Below, one piece after another: positions 1 to 39,258 of a DNA stretch of 39,258 nucleotides. The notes under the pieces are model-generated. The model made no database searches and had not been told where the DNA came from. It was given only the letters and a program-made list of their open reading frames with translations. Origin of the DNA: Flavihumibacter solisilvae (GTDB lineage: Bacteria; Bacteroidota; Bacteroidia; Chitinophagales; Chitinophagaceae); NCBI RefSeq assembly GCF_000814475.1, contig NZ_JSVC01000022.1, forward strand, positions 1-39,258, written 5' to 3'. Positions within the stretch are counted from its first letter, which is position 1. Every line of letters starts with the position of its first letter. The position numbers and the translations under genes were made by a program.

Positions 1-12
1 CAAAAAAAAATT

Positions 13-39
13 TTGCAGTTTCAGATTAGTTTATATTTT
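13..39 (+). promoter_or_regulatory. Possible Bacteroidota-type promoter for the Lys/Ala-rich protein
   Basis: A TTG at 13-15 is followed after 16 bases by TATATTTT at 32-39, seven of eight positions of the Bacteroidota -7 box TAnnTTTG. The spacing is slightly short. Transcription would start near 45, leaving an AT-rich leader of about 35 bases before the ATG at 82. This is pattern matching only. Confidence 0.4.
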
Positions 40-81
40 TACCCTCGGTAACCCATTTACTAATCATTAAATTCTAAAAAA

Positions 82-303
82 ATGGCAACTGCAAAAAAAG
101 CTGCTCCTAAGAAAGCTGCTAAAAAAACTGTAAAGAAAGCTGCTAAGAAAGCTGCTCCGAAAAAAGCCGCTAAGAAAGCTGCTCCTAAAAAAGCCGCTAA
201 GAAAGCTGCTCCTAAAAAAGCTGCTAAGAAAGCTGCTCCGAAGAAAGCCGCTAAGAAAGCTGCTCCTAAGAAAGCCGCTAAGAAAGCTGCTAAGAAAGCT
301 TAA
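82..303 (+). CDS. Lys/Ala/Pro-repeat histone H1-like DNA-binding protein
   Basis: The 73-residue protein is made almost only of Lys, Ala and Pro. After a short start (MATAKKAAPKK) a 9-residue unit KKAAPKKAA repeats about five times, with an irregular KKTVKKAA stretch near residue 15. The strong positive charge and the similarity to the C-terminal tail of eukaryotic histone H1 and to bacterial H1-like proteins (HctB, AlgP tail) suggest non-specific DNA compaction in the nucleoid. That role is inferred from composition; there is no globular domain. The repeat shows in the DNA as a roughly 27-base period, so unit number may vary between strains. The gene stands alone, with a possible promoter upstream and a strong terminator just after the stop. 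Confidence 0.85.
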   Translation: MATAKKAAPKKAAKKTVKKAAKKAAPKKAAKKAAPKKAAKKAAPKKAAKKAAPKKAAKKAAPKKAAKKAAKKA

Positions 304-324
304 TCTTTTACAGCAACAGATATT

Positions 325-355
325 AAAGCCCCGGTTAACCCGGGGCTTTTCTTTT
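325..355 (+). terminator. Rho-independent terminator after the Lys/Ala-rich gene
   Basis: A 10-bp perfect stem (AAAGCCCCGG at 325-334, CCGGGGCTTT at 340-349) with a five-base loop is followed by TCTTTTT. It lies 22 bases after the TAA stop at 301-303. Confidence 0.9.
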
Positions 356-436
356 TATAAATAATCAGAAGTCAAAATTGGGAACGGTCCCGCAGGATAG
401 GTTGCCTCGACAGGCTCCTTTTACATTTTTCCTTTT

Positions 437-444
437 TACTTTTG
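437..444 (+). promoter_or_regulatory. -7 box (TACTTTTG) directly upstream of the PolX-like gene
   Basis: TACTTTTG matches TAnnTTTG perfectly and ends four bases before the ATG at 449. If it is used, the transcript would start at or next to the start codon and be leaderless. No TTG lies at the usual -33 distance, so support is moderate. Confidence 0.4.
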
Positions 445-448
445 AAAC

Positions 449-2116
449 ATGATGGACAACTACGCGATAGCCGACCAGTTTTCCCTGTTATCCAGGCTCA
501 TGGATATTCATGGTGACAATCCCTTCAAATCGAAATCTTATTCCAGCGCAGCTTTTAATATTGAGAAATTACCCGTTCAGCTGGCCGACACCCCGGCAGA
601 AAAGATCTCCTCACTAAAAGGCATTGGTGACAGCAGCGCAAGAAAGATCATTGAGCTGATAGAAACCGGCAAGATGACTGTGCTGGAAGACCTCATCATC
701 AAAACTCCTTCCGGCATCCTGGAAATGATGGCGCTAAAAGGGCTTGGGCCAAAAAAGATCGCAACCATCTGGAAGGAAATGGGAATTGAATCCATGGGTG
801 AATTGCTGTACGCATGTAACGAGAACAGGCTCCTCATGTATAAAGGCTTTGGTGAAAAGACCCAGGAGAGCGTAAAGCAGTCGATCAATTTCTACCTGCA
901 CAATAAAGGTTATTTCCTGTATGCCGAAACGGAAGACTTTGCCCATGAGTTTGAAAATGTATTGAAGCAATATTTCACGGGTGAAGAAGTTAGCCTGGCT
1001 GGTGATGTACTCCGCCAGTCGAATATCATTACCCAGCTCGAACTCATTACCACTATCCCACAGGCATCCCTATACGCATTCCTGCAGGCACAGAACTTTA
1101 ACCCGGAGCAGCCGGATGAAAAATTCATTACCGCGATAGGCGCGACCGGGATCAGGATCATCATCCATTTCACTTCGAAAGAAAAGTTTATCGCCGCAAG
1201 GTTTGCATCCAGCTGCAGTGAACTCTTCCTGGATGAATTCATTTCAGCTACGGGCTATGATGCAGGCACTACTTTCACTTCGGAAGCAGATCTGTTTGCA
1301 GCCTGCGGAATTCATCCCATCCCGGTTAACCAGCGCGAATTGCCGGAGACCGTAAGGAAAGCGTTGAACGGTCCCCTTCCTACCCCTATTGAAGTGTCGG
1401 ATATAAAAGGGATCATACATACCCATAGTAACTGGAGCGACGGACTGCATACCATCGAGGTCATGGCCAAAGCCTGTATTGCACATGGGTATGAATACCT
1501 GGTGATCAGTGACCACAGTCGATCCGCAGCTTATGCAAACGGCTTATCGGCTGATCGCATCCGGGAGCAGCATGCATATGTGGATGAACTCAACGCGAAG
1601 TATGCGCCCTTCCGTATTTTCAAAAGCATTGAGTGTGATATCCTGGGTGACGGTAGTCTGGATTACCCGGATGAAATTCTTGCCAGCTTTGACCTGGTGA
1701 TCGCTTCCGTGCATAGCAACCTGAAGATGACGGAAGAAAAAGCCATGCAGCGACTGCTGAAGGCAATTCAACACCCTGCGACTACCATACTTGGACATAT
1801 GACCGGAAGACTCCTGTTGAGTCGGCCTGGATACCCGATCGATCACAAAATGATCATTGATGCCTGTGTCGATCACAATGTCGTGATTGAGATCAATGCC
1901 CATCCGCGCCGTCTCGACCTCGACTGGAGCTGGATTCCTTACGCACTGGAAAAAGGCTGCCTGTTATCCATCGACCCCGATGCCCACCAGGTTGAAGCGT
2001 TTTCAGATGTGAAATATGGCGTTATCAGTTCGCAGAAAGGCGGGTTGACGAAGGAAAGGAACCTGTCGTCGTTCTCACTGGAGCAATTCGTGGAGTTCCT
2101 TTCAAAGTCAAAATGA
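449..2116 (+). CDS. PolX-like HhH-PHP protein with a degenerate polymerase domain
   Basis: The 555 residues follow bacterial family-X DNA polymerase (PolX): an N-terminal helix-hairpin-helix 8-kDa region (LKGIGDSSARKI near residue 56, LKGLGPKKIATIW near 95), a polymerase-like middle, and a C-terminal PHP phosphoesterase domain from about 320. The PHP metal ligands look complete: HTH at 324-326, SDG at 330-332, a SDHS motif, IECDILGDG, an ASVHSN motif, a LGHMTGR motif, EINAHPRR and DPDAH. In the palm, the usual G-S-x-R-R-G...G-D-x-D block reads AGDVLRQSNIITQLELI (184-200), so the two metal-binding aspartates are Gln196 and Glu198. The third aspartate falls in GIRIIIHF (234-241) and is also absent. 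Expect no nucleotide transfer; 3'-5' exonuclease or AP-site processing by the PHP domain remains possible. ATG 449 is followed at once by a second ATG (452), an equally good start. Confidence 0.88.
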   Translation: MMDNYAIADQFSLLSRLMDIHGDNPFKSKSYSSAAFNIEKLPVQLADTPAEKISSLKGIGDSSARKIIELIETGKMTVLEDLIIKTPSGILEMMALKGLGPKKIATIWKEMGIESMGELLYACNENRLLMYKGFGEKTQESVKQSINFYLHNKGYFLYAETEDFAHEFENVLKQYFTGEEVSLAGDVLRQSNIITQLELITTIPQASLYAFLQAQNFNPEQPDEKFITAIGATGIRIIIHFTSKEKFIAARFASSCSELFLDEFISATGYDAGTTFTSEADLFAACGIHPIPVNQRELPETVRKALNGPLPTPIEVSDIKGIIHTHSNWSDGLHTIEVMAKACIAHGYEYLVISDHSRSAAYANGLSADRIREQHAYVDELNAKYAPFRIFKSIECDILGDGSLDYPDEILASFDLVIASVHSNLKMTEEKAMQRLLKAIQHPATTILGHMTGRLLLSRPGYPIDHKMIIDACVDHNVVIEINAHPRRLDLDWSWIPYALEKGCLLSIDPDAHQVEAFSDVKYGVISSQKGGLTKERNLSSFSLEQFVEFLSKSK

Positions 2117-2120
2117 TTAT

Positions 2121-5100
2121 TTAATTCACCTGCTCGGTCGCCAGCGCGAGCTCCACATAAAACGTCGTTCCCTCGCCCTCCCGGGTCTCGAACCAGATCC
2201 GGCCCTTGGCCTGTTCAACAATTCCTTTACTCATGGCCAGGCCGAGACCGGTTCCACTGGTTTTGGTGGTAAAGTTGGGCGTAAAGATCTTGTTACGCAT
2301 CTGCTCAGGAATTCCCTGCCCGTTATCGCTTACACTAACGATCACCGAGCCGTTCTCGAATACCTCATCGATTTTCACTACGCGGTCATCGTTGTTGACA
2401 GTGGCTTCCACAGCATTCTGAAGCAGGTTGGTGAAGAGGCGGTTCAATTGAGTGCGATCCGCATGCACCATCACTTTCCGGCTCACCGGGTGCCAGCTGA
2501 AATGAACCTGCTCACTGGAGTCATAAAGGTGTGAAAGGGAATATAGGATCTCATGCAGATCGAACAATTCATTGCGGGTATTGCTGATATTGGCGAACTG
2601 TGAAAACTCAGAGGCGATCTTACTGAGGTGATCAATCTGTTCAACCAGTGTGCGGGCAACGTTGGTAGTGAGCATTTTCACGTCACTGTTGTTGCTGTCG
2701 ATCGCTTTCTGCAAATATTGAATGCTCAGCTTCATCGGGGTAAGCGGGTTCTTGATCTCGTGCGCAACCTGTCGCGCCATTTCACGCCATGCCCCTTCCC
2801 TTTCGCTTTTGGCGAGAGCTGCAGCACTTTCTTCCAGCTTCAATACCATCTTGTTATATTCTTTCACCAGCTCACCGATTTCGTCGTCACGGTTCCATTC
2901 GATCTCATCATTATGCTGCCCAAGGTTCACCGCGCGCATTTTGGCACTGATTAATGAGAAGGATGAGGTGATCCTGTTGGTAATGAAAAGCGCAATTACA
3001 CCGGCGATCAGGAAGATAAAGGCATTCAGGTTGATGATCGTAACAAGGAAGTTGGAGATTTCCTTCTTCAGTTCCACCTGCGAATCAAAGGACGGCATGT
3101 TCAGGTAAGCATAAGCGTTTCCGTCTGCATCCCGAACGGGCGAATAAATGCTCTGGTAGCTGATACCGCCCATCTGTTCTTCCGTGGTATACTGTACCAG
3201 CCGCTGCTTGTGAATGCGGTGATAGGCCTGCGGATTCATGCGTACACTCAGGATTCCCTTCTCATAAATGAAGGGGTTTGAAGAAATCCGCAATTCGCCA
3301 TTTAAGTCATAAATGTTGATATCGGTACCATGGATCTCCGAGACCTCACGCACGAGATTTTCCAGCAGCTCATTGTATCCCTCTTCATACAATCGCAGCA
3401 TATAATCGAAAAAGGATCTTGAGTCGATCTTGGTCTGCACCTCGTTGGTCATGATCTGGATGGCCTTGCTCAACTGGTCCTGCTTATTCTTGCTGTAACG
3501 GTTGATGAAGAAAAAGATCGTGGCCGCACCGATCACGAGGAAAGAAAACAGGCTGATAAAGATTATGGTCCCGTGGATCTGCGTCCTCAGGTTCATCTGC
3601 AGTTCCTTGCGCAGGTTCACCATTCGCAGTCGCGAACGCACCAGCGTGGTGGTAAGGCGGAACAGTCCCAGTAACAGCAGGAAGGTACTGAACAGGTAAG
3701 CGACGAGGGTAATAGATTCAAGCCAGAGATTATCCCGGCGCGCGATTATGACTACTTTATTGTTATCGCGGTACCACAGTTCGTCGTAGTTCTCCGAATT
3801 CCGCATCGTGAAATTGTTCTTCGGAAGCTGCGAATTGGTTAGCCTTGTCGGGAACGGGTAATCGTTATAATAATCGATCAGCTCCTTATTATTGTAGATC
3901 GCATAACTGTAAATGGGTGAATATTCGTCGGGCAGGAAATCCTTCCTTGCGCGGAATAATTCGGGAACCAGTGCGTCGCTCTTGTATTTCTTGGGTTCTG
4001 AAAGTATAAACATGTAGCCCACTGCGATTCCCTGGGTATCAGTGACCATCTTCCGGCTGATATAACTGAATTTATCAAATGCCTTTTCAAAATAGCGCAG
4101 GTCATTGATATTCGTTGGCTTCCCTTCGATCCGGAAAATCGTGTTCAGGGTGTCGTATGAAACAGGGTCCTCATTATACATGGGTTGTTCGGCCTCGTCA
4201 AACGTATAGATGCGGGTATCGTACTTATTCAGGTAGGCACTGAAGTTCTTATTGATCAGGCTGTCTTTCAGGTACTGGTTGGATGAGGCAAACCTGAACC
4301 TGCGCCAGTTACTGTAAAGGAAGTCGTTATCGAAATAAGTCAGGGCGATACTCAACAGGCGTTCGCTCGTAGGATCTGCCTGCAGCGAAAGCTTCTCAGC
4401 CGTACGTTTCCGTTGCTCGAGTTCGATCCGGCTGTTCTCGCTCATGATGATCAGCGAGATCGACATCGAATACATGAAGATCCAGAGCAGCAGTACGGGT
4501 ACAGACCAGCGTTGGTCTGTAGTTACCAGAACCGGTTGCCGCATCAGCCATACGTAAGCGACCAGCCACAACAACACAAAAATGTTGAGTTCAACAATAT
4601 TACCCGGACGGATAAACGTAATCGCCAGCAGGCCGAATGCCGCAATAAAGGCATACAGCATATACGACTGGGTCGTCAGCAGCGGCCTGAGAGCCCGCAT
4701 GATTACCGAGGAAGCAAGAAAGTAACTCAGCGCGAGTGTGGCCAGGATCACGAAACCGGCGAAGCTGTACACATCCAGGCTGAAAAAATTGGTAACGTTA
4801 AAGGATATACGTGCATCAGCGATCAGGCTCTGGATGATGACCGCGAATGAAAAAGTAAGGAAGACCATGAACAGTGCGCCGATGGCCACGATTGGCCAGC
4901 GAAACCAGCCGCGTGCGTAACGCGAAAGCTCGATCACCTCGCTTCGCCGGTATACGAACAACAGGATCCAGCAGAACAGGAATGCATTGATCAGGAGGTC
5001 ACCTAGGCTGGGAAGGAAGGCACTGGAACTATATATCTGCGGATCGAATAGCTCAAAATGCCGCCATGAAAAGCCTTCAGCGAACGAATAGGTCATTCCC

Positions 5101-5882
5101 CGCAAAAGCAATACTGTACCCGCCAGGAACAGGAACCCTTTTAAAAATCCATACTGCAGGGCGATACTGTTCGCAATATTATGCACAACGATCAGTAACA
5201 GGACCACTGCCATCACATCCAGTACGAGCGACCATTCATTTCCCTGGTCGGAAGCATACGTATTTTTAGGCAGCAGGTAGTACAGAGGCTTCCCGGTGCT
5301 GGATCGTACGGGATAAGCCGTTTCGGTTTCTGAAAGGGAGATATTGTTCTCCGCACTCGGGAAGCCGACAAACTGTTTCTGCAGGTTATTATTCTGAATA
5401 AAATATTCTGTGCGGATCGGGATCAGGGCAACAACCAACAGCTTTTCATTTGCGAGCGGAACGATCTTGCGGATGTACTCATACTGACCATTCCGTAACC
5501 TGATCATTTCGTGGCTGTACTTCGTATATATTATATCTGCATTGGGTTCAGCCTGCTGGGTGCTCCAGAAACGAAGCGACCAACTGTCGAATGGCCCCTG
5601 CTTGTAAATAAAAATCCCAAAGTCTTCGTCTGTAAGCAGTTCAAGCTGCTCCTGCGAATAAACCCCTTCTGAATACACTTTCAGCAAAGCAGTGTCTGCA
5701 GCCAGTTTTTCCACCTTTCCTTCGCGGATATGGACCCGCTTTTCCATCGCCTTCTGCAGGTGTGGTGCAGACGACGCCCCGGCAAAATAGTTGTTGATGA
5801 TAAAAGCAATAGTAAACAGCCAGCCTGCCGCCAGTAAGAAATAGGCATTCCGCTTAAATATGGAAAGTATGAAGTTCTTCAA
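2121..5882 (-). CDS. Very large membrane sensor histidine kinase, NtrY-like
   Basis: This 1253-residue protein has a first transmembrane helix near 12-33, an extracytoplasmic domain, a cluster of hydrophobic helices from about 218 to 480, a second extracytoplasmic region, helices near 727-748 and 795-820, another sensor segment, and a last helix near 945-970. Then come a HAMP domain (NRITSSFSLISAKMRAVNLG), an H-box with HEIKNPLTP (His1041), an N-box (LLQNAVEAT), G1 (VSDNGQGIP), an F-box (IFTPNFTTK) and G2 (GTGLGLAMSKG). The HEIKNPLTP form is typical of NtrY-type kinases. No receiver or regulator gene is adjacent, so the partner and signal are unknown. The start is TTG at 5882, overlapping the mazG stop as TTGA, which points to translational coupling. 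It is the last gene of the operon DUF3667-mazG-kinase. Confidence 0.9.
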   Translation of the reverse strand: MKNFILSIFKRNAYFLLAAGWLFTIAFIINNYFAGASSAPHLQKAMEKRVHIREGKVEKLAADTALLKVYSEGVYSQEQLELLTDEDFGIFIYKQGPFDSWSLRFWSTQQAEPNADIIYTKYSHEMIRLRNGQYEYIRKIVPLANEKLLVVALIPIRTEYFIQNNNLQKQFVGFPSAENNISLSETETAYPVRSSTGKPLYYLLPKNTYASDQGNEWSLVLDVMAVVLLLIVVHNIANSIALQYGFLKGFLFLAGTVLLLRGMTYSFAEGFSWRHFELFDPQIYSSSAFLPSLGDLLINAFLFCWILLFVYRRSEVIELSRYARGWFRWPIVAIGALFMVFLTFSFAVIIQSLIADARISFNVTNFFSLDVYSFAGFVILATLALSYFLASSVIMRALRPLLTTQSYMLYAFIAAFGLLAITFIRPGNIVELNIFVLLWLVAYVWLMRQPVLVTTDQRWSVPVLLLWIFMYSMSISLIIMSENSRIELEQRKRTAEKLSLQADPTSERLLSIALTYFDNDFLYSNWRRFRFASSNQYLKDSLINKNFSAYLNKYDTRIYTFDEAEQPMYNEDPVSYDTLNTIFRIEGKPTNINDLRYFEKAFDKFSYISRKMVTDTQGIAVGYMFILSEPKKYKSDALVPELFRARKDFLPDEYSPIYSYAIYNNKELIDYYNDYPFPTRLTNSQLPKNNFTMRNSENYDELWYRDNNKVVIIARRDNLWLESITLVAYLFSTFLLLLGLFRLTTTLVRSRLRMVNLRKELQMNLRTQIHGTIIFISLFSFLVIGAATIFFFINRYSKNKQDQLSKAIQIMTNEVQTKIDSRSFFDYMLRLYEEGYNELLENLVREVSEIHGTDINIYDLNGELRISSNPFIYEKGILSVRMNPQAYHRIHKQRLVQYTTEEQMGGISYQSIYSPVRDADGNAYAYLNMPSFDSQVELKKEISNFLVTIINLNAFIFLIAGVIALFITNRITSSFSLISAKMRAVNLGQHNDEIEWNRDDEIGELVKEYNKMVLKLEESAAALAKSEREGAWREMARQVAHEIKNPLTPMKLSIQYLQKAIDSNNSDVKMLTTNVARTLVEQIDHLSKIASEFSQFANISNTRNELFDLHEILYSLSHLYDSSEQVHFSWHPVSRKVMVHADRTQLNRLFTNLLQNAVEATVNNDDRVVKIDEVFENGSVIVSVSDNGQGIPEQMRNKIFTPNFTTKTSGTGLGLAMSKGIVEQAKGRIWFETREGEGTTFYVELALATEQVN

Positions 5883-6655
5883 GATGCTGACTTTTCTGCT
5901 TTAATGGCGTTCCACAGGTCATCCATTTCTGCCAGGGTCATATTCTGTAATTGCAGGCCCTTCCGGGCGGCGATCTCCTCCATCTGGGTGAACCGGTATA
6001 TGAATTTTTTATTGGTGCGCTCAAGTGAATGTTCGGCATCAAGATGCAAAAACCGTGCATAATTAACGAGCGAGAACATCAGGTCACCGAACTCCTCCTC
6101 TACTTTGTCCTTGTCCCCCGTTTTTTCCGCCTCCTGCAATTCCTTTATTTCCTCCTGCACTTTATCCCACACCTGGTCTTTATGTTCCCATTCGAAGCCC
6201 ACCTGTTTTGCTTTCTCCTGCAGGCGCATTGCTTTCACTGTAGCCGGAAGTGATTTTGGCACCCCGCTCAAAACAGATGTTTTGCCTTCTTTCAGCTTCA
6301 GCTGTTCCCAGTTTCTTTTCACTTCGTTCTCATCCTTCACTTTAACATCTCCATAAATATGCGGATGGCGGCTGATGAGTTTTTCATTGATGCCCTTCAG
6401 GACTTCTTCCAGGCTGAACTGCTGTTGCTCGGAACCGATTTTAGAGTAGAAAACAAGGTGAAGAAACAGGTCGCCAAGCTCTTCTTTAATTCCCTTCCAG
6501 TCCTCCGCTGAAATGGCATCTGCGAGTTCGTAGAGTTCCTCGATGGACTGCTGGCGAAGCGTCTGGATGGTCTGCTTCCTGTCCCACGGACATTTTTCGC
6601 GCAACTCATCCATGATAACCACCAGCCTTTCAAATTGTTCTGCAGCTTTGTTCAT
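5879..6655 (-). CDS. mazG: Nucleoside triphosphate pyrophosphohydrolase MazG
   Basis: MazG hydrolyses (d)NTPs to the monophosphate and pyrophosphate, cleaning the nucleotide pool and, in E. coli, lowering ppGpp. The 258-residue form has two MazG domains. The first contains CPWDRKQT, EELYELADAI and EELGDLFLHLVF, the usual EExxE...ExxD Mg-binding helices; the second contains EEIKELQEAEKTGD and EEEFGDLMFSLVNYAR. The linker SGVPKSLPATVKAMRLQEKA is characteristic. I chose MNKAAEQF at 6655, which starts 10 bases after the stop of the upstream gene. The frame is open to an ATG at 6676 (MGIKND) and one at 6706, and these would overlap the upstream gene by 11 and 41 bases. It is translationally coupled to the kinase downstream. 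Confidence 0.95.
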   Translation of the reverse strand: MNKAAEQFERLVVIMDELREKCPWDRKQTIQTLRQQSIEELYELADAISAEDWKGIKEELGDLFLHLVFYSKIGSEQQQFSLEEVLKGINEKLISRHPHIYGDVKVKDENEVKRNWEQLKLKEGKTSVLSGVPKSLPATVKAMRLQEKAKQVGFEWEHKDQVWDKVQEEIKELQEAEKTGDKDKVEEEFGDLMFSLVNYARFLHLDAEHSLERTNKKFIYRFTQMEEIAARKGLQLQNMTLAEMDDLWNAIKAEKSAS

Positions 6656-6665
6656 ATAATCATTT

Positions 6666-7928
6666 TTAATGCCCATTTGTGACCTTTGCAGCACTGATCG
6701 CAGCAAAGATGGACAGTAACACCAGCATCATAACAAACGACATCGTATTCAACAGGAAAAATTTTGTAATTGTTTTCCCCCTTCGCTGCTGGTAGAAGCG
6801 TCGCATGGCTTTATACATATAAAAATAAATTACGAATACAGACAGCACCAGCAGTACCGTAATGAAACCCCAGTGAGTAAAATCCTGCAGCCTGTCGAGT
6901 CCAAACCAGCCAAGCAGGAAGATGAATGTGGCGCAATACAGGTGGATGGTAAATATGGCATGGTCTGCATAAAATAATCTCTTATGACGTATATATAAGA
7001 GCTTGAGGAAGAAAGCGAAAATCGGTAAAGAAACGAACAGCATTTTTGGGAAACTGTGCAGGATGGAGTCGGCAAGGTTACGCAGGTATTCGCCTCCGCC
7101 TTTCTTATCGGTATCTTCGATCACCGCTGCCAGCCACAACAAAAAATTGCGTTTCAACCAACCGTCGCGGCTTTCTTCAGGCAGGGCCTCCTGCATCCGT
7201 TGATAGGCGATTACTGAACGGTAGCTCAGGTCATCGGTGCTCAGTTTGGTCCCCGTGCCGCTTGTGTCAATAGAATATTTGAGTCCTTTCTCCTTTGGAG
7301 AATAGGTCACTTTCCCTGTTTCAATGTCAACTCCCTGGGCTTTCAGTGAATCCTGCAACGTGTTAAGCGGGTTGTTTTCCACATCCAGAGAATCAGCAGC
7401 TCCTTTGTTTTTGGCTGCAGTCTCATTCTCATGGATCTTCTTTTCCACCTCGATACTATCCTTTACAAGCCCGCTGATCACCTGCTGTGCCGTTACCCGT
7501 TTCAGGCTGTCATTCGATTTGGGACCGTAGTGCCTGAGGTTTTTCAGTGCTATGTTTAACTGTTCCTTCTTTTCCTCCAGCTTCTTCTTATCCGATTTCA
7601 TCATGTTTGTCGTGTTGTACAACGTGAAGAATATAAGAAAGAAAAATGCCGATGTAAACACGTACATCCGGATAGGGTTCAGGTAACTCTGGCGGCGCCC
7701 GCGCATGTATTCGAGTGAAAGAAAACCGGGTTTGGCAATCAGATCCCGGATCGTGCTGAAAAACTTTCCGTCGAAGTGTGTGATGTCATAAACAAAGTGG
7801 GTTAGAAGTCCCCAGAAGGTCTCTTTAGGCACAATATTTTCCTGGCCGCATTTCTGGCAATACCTTCCTTCTACAATTGTTCCGCAATTAAGACAGTCTT
7901 TTTCCGTTCTTTCGTGGTAGTGAGACAC
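6666..7928 (-). CDS. DUF3667 zinc-ribbon membrane protein
   Basis: The N-terminus carries a zinc ribbon (CLNCG and CQKCGQ near residues 17-34) followed by the block FDGKFFSTIRDLIAKPGFLSLEYM, which defines the DUF3667 family of Bacteroidota. A first membrane helix (YVFTSAFFFLIFFTLY) follows, then a charged region of about 190 residues, and four hydrophobic helices near the C-terminus. The family has no established function. The start is GTG at 7928 (MSHYHERTEKD); no ATG is available, and this N-terminus fits the family. The gene heads the operon with mazG and the large histidine kinase, which might hint at a membrane stress role, but that is speculation. Confidence 0.9.
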   Translation of the reverse strand: MSHYHERTEKDCLNCGTIVEGRYCQKCGQENIVPKETFWGLLTHFVYDITHFDGKFFSTIRDLIAKPGFLSLEYMRGRRQSYLNPIRMYVFTSAFFFLIFFTLYNTTNMMKSDKKKLEEKKEQLNIALKNLRHYGPKSNDSLKRVTAQQVISGLVKDSIEVEKKIHENETAAKNKGAADSLDVENNPLNTLQDSLKAQGVDIETGKVTYSPKEKGLKYSIDTSGTGTKLSTDDLSYRSVIAYQRMQEALPEESRDGWLKRNFLLWLAAVIEDTDKKGGGEYLRNLADSILHSFPKMLFVSLPIFAFFLKLLYIRHKRLFYADHAIFTIHLYCATFIFLLGWFGLDRLQDFTHWGFITVLLVLSVFVIYFYMYKAMRRFYQQRRGKTITKFFLLNTMSFVMMLVLLSIFAAISAAKVTNGH

Positions 7929-7983
7929 TTTAATGAAATTTGAATAAAAATAGTATTATCGCGGGAAGAACCCGTTGCGCATT

Positions 7984-8817
7984 ATGAAAAAAATCCTGTT
8001 CGCCCTGTTCCTGCTTGGTTTTCAGCAAATGGCCCATTCGCAGTATTATTATAAAGACCTGGTGACTACCAGGCAGACAAACGACCTGTTTAATCTTTAC
8101 CGCAAACTTGGTATTAAGAAGATCACATTGAACAGTTATGATGGCAATTCAACCGAAACTGCCGGCTTTACCGGTGAGCAGGTGGTTGACCTGAAAAAAA
8201 GAACAGTAACCACGATCACCCGTACTTCGGTCGTTGGCGACTCCTGGTTTACTGCTACCTATGATGAAGCCGGACGCATTTCTGAAAGTGCGGACAGCGC
8301 CCAGAATGCGAGCAACAAAACAAAATATGAATACGATGCTTCAGGAAGGTTGTCGCGCATCAGTGCGACAAGTATTTCTGATAATGTCGCCACAACTGAA
8401 ACGCATTCCTGGCAATATGATGGCAGTGGAAAGCCGGTATCCATGACCAGGATCATCAATAATTCCGACACCACCCAGGTGCAGCTGACCCAGGATGAAA
8501 AAGGGAACGTGGGTGAAGAGCGCGCTGTACGTAAAAACCTACCGCCGGTAACTGTATTCTATTACCACGACAACCAAAGCCGGCTTACAGATGTAGTACG
8601 TTATAATGCAAAGGCAAAACGGCTCCTGCCCGACTATATGTTCGAGTATAACGACCAGGGCCAGGTGAAAAAAATGACAGTGATCCCCGAAGGAACCAAT
8701 GAATACCAGAACTGGTATTATCAATACCAGCCCGACGGACTGAAGCGCATGGACCTCGTGTACAATAAGCAGCAGCAGCTGATGGGAAAGGTGGAATATG
8801 AGTATGTGGTGAACTGA
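7984..8817 (+). CDS. Secreted YD/RHS-repeat-like protein
   Basis: The protein begins with a signal peptide (MKKILFALFLLGFQQMAHSQ). Its body contains several degenerate YD/RHS units: YDEAGRISES, YDASGRLSRI, YDGSGKPVSM and YNDQGQVKKM. In large RHS proteins such strands form a beta-barrel shell, but here there are only 277 residues and no toxin or DPxG cleavage motif, so it is probably a small standalone periplasmic or outer-surface beta protein. I chose ATG 7984; an upstream in-frame TTG at 7975 would add only MRI before the signal peptide. It is transcribed away from the DUF3667 gene and ends 13 bases from the convergent LytTR regulator. Function unknown. Confidence 0.8.
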   Translation: MKKILFALFLLGFQQMAHSQYYYKDLVTTRQTNDLFNLYRKLGIKKITLNSYDGNSTETAGFTGEQVVDLKKRTVTTITRTSVVGDSWFTATYDEAGRISESADSAQNASNKTKYEYDASGRLSRISATSISDNVATTETHSWQYDGSGKPVSMTRIINNSDTTQVQLTQDEKGNVGEERAVRKNLPPVTVFYYHDNQSRLTDVVRYNAKAKRLLPDYMFEYNDQGQVKKMTVIPEGTNEYQNWYYQYQPDGLKRMDLVYNKQQQLMGKVEYEYVVN

Positions 8818-8830
8818 TTTTTACTCGCGC

Positions 8831-9538
8831 TTACTTCAATCTCCGTTCAACCTCAAGCCTATACATCCTGCTTACTGGCAATTGCTGCCGGTTGACTTCG
8901 ATAATTTCTTTCGAGTAGGAATCGATCTTGTCCATGGCAACAATGAATGAGCGATGGATGCGCACGAAAGAATAATGTGCAAGCTCTTCTTCGAGGGCGG
9001 AGATTGCCTGCTTTGTGACTATGGTCTTATTATTCGTCACCACCTTGATATAGTCGCCAATACTTTCAAAATAAAGGATATCCTGCACGGCGACCTTCAT
9101 TGTCTTGCGGTTGGTGCGGAAATACAGGAATCCGTCTTTGCGTGGGGTTTCAGGGGCAGCTATGGTAGTAACAGGAGCCTGTTCAATGACTTTATTGACG
9201 GCCTTCAGGAAACGTTCGAATGAAATGGGCTTCAGCAGGTAATCTACTGCATTGAGATCATAACCTTCGACTGCAAACTCCCGGTGTGCTGTTGTGAAGA
9301 TCAGTTTCGGCGGATTACGCAGGGTGCGCACGAAATCCGTTCCGAGTAACTGAGGCATCTGGATATCGAGGAATAAAAGATCTACAGCTTTTGTGGTAAG
9401 CATGCTCATTGCTTCAATGGCATCGGGACTCGTGCCGACAAGTTCAAGCGATGGCACAGCCTGGATATGATGTACGATCACATCCAGCGCAGGTGGTTCA
9501 TCATCTACAGCGAGGCAACGTATTCTTTGTTTAAGCAT
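8831..9538 (-). CDS. LytTR-family response regulator
   Basis: Residues 1-120 are a receiver domain with the acidic pair DDE (12-14), phospho-acceptor Asp58 in FLDIQMP, Thr in TTAH and Lys in LKPISF. After a linker, residues from about 135 form a LytTR DNA-binding domain (KTMKVAVQDILYFESIGDYIKV, then SFVRIHRSFIVAMDKI). LytTR regulators bind imperfect direct repeats upstream of target genes. The gene overlaps the stop of the upstream LytS-like kinase by 8 bases, so the pair forms one two-component system. The targets cannot be seen from the sequence. Confidence 0.95.
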   Translation of the reverse strand: MLKQRIRCLAVDDEPPALDVIVHHIQAVPSLELVGTSPDAIEAMSMLTTKAVDLLFLDIQMPQLLGTDFVRTLRNPPKLIFTTAHREFAVEGYDLNAVDYLLKPISFERFLKAVNKVIEQAPVTTIAAPETPRKDGFLYFRTNRKTMKVAVQDILYFESIGDYIKVVTNNKTIVTKQAISALEEELAHYSFVRIHRSFIVAMDKIDSYSKEIIEVNRQQLPVSRMYRLEVERRLK

Positions 9539-10676
9539 GCTGCAGGTTATTATTGTAAGCGGGCGCGTCCTCCAACTCCAGTTGAAGGTTCACCGCGTAA
9601 GTATCAGGCGTGGACCTGATATCCAATTTAAAATTATTTCCGTAAATGAGTTCCAGCCGCCGGCGCAGGTTGCTGAGGCCAATCCCTCCTTTCAGGCCTT
9701 TGATCTCTGTCTTGCTGTTACGGATCAGGAGTTCAAATTGCCTGCCCTGTACCGAGATCGACATCTCGATCCATTGCTTCCCCCTTGACACTCCGGCTCC
9801 GTGTTTGTAACAGTTCTCGATGCAGGGCAGCAAAAGTTGCGGCGGGATCATTAGTCCATCCGTGCGGCCATAAATCGCCTTTGACATTTCCAGCCTGTTG
9901 CCGAACCGCCCGTTCTGCAGGGCAATATAACCATCGATCATTTCAAGTTCACGATCCAGCGGAACCAAACAACTGCTGCAATCGTAGATCATGTAACGCA
10001 TCATATCGTAAAGCTGGCGTACAGCATCCTTTGCAAATGCCGACCGTTTCAGTGTGTAGGAGTAAATGAGGTTTAGTGCATTAAAGAGAAAATGCGGCTG
10101 TACCTGGTTGTTGAGAAGTTTCAATTCCGCTTCAGCGTTTGCAACTACCAGTTGGTCTTTCATCCGGATCTCGATGAAACTGTTGCGCGCCGTTTTTGCA
10201 ACCAGGAAGATTGAACCCATGGCCAATGGACCAAAATTGACGAACCCCCATAAATAGCCCCACAGCTGCAGGAAGGCAGGTTGCTGATCTGTCGTTTTCC
10301 CATTGATATACTGACACATCAAATATTGCAAAGCCATAGCGGCAAAGCAATAAAAGGTTAAGCCTGCAATCATAAGCAATTTGCCGTGGTATTTTTTTAA
10401 ATAGGGAAGCACCAAATAAACAGCCGTGTAGGTAAAGAGCATTTCGAAACCAAGCTCAGCAGTCACAAACGAAGCACTCATGGACAGGTCGGCTGCAGTC
10501 AATTGGTCCTGCACCAACGAAAACATGACAAACGTCTGCATCCAGAGAAACAGGTAACGTGCTACCCAGACACAGCCGTGCCGCAGCAGAACGAACCTGC
10601 TGCTTTCACTGAAAATAAGCTCATGCAATTGTGCATTAGCCTTTTGCGACAACAACATTCCCGGCGACTTCTCCAT
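9531..10676 (-). CDS. LytS-like sensor histidine kinase (His_kinase family)
   Basis: Four or more hydrophobic helices make up roughly the first 170 residues of the longest frame; the cytoplasmic part has the His_kinase box QPHFLFNALNLIYSY, an N-box (LLLPCIENCYKHG) and a G-box (GGIGLSNLRRRLELIYG). All residues expected for phosphotransfer to the LytTR regulator downstream are present. Three ATG starts are possible: 10709 (74-base overlap with the upstream gene), 10676 (41-base overlap, used here) and 10658 (23-base overlap, MLLSQKANAQ). The N-terminal block LHELIFSESSRFVLLRHG resembles the start of the upstream protein (WNEFFFSDNSRQHYLRHG), so the two genes are tandem paralogues. Confidence 0.92.
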   Translation of the reverse strand: MEKSPGMLLSQKANAQLHELIFSESSRFVLLRHGCVWVARYLFLWMQTFVMFSLVQDQLTAADLSMSASFVTAELGFEMLFTYTAVYLVLPYLKKYHGKLLMIAGLTFYCFAAMALQYLMCQYINGKTTDQQPAFLQLWGYLWGFVNFGPLAMGSIFLVAKTARNSFIEIRMKDQLVVANAEAELKLLNNQVQPHFLFNALNLIYSYTLKRSAFAKDAVRQLYDMMRYMIYDCSSCLVPLDRELEMIDGYIALQNGRFGNRLEMSKAIYGRTDGLMIPPQLLLPCIENCYKHGAGVSRGKQWIEMSISVQGRQFELLIRNSKTEIKGLKGGIGLSNLRRRLELIYGNNFKLDIRSTPDTYAVNLQLELEDAPAYNNNLQHA

Positions 10677-11328
10677 ATAGCGAATAACTGAGTTTATCTG
10701 AAAGTTCAATTATGATATCAGCAGCTTCGTCCGAATCTTTTGAAACATGATCCATTACATTTTCCAGGCACTCCAAAATGAAATCCGGGTGAATGCTTGC
10801 TCTAGCCATTTGTAGTTCCATCCTTTTCCGCTTTTTCAATAACTCATGCCTGTTCATCCGCTGCCCGTAAAGATTACGGGTGAACCGGATACCTGCAACA
10901 AAAATTGCGGCGAGCATTGCATTTATGCTGTTTATGAAGCCAAGGGATAAGATGCGTAAAAGCGGAATGCCTTCCAGCCCGGTGGGACTTGCCCATGCAA
11001 AGAACAGGAAGCTGAAACTGAAATTCACCAGGTTCACAACCAGGAAAAGCAACAGGCAACTGACGGCCAGCAGGAACGCATTCGAACGCAGTGCATAACG
11101 TGGATATATGAATCCGAGCATGATATATACGGATGTAATTGAGGCAGGCAGGAAACAGCAGACACTGATAAAAGAAACCAAAAAGAGATCACCCGGATCA
11201 AGGCCCTTTATACACCCGGGGGAAATGCCCTGTGCATAATAATACAGGCTGAATATAAGCCAGAATACGCCGTGCCGCAGGTAGTGCTGGCGGGAATTAT
11301 CGGAGAAAAAGAACTCGTTCCAGTTCAT
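10636..11328 (-). CDS. Truncated LytS-like pseudokinase, no catalytic ATPase domain
   Basis: This 230-residue protein has a multi-helix membrane region (about 20-150) and a short cytoplasmic tail. The tail matches the His_kinase dimerisation box, but the motif reads IHPDFILECLENV where the intact paralogue has VQPHFLFNALNLI: the phospho-acceptor His is Asp182 and the Asn is Glu. The protein stops shortly after ELSDKLSYSLY, before any ATP-binding N- or G-box. It therefore cannot act as a kinase alone. It lies directly upstream of, and overlaps, the intact kinase gene. It may form heterodimers and act as a sensory or regulatory subunit, or be the decayed remnant of a duplication whose catalytic half was lost. 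Confidence 0.8.
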   Translation of the reverse strand: MNWNEFFFSDNSRQHYLRHGVFWLIFSLYYYAQGISPGCIKGLDPGDLFLVSFISVCCFLPASITSVYIMLGFIYPRYALRSNAFLLAVSCLLLFLVVNLVNFSFSFLFFAWASPTGLEGIPLLRILSLGFINSINAMLAAIFVAGIRFTRNLYGQRMNRHELLKKRKRMELQMARASIHPDFILECLENVMDHVSKDSDEAADIIIELSDKLSYSLYGEVAGNVVVAKG

Positions 11329-11344
11329 AACCCGTGCTTTAATT

Positions 11345-11352
11345 TAAAGTTA
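11345..11352 (-). promoter_or_regulatory. Possible -7 box for the LytS/LytTR operon
   Basis: On the minus strand TAACTTTA matches seven of eight positions of TAnnTTTG and lies 16 bases upstream of the first start codon (11328). No convincing -33 TTG is seen. Confidence 0.3.
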
Positions 11353-11493
11353 CACAGATAACTGTTTTCGGGGCAGATTAATAGACGAATGCCATTCGTC
11401 GACGTTAAGCTGACTTTACATGCCTGCACCTGTATTCCGGCATCAGGGTTCGTGCAGCAGTCGAATAGAAAAATCAAGGGCCTTTTCCGCTGC

Positions 11494-11501
11494 TACTTTT
11501 G
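11494..11501 (+). promoter_or_regulatory. -7 box (TACTTTTG) for the secreted PepSY-like protein
   Basis: TACTTTTG is a perfect TAnnTTTG octamer, the same sequence as upstream of the PolX-like gene. It lies 23 bases before the ATG at 11525, and the leader CTAAACAACAAAAACACA is A-rich as usual in this phylum. No TTG is seen at -33. Confidence 0.5.
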
Positions 11502-11524
11502 ACTAAACAACAAAAACACATTTT

Positions 11525-12034
11525 ATGAAAAAGTCATTCTTCATCCTCGTGCTGGCAGTGCTGGCCTATGGATCAAAAGCAGTTGCACAAGGCGGTTCAG
11601 GCGACTTTGACGGTTCCGTTGCGAAACTCGATGCAACAGGAAAAAAAGTTGCTGCACCAAAAGTAAGCAGCTCGAGAGTGTACAAGGATTTCAGTAAAAG
11701 ATTCCATGCAGCTGAAGACGTGGTGTGGTATGAAACTCCCAAAGGATTCATTGCTTCGTTCTCTGCAGATGGAATCAAAACACATGCTGAATATGACAAA
11801 CGCGGACAGTGGATAACCAATATCCTTTCCTACCCTGAAAGCAAACTGGACCGCGAGATCCGCCGCATGGTTCTGAGTAACTATATAGATTACAATATCA
11901 CCTGGGTTAATGAAGTGCAGCTGAATGATCGGAGTATTTACCTCGTGCAGGTATTTGACGGACAAAATACACTTCACCTTAAAATAAGCGAAGGTGAAAT
12001 GGAAACCATTGCACGTTATCATGCAAAGCCCTGA
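11525..12034 (+). CDS. Secreted PepSY-like protein of unknown function
   Basis: The N-terminus MKKSFFILVLAVLAYGSKAVAQ is a signal peptide. The rest (about 147 residues) has the pattern of small periplasmic PepSY-like/DUF2874 proteins: FSKRFHAAEDVVWYETPKGFIASFSADG, then a hydrophilic Y-D-K-R-G-Q-W turn and a helix with LDREIRRMVLSNYIDYNITWV. Such proteins are common in Bacteroidota and may bind peptides or inhibit proteases, but this is not proven and the family match is from memory of the pattern. A perfect -7 box lies upstream. The gene is divergent from the LytTR operon, which may make it a regulatory target. Confidence 0.75.
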   Translation: MKKSFFILVLAVLAYGSKAVAQGGSGDFDGSVAKLDATGKKVAAPKVSSSRVYKDFSKRFHAAEDVVWYETPKGFIASFSADGIKTHAEYDKRGQWITNILSYPESKLDREIRRMVLSNYIDYNITWVNEVQLNDRSIYLVQVFDGQNTLHLKISEGEMETIARYHAKP

Positions 12035-12130
12035 AACAGGACCGGTCGCATTCGGCCTGAATTATGTCGCGATCCACCCCGGCATGGCCCGGCAAAAGCA
12101 GTTAACTTGGCGTAAGCAAAATCCACAGTT

Positions 12131-12625
12131 ATGCTCACTACTCCATCAGTTCAGCAGCGCGATGAACAGCACTATGTTGCCATCCGCACCAGGGTCGCGA
12201 TGAATGATATCCCGAAAGAGCTTCCCCCGCTGATCCCAAGGGTTATGGACTGGCTGGGGAAGCATGATCTCGCACCGGCCGGACCGCTCTTCTTCCAGTA
12301 CCGGCATATGGATCCTGACAATACACTGATCACTGAAGTGGGGTTTCCCGTAAGCAGACCTGCACAGGCTGAAGGGCAGGTAATCGCCGGTTCCTTTCCG
12401 AAAGGGAAATATGCCATCATTACTCACCAGGGCGATTACACGCACATCCGTGAAGCCCATCGCGAACTGGACAAATGGGTAAAGGAACAGGGACTGAAAG
12501 AAAAATCCACTCCATCTCCAGAGGGCACCGAATGGGGCGGCAGGATTGAAAGTTATGTGAAGGGACCGGAGTCCAGTCCCGATGCCACGCAGTGGAAAAC
12601 TGACATCCTTTACCTGGTCGGCTAA
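12131..12625 (+). CDS. GyrI-like effector-binding domain protein
   Basis: A 164-residue single-domain protein matching the GyrI-like/AraC effector-binding fold: QQRDEQHYVAIRTRVAMNDIP at the start, a central PLFFQYRHMDPDN segment, then EVGFPVS and a late GDYTHIREAHRELDKWVKEQGL. Stand-alone members bind small hydrophobic ligands, hydrolyse toxic cyclopropanoid compounds, or inhibit gyrase; nothing here decides among these. There is no DNA-binding domain and no signal peptide. It ends 4 bases before the convergent glycosidase gene. The start ATG 12131 precedes the conserved first strand closely. Confidence 0.85.
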   Translation: MLTTPSVQQRDEQHYVAIRTRVAMNDIPKELPPLIPRVMDWLGKHDLAPAGPLFFQYRHMDPDNTLITEVGFPVSRPAQAEGQVIAGSFPKGKYAIITHQGDYTHIREAHRELDKWVKEQGLKEKSTPSPEGTEWGGRIESYVKGPESSPDATQWKTDILYLVG

Positions 12626-12629
12626 GCAC

Positions 12630-15332
12630 TCAAACGAGCAACGGGTCGGGTTGAACAAACATTCCCTTCACTCCTTCTGCCAGCAGCTGTGCGGACATGT
12701 CATGAGAGAATAACTGCAGGCTCCTGGCTATTGTGCCCGACCATCCTGTCTGGTGACTTGCACCTAGTCCCGCGCCGTTCTCCGCCTGGTAATACTCGTA
12801 GAACAGGATATAATCGCGCCAGTTGGGATCTTCCTGGAATTTCTGCGCACCACCGAATAATGCCCTATGCCCATTTTCGTCTTTGGTAAAGATTTTGGAG
12901 AGGCGGTCCGCGATATGCTCTGCAACCTGGTAAAACGTTAAGTAATTGCCGGAGCCGGTCGGACATTCAACTTTGAAATCATCGCCGTAATACATGTAGT
13001 ACTGGAGCAATGCCCTGATGACGAGTGCATTTACAGGCATCCAGATCGGACCGCGCCAGTTGGAGTTTCCCCCGAACATACCTGAATCGGATTCCCCTGG
13101 CGTATAAGCGACACTGTAATCCTGGTCCTTCACCCTGATGGTATATGGGTGTTCCAGGTGGTAACGGGACAAAGAACGGATGCCATAGGGACCAAGGAAT
13201 TCATTTTCATCAAGCAGTTTACCCAGTACACGCCGGAGATTTGTTTCATTGAGGATACCCGCCATTTTACGCCCGCCAACCCCGGGTTCAAGGCAATCGT
13301 GGATCCTTTCCTGCAGGTCGGCATGAGAATGCAACAATCTTTTCAGTTCAGCCCCCAGCTCGGGATATTTCCTGGTCAATACGCCATCATAAGTGCACAC
13401 TGCACATAACGGCAATAGCCCGACAAAAGAACGCACTTTCAACCGCTGTGCTGTTCCGTCTGGCAATTGCAGCACATCGTAGAAGAATCCATCTTCTTCA
13501 TCCCACATGCAGGATTCGCCGGGATCCACCATGGAAGCTGCGATCCTGAGAAAATGTTCCACATACTTTATGGTGGACGTGATATAATCCTTATCGCGTA
13601 TTGCCAGTTCAATGGCGATCTCCAGCATGTTCTGGCTGAACAATGCCATCCATGCTGTACTGTCGGCCTGCTCCAGGCAGCCACCAGTAGGTAACGGTGC
13701 ACTGCGATCGAAAACACCGATATTGTCGAGCCCAAGGAACCCACCTTCAAATACATTATGGCCGGAACGGTCTCTCCTGTTTATCCACCACGAAAAATTC
13801 AGTTCCAGTTTATGAAAATTGTTCCTCAGCCAGTGGATGTCATCAATGTGATGGATCATGTTTTCAAGGCGATAAGTATAGATCGTTGCCCAGGCAAGTA
13901 CCGGGGGATTTACATCCCCGAAATTCCATTCGTACGCGGGCACCTGGCCGTTAGGATGCATGTAATGGCCAGCGAGCATGAGGCTGAGTTGCTGTTTGCC
14001 GAAATCAGAATCAACAAGGGTTAATGCCAGCACGTGAAAAGCAATGTCCCACGATGCGTACCAGGGATACTCCCATTTATCGGGCATTGAAATGATGTCA
14101 CTGTTGCTCATGTGTTGCCATTCGAAATTCCGCGAAACGGTCTCATCACGCCCATTCAGCCAGACTGTTATATCATACAGGTAGAATTGTTTGCTCCACA
14201 ACATACCGGCAATTGCCTGCCGCATAATGTTTTTTTCGTCGGCACTAAGTGAGGCGGGAATTTTGGAATCGAAAAATTCATCTGCCTCGAACTTGCGTTG
14301 TGCTATGGCATTTTCAAAGTCATCATCAAATGGCGTATGCAGGTCGCAGGCGGAGATCCGCAGTCGAACAGATTCACTATTACCAGGCTGAACGATCAGC
14401 CAGTAACAGGCCGCTGCTTTCGTTCCCGTGCCTGCAGGATTTACCGCATCGAGCTTGTCATGCACGATGAAGTTATTGATACCATCCTTCACATAAGGAT
14501 TAGTATTTGGTGTACCAAAGATCCTCTCCGTATTTGTTTCATTGTCGGTGAAAAGCAGTGAAGGTTTGCCTTCACAATAAAGAAACATATCGCTGGCTTC
14601 GGAATGGGTCGCACGAATGATGGTGGTTGTTTTATTGGCGACCCGCGTCAATTCCGGCTTTTCGTTGTCTTCATGGTGCGACCAGTTGTTCCTGAACCAC
14701 AGTGTGGGCAACAGGCACAGGATCGCTGGCTGGTCACCACGATTATGTACGGAAATTTTAACCAGGATGTCATCAGGTGAAGCCTTGGCATATTCCACAA
14801 ATACATCAAAATACCGGTCGTCGTCAAACACGCCCGTATCGATCAGTTCGTACTCAAATTCATTGCGGGTTCGTTTCCTGTTGGTGGCAACAATATCGTC
14901 GTACGGGTAAGCGGACTGCGGATATTTGTACAGGTATTTCATATAGGAATGCGTGGGTGTACAATCGAGGTAGTAATAGTATTCCTTCACATCTTCCCCA
15001 TGGTTTCCTTCGCTGTTGGTTAGACCGAAAAGCCTTTCTTTAATGATCGGATCATTGCCATTCCACATGGCAACGGCGAAGCAAAGGTTTTGCCGGTTGT
15101 CTGAGATACCCGCAATACCATCTTCTCCCCACCGGTATGTACGAGATCTTGCCTGGTCGTGGGTGAAATAATTCCATGCATCGCCATTTTTACTGTAGTC
15201 TTCCCGAACCGTACCCCACTGGCGTTCACTGAGATAAGGTCCCCAGTTTTTCCAGAAAGAAATTTTGTCGCGGTCTGCAATCATTCGTTGTGATTCCGCT
15301 TCGTTATGCAACGGGTAATTGACTGTTTCCAT
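12630..15332 (-). CDS. Cytosolic GH63 / MGH1-like glycoside hydrolase
   Basis: The 900-residue protein has an N-terminal beta domain rich in aromatic residues (WKNWGPYLSERQWGTVREDYS near 28, YDDIVATNRKR near 142) and a C-terminal (alpha/alpha)6 barrel of the GH63 / mannosylglycerate-hydrolase type. Barrel motifs include WYASWDIAFHVLAL, DSTAWMALFSQNMLEIA, WDEEDGFFYDVL and NSNWRGPIWMPVNALVI. Family members cleave alpha-glucosides, mannosylglycerate or glucosylglycerate by inversion; the substrate here cannot be told. There is no signal peptide, so it acts in the cytoplasm. It is divergent from a HAD sugar-phosphatase-like gene, which fits a small sugar or compatible-solute function. Confidence 0.88.
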   Translation of the reverse strand: METVNYPLHNEAESQRMIADRDKISFWKNWGPYLSERQWGTVREDYSKNGDAWNYFTHDQARSRTYRWGEDGIAGISDNRQNLCFAVAMWNGNDPIIKERLFGLTNSEGNHGEDVKEYYYYLDCTPTHSYMKYLYKYPQSAYPYDDIVATNRKRTRNEFEYELIDTGVFDDDRYFDVFVEYAKASPDDILVKISVHNRGDQPAILCLLPTLWFRNNWSHHEDNEKPELTRVANKTTTIIRATHSEASDMFLYCEGKPSLLFTDNETNTERIFGTPNTNPYVKDGINNFIVHDKLDAVNPAGTGTKAAACYWLIVQPGNSESVRLRISACDLHTPFDDDFENAIAQRKFEADEFFDSKIPASLSADEKNIMRQAIAGMLWSKQFYLYDITVWLNGRDETVSRNFEWQHMSNSDIISMPDKWEYPWYASWDIAFHVLALTLVDSDFGKQQLSLMLAGHYMHPNGQVPAYEWNFGDVNPPVLAWATIYTYRLENMIHHIDDIHWLRNNFHKLELNFSWWINRRDRSGHNVFEGGFLGLDNIGVFDRSAPLPTGGCLEQADSTAWMALFSQNMLEIAIELAIRDKDYITSTIKYVEHFLRIAASMVDPGESCMWDEEDGFFYDVLQLPDGTAQRLKVRSFVGLLPLCAVCTYDGVLTRKYPELGAELKRLLHSHADLQERIHDCLEPGVGGRKMAGILNETNLRRVLGKLLDENEFLGPYGIRSLSRYHLEHPYTIRVKDQDYSVAYTPGESDSGMFGGNSNWRGPIWMPVNALVIRALLQYYMYYGDDFKVECPTGSGNYLTFYQVAEHIADRLSKIFTKDENGHRALFGGAQKFQEDPNWRDYILFYEYYQAENGAGLGASHQTGWSGTIARSLQLFSHDMSAQLLAEGVKGMFVQPDPLLV

Positions 15333-15453
15333 GATTGAAGATTTGAAGTTGATTCAACCAGGTTATTCAGGGGAGACGGCAACGGGGAGTCAGTGCAAGG
15401 TAAAGAAAGCTGAGGGTCTGCCGGCATCGAAATTTGCCCTAAATTCGGAATCA

Positions 15454-16134
15454 ATGAATAAGCAGGAAAATGAAAACATTGCGGTCATCTTTGATATGGA
15501 TGGCGTTATTATTGACAGCAATCCGCTGATCACCAGGGCGTGGAAGGAATTTTTTGCCGCTCACGGCCTTGCGCTGAGCGATGAACAGATGCGGCAGTAT
15601 GTCTTTGGCCGGACGGTCATCGATACGCTGACGATGGTGCTGAACCGAGAACCCACTGCAAAGGAAATTGCCAGGTGCGAAACAGAAGTAAACGGGAATG
15701 TAAAACAGTTGTACCAGAGCGAAGGAAAGATCGTTGATGGCTTCACTCCTTTTGTGAAATCACTGATCGAGAACGATATCCTTGTTGCCATTGCCACCTC
15801 TGCCCCGCCTGAAAATGTCGGCATTGTACTGCGGCTCGCAGAAGCAGAACATTATTTCACGATCATATCAAATGCCTCGCATGTAAAACATTCCAAACCA
15901 CATCCCGAGATCTACCTGACAACTGCAGAGCGATTGAAGATAGATCCCGCACGGTGCGTGGTGTTTGAAGACTCTTTTTCCGGCATCCAGTCGGCCAGGT
16001 CTGCAGGCATGAAGGTAATAGGCGTTACCACTACCCACTCAGACGAAGAGTTTGCAGGACTCACAGATGATAATGTCAGCGACTTTACTGTGCTATCTGT
16101 TGCTGAGGTAAAGGAGCTGGTTGCGCAGCAATAG
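15454..16134 (+). CDS. HAD hydrolase, beta-phosphoglucomutase-like
   Basis: The 226-residue protein carries all HAD motifs: motif I FDMDGVIIDS (nucleophile Asp14, acid/base Asp16 counted from the chosen start), motif II ATSAPPENV, motif III Lys in KHSKPHPEIY, and motif IV VFEDSFSGIQSARSAGM. The cap inserted after motif I is helical, as in the phosphoglucomutase/sugar-phosphatase subfamily. The frame is open upstream to an ATG at 15319, but the added 45 residues are low-complexity and would overlap the start of the divergent glycosidase; MNKQENENIAVIF at 15454 fits the family. The tail overlaps the next, convergent gene by 50 bases. Substrate unknown. Confidence 0.9.
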   Translation: MNKQENENIAVIFDMDGVIIDSNPLITRAWKEFFAAHGLALSDEQMRQYVFGRTVIDTLTMVLNREPTAKEIARCETEVNGNVKQLYQSEGKIVDGFTPFVKSLIENDILVAIATSAPPENVGIVLRLAEAEHYFTIISNASHVKHSKPHPEIYLTTAERLKIDPARCVVFEDSFSGIQSARSAGMKVIGVTTTHSDEEFAGLTDDNVSDFTVLSVAEVKELVAQQ

Positions 16135-16600
16135 TATCCAGTTCATACTGGTGGTATTTTTCGCCCAGGATGATCAGCGATGAATGCGCATGTAAAAATC
16201 TGCTGAGAAAATACGGGTTGTTTGAAAAGCGCGCATAATCGGCCATGAACTTATTCATGATATAAGCCAATCCTTTCCTTGCTTCACTGTAGTGGCGGTG
16301 ACCAAAGATCAGTGCAAGTTCCCTGATCAGCATATCTGAAAAATTGTTGTTGAATAACTGCGGCAGTTCCCTGCTCAGCATTTCATCAATTTCATCATGC
16401 TGCGGAGCCGCAACCACTTTAGGAAGGAAGAAGGAACCCATCCGGTACACGAGCTGGTTTGCGGCGCGGTATCCGGGTTCACTATTTATTCCGTATTGGC
16501 AAAGGAGGGTGTTGGCGTCTGCCAGCCATTTGATGAGGTCTGTGGCCTTCAGGTTGTCATAATAAAACGCAGCCAGTTCTGCAGTTGCATTTCTGTTCAT
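16085..16600 (-). CDS. Hypothetical protein, helical, unknown family
   Basis: I do not recognise this 171-residue protein. It looks like an all-helical soluble protein (AELAAFYYDNLKATDLIKWL, ELPQLFNNNFSDMLIRELALIF, EARKGLAYIMNKFMADYARF) with a Pro/Gln-rich end. The frame is open to 16837, but that extension runs back through the tRNA-Leu gene and is an artefact, so I set the start at ATG 16600 (MNRNATAEL). The last 50 bases overlap the 3' end of the HAD gene on the other strand, an unusually long convergent overlap. Confidence 0.7.
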   Translation of the reverse strand: MNRNATAELAAFYYDNLKATDLIKWLADANTLLCQYGINSEPGYRAANQLVYRMGSFFLPKVVAAPQHDEIDEMLSRELPQLFNNNFSDMLIRELALIFGHRHYSEARKGLAYIMNKFMADYARFSNNPYFLSRFLHAHSSLIILGEKYHQYELDTIAAQPAPLPQQQIAQ

Positions 16601-16707
16601 GATATTGGATTTTAAAGGATAGCGCACTATTGCGCAGAAAAGGAAATTAAAGAACAAATCACAGTTTTTCATTAAAATTTTCTGAAAAGTGAACAGCAAA
16701 GGCAAAT

Positions 16708-16740
16708 AAAAAACCCCTTTGGGCATTGCACCAAAGGGGC
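16708..16740 (-). terminator. Rho-independent terminator of the tRNA-Gly/tRNA-Leu unit
   Basis: Read on the minus strand, GCCCCTTTGG and CCAAAGGGG (16731-16740 and 16714-16722) form a perfect 9-bp stem with an 8-base loop, followed by TTTTTTATTT. It lies 16 bases after the 3' end of tRNA-Leu. Confidence 0.9.
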
Positions 16741-16756
16741 TTGAATGTTTCAGAAG

Positions 16757-16843
16757 TACCCGGGACGGGAATCGAACCCGTACTCGCTTTTTCGGCGAAC
16801 AGGATTTTAAGTCCTGCGTGTCTACCTGTTCCACCACCCGGGT
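16757..16843 (-). tRNA. tRNA-Leu (anticodon UAA)
   Basis: The 87-base class II tRNA has acceptor ACCCGGG/CCCGGGT with discriminator A, a D-loop with GGTAGACA, an anticodon stem CAGGA/TCCTG around loop CTTAAAA (anticodon TAA), a long variable arm, and a T-arm ACGGG-TTCGATT-CCCGT. The CCA end is not encoded. It lies 83 bases downstream of tRNA-Gly and probably shares its promoter. Confidence 0.97.
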
Positions 16844-16885
16844 GGATTGTTATGGAGCAAAAATAACCGGACTAAGCATCCGGCA

Positions 16886-16921
16886 AAAAAAAATTCCAAA
16901 CCCGAGGTTTGGAATTTTTTT
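16886..16921. terminator. Hairpin with flanking A and T tracts between the two tRNAs
   Basis: CCAAACC (16896-16902) and GGTTTGG (16906-16912) pair around a three-base loop, and the stem extends through AATT and the A/T runs on both sides. It looks like a bidirectional terminator; on the minus strand it would attenuate or end the tRNA-Gly transcript, or serve as a processing site in a shared precursor. Confidence 0.65.
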
Positions 16922-16926
16922 AAGAG

Positions 16927-16999
<73 letters not shown>

Positions 17000-17067
17000 A
17001 TATTACCCACTGAAGCTTCAGCGTAGGTGGGTTATTTCTTAAAGAACTGTTTTTTCGATTGGGATGG

Positions 17068-17097
17068 CAAAGATAAGAACTAACTGATTTCTGCCAA
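17068..17097 (-). promoter_or_regulatory. Strong Bacteroidota promoter of the tRNA-Gly/Leu unit
   Basis: On the minus strand TTG (17097-17095) is followed after 19 bases by TATCTTTG (17075-17068), a perfect TAnnTTTG box at ideal spacing. The leader of about 60 bases before tRNA-Gly contains an ACCCAC...GTGGGT hairpin with an inner 10-bp palindrome TGAAGCTTCA, perhaps for processing. Confidence 0.75.
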
Positions 17098-17119
17098 ATT
17101 TTTCAGCCGTTTTTTTCAG

Positions 17120-17335
17120 TTATTTATACTTCGGCGTGTATTGCGTGCTCTCCGGAACAGCCACTTTCGGCTTCCCTTTGTAACGATGTGTATACAGTCC
17201 ATAACATCCGCCCAGTACAAAAGCCAGAATGCAGAAAACCTGCAGGTAAAACAGGAAAGTTGATGAATTAACCCAGTTGTAAGCAAAGTCTTTCTCCTGT
17301 GGATTCTCCAGATCGTGAGCCTGATGTTGCGCCAT
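17120..17335 (-). CDS. Small single-pass membrane protein, unknown
   Basis: A 71-residue protein with a hydrophilic N-terminus (MAQHQAHDLENPQEKDFAYNW), one transmembrane helix (TFLFYLQVFCILAFVLGGCYGLY, about 26-48) and a short basic tail (HRYKGKPKVAVPESTQY). I do not recognise the family. The clean signal-anchor layout and typical codon use support a real gene. It lies between the tRNA promoter and the glycosyltransferase gene on the same strand, 45 bases downstream of the latter. Confidence 0.6.
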   Translation of the reverse strand: MAQHQAHDLENPQEKDFAYNWVNSSTFLFYLQVFCILAFVLGGCYGLYTHRYKGKPKVAVPESTQYTPKYK

Positions 17336-17380
17336 AGTTTTGATAATTGCAGTGCAAAAATAAAGGTTCAGTAATTAAAA

Positions 17381-18406
17381 TCATTCTTTCTCCTGCACAA
17401 TTTCAGAAAATTGTTTCCTTCCTTTTACGAAATGTTGCCATACGACAGACCCCTTGTAGCATCCATGGAGCTTGCCTTTTTTCTGCATAGGAAAAACACT
17501 CCTCTTTTTATGTCTCAATAACCAACCAATAAACGCTCCCTGTGCCTCAAAGATTGCTTTGAAATAAACTCCCTGTCCCTCAAAAAGGCTCTTACAGGCC
17601 GAAATGGAATCAAGTGCAAACCTCATTGGGATCTTCCATAGCGATTGGGTCAATGGCAGGTTCTTAGCCAGCATGATGAGATTGTTGCGGAAGTTGAGAA
17701 ACACCTTCTTTTCATTTCCTTTCGGTAATGTTCCGCCGCCAACATGATATACAACCGATGCAGGGCACACCATTATCTTATAACCGGCAAGCTGCATCCG
17801 CCAGCAGAAATCAATTTCCTCCTGGTGCGCAAAAAAGAATTCATCGAGTCCGCCTAACCGGTGATACAATTCCGCCCTCACCAGCAATGCCGCTCCACTC
17901 GCCCAGAACACCGGCGACACATCGTCATACTGTCCTTTGTCTTCTTCACAATAATCGAATACCCTTCCACGTGCGAAGGGGTAACCAAGCGAATCCAGCC
18001 AGCCGCCGGAAGCACCGGCATATTCAAATAATTTCTTATCTGCATACATCCGGATCTTCGGTTGACAGGCACCGATAGCTGCATCGGAATCCATCAGCTG
18101 CATCATGGGCTGAAGCCAGCCGGTCGTCACTTCCACGTCAGAGTTCAGCAGCAGGTAGTATTCCGACTGCACTTTTTTCAGCGCTTCATTATACCCTTTT
18201 GCAAAGCCATAATTGACCGGCAGGCGAATGATCCCGATCTCCGGGTACCGGCTTTCCAGCCAGTCGACAGAATCGTCTGTGGAGGCATTGTCGGCCACGA
18301 TTACTTCCATAGATGGATAACCCGACGCCAATACAGAGGGAAGAAAATTTTCCAGGTGTTTTTTACCGTTCCAGTTCAGGATTACTATTGCTACGCGTGA
18401 CTGCAA
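17381..18406 (-). CDS. GT2 family glycosyltransferase (rhamnosyltransferase-like)
   Basis: The 341-residue protein is a GT-A glycosyltransferase of family 2: VAIVILNWNGKKHLENFLPSVLA at the start, VIVADNASTDDSVDWL with the nucleotide-binding Asp, LLLNSDVEVTTGWL with the DxD-like metal site (SDV), an acceptor region FWASGAALLVRAELY, and FFAHQEEIDFCWRMQLAGY with the catalytic-base EE/ED motif. WbbL-like rhamnosyltransferases of cell-surface polysaccharide synthesis are closest by pattern. A C-terminal amphipathic stretch may contact the membrane. The start is TTG at 18406 (MQSRVAIV). No other polysaccharide genes adjoin it. Confidence 0.93.
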   Translation of the reverse strand: MQSRVAIVILNWNGKKHLENFLPSVLASGYPSMEVIVADNASTDDSVDWLESRYPEIGIIRLPVNYGFAKGYNEALKKVQSEYYLLLNSDVEVTTGWLQPMMQLMDSDAAIGACQPKIRMYADKKLFEYAGASGGWLDSLGYPFARGRVFDYCEEDKGQYDDVSPVFWASGAALLVRAELYHRLGGLDEFFFAHQEEIDFCWRMQLAGYKIMVCPASVVYHVGGGTLPKGNEKKVFLNFRNNLIMLAKNLPLTQSLWKIPMRFALDSISACKSLFEGQGVYFKAIFEAQGAFIGWLLRHKKRSVFPMQKKGKLHGCYKGSVVWQHFVKGRKQFSEIVQEKE

Positions 18407-18432
18407 AATGGGATCAATGATAAATTAGTGGC

Positions 18433-18440
18433 CAAAAATA
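18433..18440 (-). promoter_or_regulatory. -7 box (TATTTTTG) for the glycosyltransferase gene
   Basis: On the minus strand TATTTTTG fits TAnnTTTG exactly and lies 26 bases before the TTG start at 18406. No TTG is found at the normal -33 distance. Confidence 0.4.
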
Positions 18441-18476
18441 CAGTTTGCAAACTATTTGAATGGCTAAATTAGGAGG

Positions 18477-19631
18477 ATGATTATATCCTTTTCCAACTGG
18501 CGTACCTGGCTGGCTTTGCTTGCACTGACAATTGTGATCAGTACAATATTCTATTCGCGTTACCTGGCCAACAAAATCGCCGTAGAGGAAAGGAACAAGG
18601 TGGAACTGTGGGTAACCGCAAGCAAAGCGATCTTCGATAACCCTGACCTGCCTTTGACTCTTCCGAATATGATCCGGAATGACCAGACCACTATCCCGAT
18701 CATCGAAACCAATGAACACGACAGCATCGTCAATTATATCAACCTCGATTCCGCCAGGGCGATCGGCGAGCCCGAATACCTGTCGCGCAAGCTGCACGAA
18801 TTCAAACGGGCGAACGAACCTTTTATCCTGGTATTGAGTGATTCGCCTTACGTCGCCAATAAATACTACTATGGAAATACGCGCCTGCTGAACGAAGTGC
18901 AGTATTATCCCATCGTGCAGCTGATCATCGTCGGCATACTCCTTATACTCACACTTTTACTATTGAATACGCAACACCGTTCGACCCAGAACCAGCTCTG
19001 GGCGGGCATGGCGAAAGAAACTGCGCACCAGCTCGGAACACCTATTTCCTCGCTGAAGGGCTGGGTGGAAATGCTGAAGGAATCTGGCGGGCAGGACAGC
19101 ATTTCACGCGAGCTGGAAAAAGACGTGGAGCGCCTGAAGCTGGTGAGCGACAGGTTCAGCAAGATCGGCAGCACGCCCCAGGTGGAGCCGACCGATATTA
19201 TCGAGCAGGTGGAAAATATGGTCGATTATATCCGCAAACGCGCATCTGGCAGGATCCGTTTCGAGATCCAGAAGCCTGTAGATGGTCCGCTAATGGCGCC
19301 GCTCTCGCCCACCCTCTTCGACTGGGTAATTGAGAACCTCCTGAAAAATGCACTGGACGCGATGGATGGCGCAGGCAAAATCACTGTTGACATTAAAGTT
19401 TCCGATAATAATATCATAACCGATGTCACCGATTCCGGCAAGGGCATTCCGGCTACGCACCTGGCGAAGGTTTTCCAGCCGGGGTTCACGACGAAGAAAC
19501 GTGGCTGGGGATTAGGTCTCTCACTGTCCAAGCGCATCATTGAACAGTACCATGGCGGCCAGCTGTTTGTAAAGCAATCGGAACCGGGCAAGGGCACTAC
19601 TTTCCGGATCGTTTTGCCGGTGAAATCCTGA
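18477..19631 (+). CDS. Membrane sensor histidine kinase with HQLGTP H-box
   Basis: The 384-residue protein has a first membrane helix (about 9-30), an extracytoplasmic sensor of about 120 residues, and a second helix (VQLIIVGILLILTLLLL, near 146-162). The kinase core starts with AKETAHQLGTPISSLKGWVEML (His184), then N-box ENLLKNALDAM, G1 VTDSGKGIP, F-box VFQPGFTTKKRG and G2 GWGLGLSLSKRIIEQYHGG. The HQLGTPISS form is frequent in Bacteroidota kinases. No response regulator adjoins. An AGGAGG lies directly against the ATG (18471-18476), too close to work as a normal ribosome site, so the start could be misplaced, although no better Met precedes the first helix. Confidence 0.93.
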   Translation: MIISFSNWRTWLALLALTIVISTIFYSRYLANKIAVEERNKVELWVTASKAIFDNPDLPLTLPNMIRNDQTTIPIIETNEHDSIVNYINLDSARAIGEPEYLSRKLHEFKRANEPFILVLSDSPYVANKYYYGNTRLLNEVQYYPIVQLIIVGILLILTLLLLNTQHRSTQNQLWAGMAKETAHQLGTPISSLKGWVEMLKESGGQDSISRELEKDVERLKLVSDRFSKIGSTPQVEPTDIIEQVENMVDYIRKRASGRIRFEIQKPVDGPLMAPLSPTLFDWVIENLLKNALDAMDGAGKITVDIKVSDNNIITDVTDSGKGIPATHLAKVFQPGFTTKKRGWGLGLSLSKRIIEQYHGGQLFVKQSEPGKGTTFRIVLPVKS

Positions 19632-19647
19632 ACATTTCAAAAATCGC

Positions 19648-19678
19648 TTGGAAGCAATCAAATGAAATCCTACATTTG
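19648..19678 (+). promoter_or_regulatory. Strong Bacteroidota promoter of tRNA-Leu(GAG)
   Basis: TTG at 19648-19650 is followed after 20 bases by TACATTTG at 19671-19678, a perfect TAnnTTTG box. Transcription would start about 10 bases before the mature tRNA 5' end at 19696. Confidence 0.75.
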
Positions 19679-19695
19679 CGCTCCCTTCGGGTGAT

Positions 19696-19779
19696 GCCCA
19701 GGTGTTGAAACTGGTAGACAAGCCACCTTGAGGTGGTGGTGCTGGAAACGGCGTGCTGGTTCGAATCCAGTCCTGGGCA
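19696..19779 (+). tRNA. tRNA-Leu (anticodon GAG)
   Basis: The 84-base class II tRNA has acceptor GCCCAGG/CCTGGGC with discriminator A, anticodon stem CCACC/GGTGG around TTGAGGT (anticodon GAG), a variable arm TGCTGGAAACGGCG and T-arm CTGG-TTCGAAT-CCAG. The CCA end is not encoded. A terminator follows. Confidence 0.97.
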
Positions 19780-19794
19780 CAAGCTTTAAAAGAG

Positions 19795-19832
19795 ACCCTT
19801 GAGAGTGCAAACTTTCGAGGGTTTTTTGTTTT
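19795..19832 (+). terminator. Rho-independent terminator of tRNA-Leu(GAG)
   Basis: ACCCTTGAGAGT (19795-19806) pairs with ACTTTCGAGGGT (19811-19822), a 12-bp stem with two G-T wobbles and a GCAA loop, followed by TTTTTTGTTTT. Confidence 0.9.
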
Positions 19833-19850
19833 CCGGTAGTCCACCAAAGC

Positions 19851-19880
19851 ATGTCGTTTAATGTCGTTTAATGTCGTTTC
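19851..19880. repeat. Triple 10-bp direct repeat ATGTCGTTTA next to tRNA-Leu
   Basis: Two perfect copies of ATGTCGTTTA (19851-19860, 19861-19870) are followed by ATGTCGTTTC (19871-19880). The repeat lies 72 bases downstream of the tRNA 3' end and just outside the stop of the S41 peptidase gene. tRNA-proximal direct repeats are often recombinase arm sites, so this may be part of an old attachment site. No integrase gene is present in the window. Confidence 0.7.
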
Positions 19881-19883
19881 GAT

Positions 19884-21272
19884 TCATTTTTGCCGGGATA
19901 AACGGATTGCAAATTCCAACTGAACATCCCTGCCTGAAATAACATCGTCAATTGTCGCGATAACTTTATGGTCTGGAATAACGCCCCTATCCTTATAACC
20001 TGACTTTTTTACCTCGTTTATATACTTCCATTTGGGAATGATAATATTTATCTTACTGTTCGGTAGTTCTAACCTGGTGGTTTCACCGGAAGTATTTCCA
20101 TAATATCCGCCACCAGTCTCCTCGCCAATAAACTTTCCCCGGTTATTACTCTTAGCTATCGAGCAAAAGTCAGCAGTAGTTGAAAAGCTTAACCCGTCCA
20201 CCAGGAAAAACACCTCACCTTTGAAAGCATTCTTTTGAGGCGGTTGTAGGCCAAGAAGTGAATTTTCGCCAGCTGATACTTTCCTGGAAGTTGACTCAAT
20301 AGAAGAAAAATATTTAAACGGTTGCCCGGTTAAGTGCGAGTACAGTAAGGCACCAAAAGCGTCGGTACCGCCGGCATTTCCACGAAGGTCAATGATCAGC
20401 TTCTCAACCTTTACTGTCTTATGAATTTCATCAAATGTCGCATTTAGAAAATTCCTGAAATCTTGTTTTCCGGAAAGCCGATTTTCATCAAATGTCTTAA
20501 TAGTAAGTAAGGCTGTTTTTCCCGGCAGAAAATCCAATTGCAAATCCCGGGTACCTGGCCTGCTATCATTGGCACATTCAACGTCTTTTATAAGTGCGGC
20601 CCGGATAGTGGTTGCTTTAATCTCTCCTTCTTTTGTTTTATGCACTACTAAAAATGAATCCTTATTATCATAGATCCAATTGTAAAGAAAATTAAAGGCA
20701 CCGTTGTTCAGCGTCTGCTGTTTTTTTGTTTCAATTTTTCCATCGGAAGGCAAATACTGAAATAGTGTGTCCCTGATGGTGGAAACTGGCCTGCCATCAA
20801 TAGATAAAATCTGCGTCCCTGCGGAAAGCTCCTTAATCCTGCTGCAAAGTACATATGCCTTTTTAGCAATGAAGAAAAGATGGACAGGAAACATCTTAAC
20901 CTGTTCACTGTAACTGTTCATAAGTAGCCGAGGGATGTTTGTGCCTGTGTGTCCATCTTCAATGGCGCTAATTGCGAACATTATTGACTTGGCAAACTCC
21001 AATTGCGTCATTGGATGATTCAAAGTGGCGAGGCAACTATCAAACAATTTATCTAAAACCATTTTGCTTTTATACCGATACAGTCCGGCATGCTCCTGCC
21101 CGATCACTTCATAAAAAGTTCTGAAATCCTGTTTTAACATTTCTGGCTGTAATGAGTCCAATATTACCGGCAGCCTGGGTTGAGCCGGAAGAGTTTGACT
21201 AATTACTAAGCTTGCCACCAGAAGGGCAATAGAAGCCCCACCCCACCCTGTGGACCTTGTCACTAATTTCAT
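19884..21272 (-). CDS. Secreted S41-family peptidase
   Basis: The 462 residues start with a signal peptide (GASIALLVASLVISQTLPAQ). A PDZ-like stretch (ELSAGTQILSIDGRPVSTI) precedes the S41 catalytic core: LIIDLRGNAGGTDAFGALLYSHL, then VDGLSFSTTADFCSIAKSN with probable nucleophile Ser364, then FIGEETGGGYYGNTSGETTRLELP and a final GVIPDH. This is the tricorn/C-terminal-processing peptidase fold. It is the last gene of an operon with an ECF sigma factor, an anti-sigma-like protein and a small membrane protein. A role in processing an extracytoplasmic target, possibly the signalling proteins next to it, is an inference. Confidence 0.9.
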   Translation of the reverse strand: MKLVTRSTGWGGASIALLVASLVISQTLPAQPRLPVILDSLQPEMLKQDFRTFYEVIGQEHAGLYRYKSKMVLDKLFDSCLATLNHPMTQLEFAKSIMFAISAIEDGHTGTNIPRLLMNSYSEQVKMFPVHLFFIAKKAYVLCSRIKELSAGTQILSIDGRPVSTIRDTLFQYLPSDGKIETKKQQTLNNGAFNFLYNWIYDNKDSFLVVHKTKEGEIKATTIRAALIKDVECANDSRPGTRDLQLDFLPGKTALLTIKTFDENRLSGKQDFRNFLNATFDEIHKTVKVEKLIIDLRGNAGGTDAFGALLYSHLTGQPFKYFSSIESTSRKVSAGENSLLGLQPPQKNAFKGEVFFLVDGLSFSTTADFCSIAKSNNRGKFIGEETGGGYYGNTSGETTRLELPNSKINIIIPKWKYINEVKKSGYKDRGVIPDHKVIATIDDVISGRDVQLEFAIRLSRQK

Positions 21273-21298
21273 GTTCCCGGTATTTTAGTACTGAATTT

Positions 21299-21721
21299 CT
21301 ATTTCTCTGATTGCTTTAGAAAAAAGTAATAACCTAAAAAGCTGGTAGCAACACAGAAAGCAATAATTGCCAAAGAGTGGATACCTAAAGGAAGCGTATT
21401 ATAAACTATTAACAGGCCAAGGCTTATTCCCATAAGGAGTGAAAACCACTTAATATTAATATTCCTGTTCTCTTTCGGGCTTGTCTGTAAAATAGATGAG
21501 ACAAGATTCTCAGGAATTCCCTTCTCTACAATTTTATTTTTTAACCGGTAATCCATAATTCGATTGATGATCGATAAAATGAAAATCATGAATAGTCCAA
21601 CCGTAAATATCATAGCACACACATTGAAAACTTCTCTATCCATCGCATATTGATACTTGCTTTGGGCAGTTACGAATATTGGTGCAATAACAATCAGAGT
21701 TGTATTTATAATCCTTTTCAT
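21299..21721 (-). CDS. Small membrane protein, DUF6249-like
   Basis: A 140-residue protein with a signal-like first helix (MKRIINTTLIVIAPIFVTAQ), a membrane helix (VCAMIFTVGLFMIFILSII, near 34-52), a charged cytoplasmic segment with YRLKNKIVEKGIPENLVSSIL, and two C-terminal helices (WFSLLMGISLGLLIVYNTL and LAIIAFCVATSFLGYYFFL). This layout resembles DUF6249 proteins, often found beside ECF sigma/anti-sigma pairs in Bacteroidota; the family assignment is from memory. It lies between the anti-sigma-like gene and the S41 peptidase gene on the same strand. Confidence 0.75.
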   Translation of the reverse strand: MKRIINTTLIVIAPIFVTAQSKYQYAMDREVFNVCAMIFTVGLFMIFILSIINRIMDYRLKNKIVEKGIPENLVSSILQTSPKENRNINIKWFSLLMGISLGLLIVYNTLPLGIHSLAIIAFCVATSFLGYYFFLKQSEK

Positions 21722-21772
21722 TCTTTTTCTGTTTATAATTAATTAGACAGGTTATTGTAATTATTGTTGCAC

Positions 21773-22222
21773 TTACTTAATAAAATCGATCGCATTCATC
21801 TGCTTTTGATATTTCCTATACAGGTCTGAAACCAGGAATACAAACACACACGCGATAGTTGTGATAATTAACCCTACAGAAATGGAACTTATTTTCCACG
21901 TAGCATCCAAGAGTATGTCTTTAAAGAAATAAAGCACAGTCGCCCCAAACACAACAGCAATAATGGTAATAACGAACAAAAACAACCTGTCGAAACTATT
22001 TTTAGTTTGCGGGGTCGGCAATTGTTCCATAACAAGATCCGCTAATGGAAAATCAAAAGCCGGTTTCTCCTCTTCTTCAATTCCCGAGAAAAGCATTTTG
22101 TAGTCCGCAGCCTTTGTGGCGCAGTGTGAACAGTTCCTGATATGTTCAACAATATGAACATCACATTTCTCCGCTTCCAGGATGAAAAGCTGAATTTCCG
22201 GATCGGTAATATGTGCACTCAT
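21773..22222 (-). CDS. Membrane anti-sigma-like protein with N-terminal zinc motif
   Basis: A 149-residue protein whose N-terminal half holds HIVEHIRNCSHCATKAADY, an H-x3-C-x2-C motif (HIRNCSHC) like the zinc-binding anti-sigma domain. A basic linker and two membrane helices follow (LFLFVITIIAVVFGATVLYFF, near 83-103, and ISVGLIITTIACVFVFLVSDL). It overlaps the upstream ECF sigma gene as ATGA, which supports a sigma/anti-sigma pair. It would hold the sigma factor at the inner membrane until a signal releases it. A clear ribosome-binding site precedes the start, inside the sigma gene. Confidence 0.82.
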   Translation of the reverse strand: MSAHITDPEIQLFILEAEKCDVHIVEHIRNCSHCATKAADYKMLFSGIEEEEKPAFDFPLADLVMEQLPTPQTKNSFDRLFLFVITIIAVVFGATVLYFFKDILLDATWKISSISVGLIITTIACVFVFLVSDLYRKYQKQMNAIDFIK

Positions 22223-22797
22223 CTTGACACCTCCTTGTTATAAATATGCAATAACTTATCTCTTAAAACCTTCCTTGCCCTGAATAGGTAATTCTTCACT
22301 GTACCTTCCGGCAGCTCTGTTATCTGGGCGATCATTGAATAGCTCAGGTCTTCGTTGTGGTAAAGGGTTATTAAAGTCCTGTATAGCGGGGAAAGCTTAT
22401 CTATTTCAATTCTCAACACTTGCGACAGCTCTTTTGTCAACACAAGACTTTCCGCCTCATCACTATACAGCTGATTGAATCCATCGAAATCATTTTCATC
22501 TACCAGTACTAACCTTTTCTTTTGAAGGTAGTTAAGGCAGGTATTGTAGGCGATCTGCCCAACCCAGGTGGAAAGTTTTGAGTTGAACCTGAATCCTGAT
22601 AATTTCTTAAAGACCTTTAGGTAAACATCCTGAGCAAGATCCCTCCTGTCTTCACCATCAGCCACCATTTTGAAAATAATCTGGGCTACCAACCCCTCGG
22701 TATTATTCATGATAGTCCTGAATGCATTGGTATCACCATTTAATACCCTTTCTACGAGGGCTTCGTCGGTACGACTATTTTCATTTTGGTTATTCAC
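22219..22797 (-). CDS. ECF-type sigma-70 factor
   Basis: A 192-residue sigma factor. Region 2 contains FRTIMNNTEGLVAQIIFKMV and DRRDLAQDVYLKVFKKLSGFRFNSKLSTWVGQIAYN, with the -10 recognition helix. Region 4 contains LSPLYRTLITLYHNEDLSYSMIAQITELPEGTVKNYLFRARKVLRDKL, the -35 helix-turn-helix. Regions 1.1 and 3 are absent, so it is a group 4 (ECF) sigma. The start is GTG at 22797 (MNNQNENSR). It heads an operon with its anti-sigma-like partner, a membrane protein and an S41 peptidase. Autoregulation would be normal for such a unit but no repeated promoter motif is visible. Confidence 0.93.
   Translation of the reverse strand: MNNQNENSRTDEALVERVLNGDTNAFRTIMNNTEGLVAQIIFKMVADGEDRRDLAQDVYLKVFKKLSGFRFNSKLSTWVGQIAYNTCLNYLQKKRLVLVDENDFDGFNQLYSDEAESLVLTKELSQVLRIEIDKLSPLYRTLITLYHNEDLSYSMIAQITELPEGTVKNYLFRARKVLRDKLLHIYNKEVSR
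22229..22236 (-). promoter_or_regulatory. Unusually strong Shine-Dalgarno site for the anti-sigma gene
   Basis: On the minus strand AAGGAGGT ends 6 bases before the ATG at 22222 and lies within the last codons of the sigma gene (Lys-Glu-Val). Such sites are rare in the rest of this window, where start codons follow A-rich sequence. It could be chance, because it is also coding. Confidence 0.5.
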
Positions 22798-23034
22798 TTA
22801 CCAGATTAGACAGGCCAGGTTCATAAATGTTGCAATCGGTCCAGGAAATGTCCCTGCCCGATATGCAGCAGGTAACCATTGTAGTCATAGATACCCTGGC
22901 CAAAATACCACCAGACACCGTTAGTACAAAGGACCACGCTTTCTTTTTTCAGCATCCCGTAAAGAATTGGTAAATTAGGATAAGGACTCCAGCACGTCAG
23001 AACGTAATTTCCTACCACTCCCAAACCAATTGCC

Positions 23035-24015
23035 ATGTCAACCACCCAAAAAGTAAAGCCCGTGGAGGTACACAAGGGCACTGAGCACACCAATGGTCAA
23101 AATCCCGTTACAAAATGGGCAGGAACGGTACCCCATATCAAACAGGGCACCTATTCGGACGGTCTTCCCTACAATGAACTCAACTACCTCGCCTTCAAAT
23201 TGATCCTGAAACCAAACCGGTTCGTATCCCGCGACTCGCTTTTCGACCTGGTCAAAGTAATGAGAAAGCCGGCGACGGAACTGCACACCGCTTTTACCAC
23301 AGATGGATACCTCGATATTCCTATCAGGATCCGCGAAGTTCTATTTGTTGATACGCCAGATTTTAAACTGTATAATAATGGCTTTATCCTTCGTCGCCGA
23401 ATTGAGTATGTGGATGGGTTTGCCGTGTCAGACCCGGAAATTGTCTTCAAGTTCCGGCACCCGGATTTGCAGAAGGCCGCCGAGACAGACGTTCGCCCGC
23501 AAATCCAGGGCGACTACCGCGTAAAATTCAAGTGCCAGGCATTACCACTTAAAGAAGGTTTGGGCGGCATACGTATGTTATATTCACACAACGTTCAGTT
23601 TCCGAGGTCCAGCGTCAAAAACAATGACGTTTTTTCATTTGACGTGATCTCTGAAATCTTTCCCGCACTTGCCCACCTGAAAGAAATGCCGGGCGAAAGG
23701 ATCCAGCTGGTGAACGACACGATAGTGGAAGAAGTAATCCAGGATATTGGCGTTCTTGACCTGGGCTCGGGCATCAAAGCAGAAGTCAATATGGGTATAT
23801 GGCGTACCAGGGGGGAACACAGGCCACTCATTGGTGAACTTGCCTACCAGATCAAGTTCAAAGACCGGAGTGAGCTGAAGCTGGAGGCCATGCAAAAGGC
23901 GGAAAGATATTTCCTGGCACTTCAATATGCTGCCAAGGACTGGATCTCCTTAAATGCCACTAAAACCGGGGTTGTTTACCGGCACCTTGGCAATCCCCCA
24001 AAAAGCCACGAATAA
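23035..24015 (+). CDS. CYTH/VTC-like domain protein
   Basis: The 326-residue protein has a strong CYTH signature near residues 104-120: VLFVDTPDFKLYNNGFILRRR, like the Y-x-D-T-P-D...L...G..LR.R strands of triphosphate-tunnel enzymes. Further strands are PEIVFKFRHPD, GDYRVKFKC and AYQIKFKDRSELKLEAMQKAERYFLALQ. The usual N-terminal ExExK motif is not visible; the first candidate strand is LAFKLILKP, so the metal and triphosphate site may be altered. CYTH proteins act on triphosphates or polyphosphate. The gene ends 2 bases before a FUSC-like membrane protein gene, so the two probably act together. No signal peptide. Confidence 0.65.
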   Translation: MSTTQKVKPVEVHKGTEHTNGQNPVTKWAGTVPHIKQGTYSDGLPYNELNYLAFKLILKPNRFVSRDSLFDLVKVMRKPATELHTAFTTDGYLDIPIRIREVLFVDTPDFKLYNNGFILRRRIEYVDGFAVSDPEIVFKFRHPDLQKAAETDVRPQIQGDYRVKFKCQALPLKEGLGGIRMLYSHNVQFPRSSVKNNDVFSFDVISEIFPALAHLKEMPGERIQLVNDTIVEEVIQDIGVLDLGSGIKAEVNMGIWRTRGEHRPLIGELAYQIKFKDRSELKLEAMQKAERYFLALQYAAKDWISLNATKTGVVYRHLGNPPKSHE

Positions 24016-24017
24016 AA

Positions 24018-24578
24018 ATGGCAGGCATAATAACAAATAAGGCGAAAGCACTGAAAGAAATGCTGGGGCTTTCATTTGATCACTTACTGGCACTCCGCTT
24101 TGCTGTCAATGTCGCTATTGCAACAACGATTGTATGGGTTATCCTGAGCTATATCAAAGGCAGTAACCCCATCTGGGCTATTGCGTCCATGGTGGCCGCA
24201 TCCGACCCGCAACCGGTGGAGGCAAGAAGGATGTTCAAATCACGCCTGGTAAATGTGTCCGTCGGTTGCGCGGTAGGCCTGCTCTTCCTGGTAATCGGTG
24301 GCGCGAAGGAATGGATGCTGCCCATTGCGCTTGCTACGACAGTGCTGGTATCTGCTTATATAATCCGTATCAAAACCATGTGGCGACAGGCACCCATTAC
24401 TGCTGCTGTGGTTATTGCAGCGGCTATCGGGCATGACTCAACGATAACCGGAATCGGTTATGGAGTTCATAAAGTTGCGGAAGTGATTTTCGGTTGCCTG
24501 GTGGGACTCACGGTCAGCTGGGCTATGTCACATGTCTGGTTAATAGAAGCGCCTTCGGCGGACAACGTCACGTCGTAG
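24018..24578 (+). CDS. FUSC-like inner-membrane protein
   Basis: A 186-residue protein with about five hydrophobic helices: FAVNVAIATTIVWVILSYI, NPIWAIASMVAASDPQPVEA, VSVGCAVGLLFLVIG, MLPIALATTVLVSAYIIRI, and a C-terminal pair including VIFGCLVGLTVSWAMS. The segment with a helix, a polar break and ARRMFKSRLVNVSVGCAVG fits the FUSC (fusaric acid resistance-like) transporter half, and the length is that of the membrane part alone. Family members export aromatic acids. It is tightly coupled to the CYTH-like gene upstream (2-base gap), an unusual partner for a FUSC protein. Confidence 0.75.
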   Translation: MAGIITNKAKALKEMLGLSFDHLLALRFAVNVAIATTIVWVILSYIKGSNPIWAIASMVAASDPQPVEARRMFKSRLVNVSVGCAVGLLFLVIGGAKEWMLPIALATTVLVSAYIIRIKTMWRQAPITAAVVIAAAIGHDSTITGIGYGVHKVAEVIFGCLVGLTVSWAMSHVWLIEAPSADNVTS

Positions 24579-24587
24579 CACTAAGGA

Positions 24588-25163
24588 TCAGCAATTTTCC
24601 AGCGTAGTTGTCAAAGTGCCAGTGTTCCCGGCCATATCCCTGGCTATGGCTTCGACCATGTATGCACCCCGTAACCCGGGTAACCGCCCGCCACAAAACT
24701 CCCAATAGCTTTGATAATCCTCAGGAGTTGCTTCCCCGGAAATGACTTCCTGTCCGTATTCGTCAATAATGGTCACCGTGAGGCCGACAACCCGGGTATC
24801 GTCTTTTGCGAATACCCTTATGATCACCTGGTCCCTCCATTCCATTATTTTTATTTCTGTAACCTTGGGAGATTTCCGGAAATCACGAACGGCAATCGTC
24901 TGAACGGTCAGGTGCGGTTTTCTTTTGATCAGGTTACTGTAAAAACTGCGGAGCTCGGGATCTGCCATGGCTTTAAGTCCATACGCATTTGCTTTTTTGA
25001 ACCGTTCCCGGTTTTTTGCCTGCCCGGGCGTCGGTGCCCAGTTGGTTTTGGACACGGGAGCCCGGCAAACGATCGTTTTACCGCTTTTGAGCCTGCGAAA
25101 CACGATGTCGCCCATCCTTCCACTGAAATTGTGGACCAGGGCATTGTTATTGGTTTTTGCCAT
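24588..25163 (-). CDS. Hypothetical protein, DUF6266-like
   Basis: A 191-residue soluble protein without signal peptide. The N-terminus FSGRMGDIVFRRLKSGKTIVCRAP, followed by PTPGQAKNRERFKKANAYG, resembles the pattern G-x-x-G-x-x-V...G...R..P......T..Q...R..F found in DUF6266 proteins of Bacteroidota. The C-terminal part is beta-rich (VIIRVFAKDDTRVVGLTVTIIDEYG, then YMVEAIARDMAGNTGTLTTTL), like a fibronectin/Ig fold. Its function is unknown; some relatives occur near phage or secreted-protein loci. It ends 9 bases from the convergent FUSC gene. Confidence 0.7.
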   Translation of the reverse strand: MAKTNNNALVHNFSGRMGDIVFRRLKSGKTIVCRAPVSKTNWAPTPGQAKNRERFKKANAYGLKAMADPELRSFYSNLIKRKPHLTVQTIAVRDFRKSPKVTEIKIMEWRDQVIIRVFAKDDTRVVGLTVTIIDEYGQEVISGEATPEDYQSYWEFCGGRLPGLRGAYMVEAIARDMAGNTGTLTTTLENC

Positions 25164-25464
25164 CTGATATTTTATTTATATTGTTTGACAATCAATCTCC
25201 TACGAAAAGTAACTAGGGTGTAGGTAGGGAATGACTTGGGAATTGGTTTGGTTTCCTTTCGCGTACCATCCGTGCATCCTCCCTGCAAGCTCCTCGTAAC
25301 AATTCATTGCCTTCGGAAAAAGGGTTTAAATTTTTTTTCAAGGGGCATTAAATTAATAATAGAAATTTGAAAATGCAACCCATACCCTGCCGAATTAAAA
25401 TGACAAGAATACCGATCAGGTTGACAACCAATATATTATTGCAATAGATGAATTTTCGGGCGTT
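25164..25464. other. Intergenic region without recognised gene
   Basis: About 300 bases between two divergent genes. I see no coding frame of quality, no tRNA and no known RNA fold. A run TTTAAATTTTTTTTC lies near 25325-25340, and AT-rich sequence follows to 25440. On the minus strand TACTTTTC (about 40 bases upstream of the DUF6266-like start) is one base from a -7 box. Confidence 0.4.
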
Positions 25465-25492
25465 TTTGTTGACGATAAAAACGGTTACTTTG
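25465..25492 (+). promoter_or_regulatory. Promoter of the META-NlpE lipoprotein gene
   Basis: TTTG (25465-25468) is followed after 17 bases by TACTTTG (25486-25492), a -7 box one base shorter than TAnnTTTG. The start codon at 25497 lies 4 bases later, so the mRNA would be nearly leaderless. Confidence 0.45.
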
Positions 25493-25496
25493 TGAG

Positions 25497-26276
25497 ATGA
25501 AATCCAGCCTTCAACTTGCAGTTTTCCTGCTCCTTGTTTTAGCCTGTAAATCACCAAAAACCTCCGGCAACATGCCTGCAGACCAAAAAAGCCTGTCACC
25601 GGGTAACCAGGCACTTGAAGGAACCTGGGAAGCCGATTATGTCTCAGGCTCCGGGGCTTCATTTGATAGCTTGTTCCCAAACAGAAAGCCAACCATCATT
25701 TTCAATCTTTCGGAAAACAAAGTTTCCGGCAACGGTGGATGTAATAATTTCCATGCAGGTTTTTCTATGGAAGGCAATAACATCAAATTCCAGCAACCTG
25801 CATCCACGAGAATGGCCTGCCCGGGAAATGGAGAACAGCTTTTTTTTAAAGCGCTTTTATCAGTAACAAAATTCGGTGTGACAGAAAACACCCTGAACCT
25901 TATCGCAGATGACATTGCCGTAATGCGCCTGCAGCGAAAAGCAGTTGATAGCCACACAAGTCAATCGTCGGTCGACTGGCCGGGCAACTACCGCGGTGTG
26001 ATTCCCTGTGCTGATTGTCCGGGTATAGAAATTACCCTCCGGCTCAACAGCAATAACACCTATGAAATGCAGCAGACATACCTGGAACGGAATATTGCTC
26101 CTATTACAAGTTCGGGTAATTTTTCATGGCTGGATAACGGCAGCAAGATCGTTCTTGACTCAGAAAAAGACAAGCGCCGGTTCCAGGTTGGTGAGAACAG
26201 GTTATTCTGGCTAGACCAGGATGGAAAGAGAATTACCGGCGCGCTCGCTGACAAATACGTTCTTACCAAACAGTGA
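25497..26276 (+). CDS. META and NlpE domain lipoprotein
   Basis: The N-terminus MKSSLQLAVFLLLVLACKS is a lipoprotein signal peptide with lipobox LVLAC and acylated Cys17. Residues about 40-140 form a META domain: GTWEADYVSG, NKVSGNGGCNNFHAGFSMEGN, then ASTRMACPGNGEQLFFKALLSV. Residues about 160-258 form an NlpE-like domain: WPGNYRGVIPCADCPGIEITLRL with the C-x-x-C pair, and a final beta-barrel-like DKRRFQVGENRLFWLDQDGKRI. NlpE senses envelope stress and copper in E. coli; META domains are linked to HslJ-type stress proteins. In Bacteroidota the fusion is common. It is anchored to a membrane on the extracytoplasmic side. Confidence 0.92.
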   Translation: MKSSLQLAVFLLLVLACKSPKTSGNMPADQKSLSPGNQALEGTWEADYVSGSGASFDSLFPNRKPTIIFNLSENKVSGNGGCNNFHAGFSMEGNNIKFQQPASTRMACPGNGEQLFFKALLSVTKFGVTENTLNLIADDIAVMRLQRKAVDSHTSQSSVDWPGNYRGVIPCADCPGIEITLRLNSNNTYEMQQTYLERNIAPITSSGNFSWLDNGSKIVLDSEKDKRRFQVGENRLFWLDQDGKRITGALADKYVLTKQ

Positions 26277-26313
26277 CCATTGTACGTGGCATAGGGCCGA
26301 CACTCATCAGGAT

Positions 26314-26784
26314 CTACCAGTTGCCCATCTGGTCTTTGTTGACTCTTTCTGAGCGCACCACGTCTCCCTTACGCCAGTTAGGGCTGTAGTACACGAAAAA
26401 ATACAACCAGATGCTTCTTGACAATCGCATCAGCAAGGGTTGTATGGCGATAAGGATGACGGCATTGATCCCCATCCACCAGAAAAATCGGTTATCCGAT
26501 ACGGAAAGGCCGATAATTACCCACCATGCTACCAGAGTAGCTACACTTACTGCCACCGCCAAACCGTAGCTCACAAAGCCGGTTCCATAATAAAACCCCG
26601 GTTCCATATCGAAGGGCTGTCCGCAAACCTGGCACTCCTGAGGCATCTTCATAAAACGTCCGAGCTTGTAAGGATTTGCTTCGATGAAGAGGTCTCCCCG
26701 CCTGCAGCGCGGACATTTGTTTTTTAATAAGCTCATGACGAGACCTGGTTTATGATCTGTTTCTTCGTTTAGATGTGCACACAT
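26314..26784 (-). CDS. DUF983 zinc-ribbon membrane protein
   Basis: A 156-residue protein with KCPRCRRGDLF and CQVCGQPFDMEPGFYYG, the two CxxC pairs and the following motif of the DUF983 family, then two membrane helices (LAVAVSVATLVAWWVIIGLSV and FFWWMGINAVILIAIQPLLM) and a final RSIWLYFFVYYSPNW. DUF983 proteins are widespread in Alphaproteobacteria and Bacteroidota; function unknown. It follows the AraC gene by 6 bases and is probably co-transcribed with it. Confidence 0.9.
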   Translation of the reverse strand: MCAHLNEETDHKPGLVMSLLKNKCPRCRRGDLFIEANPYKLGRFMKMPQECQVCGQPFDMEPGFYYGTGFVSYGLAVAVSVATLVAWWVIIGLSVSDNRFFWWMGINAVILIAIQPLLMRLSRSIWLYFFVYYSPNWRKGDVVRSERVNKDQMGNW

Positions 26785-26790
26785 GGTTTT

Positions 26791-27678
26791 TTATTTTTCC
26801 TGGTAAATTGATTTCCTGAATGCTTCCGGCGTAAGACCTGTGTATTTCCGGAAGAACCTCGTAAAGTACGAACTGTCTTCAAAGTGAAGCTCTGCGGCTA
26901 TCTGCGAACTTGTCATTTCCGCATTTGTCAGCAGGCGTTTTGCTTCGAGCAACACCCGGTCGCGGATCAGCTCGCCGGCGGATTTTCCGAGGAGGTCCTG
27001 GCACAGGGCATTCAGGTGATTAGGGGTGATGTACAATAGTTCTGCATATTCTTTGGGCAGGCGGGTGGTCAGGTAATGTCGTTCGATCAGTTGCTGGAAA
27101 CTTCGCAGCAGCGTATGTTTCTGTCGGGGTATGGGTTTTCGGTTGGTGGACTGGTTGATCCGTTCCGCCAGTATAAAGAATTCCAGCAGTTTTACCCGGA
27201 TAAGGTCCAGGTTCATGCTGGCGTTACCTGTCATTTCTGCCAGCAGGGTTTCCAAAATGGCTATGGCTGATTGTTGTACTTCGGGTGGCAGCTGCATCAC
27301 CTGCGGCGAGCCGGGTCCAAGGAAAAAGCCAAATCGGTCGAGGTAATGCCCGTTGTGCAGGAATGAACTAAACAGTGTTTCGTTGAAATGTACCAGGTAG
27401 CCATCGGTCTCCCCATCGAAGTGCCAGCTGTGCACCTGGCCGGGAATCATGCAATACAACTGCCAGGGCTTTACCGGGTAACGATCGAAGTCGATGGTAT
27501 GGTAACCGCTGCCTTTCGTAAATAGTACGAAGTGATAGAACGAGTGGCGATGTGGCCGGTGAAGCTGCTGGTAGTGCGTTTTCAGGTAGTCGCCAAAACG
27601 CTGGATCAGCAGATCGGTGCTCCCGTTTTTCTGGCTGATCGAACAGATGTCATATACTGGTATTTCCTGCTTTGCCAT
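26791..27678 (-). CDS. AraC-family transcriptional regulator
   Basis: The 295-residue protein has an N-terminal cupin ligand domain (HRHSFYHFVLFTKGSGYHTIDFD, then CMIPGQVHSWHFDGETDGYLVHF) and a C-terminal pair of helix-turn-helix motifs: LPKEYAELLYITPNHLNALCQ and MTSSQIAAELHFEDSSYFTRFFRKYTGLTPEAFRK, the AraC signature. It would sense a small molecule and activate nearby genes. It lies downstream of, and on the same strand as, the D-amino acid operon, separated by the palindromic repeat array, so it may control that operon. Start ATG 27678 (MAKQEIPVYDI). Confidence 0.93.
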   Translation of the reverse strand: MAKQEIPVYDICSISQKNGSTDLLIQRFGDYLKTHYQQLHRPHRHSFYHFVLFTKGSGYHTIDFDRYPVKPWQLYCMIPGQVHSWHFDGETDGYLVHFNETLFSSFLHNGHYLDRFGFFLGPGSPQVMQLPPEVQQSAIAILETLLAEMTGNASMNLDLIRVKLLEFFILAERINQSTNRKPIPRQKHTLLRSFQQLIERHYLTTRLPKEYAELLYITPNHLNALCQDLLGKSAGELIRDRVLLEAKRLLTNAEMTSSQIAAELHFEDSSYFTRFFRKYTGLTPEAFRKSIYQEK

Positions 27679-27774
27679 GATCCTGATTGCTTAGCAAAGT
27701 TAATCCTGAAGCACCAGCAGCGGGTTGACTGGTTCAGGGAATTTATGGCACTATTTACCGATTCGGTGTCAAGC

Positions 27775-27859
27775 GTGTTTTCACGGTTCTTTACCCGACG
27801 GGTGGCACCCGACGGGTGAGTGCCGACGGGTGAGTGCCGACGGGTCAGGACGGGGTCAG
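27775..27859 (+). repeat. Palindromic 14-bp repeat array with GTGTTTTCAC box (copy 1)
   Basis: GTGTTTTCAC at 27775-27784 is followed by 8 bases and then head-to-tail 14-bp units starting at 27793, 27807, 27821 and 27835, and a shorter remnant at 27849-27859. Units 1 and 2 carry the core ACCCGACGGGT (a perfect palindrome around the central A); units 3 and 4 read TGCCGACGGGT, and the last is broken. The remnant overlaps the stop codon of the M19 dipeptidase gene (27856-27858), so the element begins in intergenic DNA and runs into the gene end. A second copy with the same box and the same 8-bp spacing lies at the end of the window. Confidence 0.9.
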
Positions 27860-28926
27860 GACCAGGCTTTCCGGAGGAAGCGCAGCCAGTTGCCGTGCAT
27901 GATGTTGTCGATGTCGGCGGGCGAGTAGCCGCGGCGACCGAGGAGGGCGGGCAGGGACTGCAGGTCGGCGATGGTTTCGAGGTCGTAGGGGCATTGTTCG
28001 CGGCCGAAGGCGCCATCGAGGTCGGAGCCGATGCCGATGTGCAGGCTGTTACCGGCGAGCTGGCAGATATGGTCGAGGTGGTCGACCAGTACGTCGAGGT
28101 TGCAGTTCATTCCGCGCGGATCAGACTTACCCCGCACCCAGCCTGGGACCATCATCCAGGCATCAAGGGCGCCACCGATCACTGCACCACGGTCGATCAA
28201 TGCGCGGATCATGTCGTCGCCGAACTGGCGGTTATGATTTACGAGCGAACGGCAATTGTTGTGGCTCGCCCACACGTGACCGTTAAAATGATCCAGCGCC
28301 TCCCAGAAACTATCATCGCACAAATGCGTCGCATCCAGGATGATATTCAGCCGTTCCATCTGCCTCAGCAATTCACGCCCTGCAGCACCCATGAATCCCG
28401 TGGCATCCGTTCCCTGGGCATAGCGTCCCGGGCCGTAGTGCGCCGGACCAACGGCCCGCAGTCCGTCGGCCCAGGCTTTTTCGAGATATCCCGGATCAAT
28501 GAGTGAATCAGCGCCTTCAAGACTCAGGATATAGCCAACAGGGCGATCCTGCGGGGAACTATCATCCATCCATAACCGAAGATGGCGTTCCAGCGAATGA
28601 CTGTCGGTAATCTGCACCATTTCACCGGCGGCTTCCATTGCCCGGTACCAGGCTAGCTGTCCTTGAGTCTGTGCCCATGCCTGTGCAGGTGAATGCCAGC
28701 CCGGTAGCGGATTTCCCAGTGCCACGTAGCGCGCGATCTGTGTCGCTACTACAAGCCCGATATTTCCTTTTCGGAGGTCAGGAAGCGACACGACCGCCTT
28801 TCCCCGGTCAGGCTTGTCCGTTAGCCCGGCCTCACGGGCGTTGATCTCCGCAACCGGCTTAACCAGGTCACGGTTCCATTCGAGGGCATTCATGCTGAGA
28901 TCGAGGTGGGCGTCAACAATAAACAA
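27856..28926 (-). CDS. M19 (renal dipeptidase-type) metallo-dipeptidase
   Basis: The 356-residue amidohydrolase-fold protein shows the binuclear zinc residues of family M19: VDAHLD near the start, LSLEGADSLID, DATHLCDDSFWEALDHF, WASHNNCRSLVNH and GIGSDLDGAFG. These enzymes split dipeptides, often with a C-terminal D-residue. I chose TTG at 28926 (giving MFIVDAHLDLSM, the usual family N-terminus), 23 bases after the stop of the upstream gene. An ATG at 28989 is open in frame but adds a hydrophobic unrelated stretch and overlaps that gene by 40 bases. It is the last gene of the operon with the PLP enzyme, RidA and GntP permease. Its 3' end abuts the palindromic repeat array. Confidence 0.92.
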   Translation of the reverse strand: MFIVDAHLDLSMNALEWNRDLVKPVAEINAREAGLTDKPDRGKAVVSLPDLRKGNIGLVVATQIARYVALGNPLPGWHSPAQAWAQTQGQLAWYRAMEAAGEMVQITDSHSLERHLRLWMDDSSPQDRPVGYILSLEGADSLIDPGYLEKAWADGLRAVGPAHYGPGRYAQGTDATGFMGAAGRELLRQMERLNIILDATHLCDDSFWEALDHFNGHVWASHNNCRSLVNHNRQFGDDMIRALIDRGAVIGGALDAWMMVPGWVRGKSDPRGMNCNLDVLVDHLDHICQLAGNSLHIGIGSDLDGAFGREQCPYDLETIADLQSLPALLGRRGYSPADIDNIMHGNWLRFLRKAWS

Positions 28927-28949
28927 AATGAAAAATTTAAAAGTAAAAA

Positions 28950-30056
28950 TTAAATGGACAACCGGCGATCGCGGGAGGTCGTTTTCCACGTGCCGATTAC
29001 ATCATGCGCGGAAACGATGGCGGCGGACTCATGCAAGGCAACTGTTGGACAAATATGATATGGTAAGCCGTATAAAACATCACCAACTTTAAATGAATGA
29101 TCATCGCCGGCTTCTAATACAAGATGCTCTTCGCTTTGCGAAACGGGTCGCAGGCCCGGGGCATTCAGGAAGTACACGCGTTTCGAAATGTCATTTTCAG
29201 CGGCAACTGATTTGTGCCCGAGGTCAACGCAGATTTTACCCGGCGACGGAAGTGAAATCACCCGCGTAAGCACCAGTGCTGCCGGCAAAAATGGCTGTTC
29301 GGTTAATTTGTCCTTGTACCCCTTATCCCAATAGATAAAAGTACCCGGACTGCATTCCACTCCACTGCGGCGCGCATGAATGGGGAATGTCGGCGACCCG
29401 CCTGCAACGATAACCGGCAGACGCCCCTCATGAACAAGCATTTGCTGCAACATAAAAACCGATTCAAAGGCAGCATCGCACCTGCGTGTCCTTTCTTCGA
29501 GTGAAGCTTCGTGGATATGGCCGTCATATACATGCAGTCCAACCGGCTCCACTCCCTGCTGGTGAAAACAATTCATGTAAAGGTCAAATGCCTCACGGCC
29601 CGGAACTATGCCCGTCCGGTTCATGCCGACGTTGAGATCGAGATACACATTAACCTTAACATCATTCGCCATCGCAGCGGCAGACATCACGGCTGCAGTA
29701 TCGCGATTATCGACCAGGCAGGAAAATTTGCTGTTGGGAAATTTCTTGATCAATTCAATAAGCCGAAGGAATTTTGGTCCCACAGGCTGGTATGCAATCA
29801 GGATATCCCTAACCGATGCCATAGCCAGCATTTCCGCTTCGGCAATAGTTGCGCACTTGAATTTCTTTATACCTGCAGCAAGCATCATCATTACCGCATC
29901 AATGGATTTACAGGTCTTGACATGAGGCCGCAACCTGTCAACTGAGTCAATCATATTGATGAGCAATTCAACGTTCTTCCTTACATGATCGCGGTAAATA
30001 ACGAGCGAAGGAGAATCTGGCAGGTCAGCTGCGTCTATCTCATACCATTCTTCCAT
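28950..30056 (-). CDS. D-serine dehydratase / D-threonine aldolase-like PLP enzyme
   Basis: A 368-residue fold-type III PLP enzyme. The N-terminal barrel carries the PLP lysine in LRPHVKTCKS, then KCATIAEAEMLA and VNVYLDLNVGMNRTGI, with HVYDGHIHEASLEERTRR and VAGGSPTFPIHAR on later strands. The C-terminal beta domain has PYHICPTVALHE, an H-x-C pair like the zinc site of eukaryotic-type D-serine dehydratase (D-threonine aldolases use H-x-D). This points to D-serine or D-threonine dehydration rather than aldol cleavage, but the distinction is an inference. It starts 9 bases after RidA, which removes the enamine products such enzymes release. Confidence 0.88.
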   Translation of the reverse strand: MEEWYEIDAADLPDSPSLVIYRDHVRKNVELLINMIDSVDRLRPHVKTCKSIDAVMMMLAAGIKKFKCATIAEAEMLAMASVRDILIAYQPVGPKFLRLIELIKKFPNSKFSCLVDNRDTAAVMSAAAMANDVKVNVYLDLNVGMNRTGIVPGREAFDLYMNCFHQQGVEPVGLHVYDGHIHEASLEERTRRCDAAFESVFMLQQMLVHEGRLPVIVAGGSPTFPIHARRSGVECSPGTFIYWDKGYKDKLTEQPFLPAALVLTRVISLPSPGKICVDLGHKSVAAENDISKRVYFLNAPGLRPVSQSEEHLVLEAGDDHSFKVGDVLYGLPYHICPTVALHESAAIVSAHDVIGTWKTTSRDRRLSI

Positions 30057-30065
30057 AAACGAATA

Positions 30066-30536
30066 TTAAACGAGTTCAAACAAAGCTTCTACTTCAACAG
30101 GAATATTATCGGGCAGCGAACCCATTCCAACTGCGCTGCGAACACCGATACCATTTTCTTCACCCCAAACTTTTGCAAATAACTCGCTGCAGCCATTGAT
30201 TACGAACGGGTGCTTCTCAAAGTCAGCCGTGCAGTTTACCATTCCGAGCACCTTTATAACGCGCTTTACCTTATCGAAACTACCAAGCTGCGATTTTATC
30301 GTTGCCAGGATAGTAAGGCCGACCTGTTGTGCGGCCAATTTTCCCTCTTGCTGGTCGAGCGTCTCTCCCACCCTGCCAATGATCAGTGATTTGTCTTCAC
30401 GTACCGGCCCATGACCTGACACATAAAGGTATTTGCCATCAATAAGGCAGGGCTTATATACACCAAGCGGTGCCGGCGGTGCTGGAAGTACCAGTCCAAG
30501 TTTTTCGAATCGCTGATCAGCTGACAGATTATCCAT
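30066..30536 (-). CDS. RidA-family enamine/imine deaminase (YjgH-like)
   Basis: A 156-residue member of the RidA/YjgF superfamily: YVSGHGPV, EGKLAAQQVGLTILATIKSQLGSFDKVKRVIKVLGMVN, and the C-terminal GIGVRSAVGMGSLPDNIPVEVEALFEL with the Arg and Glu that bind the substrate carboxylate. RidA hydrolyses reactive 2-aminoacrylate and related enamines formed by PLP-dependent serine and threonine dehydratases. Its place between the permease and the D-amino-acid enzyme gene (gaps of 7 and 9 bases) fits that protective job exactly. Confidence 0.93.
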   Translation of the reverse strand: MDNLSADQRFEKLGLVLPAPPAPLGVYKPCLIDGKYLYVSGHGPVREDKSLIIGRVGETLDQQEGKLAAQQVGLTILATIKSQLGSFDKVKRVIKVLGMVNCTADFEKHPFVINGCSELFAKVWGEENGIGVRSAVGMGSLPDNIPVEVEALFELV

Positions 30537-30543
30537 GATTATT

Positions 30544-31761
30544 TTAATTAGCTATAAAACTATTCAGCAATAATACGCCAAGCAGCCCGGTCACCGCAAC
30601 AATAGATTCCATAATCGTCCAGCTGCGGAGCGTATCTCTTATACTCACGTTGAAATATTCTTTAAACATCCAGAAGCCGGCATCATTTACATGCGAACAG
30701 GCCAGGCTTCCCGCGCCTACTGCAAGCACCATCATGTTCGGATCGGTATGGCTCGCGACCATGAAAGGCTGGATAATTCCCGCGGTTGTCAGTCCCGCTA
30801 CGGTTGCAGATCCGATACAGATCCTGATGATGGCAGCCATCAGCCAGCCTAAAACCAGCGGATGAATAGCCAGGTGCTGCAATGACGCTGCGATCTGTCC
30901 ACCCGCACCCGATGCAGTCAGCACTTCTTTCAGGGCGCCTGCCCCGGCAATTATCAGCAAAACAGGTGCGATGTCTTTAACTGCAGAACCACAATGCTGC
31001 GTGATGACGCTCATATTCATTCCCTGCATTAGTCCAAGCGAAACAGTGGCATAGATCACCGCCGCCAGCAATACCAATGAAGGAGGAAGTTCAGTAAAAA
31101 CAAGCAGGAGTATCGGGAGCAGGATGGTAATGATACTGTTCAGCAGTGAAGGCAATTCTGCGTCCGGCCTTTCTTTCACCACAAAAGCGGCAAGCGGCTC
31201 TGAATGGATGCGTTTCAGGGTACGCGCAAACAGGGGTCCTGCAATAATGATTGCGGGGATACAAACAATGAGGCCGTAGATCAGTGTCAGGCGAAGGTCG
31301 GCACCGAACTGGACCACAAGTGCAGACGGCGACGGGTGTGGTGGGAGGAAGCCGTGAGTAACCGAAAGTGCTGCGAGCAGTGGAATGCCCGTAAACACCG
31401 GTGGCAGCCTGTAAGCCTGGCTCACAGAAAAAACGAGTGGCACCAGCAGGACAAAGCCCACGCCGTAAAACAAGGGCACGCCTGCAATGAAACCGATCAG
31501 CATCATTGCCCAATGGATATACCTGGTGCCAAACAGGTTAACCAGCGCCCTCGACACCCGCTGGGCTGCTCCGCTTTCGGCCACCAGTTTACCGAACATG
31601 GCGCCCAGCACTATCAGCATCAGCAGGGAGGAAAGCACATCGCCGATCCCCTTTTCAAGGGAAATTGCCAGCTGTGCCGGCGCGCTACCGGAACACAGGC
31701 CGATCGCAATGGCCACCAATAAAAAAACCAGGAAGGGATGTAGGGAAAATGCCTGCTTCAT
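30544..31761 (-). CDS. GntP-family permease (gluconate or D-serine type)
   Basis: A 405-residue protein with about 12 hydrophobic helices. Family marks include GMTHGFLPPHPSPSA-like VTHGFLPPHPSPSAL near residue 138, LVAESGAAQRVSRAL, GAGGALKEVL-like GAGALKEVLTASGAG, and a late SHVNDAGFWMFKEYF. GntP permeases take up gluconate and related acids by proton symport; DsdX of E. coli is a member that carries D-serine. The downstream D-amino-acid enzymes favour a D-serine/D-amino acid substrate, an inference from context. It heads a four-gene operon. It is somewhat shorter than the usual 440-450 residues but keeps both ends. Confidence 0.92.
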   Translation of the reverse strand: MKQAFSLHPFLVFLLVAIAIGLCSGSAPAQLAISLEKGIGDVLSSLLMLIVLGAMFGKLVAESGAAQRVSRALVNLFGTRYIHWAMMLIGFIAGVPLFYGVGFVLLVPLVFSVSQAYRLPPVFTGIPLLAALSVTHGFLPPHPSPSALVVQFGADLRLTLIYGLIVCIPAIIIAGPLFARTLKRIHSEPLAAFVVKERPDAELPSLLNSIITILLPILLLVFTELPPSLVLLAAVIYATVSLGLMQGMNMSVITQHCGSAVKDIAPVLLIIAGAGALKEVLTASGAGGQIAASLQHLAIHPLVLGWLMAAIIRICIGSATVAGLTTAGIIQPFMVASHTDPNMMVLAVGAGSLACSHVNDAGFWMFKEYFNVSIRDTLRSWTIMESIVAVTGLLGVLLLNSFIAN

Positions 31762-31799
31762 GGCTTAATATAATGAATTCTCCTCATGGCTAACCGAAT

Positions 31800-31825
31800 G
31801 GGTTACTGCGATTACGCCGCAACCC
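31800..31825. promoter_or_regulatory. Interrupted palindrome between the GntP operon and the DUF2130 gene
   Basis: GGGTT-N3-GCG-ATTA-CGC-N3-AACCC is a 26-bp symmetric dyad centred in the 88-bp divergent intergenic region. It could bind a dimeric regulator of the GntP operon or the DUF2130 gene. No regulator is known. Confidence 0.4.
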
Positions 31826-31849
31826 TTATATTGCCAAAAAATTTAGGGA

Positions 31850-33121
31850 ATGCCGACCAATATCAAATGCCCGGAGTGTAGCCATGAATTTCCGTTGGAA
31901 GCGGCTTTGAATGACGAGCTGAAAGAAGCGATTGAAAAAGAAAAACAGGAACTGCGCCAGCAGATGGTGGAGTACCGCAATAAAAAGGAAGATGAGCTGA
32001 AGCGGAAGGAAGAAGCATTTGAACACTTCAAAAAAACACAGGAAGAAAGTTTCCAAAACCGGATGGAATCCGAGCTCAAAAAACAGAATGAGCAACTGGA
32101 GACTTCCATCCGTAAAAGCCTGAATGCCGATTTTGAAAACCAGCTGAAGCTGTTGCAGGAAACAAACCGCGACAACGAAGAGAAGCTGAAGGCATCGCGC
32201 CAGAAAGAACTTGAGTTCCTGAAAAAACAACAGGAGTTACAGAATAAGGAAGCAGAGCTTGAAATAGAACTCCAGCGCCAATTGCAGGTTGAACGCAGCA
32301 AGCTTTCAGAGGAGCTGCGGAAAATAGAAGAACAGAAACTCGCGGCGAGGGAAAGCGAATACCAACTAAGGCTTAAAGAACTTGAGAAGCAGCTGGATGA
32401 CCAGAAGCGGCTCGCTGAAGAAATGAAGCGGAAAGCCGAACAGGGCAGCATGCAACTGCAGGGCGAAGCGCAGGAGCTTGCACTGGAGGAAATGCTGAAG
32501 ACCAACTTCCCCTTCGACATGGTGGAAGAAGTGGGCAAAGGCGTCCGCGGTGCAGATTGCATCCAGACCGTTCGCAACCAGTATGGCCAGGAATGCGGGA
32601 AAATAATTTACGAAAGCAAGAGAACGAAGGGATTCACGGGCGACTGGATAGAAAAACTCAAACACGACATGCGCAGTCAGGGTGCCGATATCGCCATCCT
32701 CGTTACTCATACCATGCCGGCAGGAATGGAAAGGTTTGGAGAGAAAGGCGGCATCTGGATCTGCAGTTTCGCTGAGGTTACCGCGCTGGCGCATGTACTG
32801 CGCGACAGTATCATCAAGGTCTTCAATGCCGCAAGGAACCAGGAGAACAGGGGCGACAAAATGCACATGCTGTACGACTACCTCACGAGCAATGAATTCA
32901 GTGAACAGTGGAAAGCGATCCGGGAGGGTTTTATGAGTATGAAACTGTCTATTCAGCGGGAACGGGATGCCATGGAAAAACTCTGGAAAGCAAGGGAAAA
33001 ACAGCTCGAGAAAGTATTACTGAATGCGGCGCATGTGAGGGGAAGTATTGAAGGAATTGCGGGCAGCGACACGGTAAATCTGAATCTTCTCGACAATGAA
33101 GAGTTGCTCGAACTCGAGTAA
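31850..33121 (+). CDS. DUF2130 coiled-coil protein
   Basis: The 423-residue protein has a CxxC at the N-terminus (IKCPECSHEFPLEAAL), a long Glu/Lys/Gln-rich coiled coil (about 22-205), and the DUF2130 domain (about 215-345): NFPFDMVEEVGKGVRGADCIQTV, CGKIIYESKRTKGF, WIEKLKHDMRSQGADIAILVTHTMP and GGIWICSFAEVTALAHVLRD. The domain has a restriction-endonuclease-like pattern (E-x-K in IIYESKRT), as suggested for this family. A nuclease role is plausible but unproven. It is a single gene with a bidirectional terminator after it. Confidence 0.92.
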   Translation: MPTNIKCPECSHEFPLEAALNDELKEAIEKEKQELRQQMVEYRNKKEDELKRKEEAFEHFKKTQEESFQNRMESELKKQNEQLETSIRKSLNADFENQLKLLQETNRDNEEKLKASRQKELEFLKKQQELQNKEAELEIELQRQLQVERSKLSEELRKIEEQKLAARESEYQLRLKELEKQLDDQKRLAEEMKRKAEQGSMQLQGEAQELALEEMLKTNFPFDMVEEVGKGVRGADCIQTVRNQYGQECGKIIYESKRTKGFTGDWIEKLKHDMRSQGADIAILVTHTMPAGMERFGEKGGIWICSFAEVTALAHVLRDSIIKVFNAARNQENRGDKMHMLYDYLTSNEFSEQWKAIREGFMSMKLSIQRERDAMEKLWKAREKQLEKVLLNAAHVRGSIEGIAGSDTVNLNLLDNEELLELE

Positions 33122-33147
33122 TTCCAAAGAAAAACATCATAAAAGAG

Positions 33148-33184
33148 AAGACCCCGCAGAGTATTATTCCGCGGGGTCTTTACT
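33148..33184. terminator. Strong bidirectional terminator
   Basis: AAGACCCCGC (33148-33157) pairs perfectly with GCGGGGTCTT (33171-33180) around a 13-base loop, followed by TTTACTTTTTAA on the plus strand and preceded by an A/G-rich run that gives CTTTT on the minus strand. It ends the DUF2130 gene and the opposing gene at 33201-33788. Confidence 0.88.
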
Positions 33185-33200
33185 TTTTAATTTCTAATTT

Positions 33201-33788
33201 CTAGATCTTGCTCTTGATAAATTTCCCAAGCGCTTTACCGCCATCGCCATAGGCTTCTGAAATGCGGAGGCCGGTGTCATAATCAAATCCAAGTAGCCGG
33301 CCCACAGCTTTATCCATTTTGATCTTTGCCACAACCTTTTTCCTGTTAGCTGTTTCCACAATGGTGATCTCAGTATTGATCTCTGCATTTGCCCTCCACA
33401 CACCGACATTATATCCGGGTTCCGTAAAAACGGTTTTTACTATCATGGTGTATTTGGAACCGGCTGAAGTTCCTGAGGTGATTCCACTGCTTTTTGCAAA
33501 GAGTTCATTGAACTTCGGTTCGAAACGGTTGCCCCGGTCATCGACCCAGGCTTTCGCCCAGGTATCACCCTTGCCGGCTTCCTTTTTATTATATTCTTCT
33601 TTTTTCTTTGTTACATAATCCTGCTCATTGTCAAATTTCCCAACTTTCATGTTGGCATAATCGAATTCCGTGTTGATTTCCTTTTCTCCCGCCAATGGCT
33701 TGAGTTCACCGTCCGTCAGTTTGATCTTCTGGGCGCTTACAGCGGCTGAAAGCAGGAGTACGAATGTTCCGGTTAAGAGTTTTTTCAT
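33201..33788 (-). CDS. Secreted protein, tandem paralogue A1
   Basis: A 195-residue protein with a signal peptide (MKKLLTGTFVLLLSAAVSAQ). The mature part starts KIKLTDGELKPLAGEKEINTEFDYANMKVGKF and contains WAKAWVDDRGNRFEPKFNELF, a set of alternating beta strands (TMIVKTVFTEPGYNVGVWRANAEINTEITIVETANRKK) and a helical end GLRISEAYGDGGKALGKFIKSK. It is clearly paralogous to the next gene. I recognise no named family; it may be a periplasmic ligand-binding or lipocalin-like protein. A perfect 10-bp inverted repeat lies 5 bases upstream of its start. Confidence 0.8.
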   Translation of the reverse strand: MKKLLTGTFVLLLSAAVSAQKIKLTDGELKPLAGEKEINTEFDYANMKVGKFDNEQDYVTKKKEEYNKKEAGKGDTWAKAWVDDRGNRFEPKFNELFAKSSGITSGTSAGSKYTMIVKTVFTEPGYNVGVWRANAEINTEITIVETANRKKVVAKIKMDKAVGRLLGFDYDTGLRISEAYGDGGKALGKFIKSKI

Positions 33789-33793
33789 TTAGA

Positions 33794-33817
33794 ATATTTT
33801 GTTAGGGAACAAAATAT
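33794..33817. promoter_or_regulatory. Perfect 10-bp inverted repeat upstream of A1
   Basis: ATATTTTGTT (33794-33803) and AACAAAATAT (33808-33817) are perfect inverted repeats around AGGG, 5 bases upstream of the start codon at 33788. On the minus strand TATATTTTG at its right end resembles a -7 box, so the dyad could be an operator over the promoter or a hairpin in the leader. Confidence 0.55.
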
Positions 33818-33842
33818 ATAATTAATCATGCCTATGCAAGAA

Positions 33843-33865
33843 AAAGCCGCCCCGTGGGCGGCTAA
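33843..33865 (-). terminator. Terminator after secreted paralogue A2
   Basis: AGCCGCCC (33845-33852) and GGGCGGCT (33856-33863) form an 8-bp stem with a CGT loop; on the minus strand TTTTTCTT follows. It lies 28 bases downstream of the A2 stop. Confidence 0.85.
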
Positions 33866-33892
33866 AGTTCAATGGGTGAGTAATCGAAGATT

Positions 33893-34492
33893 TTATTTTG
33901 CCTTGCTCCTGACCAGGCTACCGAGCGTACGACCGGCATTAGCGTAGGCTTCAGAAATCCGTTCACCGGTATCGAAGTCGTTATCGAACCAGGCACCACC
34001 GGGTGATTTATCAATCGTCACCTTTCCCAGCACTTTATCCTTGTTGGCAGTTTCCACCAATAAAGCTTCCATATTCACTTCGGCGTTCTTGCGGTGGATA
34101 GCTATGTTGAAGCCGGGCTCTGTAAAAGTTGTTACGATTTTGAGCGTATACTTTGCACCGGCGAGGGAACCAGCTGTGATGCCGCTGAACTGGGTAAAAT
34201 TCTGGATGAATTTTGGTTCGAAGCGGGTTTCCCTGTCATCCACCCAGGCCTTTGCCCAATTGTCTCCTTTACCGGATTCTTTCTTGTTGTACTCGTCTGT
34301 TTTCTTTTTCACATAATCCGACTCGGTCATTTTTCCCACTTTCATGTTGGAATAGTCGAATTCGAGGTTCACTTCTTTTTCATTGGCCAGCGCTGCAAGT
34401 TCGCCTTCGGCCAGACGAACTTTCTGCGCCTGGCTGGTCAACGTAAAAGACACTGCCAGCAGTGCAAGGGCTCCGGTTATCAGCTTTTTCAT
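33893..34492 (-). CDS. Secreted protein, tandem paralogue A2
   Basis: A 199-residue protein with a signal peptide (MKKLITGALALLAVSFTLTSQAQ). It matches A1 block by block: VRLAEGELAALANEKEVNLEFDYSNMKVGKM, NWAKAWVDDRETRFEPKFIQNFTQFSGIT, KYTLKIVTTFTEPGFNIAIHRKNAEVNMEALLVETANKDKV, and GERISEAYANAGRTLGSLVRSKAK. The two arose by tandem duplication, but A2 has its own terminator between them, so they are separate transcription units. No named family recognised. A1 and A2 differ most in the signal peptide and in the GGAWFDNDFD loop. Confidence 0.82.
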   Translation of the reverse strand: MKKLITGALALLAVSFTLTSQAQKVRLAEGELAALANEKEVNLEFDYSNMKVGKMTESDYVKKKTDEYNKKESGKGDNWAKAWVDDRETRFEPKFIQNFTQFSGITAGSLAGAKYTLKIVTTFTEPGFNIAIHRKNAEVNMEALLVETANKDKVLGKVTIDKSPGGAWFDNDFDTGERISEAYANAGRTLGSLVRSKAK

Positions 34493-34599
34493 TTGGTGTT
34501 TATTTAATGGTGGAAAATTAGAATATCTTCTACCTCTCCTGCCTTAACACTGGATGTACTGCTGAATCAGCGTGATGAACTGTCGAAATCAATGACCGG

Positions 34600-36192
34600 C
34601 TATTCGGGATTCAGCCAAACGATCCTGACATTTTTCTTATCGGCAATATCTTCCATTTTCAGGGTTGCCAAAAGGTTCAATTCATGGTTATACGAAGATA
34701 TGGTGAACATGCTCATATTATGGATTTTTTTGTTTTCAGGATGCCCAAAGAAATACGCCCTGTCAGGCATAACTTCTTCGCCGTTAAGCGGGAAATAATA
34801 TGCGTCACATTCATGAACGCCCTGGATCATGACCAGCTTTCCTTTTTTGATTGCCTCACGGTTCCGTTCTATGTCATTCATCAGCACATATGACTTTTTG
34901 GGACCGGACAGATAAGTGAAAGATTTATACTGGTTTTCCCAGTGCATTTCCTGACCACGGGTTTCGCGATCCAATTGATAAAATGGATACATGGGCGTGT
35001 GATACATGTACTGTCTTTTAGGTACCAGGTAGCTGCGGATTTCCTTCCCCATCACATCAAAAAACCCGATTGCCAGCCGATTCAGCCCGCCATTGTCAGT
35101 TTTGCCTTTCTCAAAGGACATATAGATCTCCGCTTCTTCATACATCACTGCAAAACTGCCATCAGGTTGGATGTGAAAGTTTTGGGGAGTGCCTTTGAAC
35201 GGATCTTTAGACCCGAACACCTCGAAGCTTTTGGTTACCGCCTGGGCTGGATAGATCTCATGTTGCGCATCAAGGACACCGGTGAACGGATCGAGGAAAA
35301 CCAAATAAGAGACAACAGTATTTGATTTCCTGTCTTTCAATGCTGATGCCAGCAGGTTAAGCTTTTTAGTACCTGGGTTATAACGGACGATTGCACCGGT
35401 GATGGAGACGTTATGGGTAAAATCAAGTTTCTTCACCCGCACTTCCTTCGCCCCGGCATCAAGGTTCGCGATCACAAGTTCTTCTTCTTCACCCCCGCTC
35501 GCCTTCGTATTGTATCCATAGGCCAGTATACATACGGTTTGCCGGCCAATCACTGCCATATCAATATAGTTCATGTATTTGTACTTTCCCTCGGGAGAAG
35601 TATAAAAGGCATGGCCAATTTCTTTATGATCAGGACCATAATAAATAACCTCTATCCGTTTATTCCTGTCAGATTCAAAGCTGTGCATCATTGCCAGGGC
35701 ATAATGGTCGCTGCCAGGATCCTTTTTCACCCAAAAGCCGGGAATTGGCACGTCAAACTTCAGCGCGGCCCGTTTTGGATAATTCAGCCTGTCCAGCTGC
35801 GCGATCGATTCAGTGGATAAGATGCCGGCGGTTTTGCCATCAATCACAAACCTGTATAAAACAGGAGTTTTGTCATCCCATTCGCTTACCATCAATACGA
35901 TATTGCCGTTGATCTCAAACAGACCTTCAATCGAAGCCGATTTTAATTTATTATACGAAGGCACGTGATGTTTTTCAACTTTAAGCTGATGTTTTTCATC
36001 ATACAACTTCACGTCGAACCCGTCCTTTTTAGAAAAGTGGAAATATGCGGTATATCCATTCTTCAGCAGGAGGATCTTAGTAAATCCCTTTTCTGGTTCA
36101 TCGATCAAAGGGCTTTCGGCGATCATTTTGAATTGTGCGAACAGGGTGTGGCTCACCAGAACCATCAACAGGAAAAGGGTTATTTTTCTCAC
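34600..36192 (-). CDS. Secreted protein, tandem paralogue B1
   Basis: A 530-residue protein with a signal peptide (MRKITLFLLMVLVSHTLFAQ). The mature part looks like a beta-propeller-like or repetitive beta protein: ILLLKNGYTAYFHFSKKDGFDVKLYDEKHQ, IEGLFEINGNIVLMVSEWDDKTPVLYRF, YALAMMHSFESDRNKRIEVIYYGPDHKEIGHAFY and VTGAIVRYNPGTKKLNLL. A cysteine pair is not obvious. It must start at GTG 36192, since an in-frame stop TAA lies two codons upstream. It is paralogous to B2 over its whole length. The function is unknown. Confidence 0.82.
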   Translation of the reverse strand: MRKITLFLLMVLVSHTLFAQFKMIAESPLIDEPEKGFTKILLLKNGYTAYFHFSKKDGFDVKLYDEKHQLKVEKHHVPSYNKLKSASIEGLFEINGNIVLMVSEWDDKTPVLYRFVIDGKTAGILSTESIAQLDRLNYPKRAALKFDVPIPGFWVKKDPGSDHYALAMMHSFESDRNKRIEVIYYGPDHKEIGHAFYTSPEGKYKYMNYIDMAVIGRQTVCILAYGYNTKASGGEEEELVIANLDAGAKEVRVKKLDFTHNVSITGAIVRYNPGTKKLNLLASALKDRKSNTVVSYLVFLDPFTGVLDAQHEIYPAQAVTKSFEVFGSKDPFKGTPQNFHIQPDGSFAVMYEEAEIYMSFEKGKTDNGGLNRLAIGFFDVMGKEIRSYLVPKRQYMYHTPMYPFYQLDRETRGQEMHWENQYKSFTYLSGPKKSYVLMNDIERNREAIKKGKLVMIQGVHECDAYYFPLNGEEVMPDRAYFFGHPENKKIHNMSMFTISSYNHELNLLATLKMEDIADKKNVRIVWLNPE

Positions 36193-36206
36193 GGGTTAAA
36201 ATTATG
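36148..36206. repeat. 59-bp repeat over the 5' end of B1 (identical to that of B2)
   Basis: This stretch, covering most of the signal peptide, the GTG start and the leader of B1, is identical base for base to 37786-37844 at the 5' end of B2. Confidence 0.9.
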
Positions 36207-36231
36207 CGCAATGATTAGTTTTATGCCGCGG

Positions 36232-37830
36232 TTATTCCGGTTGCATCCAAACAACTTTCACTCCTTTGTCTCCCCTGTCGTTTTCAAGTTTAAGTGTAAC
36301 CAGTGTATTCTTTTCGCGGTCGTAATCAGAAATGGTAAAAAGTGCCAGGTTATGTTCCTTCCTGCTTTCGGGCTTACCGAAAACAAACTGCCTTTCGGGC
36401 ATCACATCAGAACCTGAGATATTGAAGAAATACGCGTCGCAGTCGCTTACACCCTGGATTGTCGTGAGTTTTCCCTTCTTAGAGCTTTCCCGGTTCTCTT
36501 CAACGTCGTTGAAAAGAACATAACTTTTTTTCGTACCATCAAGATACGCAAATGACTTGAACTGGTTACCGCCTTCCAGTTTTTGTCCCATGCCGTCGCG
36601 CATGGACAAATAAAACGGGGATAGGTTTTGCCCGACTATGTAATGGCTTTTGGGAATAAAATAGCTTCCCATTTCTGTACCGATAATGCTGTAATTGGCA
36701 ATAGCCACATTAGTCAGTCTTACACTTAGCGAAGTATAATTTCCGCTGTTCCGTACAATATTGGTAATCTCTTCGTACACCACTGAAAAAGACCCGTCAT
36801 TATTGATATACAGGTTTTGCGGTGTACCCCAGAAAGCGCGTTTTTCACCGAACACTTCTGCACTCTTCTGCAAGGCCTGGCGGGGATAAATCTCATCATT
36901 CATTTCCAGTTTTTTCGCGAATGGATCAATGATGGCCAGGAAGGGGGTTATTTGATTAGACCGCCTGCCTTTGGCAGCGCTCGCCAGCATGACGATCTTT
37001 TTTGTAACGGGATTATACCTTACAATACCGCCTGTAATCACCATGTCCTTTGTGAAATCAAGTTTTGTCAGCGAAACATCTTTCGCACCGGCATCAAGAT
37101 TGGCCAGTAACAGTTCTTTTTCGTTACCGCCGCTTGCCCGGGTGTTAAAGCCATTTGCCAGGATGCTTACCGACTTATTCCCGATAACAGCCATATCCAG
37201 GTATTCCATGTACTTGTATTTGCCTTCAGGAGAAGCATAAAATGCGTGGCTGATTTCCTTGTTGTCGGGTCCGAAGTACAGGATCTCGATCCGGCGGTTG
37301 CGGTCACTTTCAAAGCTGTTAAACATGGCTATCGCATAGTGGTCACTTTTTGGGTCTTTCCGCACAAAGAAATCCGGCATCGGCACACCGCCGAAGGCCA
37401 TGGCATAACCGGACGTTATTCCCAGCTTATGCAACTCTGCAACCTGCTTCGTGTCTTTCAGTTCACCGGTCTTACCGTCAACGATCAACCGGAAAAGTGT
37501 TGGCACACGGCCGTCGAATTCGCTGATCATCAGTATGGCGTCGCCGTTGATCTCAAAGATCCCTTCTACGCTCCCTCCTTTCAGTTTTCCATAAGACGGG
37601 GCAAGGTGTTTGGCAGCTTTTGGCTTGTGTTTCTCATCATAAAGCTTTACGTCGATACCATCCTTTACGGTGATGTGGAAGAACATGGTATACCCGTTCT
37701 TCATTTGCAGGATCTTGCTGAAACCTTTCTCCGGTTCTTCGAAGACTGTACTTTCAGCGATCATTTTAAATTGTGCAGACAGGGCGTGGCTCACCAGAAC
37801 CATCAACAGGAAAAGGGTTATTTTTCTCAC
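36232..37830 (-). CDS. Secreted protein, tandem paralogue B2
   Basis: A 532-residue protein with signal peptide MRKITLFLLMVLVSHALSAQ, paralogous to B1: MKNGYTMFFHITVKDGIDVKLYDEKHK, VEGIFEINGDAILMISEFDGRVPTLFRL, YAIAMFNSFESDRNRRIEILYFGPDNKEISHAFYASPEGKYKYMEYLDMAVIG, and VLFNDVEENRESSKKGKLTTIQGVSDCDAYFF. The start is GTG at 37830, in the same context as B1. It lies 39 bases upstream of B1 on the same strand, so both may be read from one promoter. Unknown function; I see no catalytic motif. Confidence 0.82.
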   Translation of the reverse strand: MRKITLFLLMVLVSHALSAQFKMIAESTVFEEPEKGFSKILQMKNGYTMFFHITVKDGIDVKLYDEKHKPKAAKHLAPSYGKLKGGSVEGIFEINGDAILMISEFDGRVPTLFRLIVDGKTGELKDTKQVAELHKLGITSGYAMAFGGVPMPDFFVRKDPKSDHYAIAMFNSFESDRNRRIEILYFGPDNKEISHAFYASPEGKYKYMEYLDMAVIGNKSVSILANGFNTRASGGNEKELLLANLDAGAKDVSLTKLDFTKDMVITGGIVRYNPVTKKIVMLASAAKGRRSNQITPFLAIIDPFAKKLEMNDEIYPRQALQKSAEVFGEKRAFWGTPQNLYINNDGSFSVVYEEITNIVRNSGNYTSLSVRLTNVAIANYSIIGTEMGSYFIPKSHYIVGQNLSPFYLSMRDGMGQKLEGGNQFKSFAYLDGTKKSYVLFNDVEENRESSKKGKLTTIQGVSDCDAYFFNISGSDVMPERQFVFGKPESRKEHNLALFTISDYDREKNTLVTLKLENDRGDKGVKVVWMQPE

Positions 37831-37844
37831 GGGTTAAAATTATG
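37786..37844. repeat. 59-bp repeat over the 5' end of B2 (identical to that of B1)
   Basis: Identical base for base to 36148-36206. Identity falls off on both sides, within the coding region and upstream, and the bodies of the two genes have clearly diverged. Confidence 0.9.
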
Positions 37845-37886
37845 GCGCAATGATAATCATTGCATTTTAACCCTGCAAGCCCCCTC

Positions 37887-38525
37887 TCAGGTAACTACAT
37901 ACGCCAATACCAGCGGGTCGAAAATTTTTGCCTGCAGGTTTAGCGGCACAGGGTCCGATTTACGGAAACTGAAGGGCAGGTTCATCCATTCGTTTGCGGT
38001 GTACTCAAGCGGACCAGCCAGCTGCATGTGATTCCGGAAATCGACCTGGCCGTTTCCATACCATTTGAACACCGCTTCTTTCGCACTCCACATAACCGTA
38101 GTGAGGTGCAGGTTTACCTGGTCGAACAGTGCCCAGGCCGACAGGAACTCCTTCTCCTCACCTGATAAAAATTTTGAAGATATCCGCTCGATCCGCGGAC
38201 TGATGAACTCAATATCGATGCCCACCCGATGGGTGCTGCTGGCGATGGCAGCGGCATAATTACCGCAGTGGGAAATGGAAAAATGGTACTTCTCCCCCGG
38301 GAGAAAGGGCTTCCGGGTATCGGCTATGCGGACTTCCTCCAGCGGGAAATCCTCGAACAGCTCCGGCAGCAGGTAGCGGCCCGCAAGGTGCTGCAGCCGC
38401 TTGTAGGGATGCGATACATCCTGTTTGAGCGGCACTTTGGCGAGGAAAAAATCCTCCGGCTCTTCGATCCGCCAGATGGCCAGCCGGGTCGAATGGTTGA
38501 TATTATGTTGATAAAATAAGGCCAA
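37887..38525 (-). CDS. 4'-phosphopantetheinyl transferase (Sfp/AcpT type)
   Basis: A 212-residue Sfp-type enzyme that moves the phosphopantetheine arm of CoA onto a serine of acyl or peptidyl carrier proteins. The signatures are HFSISHCGNYAAAIA, VGIDIEFISPRIERISSKFL (Mg-binding Asp-x-Glu) and WSAKEAVFKWYG (the W-x-x-K-E-x-x-x-K motif). The frame is open to an ATG at 38714, but the added part overlaps the dCTP deaminase gene and is not protein-like. I set the start at TTG 38525 (MALFYQHNINHSTRLAIWRIEE), which fits family length. It probably serves fatty-acid ACP as the general AcpS-like enzyme. Confidence 0.88.
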   Translation of the reverse strand: MALFYQHNINHSTRLAIWRIEEPEDFFLAKVPLKQDVSHPYKRLQHLAGRYLLPELFEDFPLEEVRIADTRKPFLPGEKYHFSISHCGNYAAAIASSTHRVGIDIEFISPRIERISSKFLSGEEKEFLSAWALFDQVNLHLTTVMWSAKEAVFKWYGNGQVDFRNHMQLAGPLEYTANEWMNLPFSFRKSDPVPLNLQAKIFDPLVLAYVVT

Positions 38526-38601
38526 GGTTAGAATTTTGCTGGTAACATTGCAGACCCGCAAAAGCGGGCACCGTTCACCAAATATAAAATAAGCGCAGCA
38601 C

Positions 38602-39138
38602 ATGATTTTGTCGGATAAACGTATCCTCGAAGAAATTGAACTGGGGACAATCAAGATCGAACCATACAGCCGCGAATGCCTGGGCAGTAACTCATATGAC
38701 GTACACCTTGGCAAATGGCTGGCAACCTATAACGAACATATCCTTGACGCCAGGAAACATAACAAGATCGATTATTTCGAGATCCCGGAAGACGGTTTCG
38801 TTCTCTACCCCCATATCTTCTACCTGGGAGTAACCGAAGAGTACACGGAAACCCACGCGCACGTACCATTCCTGGAAGGGAAGTCCTCCACCGGGCGGCT
38901 AGGCATCGATATTCATGCCACCGCGGGAAAGGGCGACGTAGGCTTCTGCGGTAACTGGACACTCGAAATTTCCGTGAAACAACCCGTGAAGGTTTATAAA
39001 GGCATGCCTATCGGCCAGCTGATCTATTTCCCTGTTGACGGTGAAATTGAAGTGAAGTACAACCAGAAAAAGAACGCCAAATACAGCGGCCAGCCAGACA
39101 AGCCGATCGAGAGCATGATGTGGAAGAACCAGTTTTAG
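38602..39138 (+). CDS. dcd: dCTP deaminase
   Basis: A 178-residue enzyme converting dCTP to dUTP for thymidylate synthesis. Family marks: MILSDKRILEEIELGTIKIEPY at the start, GSNSYDVHLG, PHIFYLGVTEEYTETH, the core FLEGKSSTGRLGIDIHATAGKGD with the substrate-binding residues, GFCGNWTLEISV with the catalytic Glu, and KGMPIGQLIYFPVDG. The trimeric dUTPase-like fold is expected. It is divergent from the phosphopantetheinyl transferase gene. A small hairpin CCCGC-AAAA-GCGGG lies in its leader (near 38555-38568). A palindromic repeat array begins 13 bases after its stop. Confidence 0.95.
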   Translation: MILSDKRILEEIELGTIKIEPYSRECLGSNSYDVHLGKWLATYNEHILDARKHNKIDYFEIPEDGFVLYPHIFYLGVTEEYTETHAHVPFLEGKSSTGRLGIDIHATAGKGDVGFCGNWTLEISVKQPVKVYKGMPIGQLIYFPVDGEIEVKYNQKKNAKYSGQPDKPIESMMWKNQF

Positions 39139-39151
39139 GGCAACTAAAAGA

Positions 39152-39258
39152 GTGTTTTCACTGAATTTCACCCGACGGGTGAGACCCGACGGGTGAGACC
39201 CGACGGGTGGGACCCGACGGGTGGGACCCGACGGGTGGGACCCGACGGGTGGGACCCG
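39152..39258 (+). repeat. Palindromic 14-bp repeat array with GTGTTTTCAC box (copy 2)
   Basis: GTGTTTTCAC (39152-39161) is followed by 8 bases and six full 14-bp units from 39170, with a seventh cut off by the window end. Units 1-2 read ACCCGACGGGTGAG and units 3-6 read ACCCGACGGGTGGG. The core ACCCGACGGGT is a perfect palindrome around A, so each unit can form a tiny hairpin. The array continues past the window, so its full length and right end are unknown. It is better preserved than the copy at 27775-27859. Confidence 0.95.

Follow-up and report, generated by a model that had tools for sequence, protein, structure and literature searches.

Two distant loci of the stretch of DNA analysed here (the window, which is the whole of contig C15 with its 39258 bases) share the same left end, a box GTGTTTTCAC followed by eight bases and then by tandem palindromic units, and the question that they raise is what kind of element, if any, is defined by such a layout. 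The two copies noticed in the original prediction are present at 27775 and 39152, and their surroundings contain the following features.

26791..27678, minus strand: AraC-family regulator gene (Pfam HTH_18 and AraC_binding), lying left of copy 1 with its start towards it
27775..27784, plus strand: box GTGTTTTCAC of copy 1 (pattern match)
27785..27792, plus strand: spacer of copy 1, 8 bases (read from the sequence)
27793..27845, plus strand: palindrome array of copy 1, four 11-bp units with 3-base linkers (14-bp period)
27856..28989, minus strand: membrane dipeptidase (M19) gene (Pfam PF01244), whose 3' end lies immediately to the right of copy 1; its start codon is provisional
38602..39138, plus strand: dCTP deaminase-like gene (Pfam PF22769), ending left of copy 2
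39152..39161, plus strand: box GTGTTTTCAC of copy 2, 13 bases past the stop codon
39162..39169, plus strand: spacer of copy 2, 8 bases (read from the sequence)
39170..39258, plus strand: palindrome array of copy 2, six complete ACCCGACGGGTGRG units plus the beginning of another

The array of copy 1 is formed by two ACCCGACGGGT units and then two TGCCGACGGGT units, and that of copy 2 runs into the contig end, which truncates it. Allowing one mismatch, ACCCGACGGGT gives 17 matches in the window against 0.36 expected, a count made on both strands in which each exact unit appears twice. The first bases of contig C14 (L028, positions 1-62) also belong to an array of these GGG-type units; since C14 starts and C15 ends in such an array, both contigs may be neighbours split by the repeat, in which case the transposase gene (RAYT) described below would lie about 25 kb past the end of the window. 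Positions 97-300 of the window hold another tandem repeat, of GCTGCTAAGAAA type with 12- and 27-bp periods, which would be Ala/Lys-rich if coding.

The layout was searched for throughout the window's own genome (G000; 5.41 Mb in 75 contigs). The pattern GTGTTTTCAC-N{4,14}-ACCCGACGGGT occurs at six places, all of them with a spacing of 8 bases as in the window, and its reversed control gives no match in the genome. Tandem units with up to two mismatches are matched 69 times on the forward and 59 times on the reverse strand, places being counted on both strands because the units are near-palindromic, and the control gives no match. Arrays were picked regardless of the box from the matches listed (those with two mismatches in part) and from further loci, those of the gapped pattern included, which gave 37 rows. 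One row whose left flank was too short and seven in which that flank contained an inverted unit were set aside, and 29 direct arrays with a usable left flank remained. Among these arrays, the best match to the box lies at one common offset in 24 of 29 arrays and reaches at least 7/10 there in 23, whereas the largest count at any single offset in 1000 shuffles was 4. Arrays mostly devoid of the box, or freely varying in spacing, the outcome that had been named beforehand as contrary to a defined element, are therefore not what this genome contains. The five exceptions are L009, with a box of 7/10 displaced by one base, L125, with one of 8/10 displaced by two, L011, where a box-like piece is visible by eye and the best match lies elsewhere, and L023 and L025, in whose left flanks no box was found. 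L025, which is the same place as L164, is an unboxed array contained in an open frame of 341 aa and may be an in-frame REP.

The box is also one-ended. At the common offset it reaches at least 7/10 on the GAC-strand end of 22 of 28 arrays and at the mirrored position of the opposite end in 0/28 (one array cut by a contig end was omitted); at any offset of the opposite end a single array of the 28 reaches 8/10. This two-end comparison is the fair test of polarity, the count of box direction (24/26) being biased by 24 arrays preselected as direct. Plain slipped-strand minisatellites matching the box by chance would account for the unit number, which varies from about 2 to 6 or more per boxed array, but leave unaccounted for both a common offset far beyond the shuffles and the lack of the box at the opposite end, and we give this explanation practically no credit; a plain microsatellite was rejected on the same figures (23/29 against at most 4 in shuffles, 22/28 against 0/28). 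Offset and one-endedness beyond chance support the original prediction in its claim of a defined layout, constant at its left boundary and variable in the number of units. The box had also been described as fixed, which is correct for its distance in this genome but not for its sequence, a degenerate one with consensus SSGTKTTTTCACSS.

A-rich DNA lies before the box and a T-rich stretch after it, with the foot TTCA at the end of that stretch; across the direct arrays the mid-spacer shows no conservation and, by column information, the T-rich 3' end of the spacer is the only part kept. A covariance model finds 36 matches at E<=1, the weakest of them doubtful. When four chosen pieces were folded as single-strand DNA, 0/200 shuffles folded as well for each piece. 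The box as a hairpin kept by pairing was rejected, since its stem shows no covariation; 58% of box cells are paired, and shuffles match the observed values. Another 11 clusters in G000 contain inverted units, and by eye the box stands at 8 bases in two of these (L121, L134) and is displaced in two (L128, L135). On contig C10 the box changes direction over a distance of 9.3 kb, and on C75 over one of 18.8 kb, so no strict replication-strand rule is visible and such a rule was discarded.

One of the arrays in G000 adjoins a 191-codon gene matching Pfam Y1_Tnp, the single such match in the genome, and array units are present on both sides of it. The Pfam score of 24.4 is barely above the cut-off of 23, the score of 44.9 with the NCBIfam REP-transposase model is well below its cut-off of 80, and a PDB sequence search with the protein gave no relative up to E 1. 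The motifs NHYH and YIHRNP are invariant in the eight RAYTs that were aligned, and no WQ motif was seen in them; besides that of G000 these were six orthologs from the genus and a single one from outside it, the G005 ortholog being omitted for its in-frame TGA. Twelve of the 15 genus genomes match the protein. Orthologs with 45-56% identity are present in seven of the 14 other genomes, including the interrupted copy of G005; G003, G006, G007 and G008 have distant or partial matches only, and G002, G004 and G012 (an assembly 55% complete) have none. The seven orthologs occupy by eye the same gene neighbourhood as the RAYT of G000, between what look like a carboxypeptidase-like and a gamma-glutamyltransferase-like gene, and each of them is flanked on both sides by palindromes of the same build. 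In G003 a remnant of the RAYT (L180) is present at the shared place as an open frame of 76 aa, and a single hairpin unit lies close to it. Among the best 80 of 446 relatives in named genomes, identity in the best segment is at most 40% and the nearest matches are largely proteobacterial. RAYT-like genes from other genera of the family (L396, L397, L399, L401, L414, L416) have long near-perfect hairpin flanks and not unit arrays, and no repeat block was seen beside L392, the nearest such RAYT-like gene.

The sole Y1 gene lying between two arrays, together with the orthologs of seven genomes flanked by like palindromes, argues firmly at the level of sequence that the arrays are REP-like, a variant of the REP/RAYT system and not a new kind of element. 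The hairpin part thus belongs to a named kind, and the original prediction, which knew of no named element with such a layout and allowed that one might be described, went too far in this respect; this identity leaves the box unexplained. An IS200/IS605 insertion sequence was rejected on the single transposase match, insertion sequences being usually present in several near-identical copies.

If reverse complements are not taken as separate stems, four stem types are found beside the RAYTs of eight genomes: ACCCGACGGGT in G000, G011, G013 and G014, ACCCGCCGGGT in G005, ACCCGACCGGT in G009 and G010, and ACCCGTCCGGT in G001. Stems are not species-specific, since the first type is shared by four genomes. 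The abundance of REPs goes with the cognate RAYT: the eight genomes with a close RAYT (that of G000 or an ortholog) contain 42-144 paired units and the seven without it 0, 0, 0, 1, 3, 5 and 18 (Mann-Whitney p 0.0014), a comparison that favours the former because the paired-unit pattern was drawn from the stems beside those very orthologs. G002 is the exception, with 18 paired units and no RAYT match; no paired units were found in G004, G006 and G007, and one in G003, the genome bearing the RAYT remnant.

REP/RAYT systems (TnpA-REP, 'REPtron') are described for Pseudomonas, Stenotrophomonas and E. coli in the relevant parts of PMC6006769 and PMC3686654. The present system shares with them short extragenic palindromes in tens of copies flanking one Y1 transposase gene, and orthologous RAYTs with differing REP classes in related strains; it differs in the 11-bp units disposed in direct head-to-tail arrays, in the extra box at a fixed distance and in the lack of a GTAG-type foot. 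Neither the GT[AG]G nor the CGTC foot of described REPs is present, the conserved foot being TTCA, so a canonical GTAG or CGTC REP was rejected and the arrays are filed as a REP-like variant. The CGTC-tagged REPs that PMC3733652 describes, in the section concerned, from some Bacteroidetes are likewise palindromic and extragenic, with 8-9 bp stems; they have no adjoining transposase according to that section, whereas here a transposase gene adjoins the arrays and the CGTC tag is lacking. With the Bacteroidetes subclass 2.6 of TnpA-Y1, characterised in the corresponding passage of PMC6006769 by 'atypical secondary structures' and the motifs NH[LIV]H, WQ and YIH[QN]NP, our system has in common a Y motif of the form YIH-NP and atypical palindromes that adjoin the gene and recur at other places of the genome, but NHYH, YIHRNP and the absence of a visible WQ do not agree with the motifs of that subclass. 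Subclass 2.1, to which the same source assigns NH[YF]H, a C-terminal HTH-like domain and, in the passage devoted to it, no REP-like sequences, is matched by the NHYH-type HuH motif and by the best-listed matches in named genomes, largely proteobacterial, where this subclass prevails; the palindromes found here set our system apart. REPINs and BIMEs, the subject also of PMC3116915 and described in PMC8049555 as inverted unit pairs that fold into a single long hairpin, resemble the arrays of G001 and G002, which are of inverted-pair type, but not those of G000, mostly direct (29 direct arrays among the matches listed against 11 clusters with inverted units). For the TnpA-REP of E. coli, PMC6006769 reports that the REP hairpin is recognised in single-stranded form and is the place of cutting.

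The placement of the arrays with respect to genes, obtained with crude ORF calls (ATG, at least 90 aa), was analysed for 27 boxed arrays. Left and right gene senses are -- in eight, +- in eight, -+ in five and ++ in four, and two arrays lack one neighbour; thus 8/25 lie between convergent and 5/25 between divergent genes. A fixed sense relative to genes was rejected on these mixed senses, and the position by gene 3' ends that had been put forward holds in part but is not general. At 10 of the 27 there is an ORF of the same direction whose end is no more than 25 bases from the box or slightly overlaps it. The strong hairpins and these ten ORF ends would suit a transcription terminator or an RNA element of 3' UTRs, owing its spread or maintenance to selection and not to transposition; such an explanation is quite improbable in view of the mixed senses, the five arrays between divergent genes, the association with a RAYT and an Rfam search of five loci that gave no match.

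The box extends beyond the arrays of G000. In the 15 genomes SSGTGTTTTMACSS has 118 matches, some boxed arrays and coding sites included, against 13 for the reversed pattern, and it is also present in G004, G006 and G007, genomes without paired units; across the genus the box occurs as well without any hairpin array. Conversely, array flanks in related genomes seldom carry it. The flanks examined belong to 20 loci of G001, 15 of G002 and 5 of G005 (loci being drawn from the listed places, 50 of 67 in G001, 18 of 18 in G002, 1 of 1 in G003 and 6 of 42 in G005), and a box of at least 8/10 is found in 1/40 flanks of G001 and 3/30 of G002, one of these four at the offset of G000, and in 0/10 of G005. 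A box constant at REPs genus-wide was therefore discarded, being rare at the flanks of G001 and G002 and having no fixed offset there; the proposal of a non-autonomous mobile element fits a REP served by a RAYT, without the box as a constant part across the genus. The box-plus-hairpin pattern with up to two mismatches matches 17 places in G000 and six in the 14 other genomes (two in G005, two in G014, one in G009 and one in G013). Beside RAYT genes, the top box match is reached by at most 2/60 shuffles at 8/16 loci of the genus and 4/26 outside it, a weak scoring, several of the eight genus loci overlapping the hairpin foot or adjoining no array.

Gene context was available for 49 SSGTGTTTTMACSS sites, of which 13 lie inside ORFs and one has no left neighbour; from the 35 others five array-linked rows were removed (L189, L200, L232, L333, L342), leaving 30, some of them mutually orthologous. 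Only one of these 30 non-array intergenic boxes with two neighbours lies between convergent genes, against 8/25 boxed arrays (Fisher p 0.0077); orthologous sites among the 30 are not independent, and p is 0.0098 after removing three apparent orthologs. Six of 87 sequence contexts of SSGTGTTTTMACSS resemble one conserved coding site. Some solo boxes (L353, L365, L344, L309) are preceded at a small distance by a pair of GTGAAAC sequences. In G006, 3/11 box matches are followed after 4-5 bases by 11-bp GGTCGGAGNCG arrays, unrelated to the units of G000, and an array of this type with a box-like flank stands beside the distant RAYT of that genome. The box-preceded GGTCGGAGNCG family comprises L342, L358, L364 and L177 (G006). 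At L179 the box directly precedes an 11-bp array beside its RAYT, at L182 it is on the outer side of the array, and at L177 and L182 the T-run of the box-like dyad is on the other strand.

These observations bear on whether the box belongs to the element at all. It could be a pre-existing host operator or promoter motif, a GT-N6-AC dyad at a set distance from which REPs insert or survive, and in that case a target and not part of the element. The excess of SSGTGTTTTMACSS over its reversed pattern, also in genomes without paired units, the rarity of solo intergenic boxes between convergent genes, the spacers that vary although the hairpins are near-identical and the unrelated arrays preceded by the box in G006 are all consistent with a host motif; however, operators are not expected between convergent genes, where 8/25 boxed arrays lie, and to the right of the arrays the sequence does not, by eye, resume what follows solo boxes. 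We regard this explanation as possible but doubtful. It is unlikely that box, spacer and hairpins travel jointly as one miniature element, as the original prediction had it. The 8 bases and the polarity, both fixed in G000, the same layout at a site shared with G005 and the single copies in G009 and G013 (the latter with the stem type of G000, the former with another) would fit with it, but spacers next to arrays that are nearly identical have little in common except their composition, most REPs examined in G001 and G002 have no box, and solo boxes are common.

Sites shared between species add a further aspect, the change of stems. Six pairs of sites are matched on both flanks between G001 and G002, those matching on one flank only, among them L445/L424, being omitted; stems differ in four pairs, by a change of the central base pair of the units (CCGGACGGG vs CCGGTCGGG), and agree in two. 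In one of the agreeing pairs the flanks are 99-100% identical, which suggests recent exchange. At the intergenic site L123/L218, shared by G000 and G005, the box and the 8 bases are present in both and the stems differ (CCCGACGGG vs CCCGGCGGG). By eye, other shared sites vary in the box itself: compared with G000 it is shifted by about one base at L027/L441 and on the other side at L122/L266, at L020/L420 it is absent from the relative, and at L134, L437 and L217 G000 and G005 carry it on opposite sides, with no box in G014. Different stems at one site could also be explained by loss and re-insertion. Different REP classes beside orthologous RAYTs are described for Pseudomonas and Stenotrophomonas in the part of PMC3686654 on this subject; in the open-licence PMC literature we found no report of stem change at other shared sites, and no paper on RAYT/REPs in Chitinophaga or on concerted REP change.

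Taking all this together, we consider it likely that the arrays are REP-type elements of the RAYT, a Y1/HUH-type single-strand DNA transposase encoded by one gene at a fixed chromosomal place, with hairpin processing, in-place replacement and the box as a second recognition site. The hairpin TTCACCC-GAC-GGGTG would be read in single-stranded DNA on the box-carrying strand, and cutting and joining at the hairpin by the RAYT would spread the hairpins and change the number of units. Hairpins at existing sites may be replaced over time, by which most sites of a genome would come to share one stem. In this mechanism the box would mark the 5' side of hairpin processing, acting as a second recognition sequence (for cutting or as target) of the RAYT or of a partner protein, related to GTGTTTTMAC, which also occurs solo in the genus. 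For the box this is the most likely role, which we place only narrowly first on account of its one-ended fixed spacing and its copies between convergent genes. A different and rather improbable role would be that of a bookmark dyad, at which the RAYT or a partner keeps and rewrites arrays at fixed addresses; a change of hairpin preference would then lead to overwriting in place while the box and its distance stay, and the same dyad would also serve unrelated arrays of other RAYT lineages, such as the 11-bp arrays of G006.

RAYTs, widespread transposases of settled appearance, are not known to have a defined use for the host. The box ties the REPs described here to a motif that is present on its own near genes in the genus. 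Furthermore, sister species that have one RAYT address and a fixed box but differ in stem at some of their shared sites constitute natural variants for the study of recognition by the enzyme, and the same variants bear on whether the RAYT rewrites hairpins in place.
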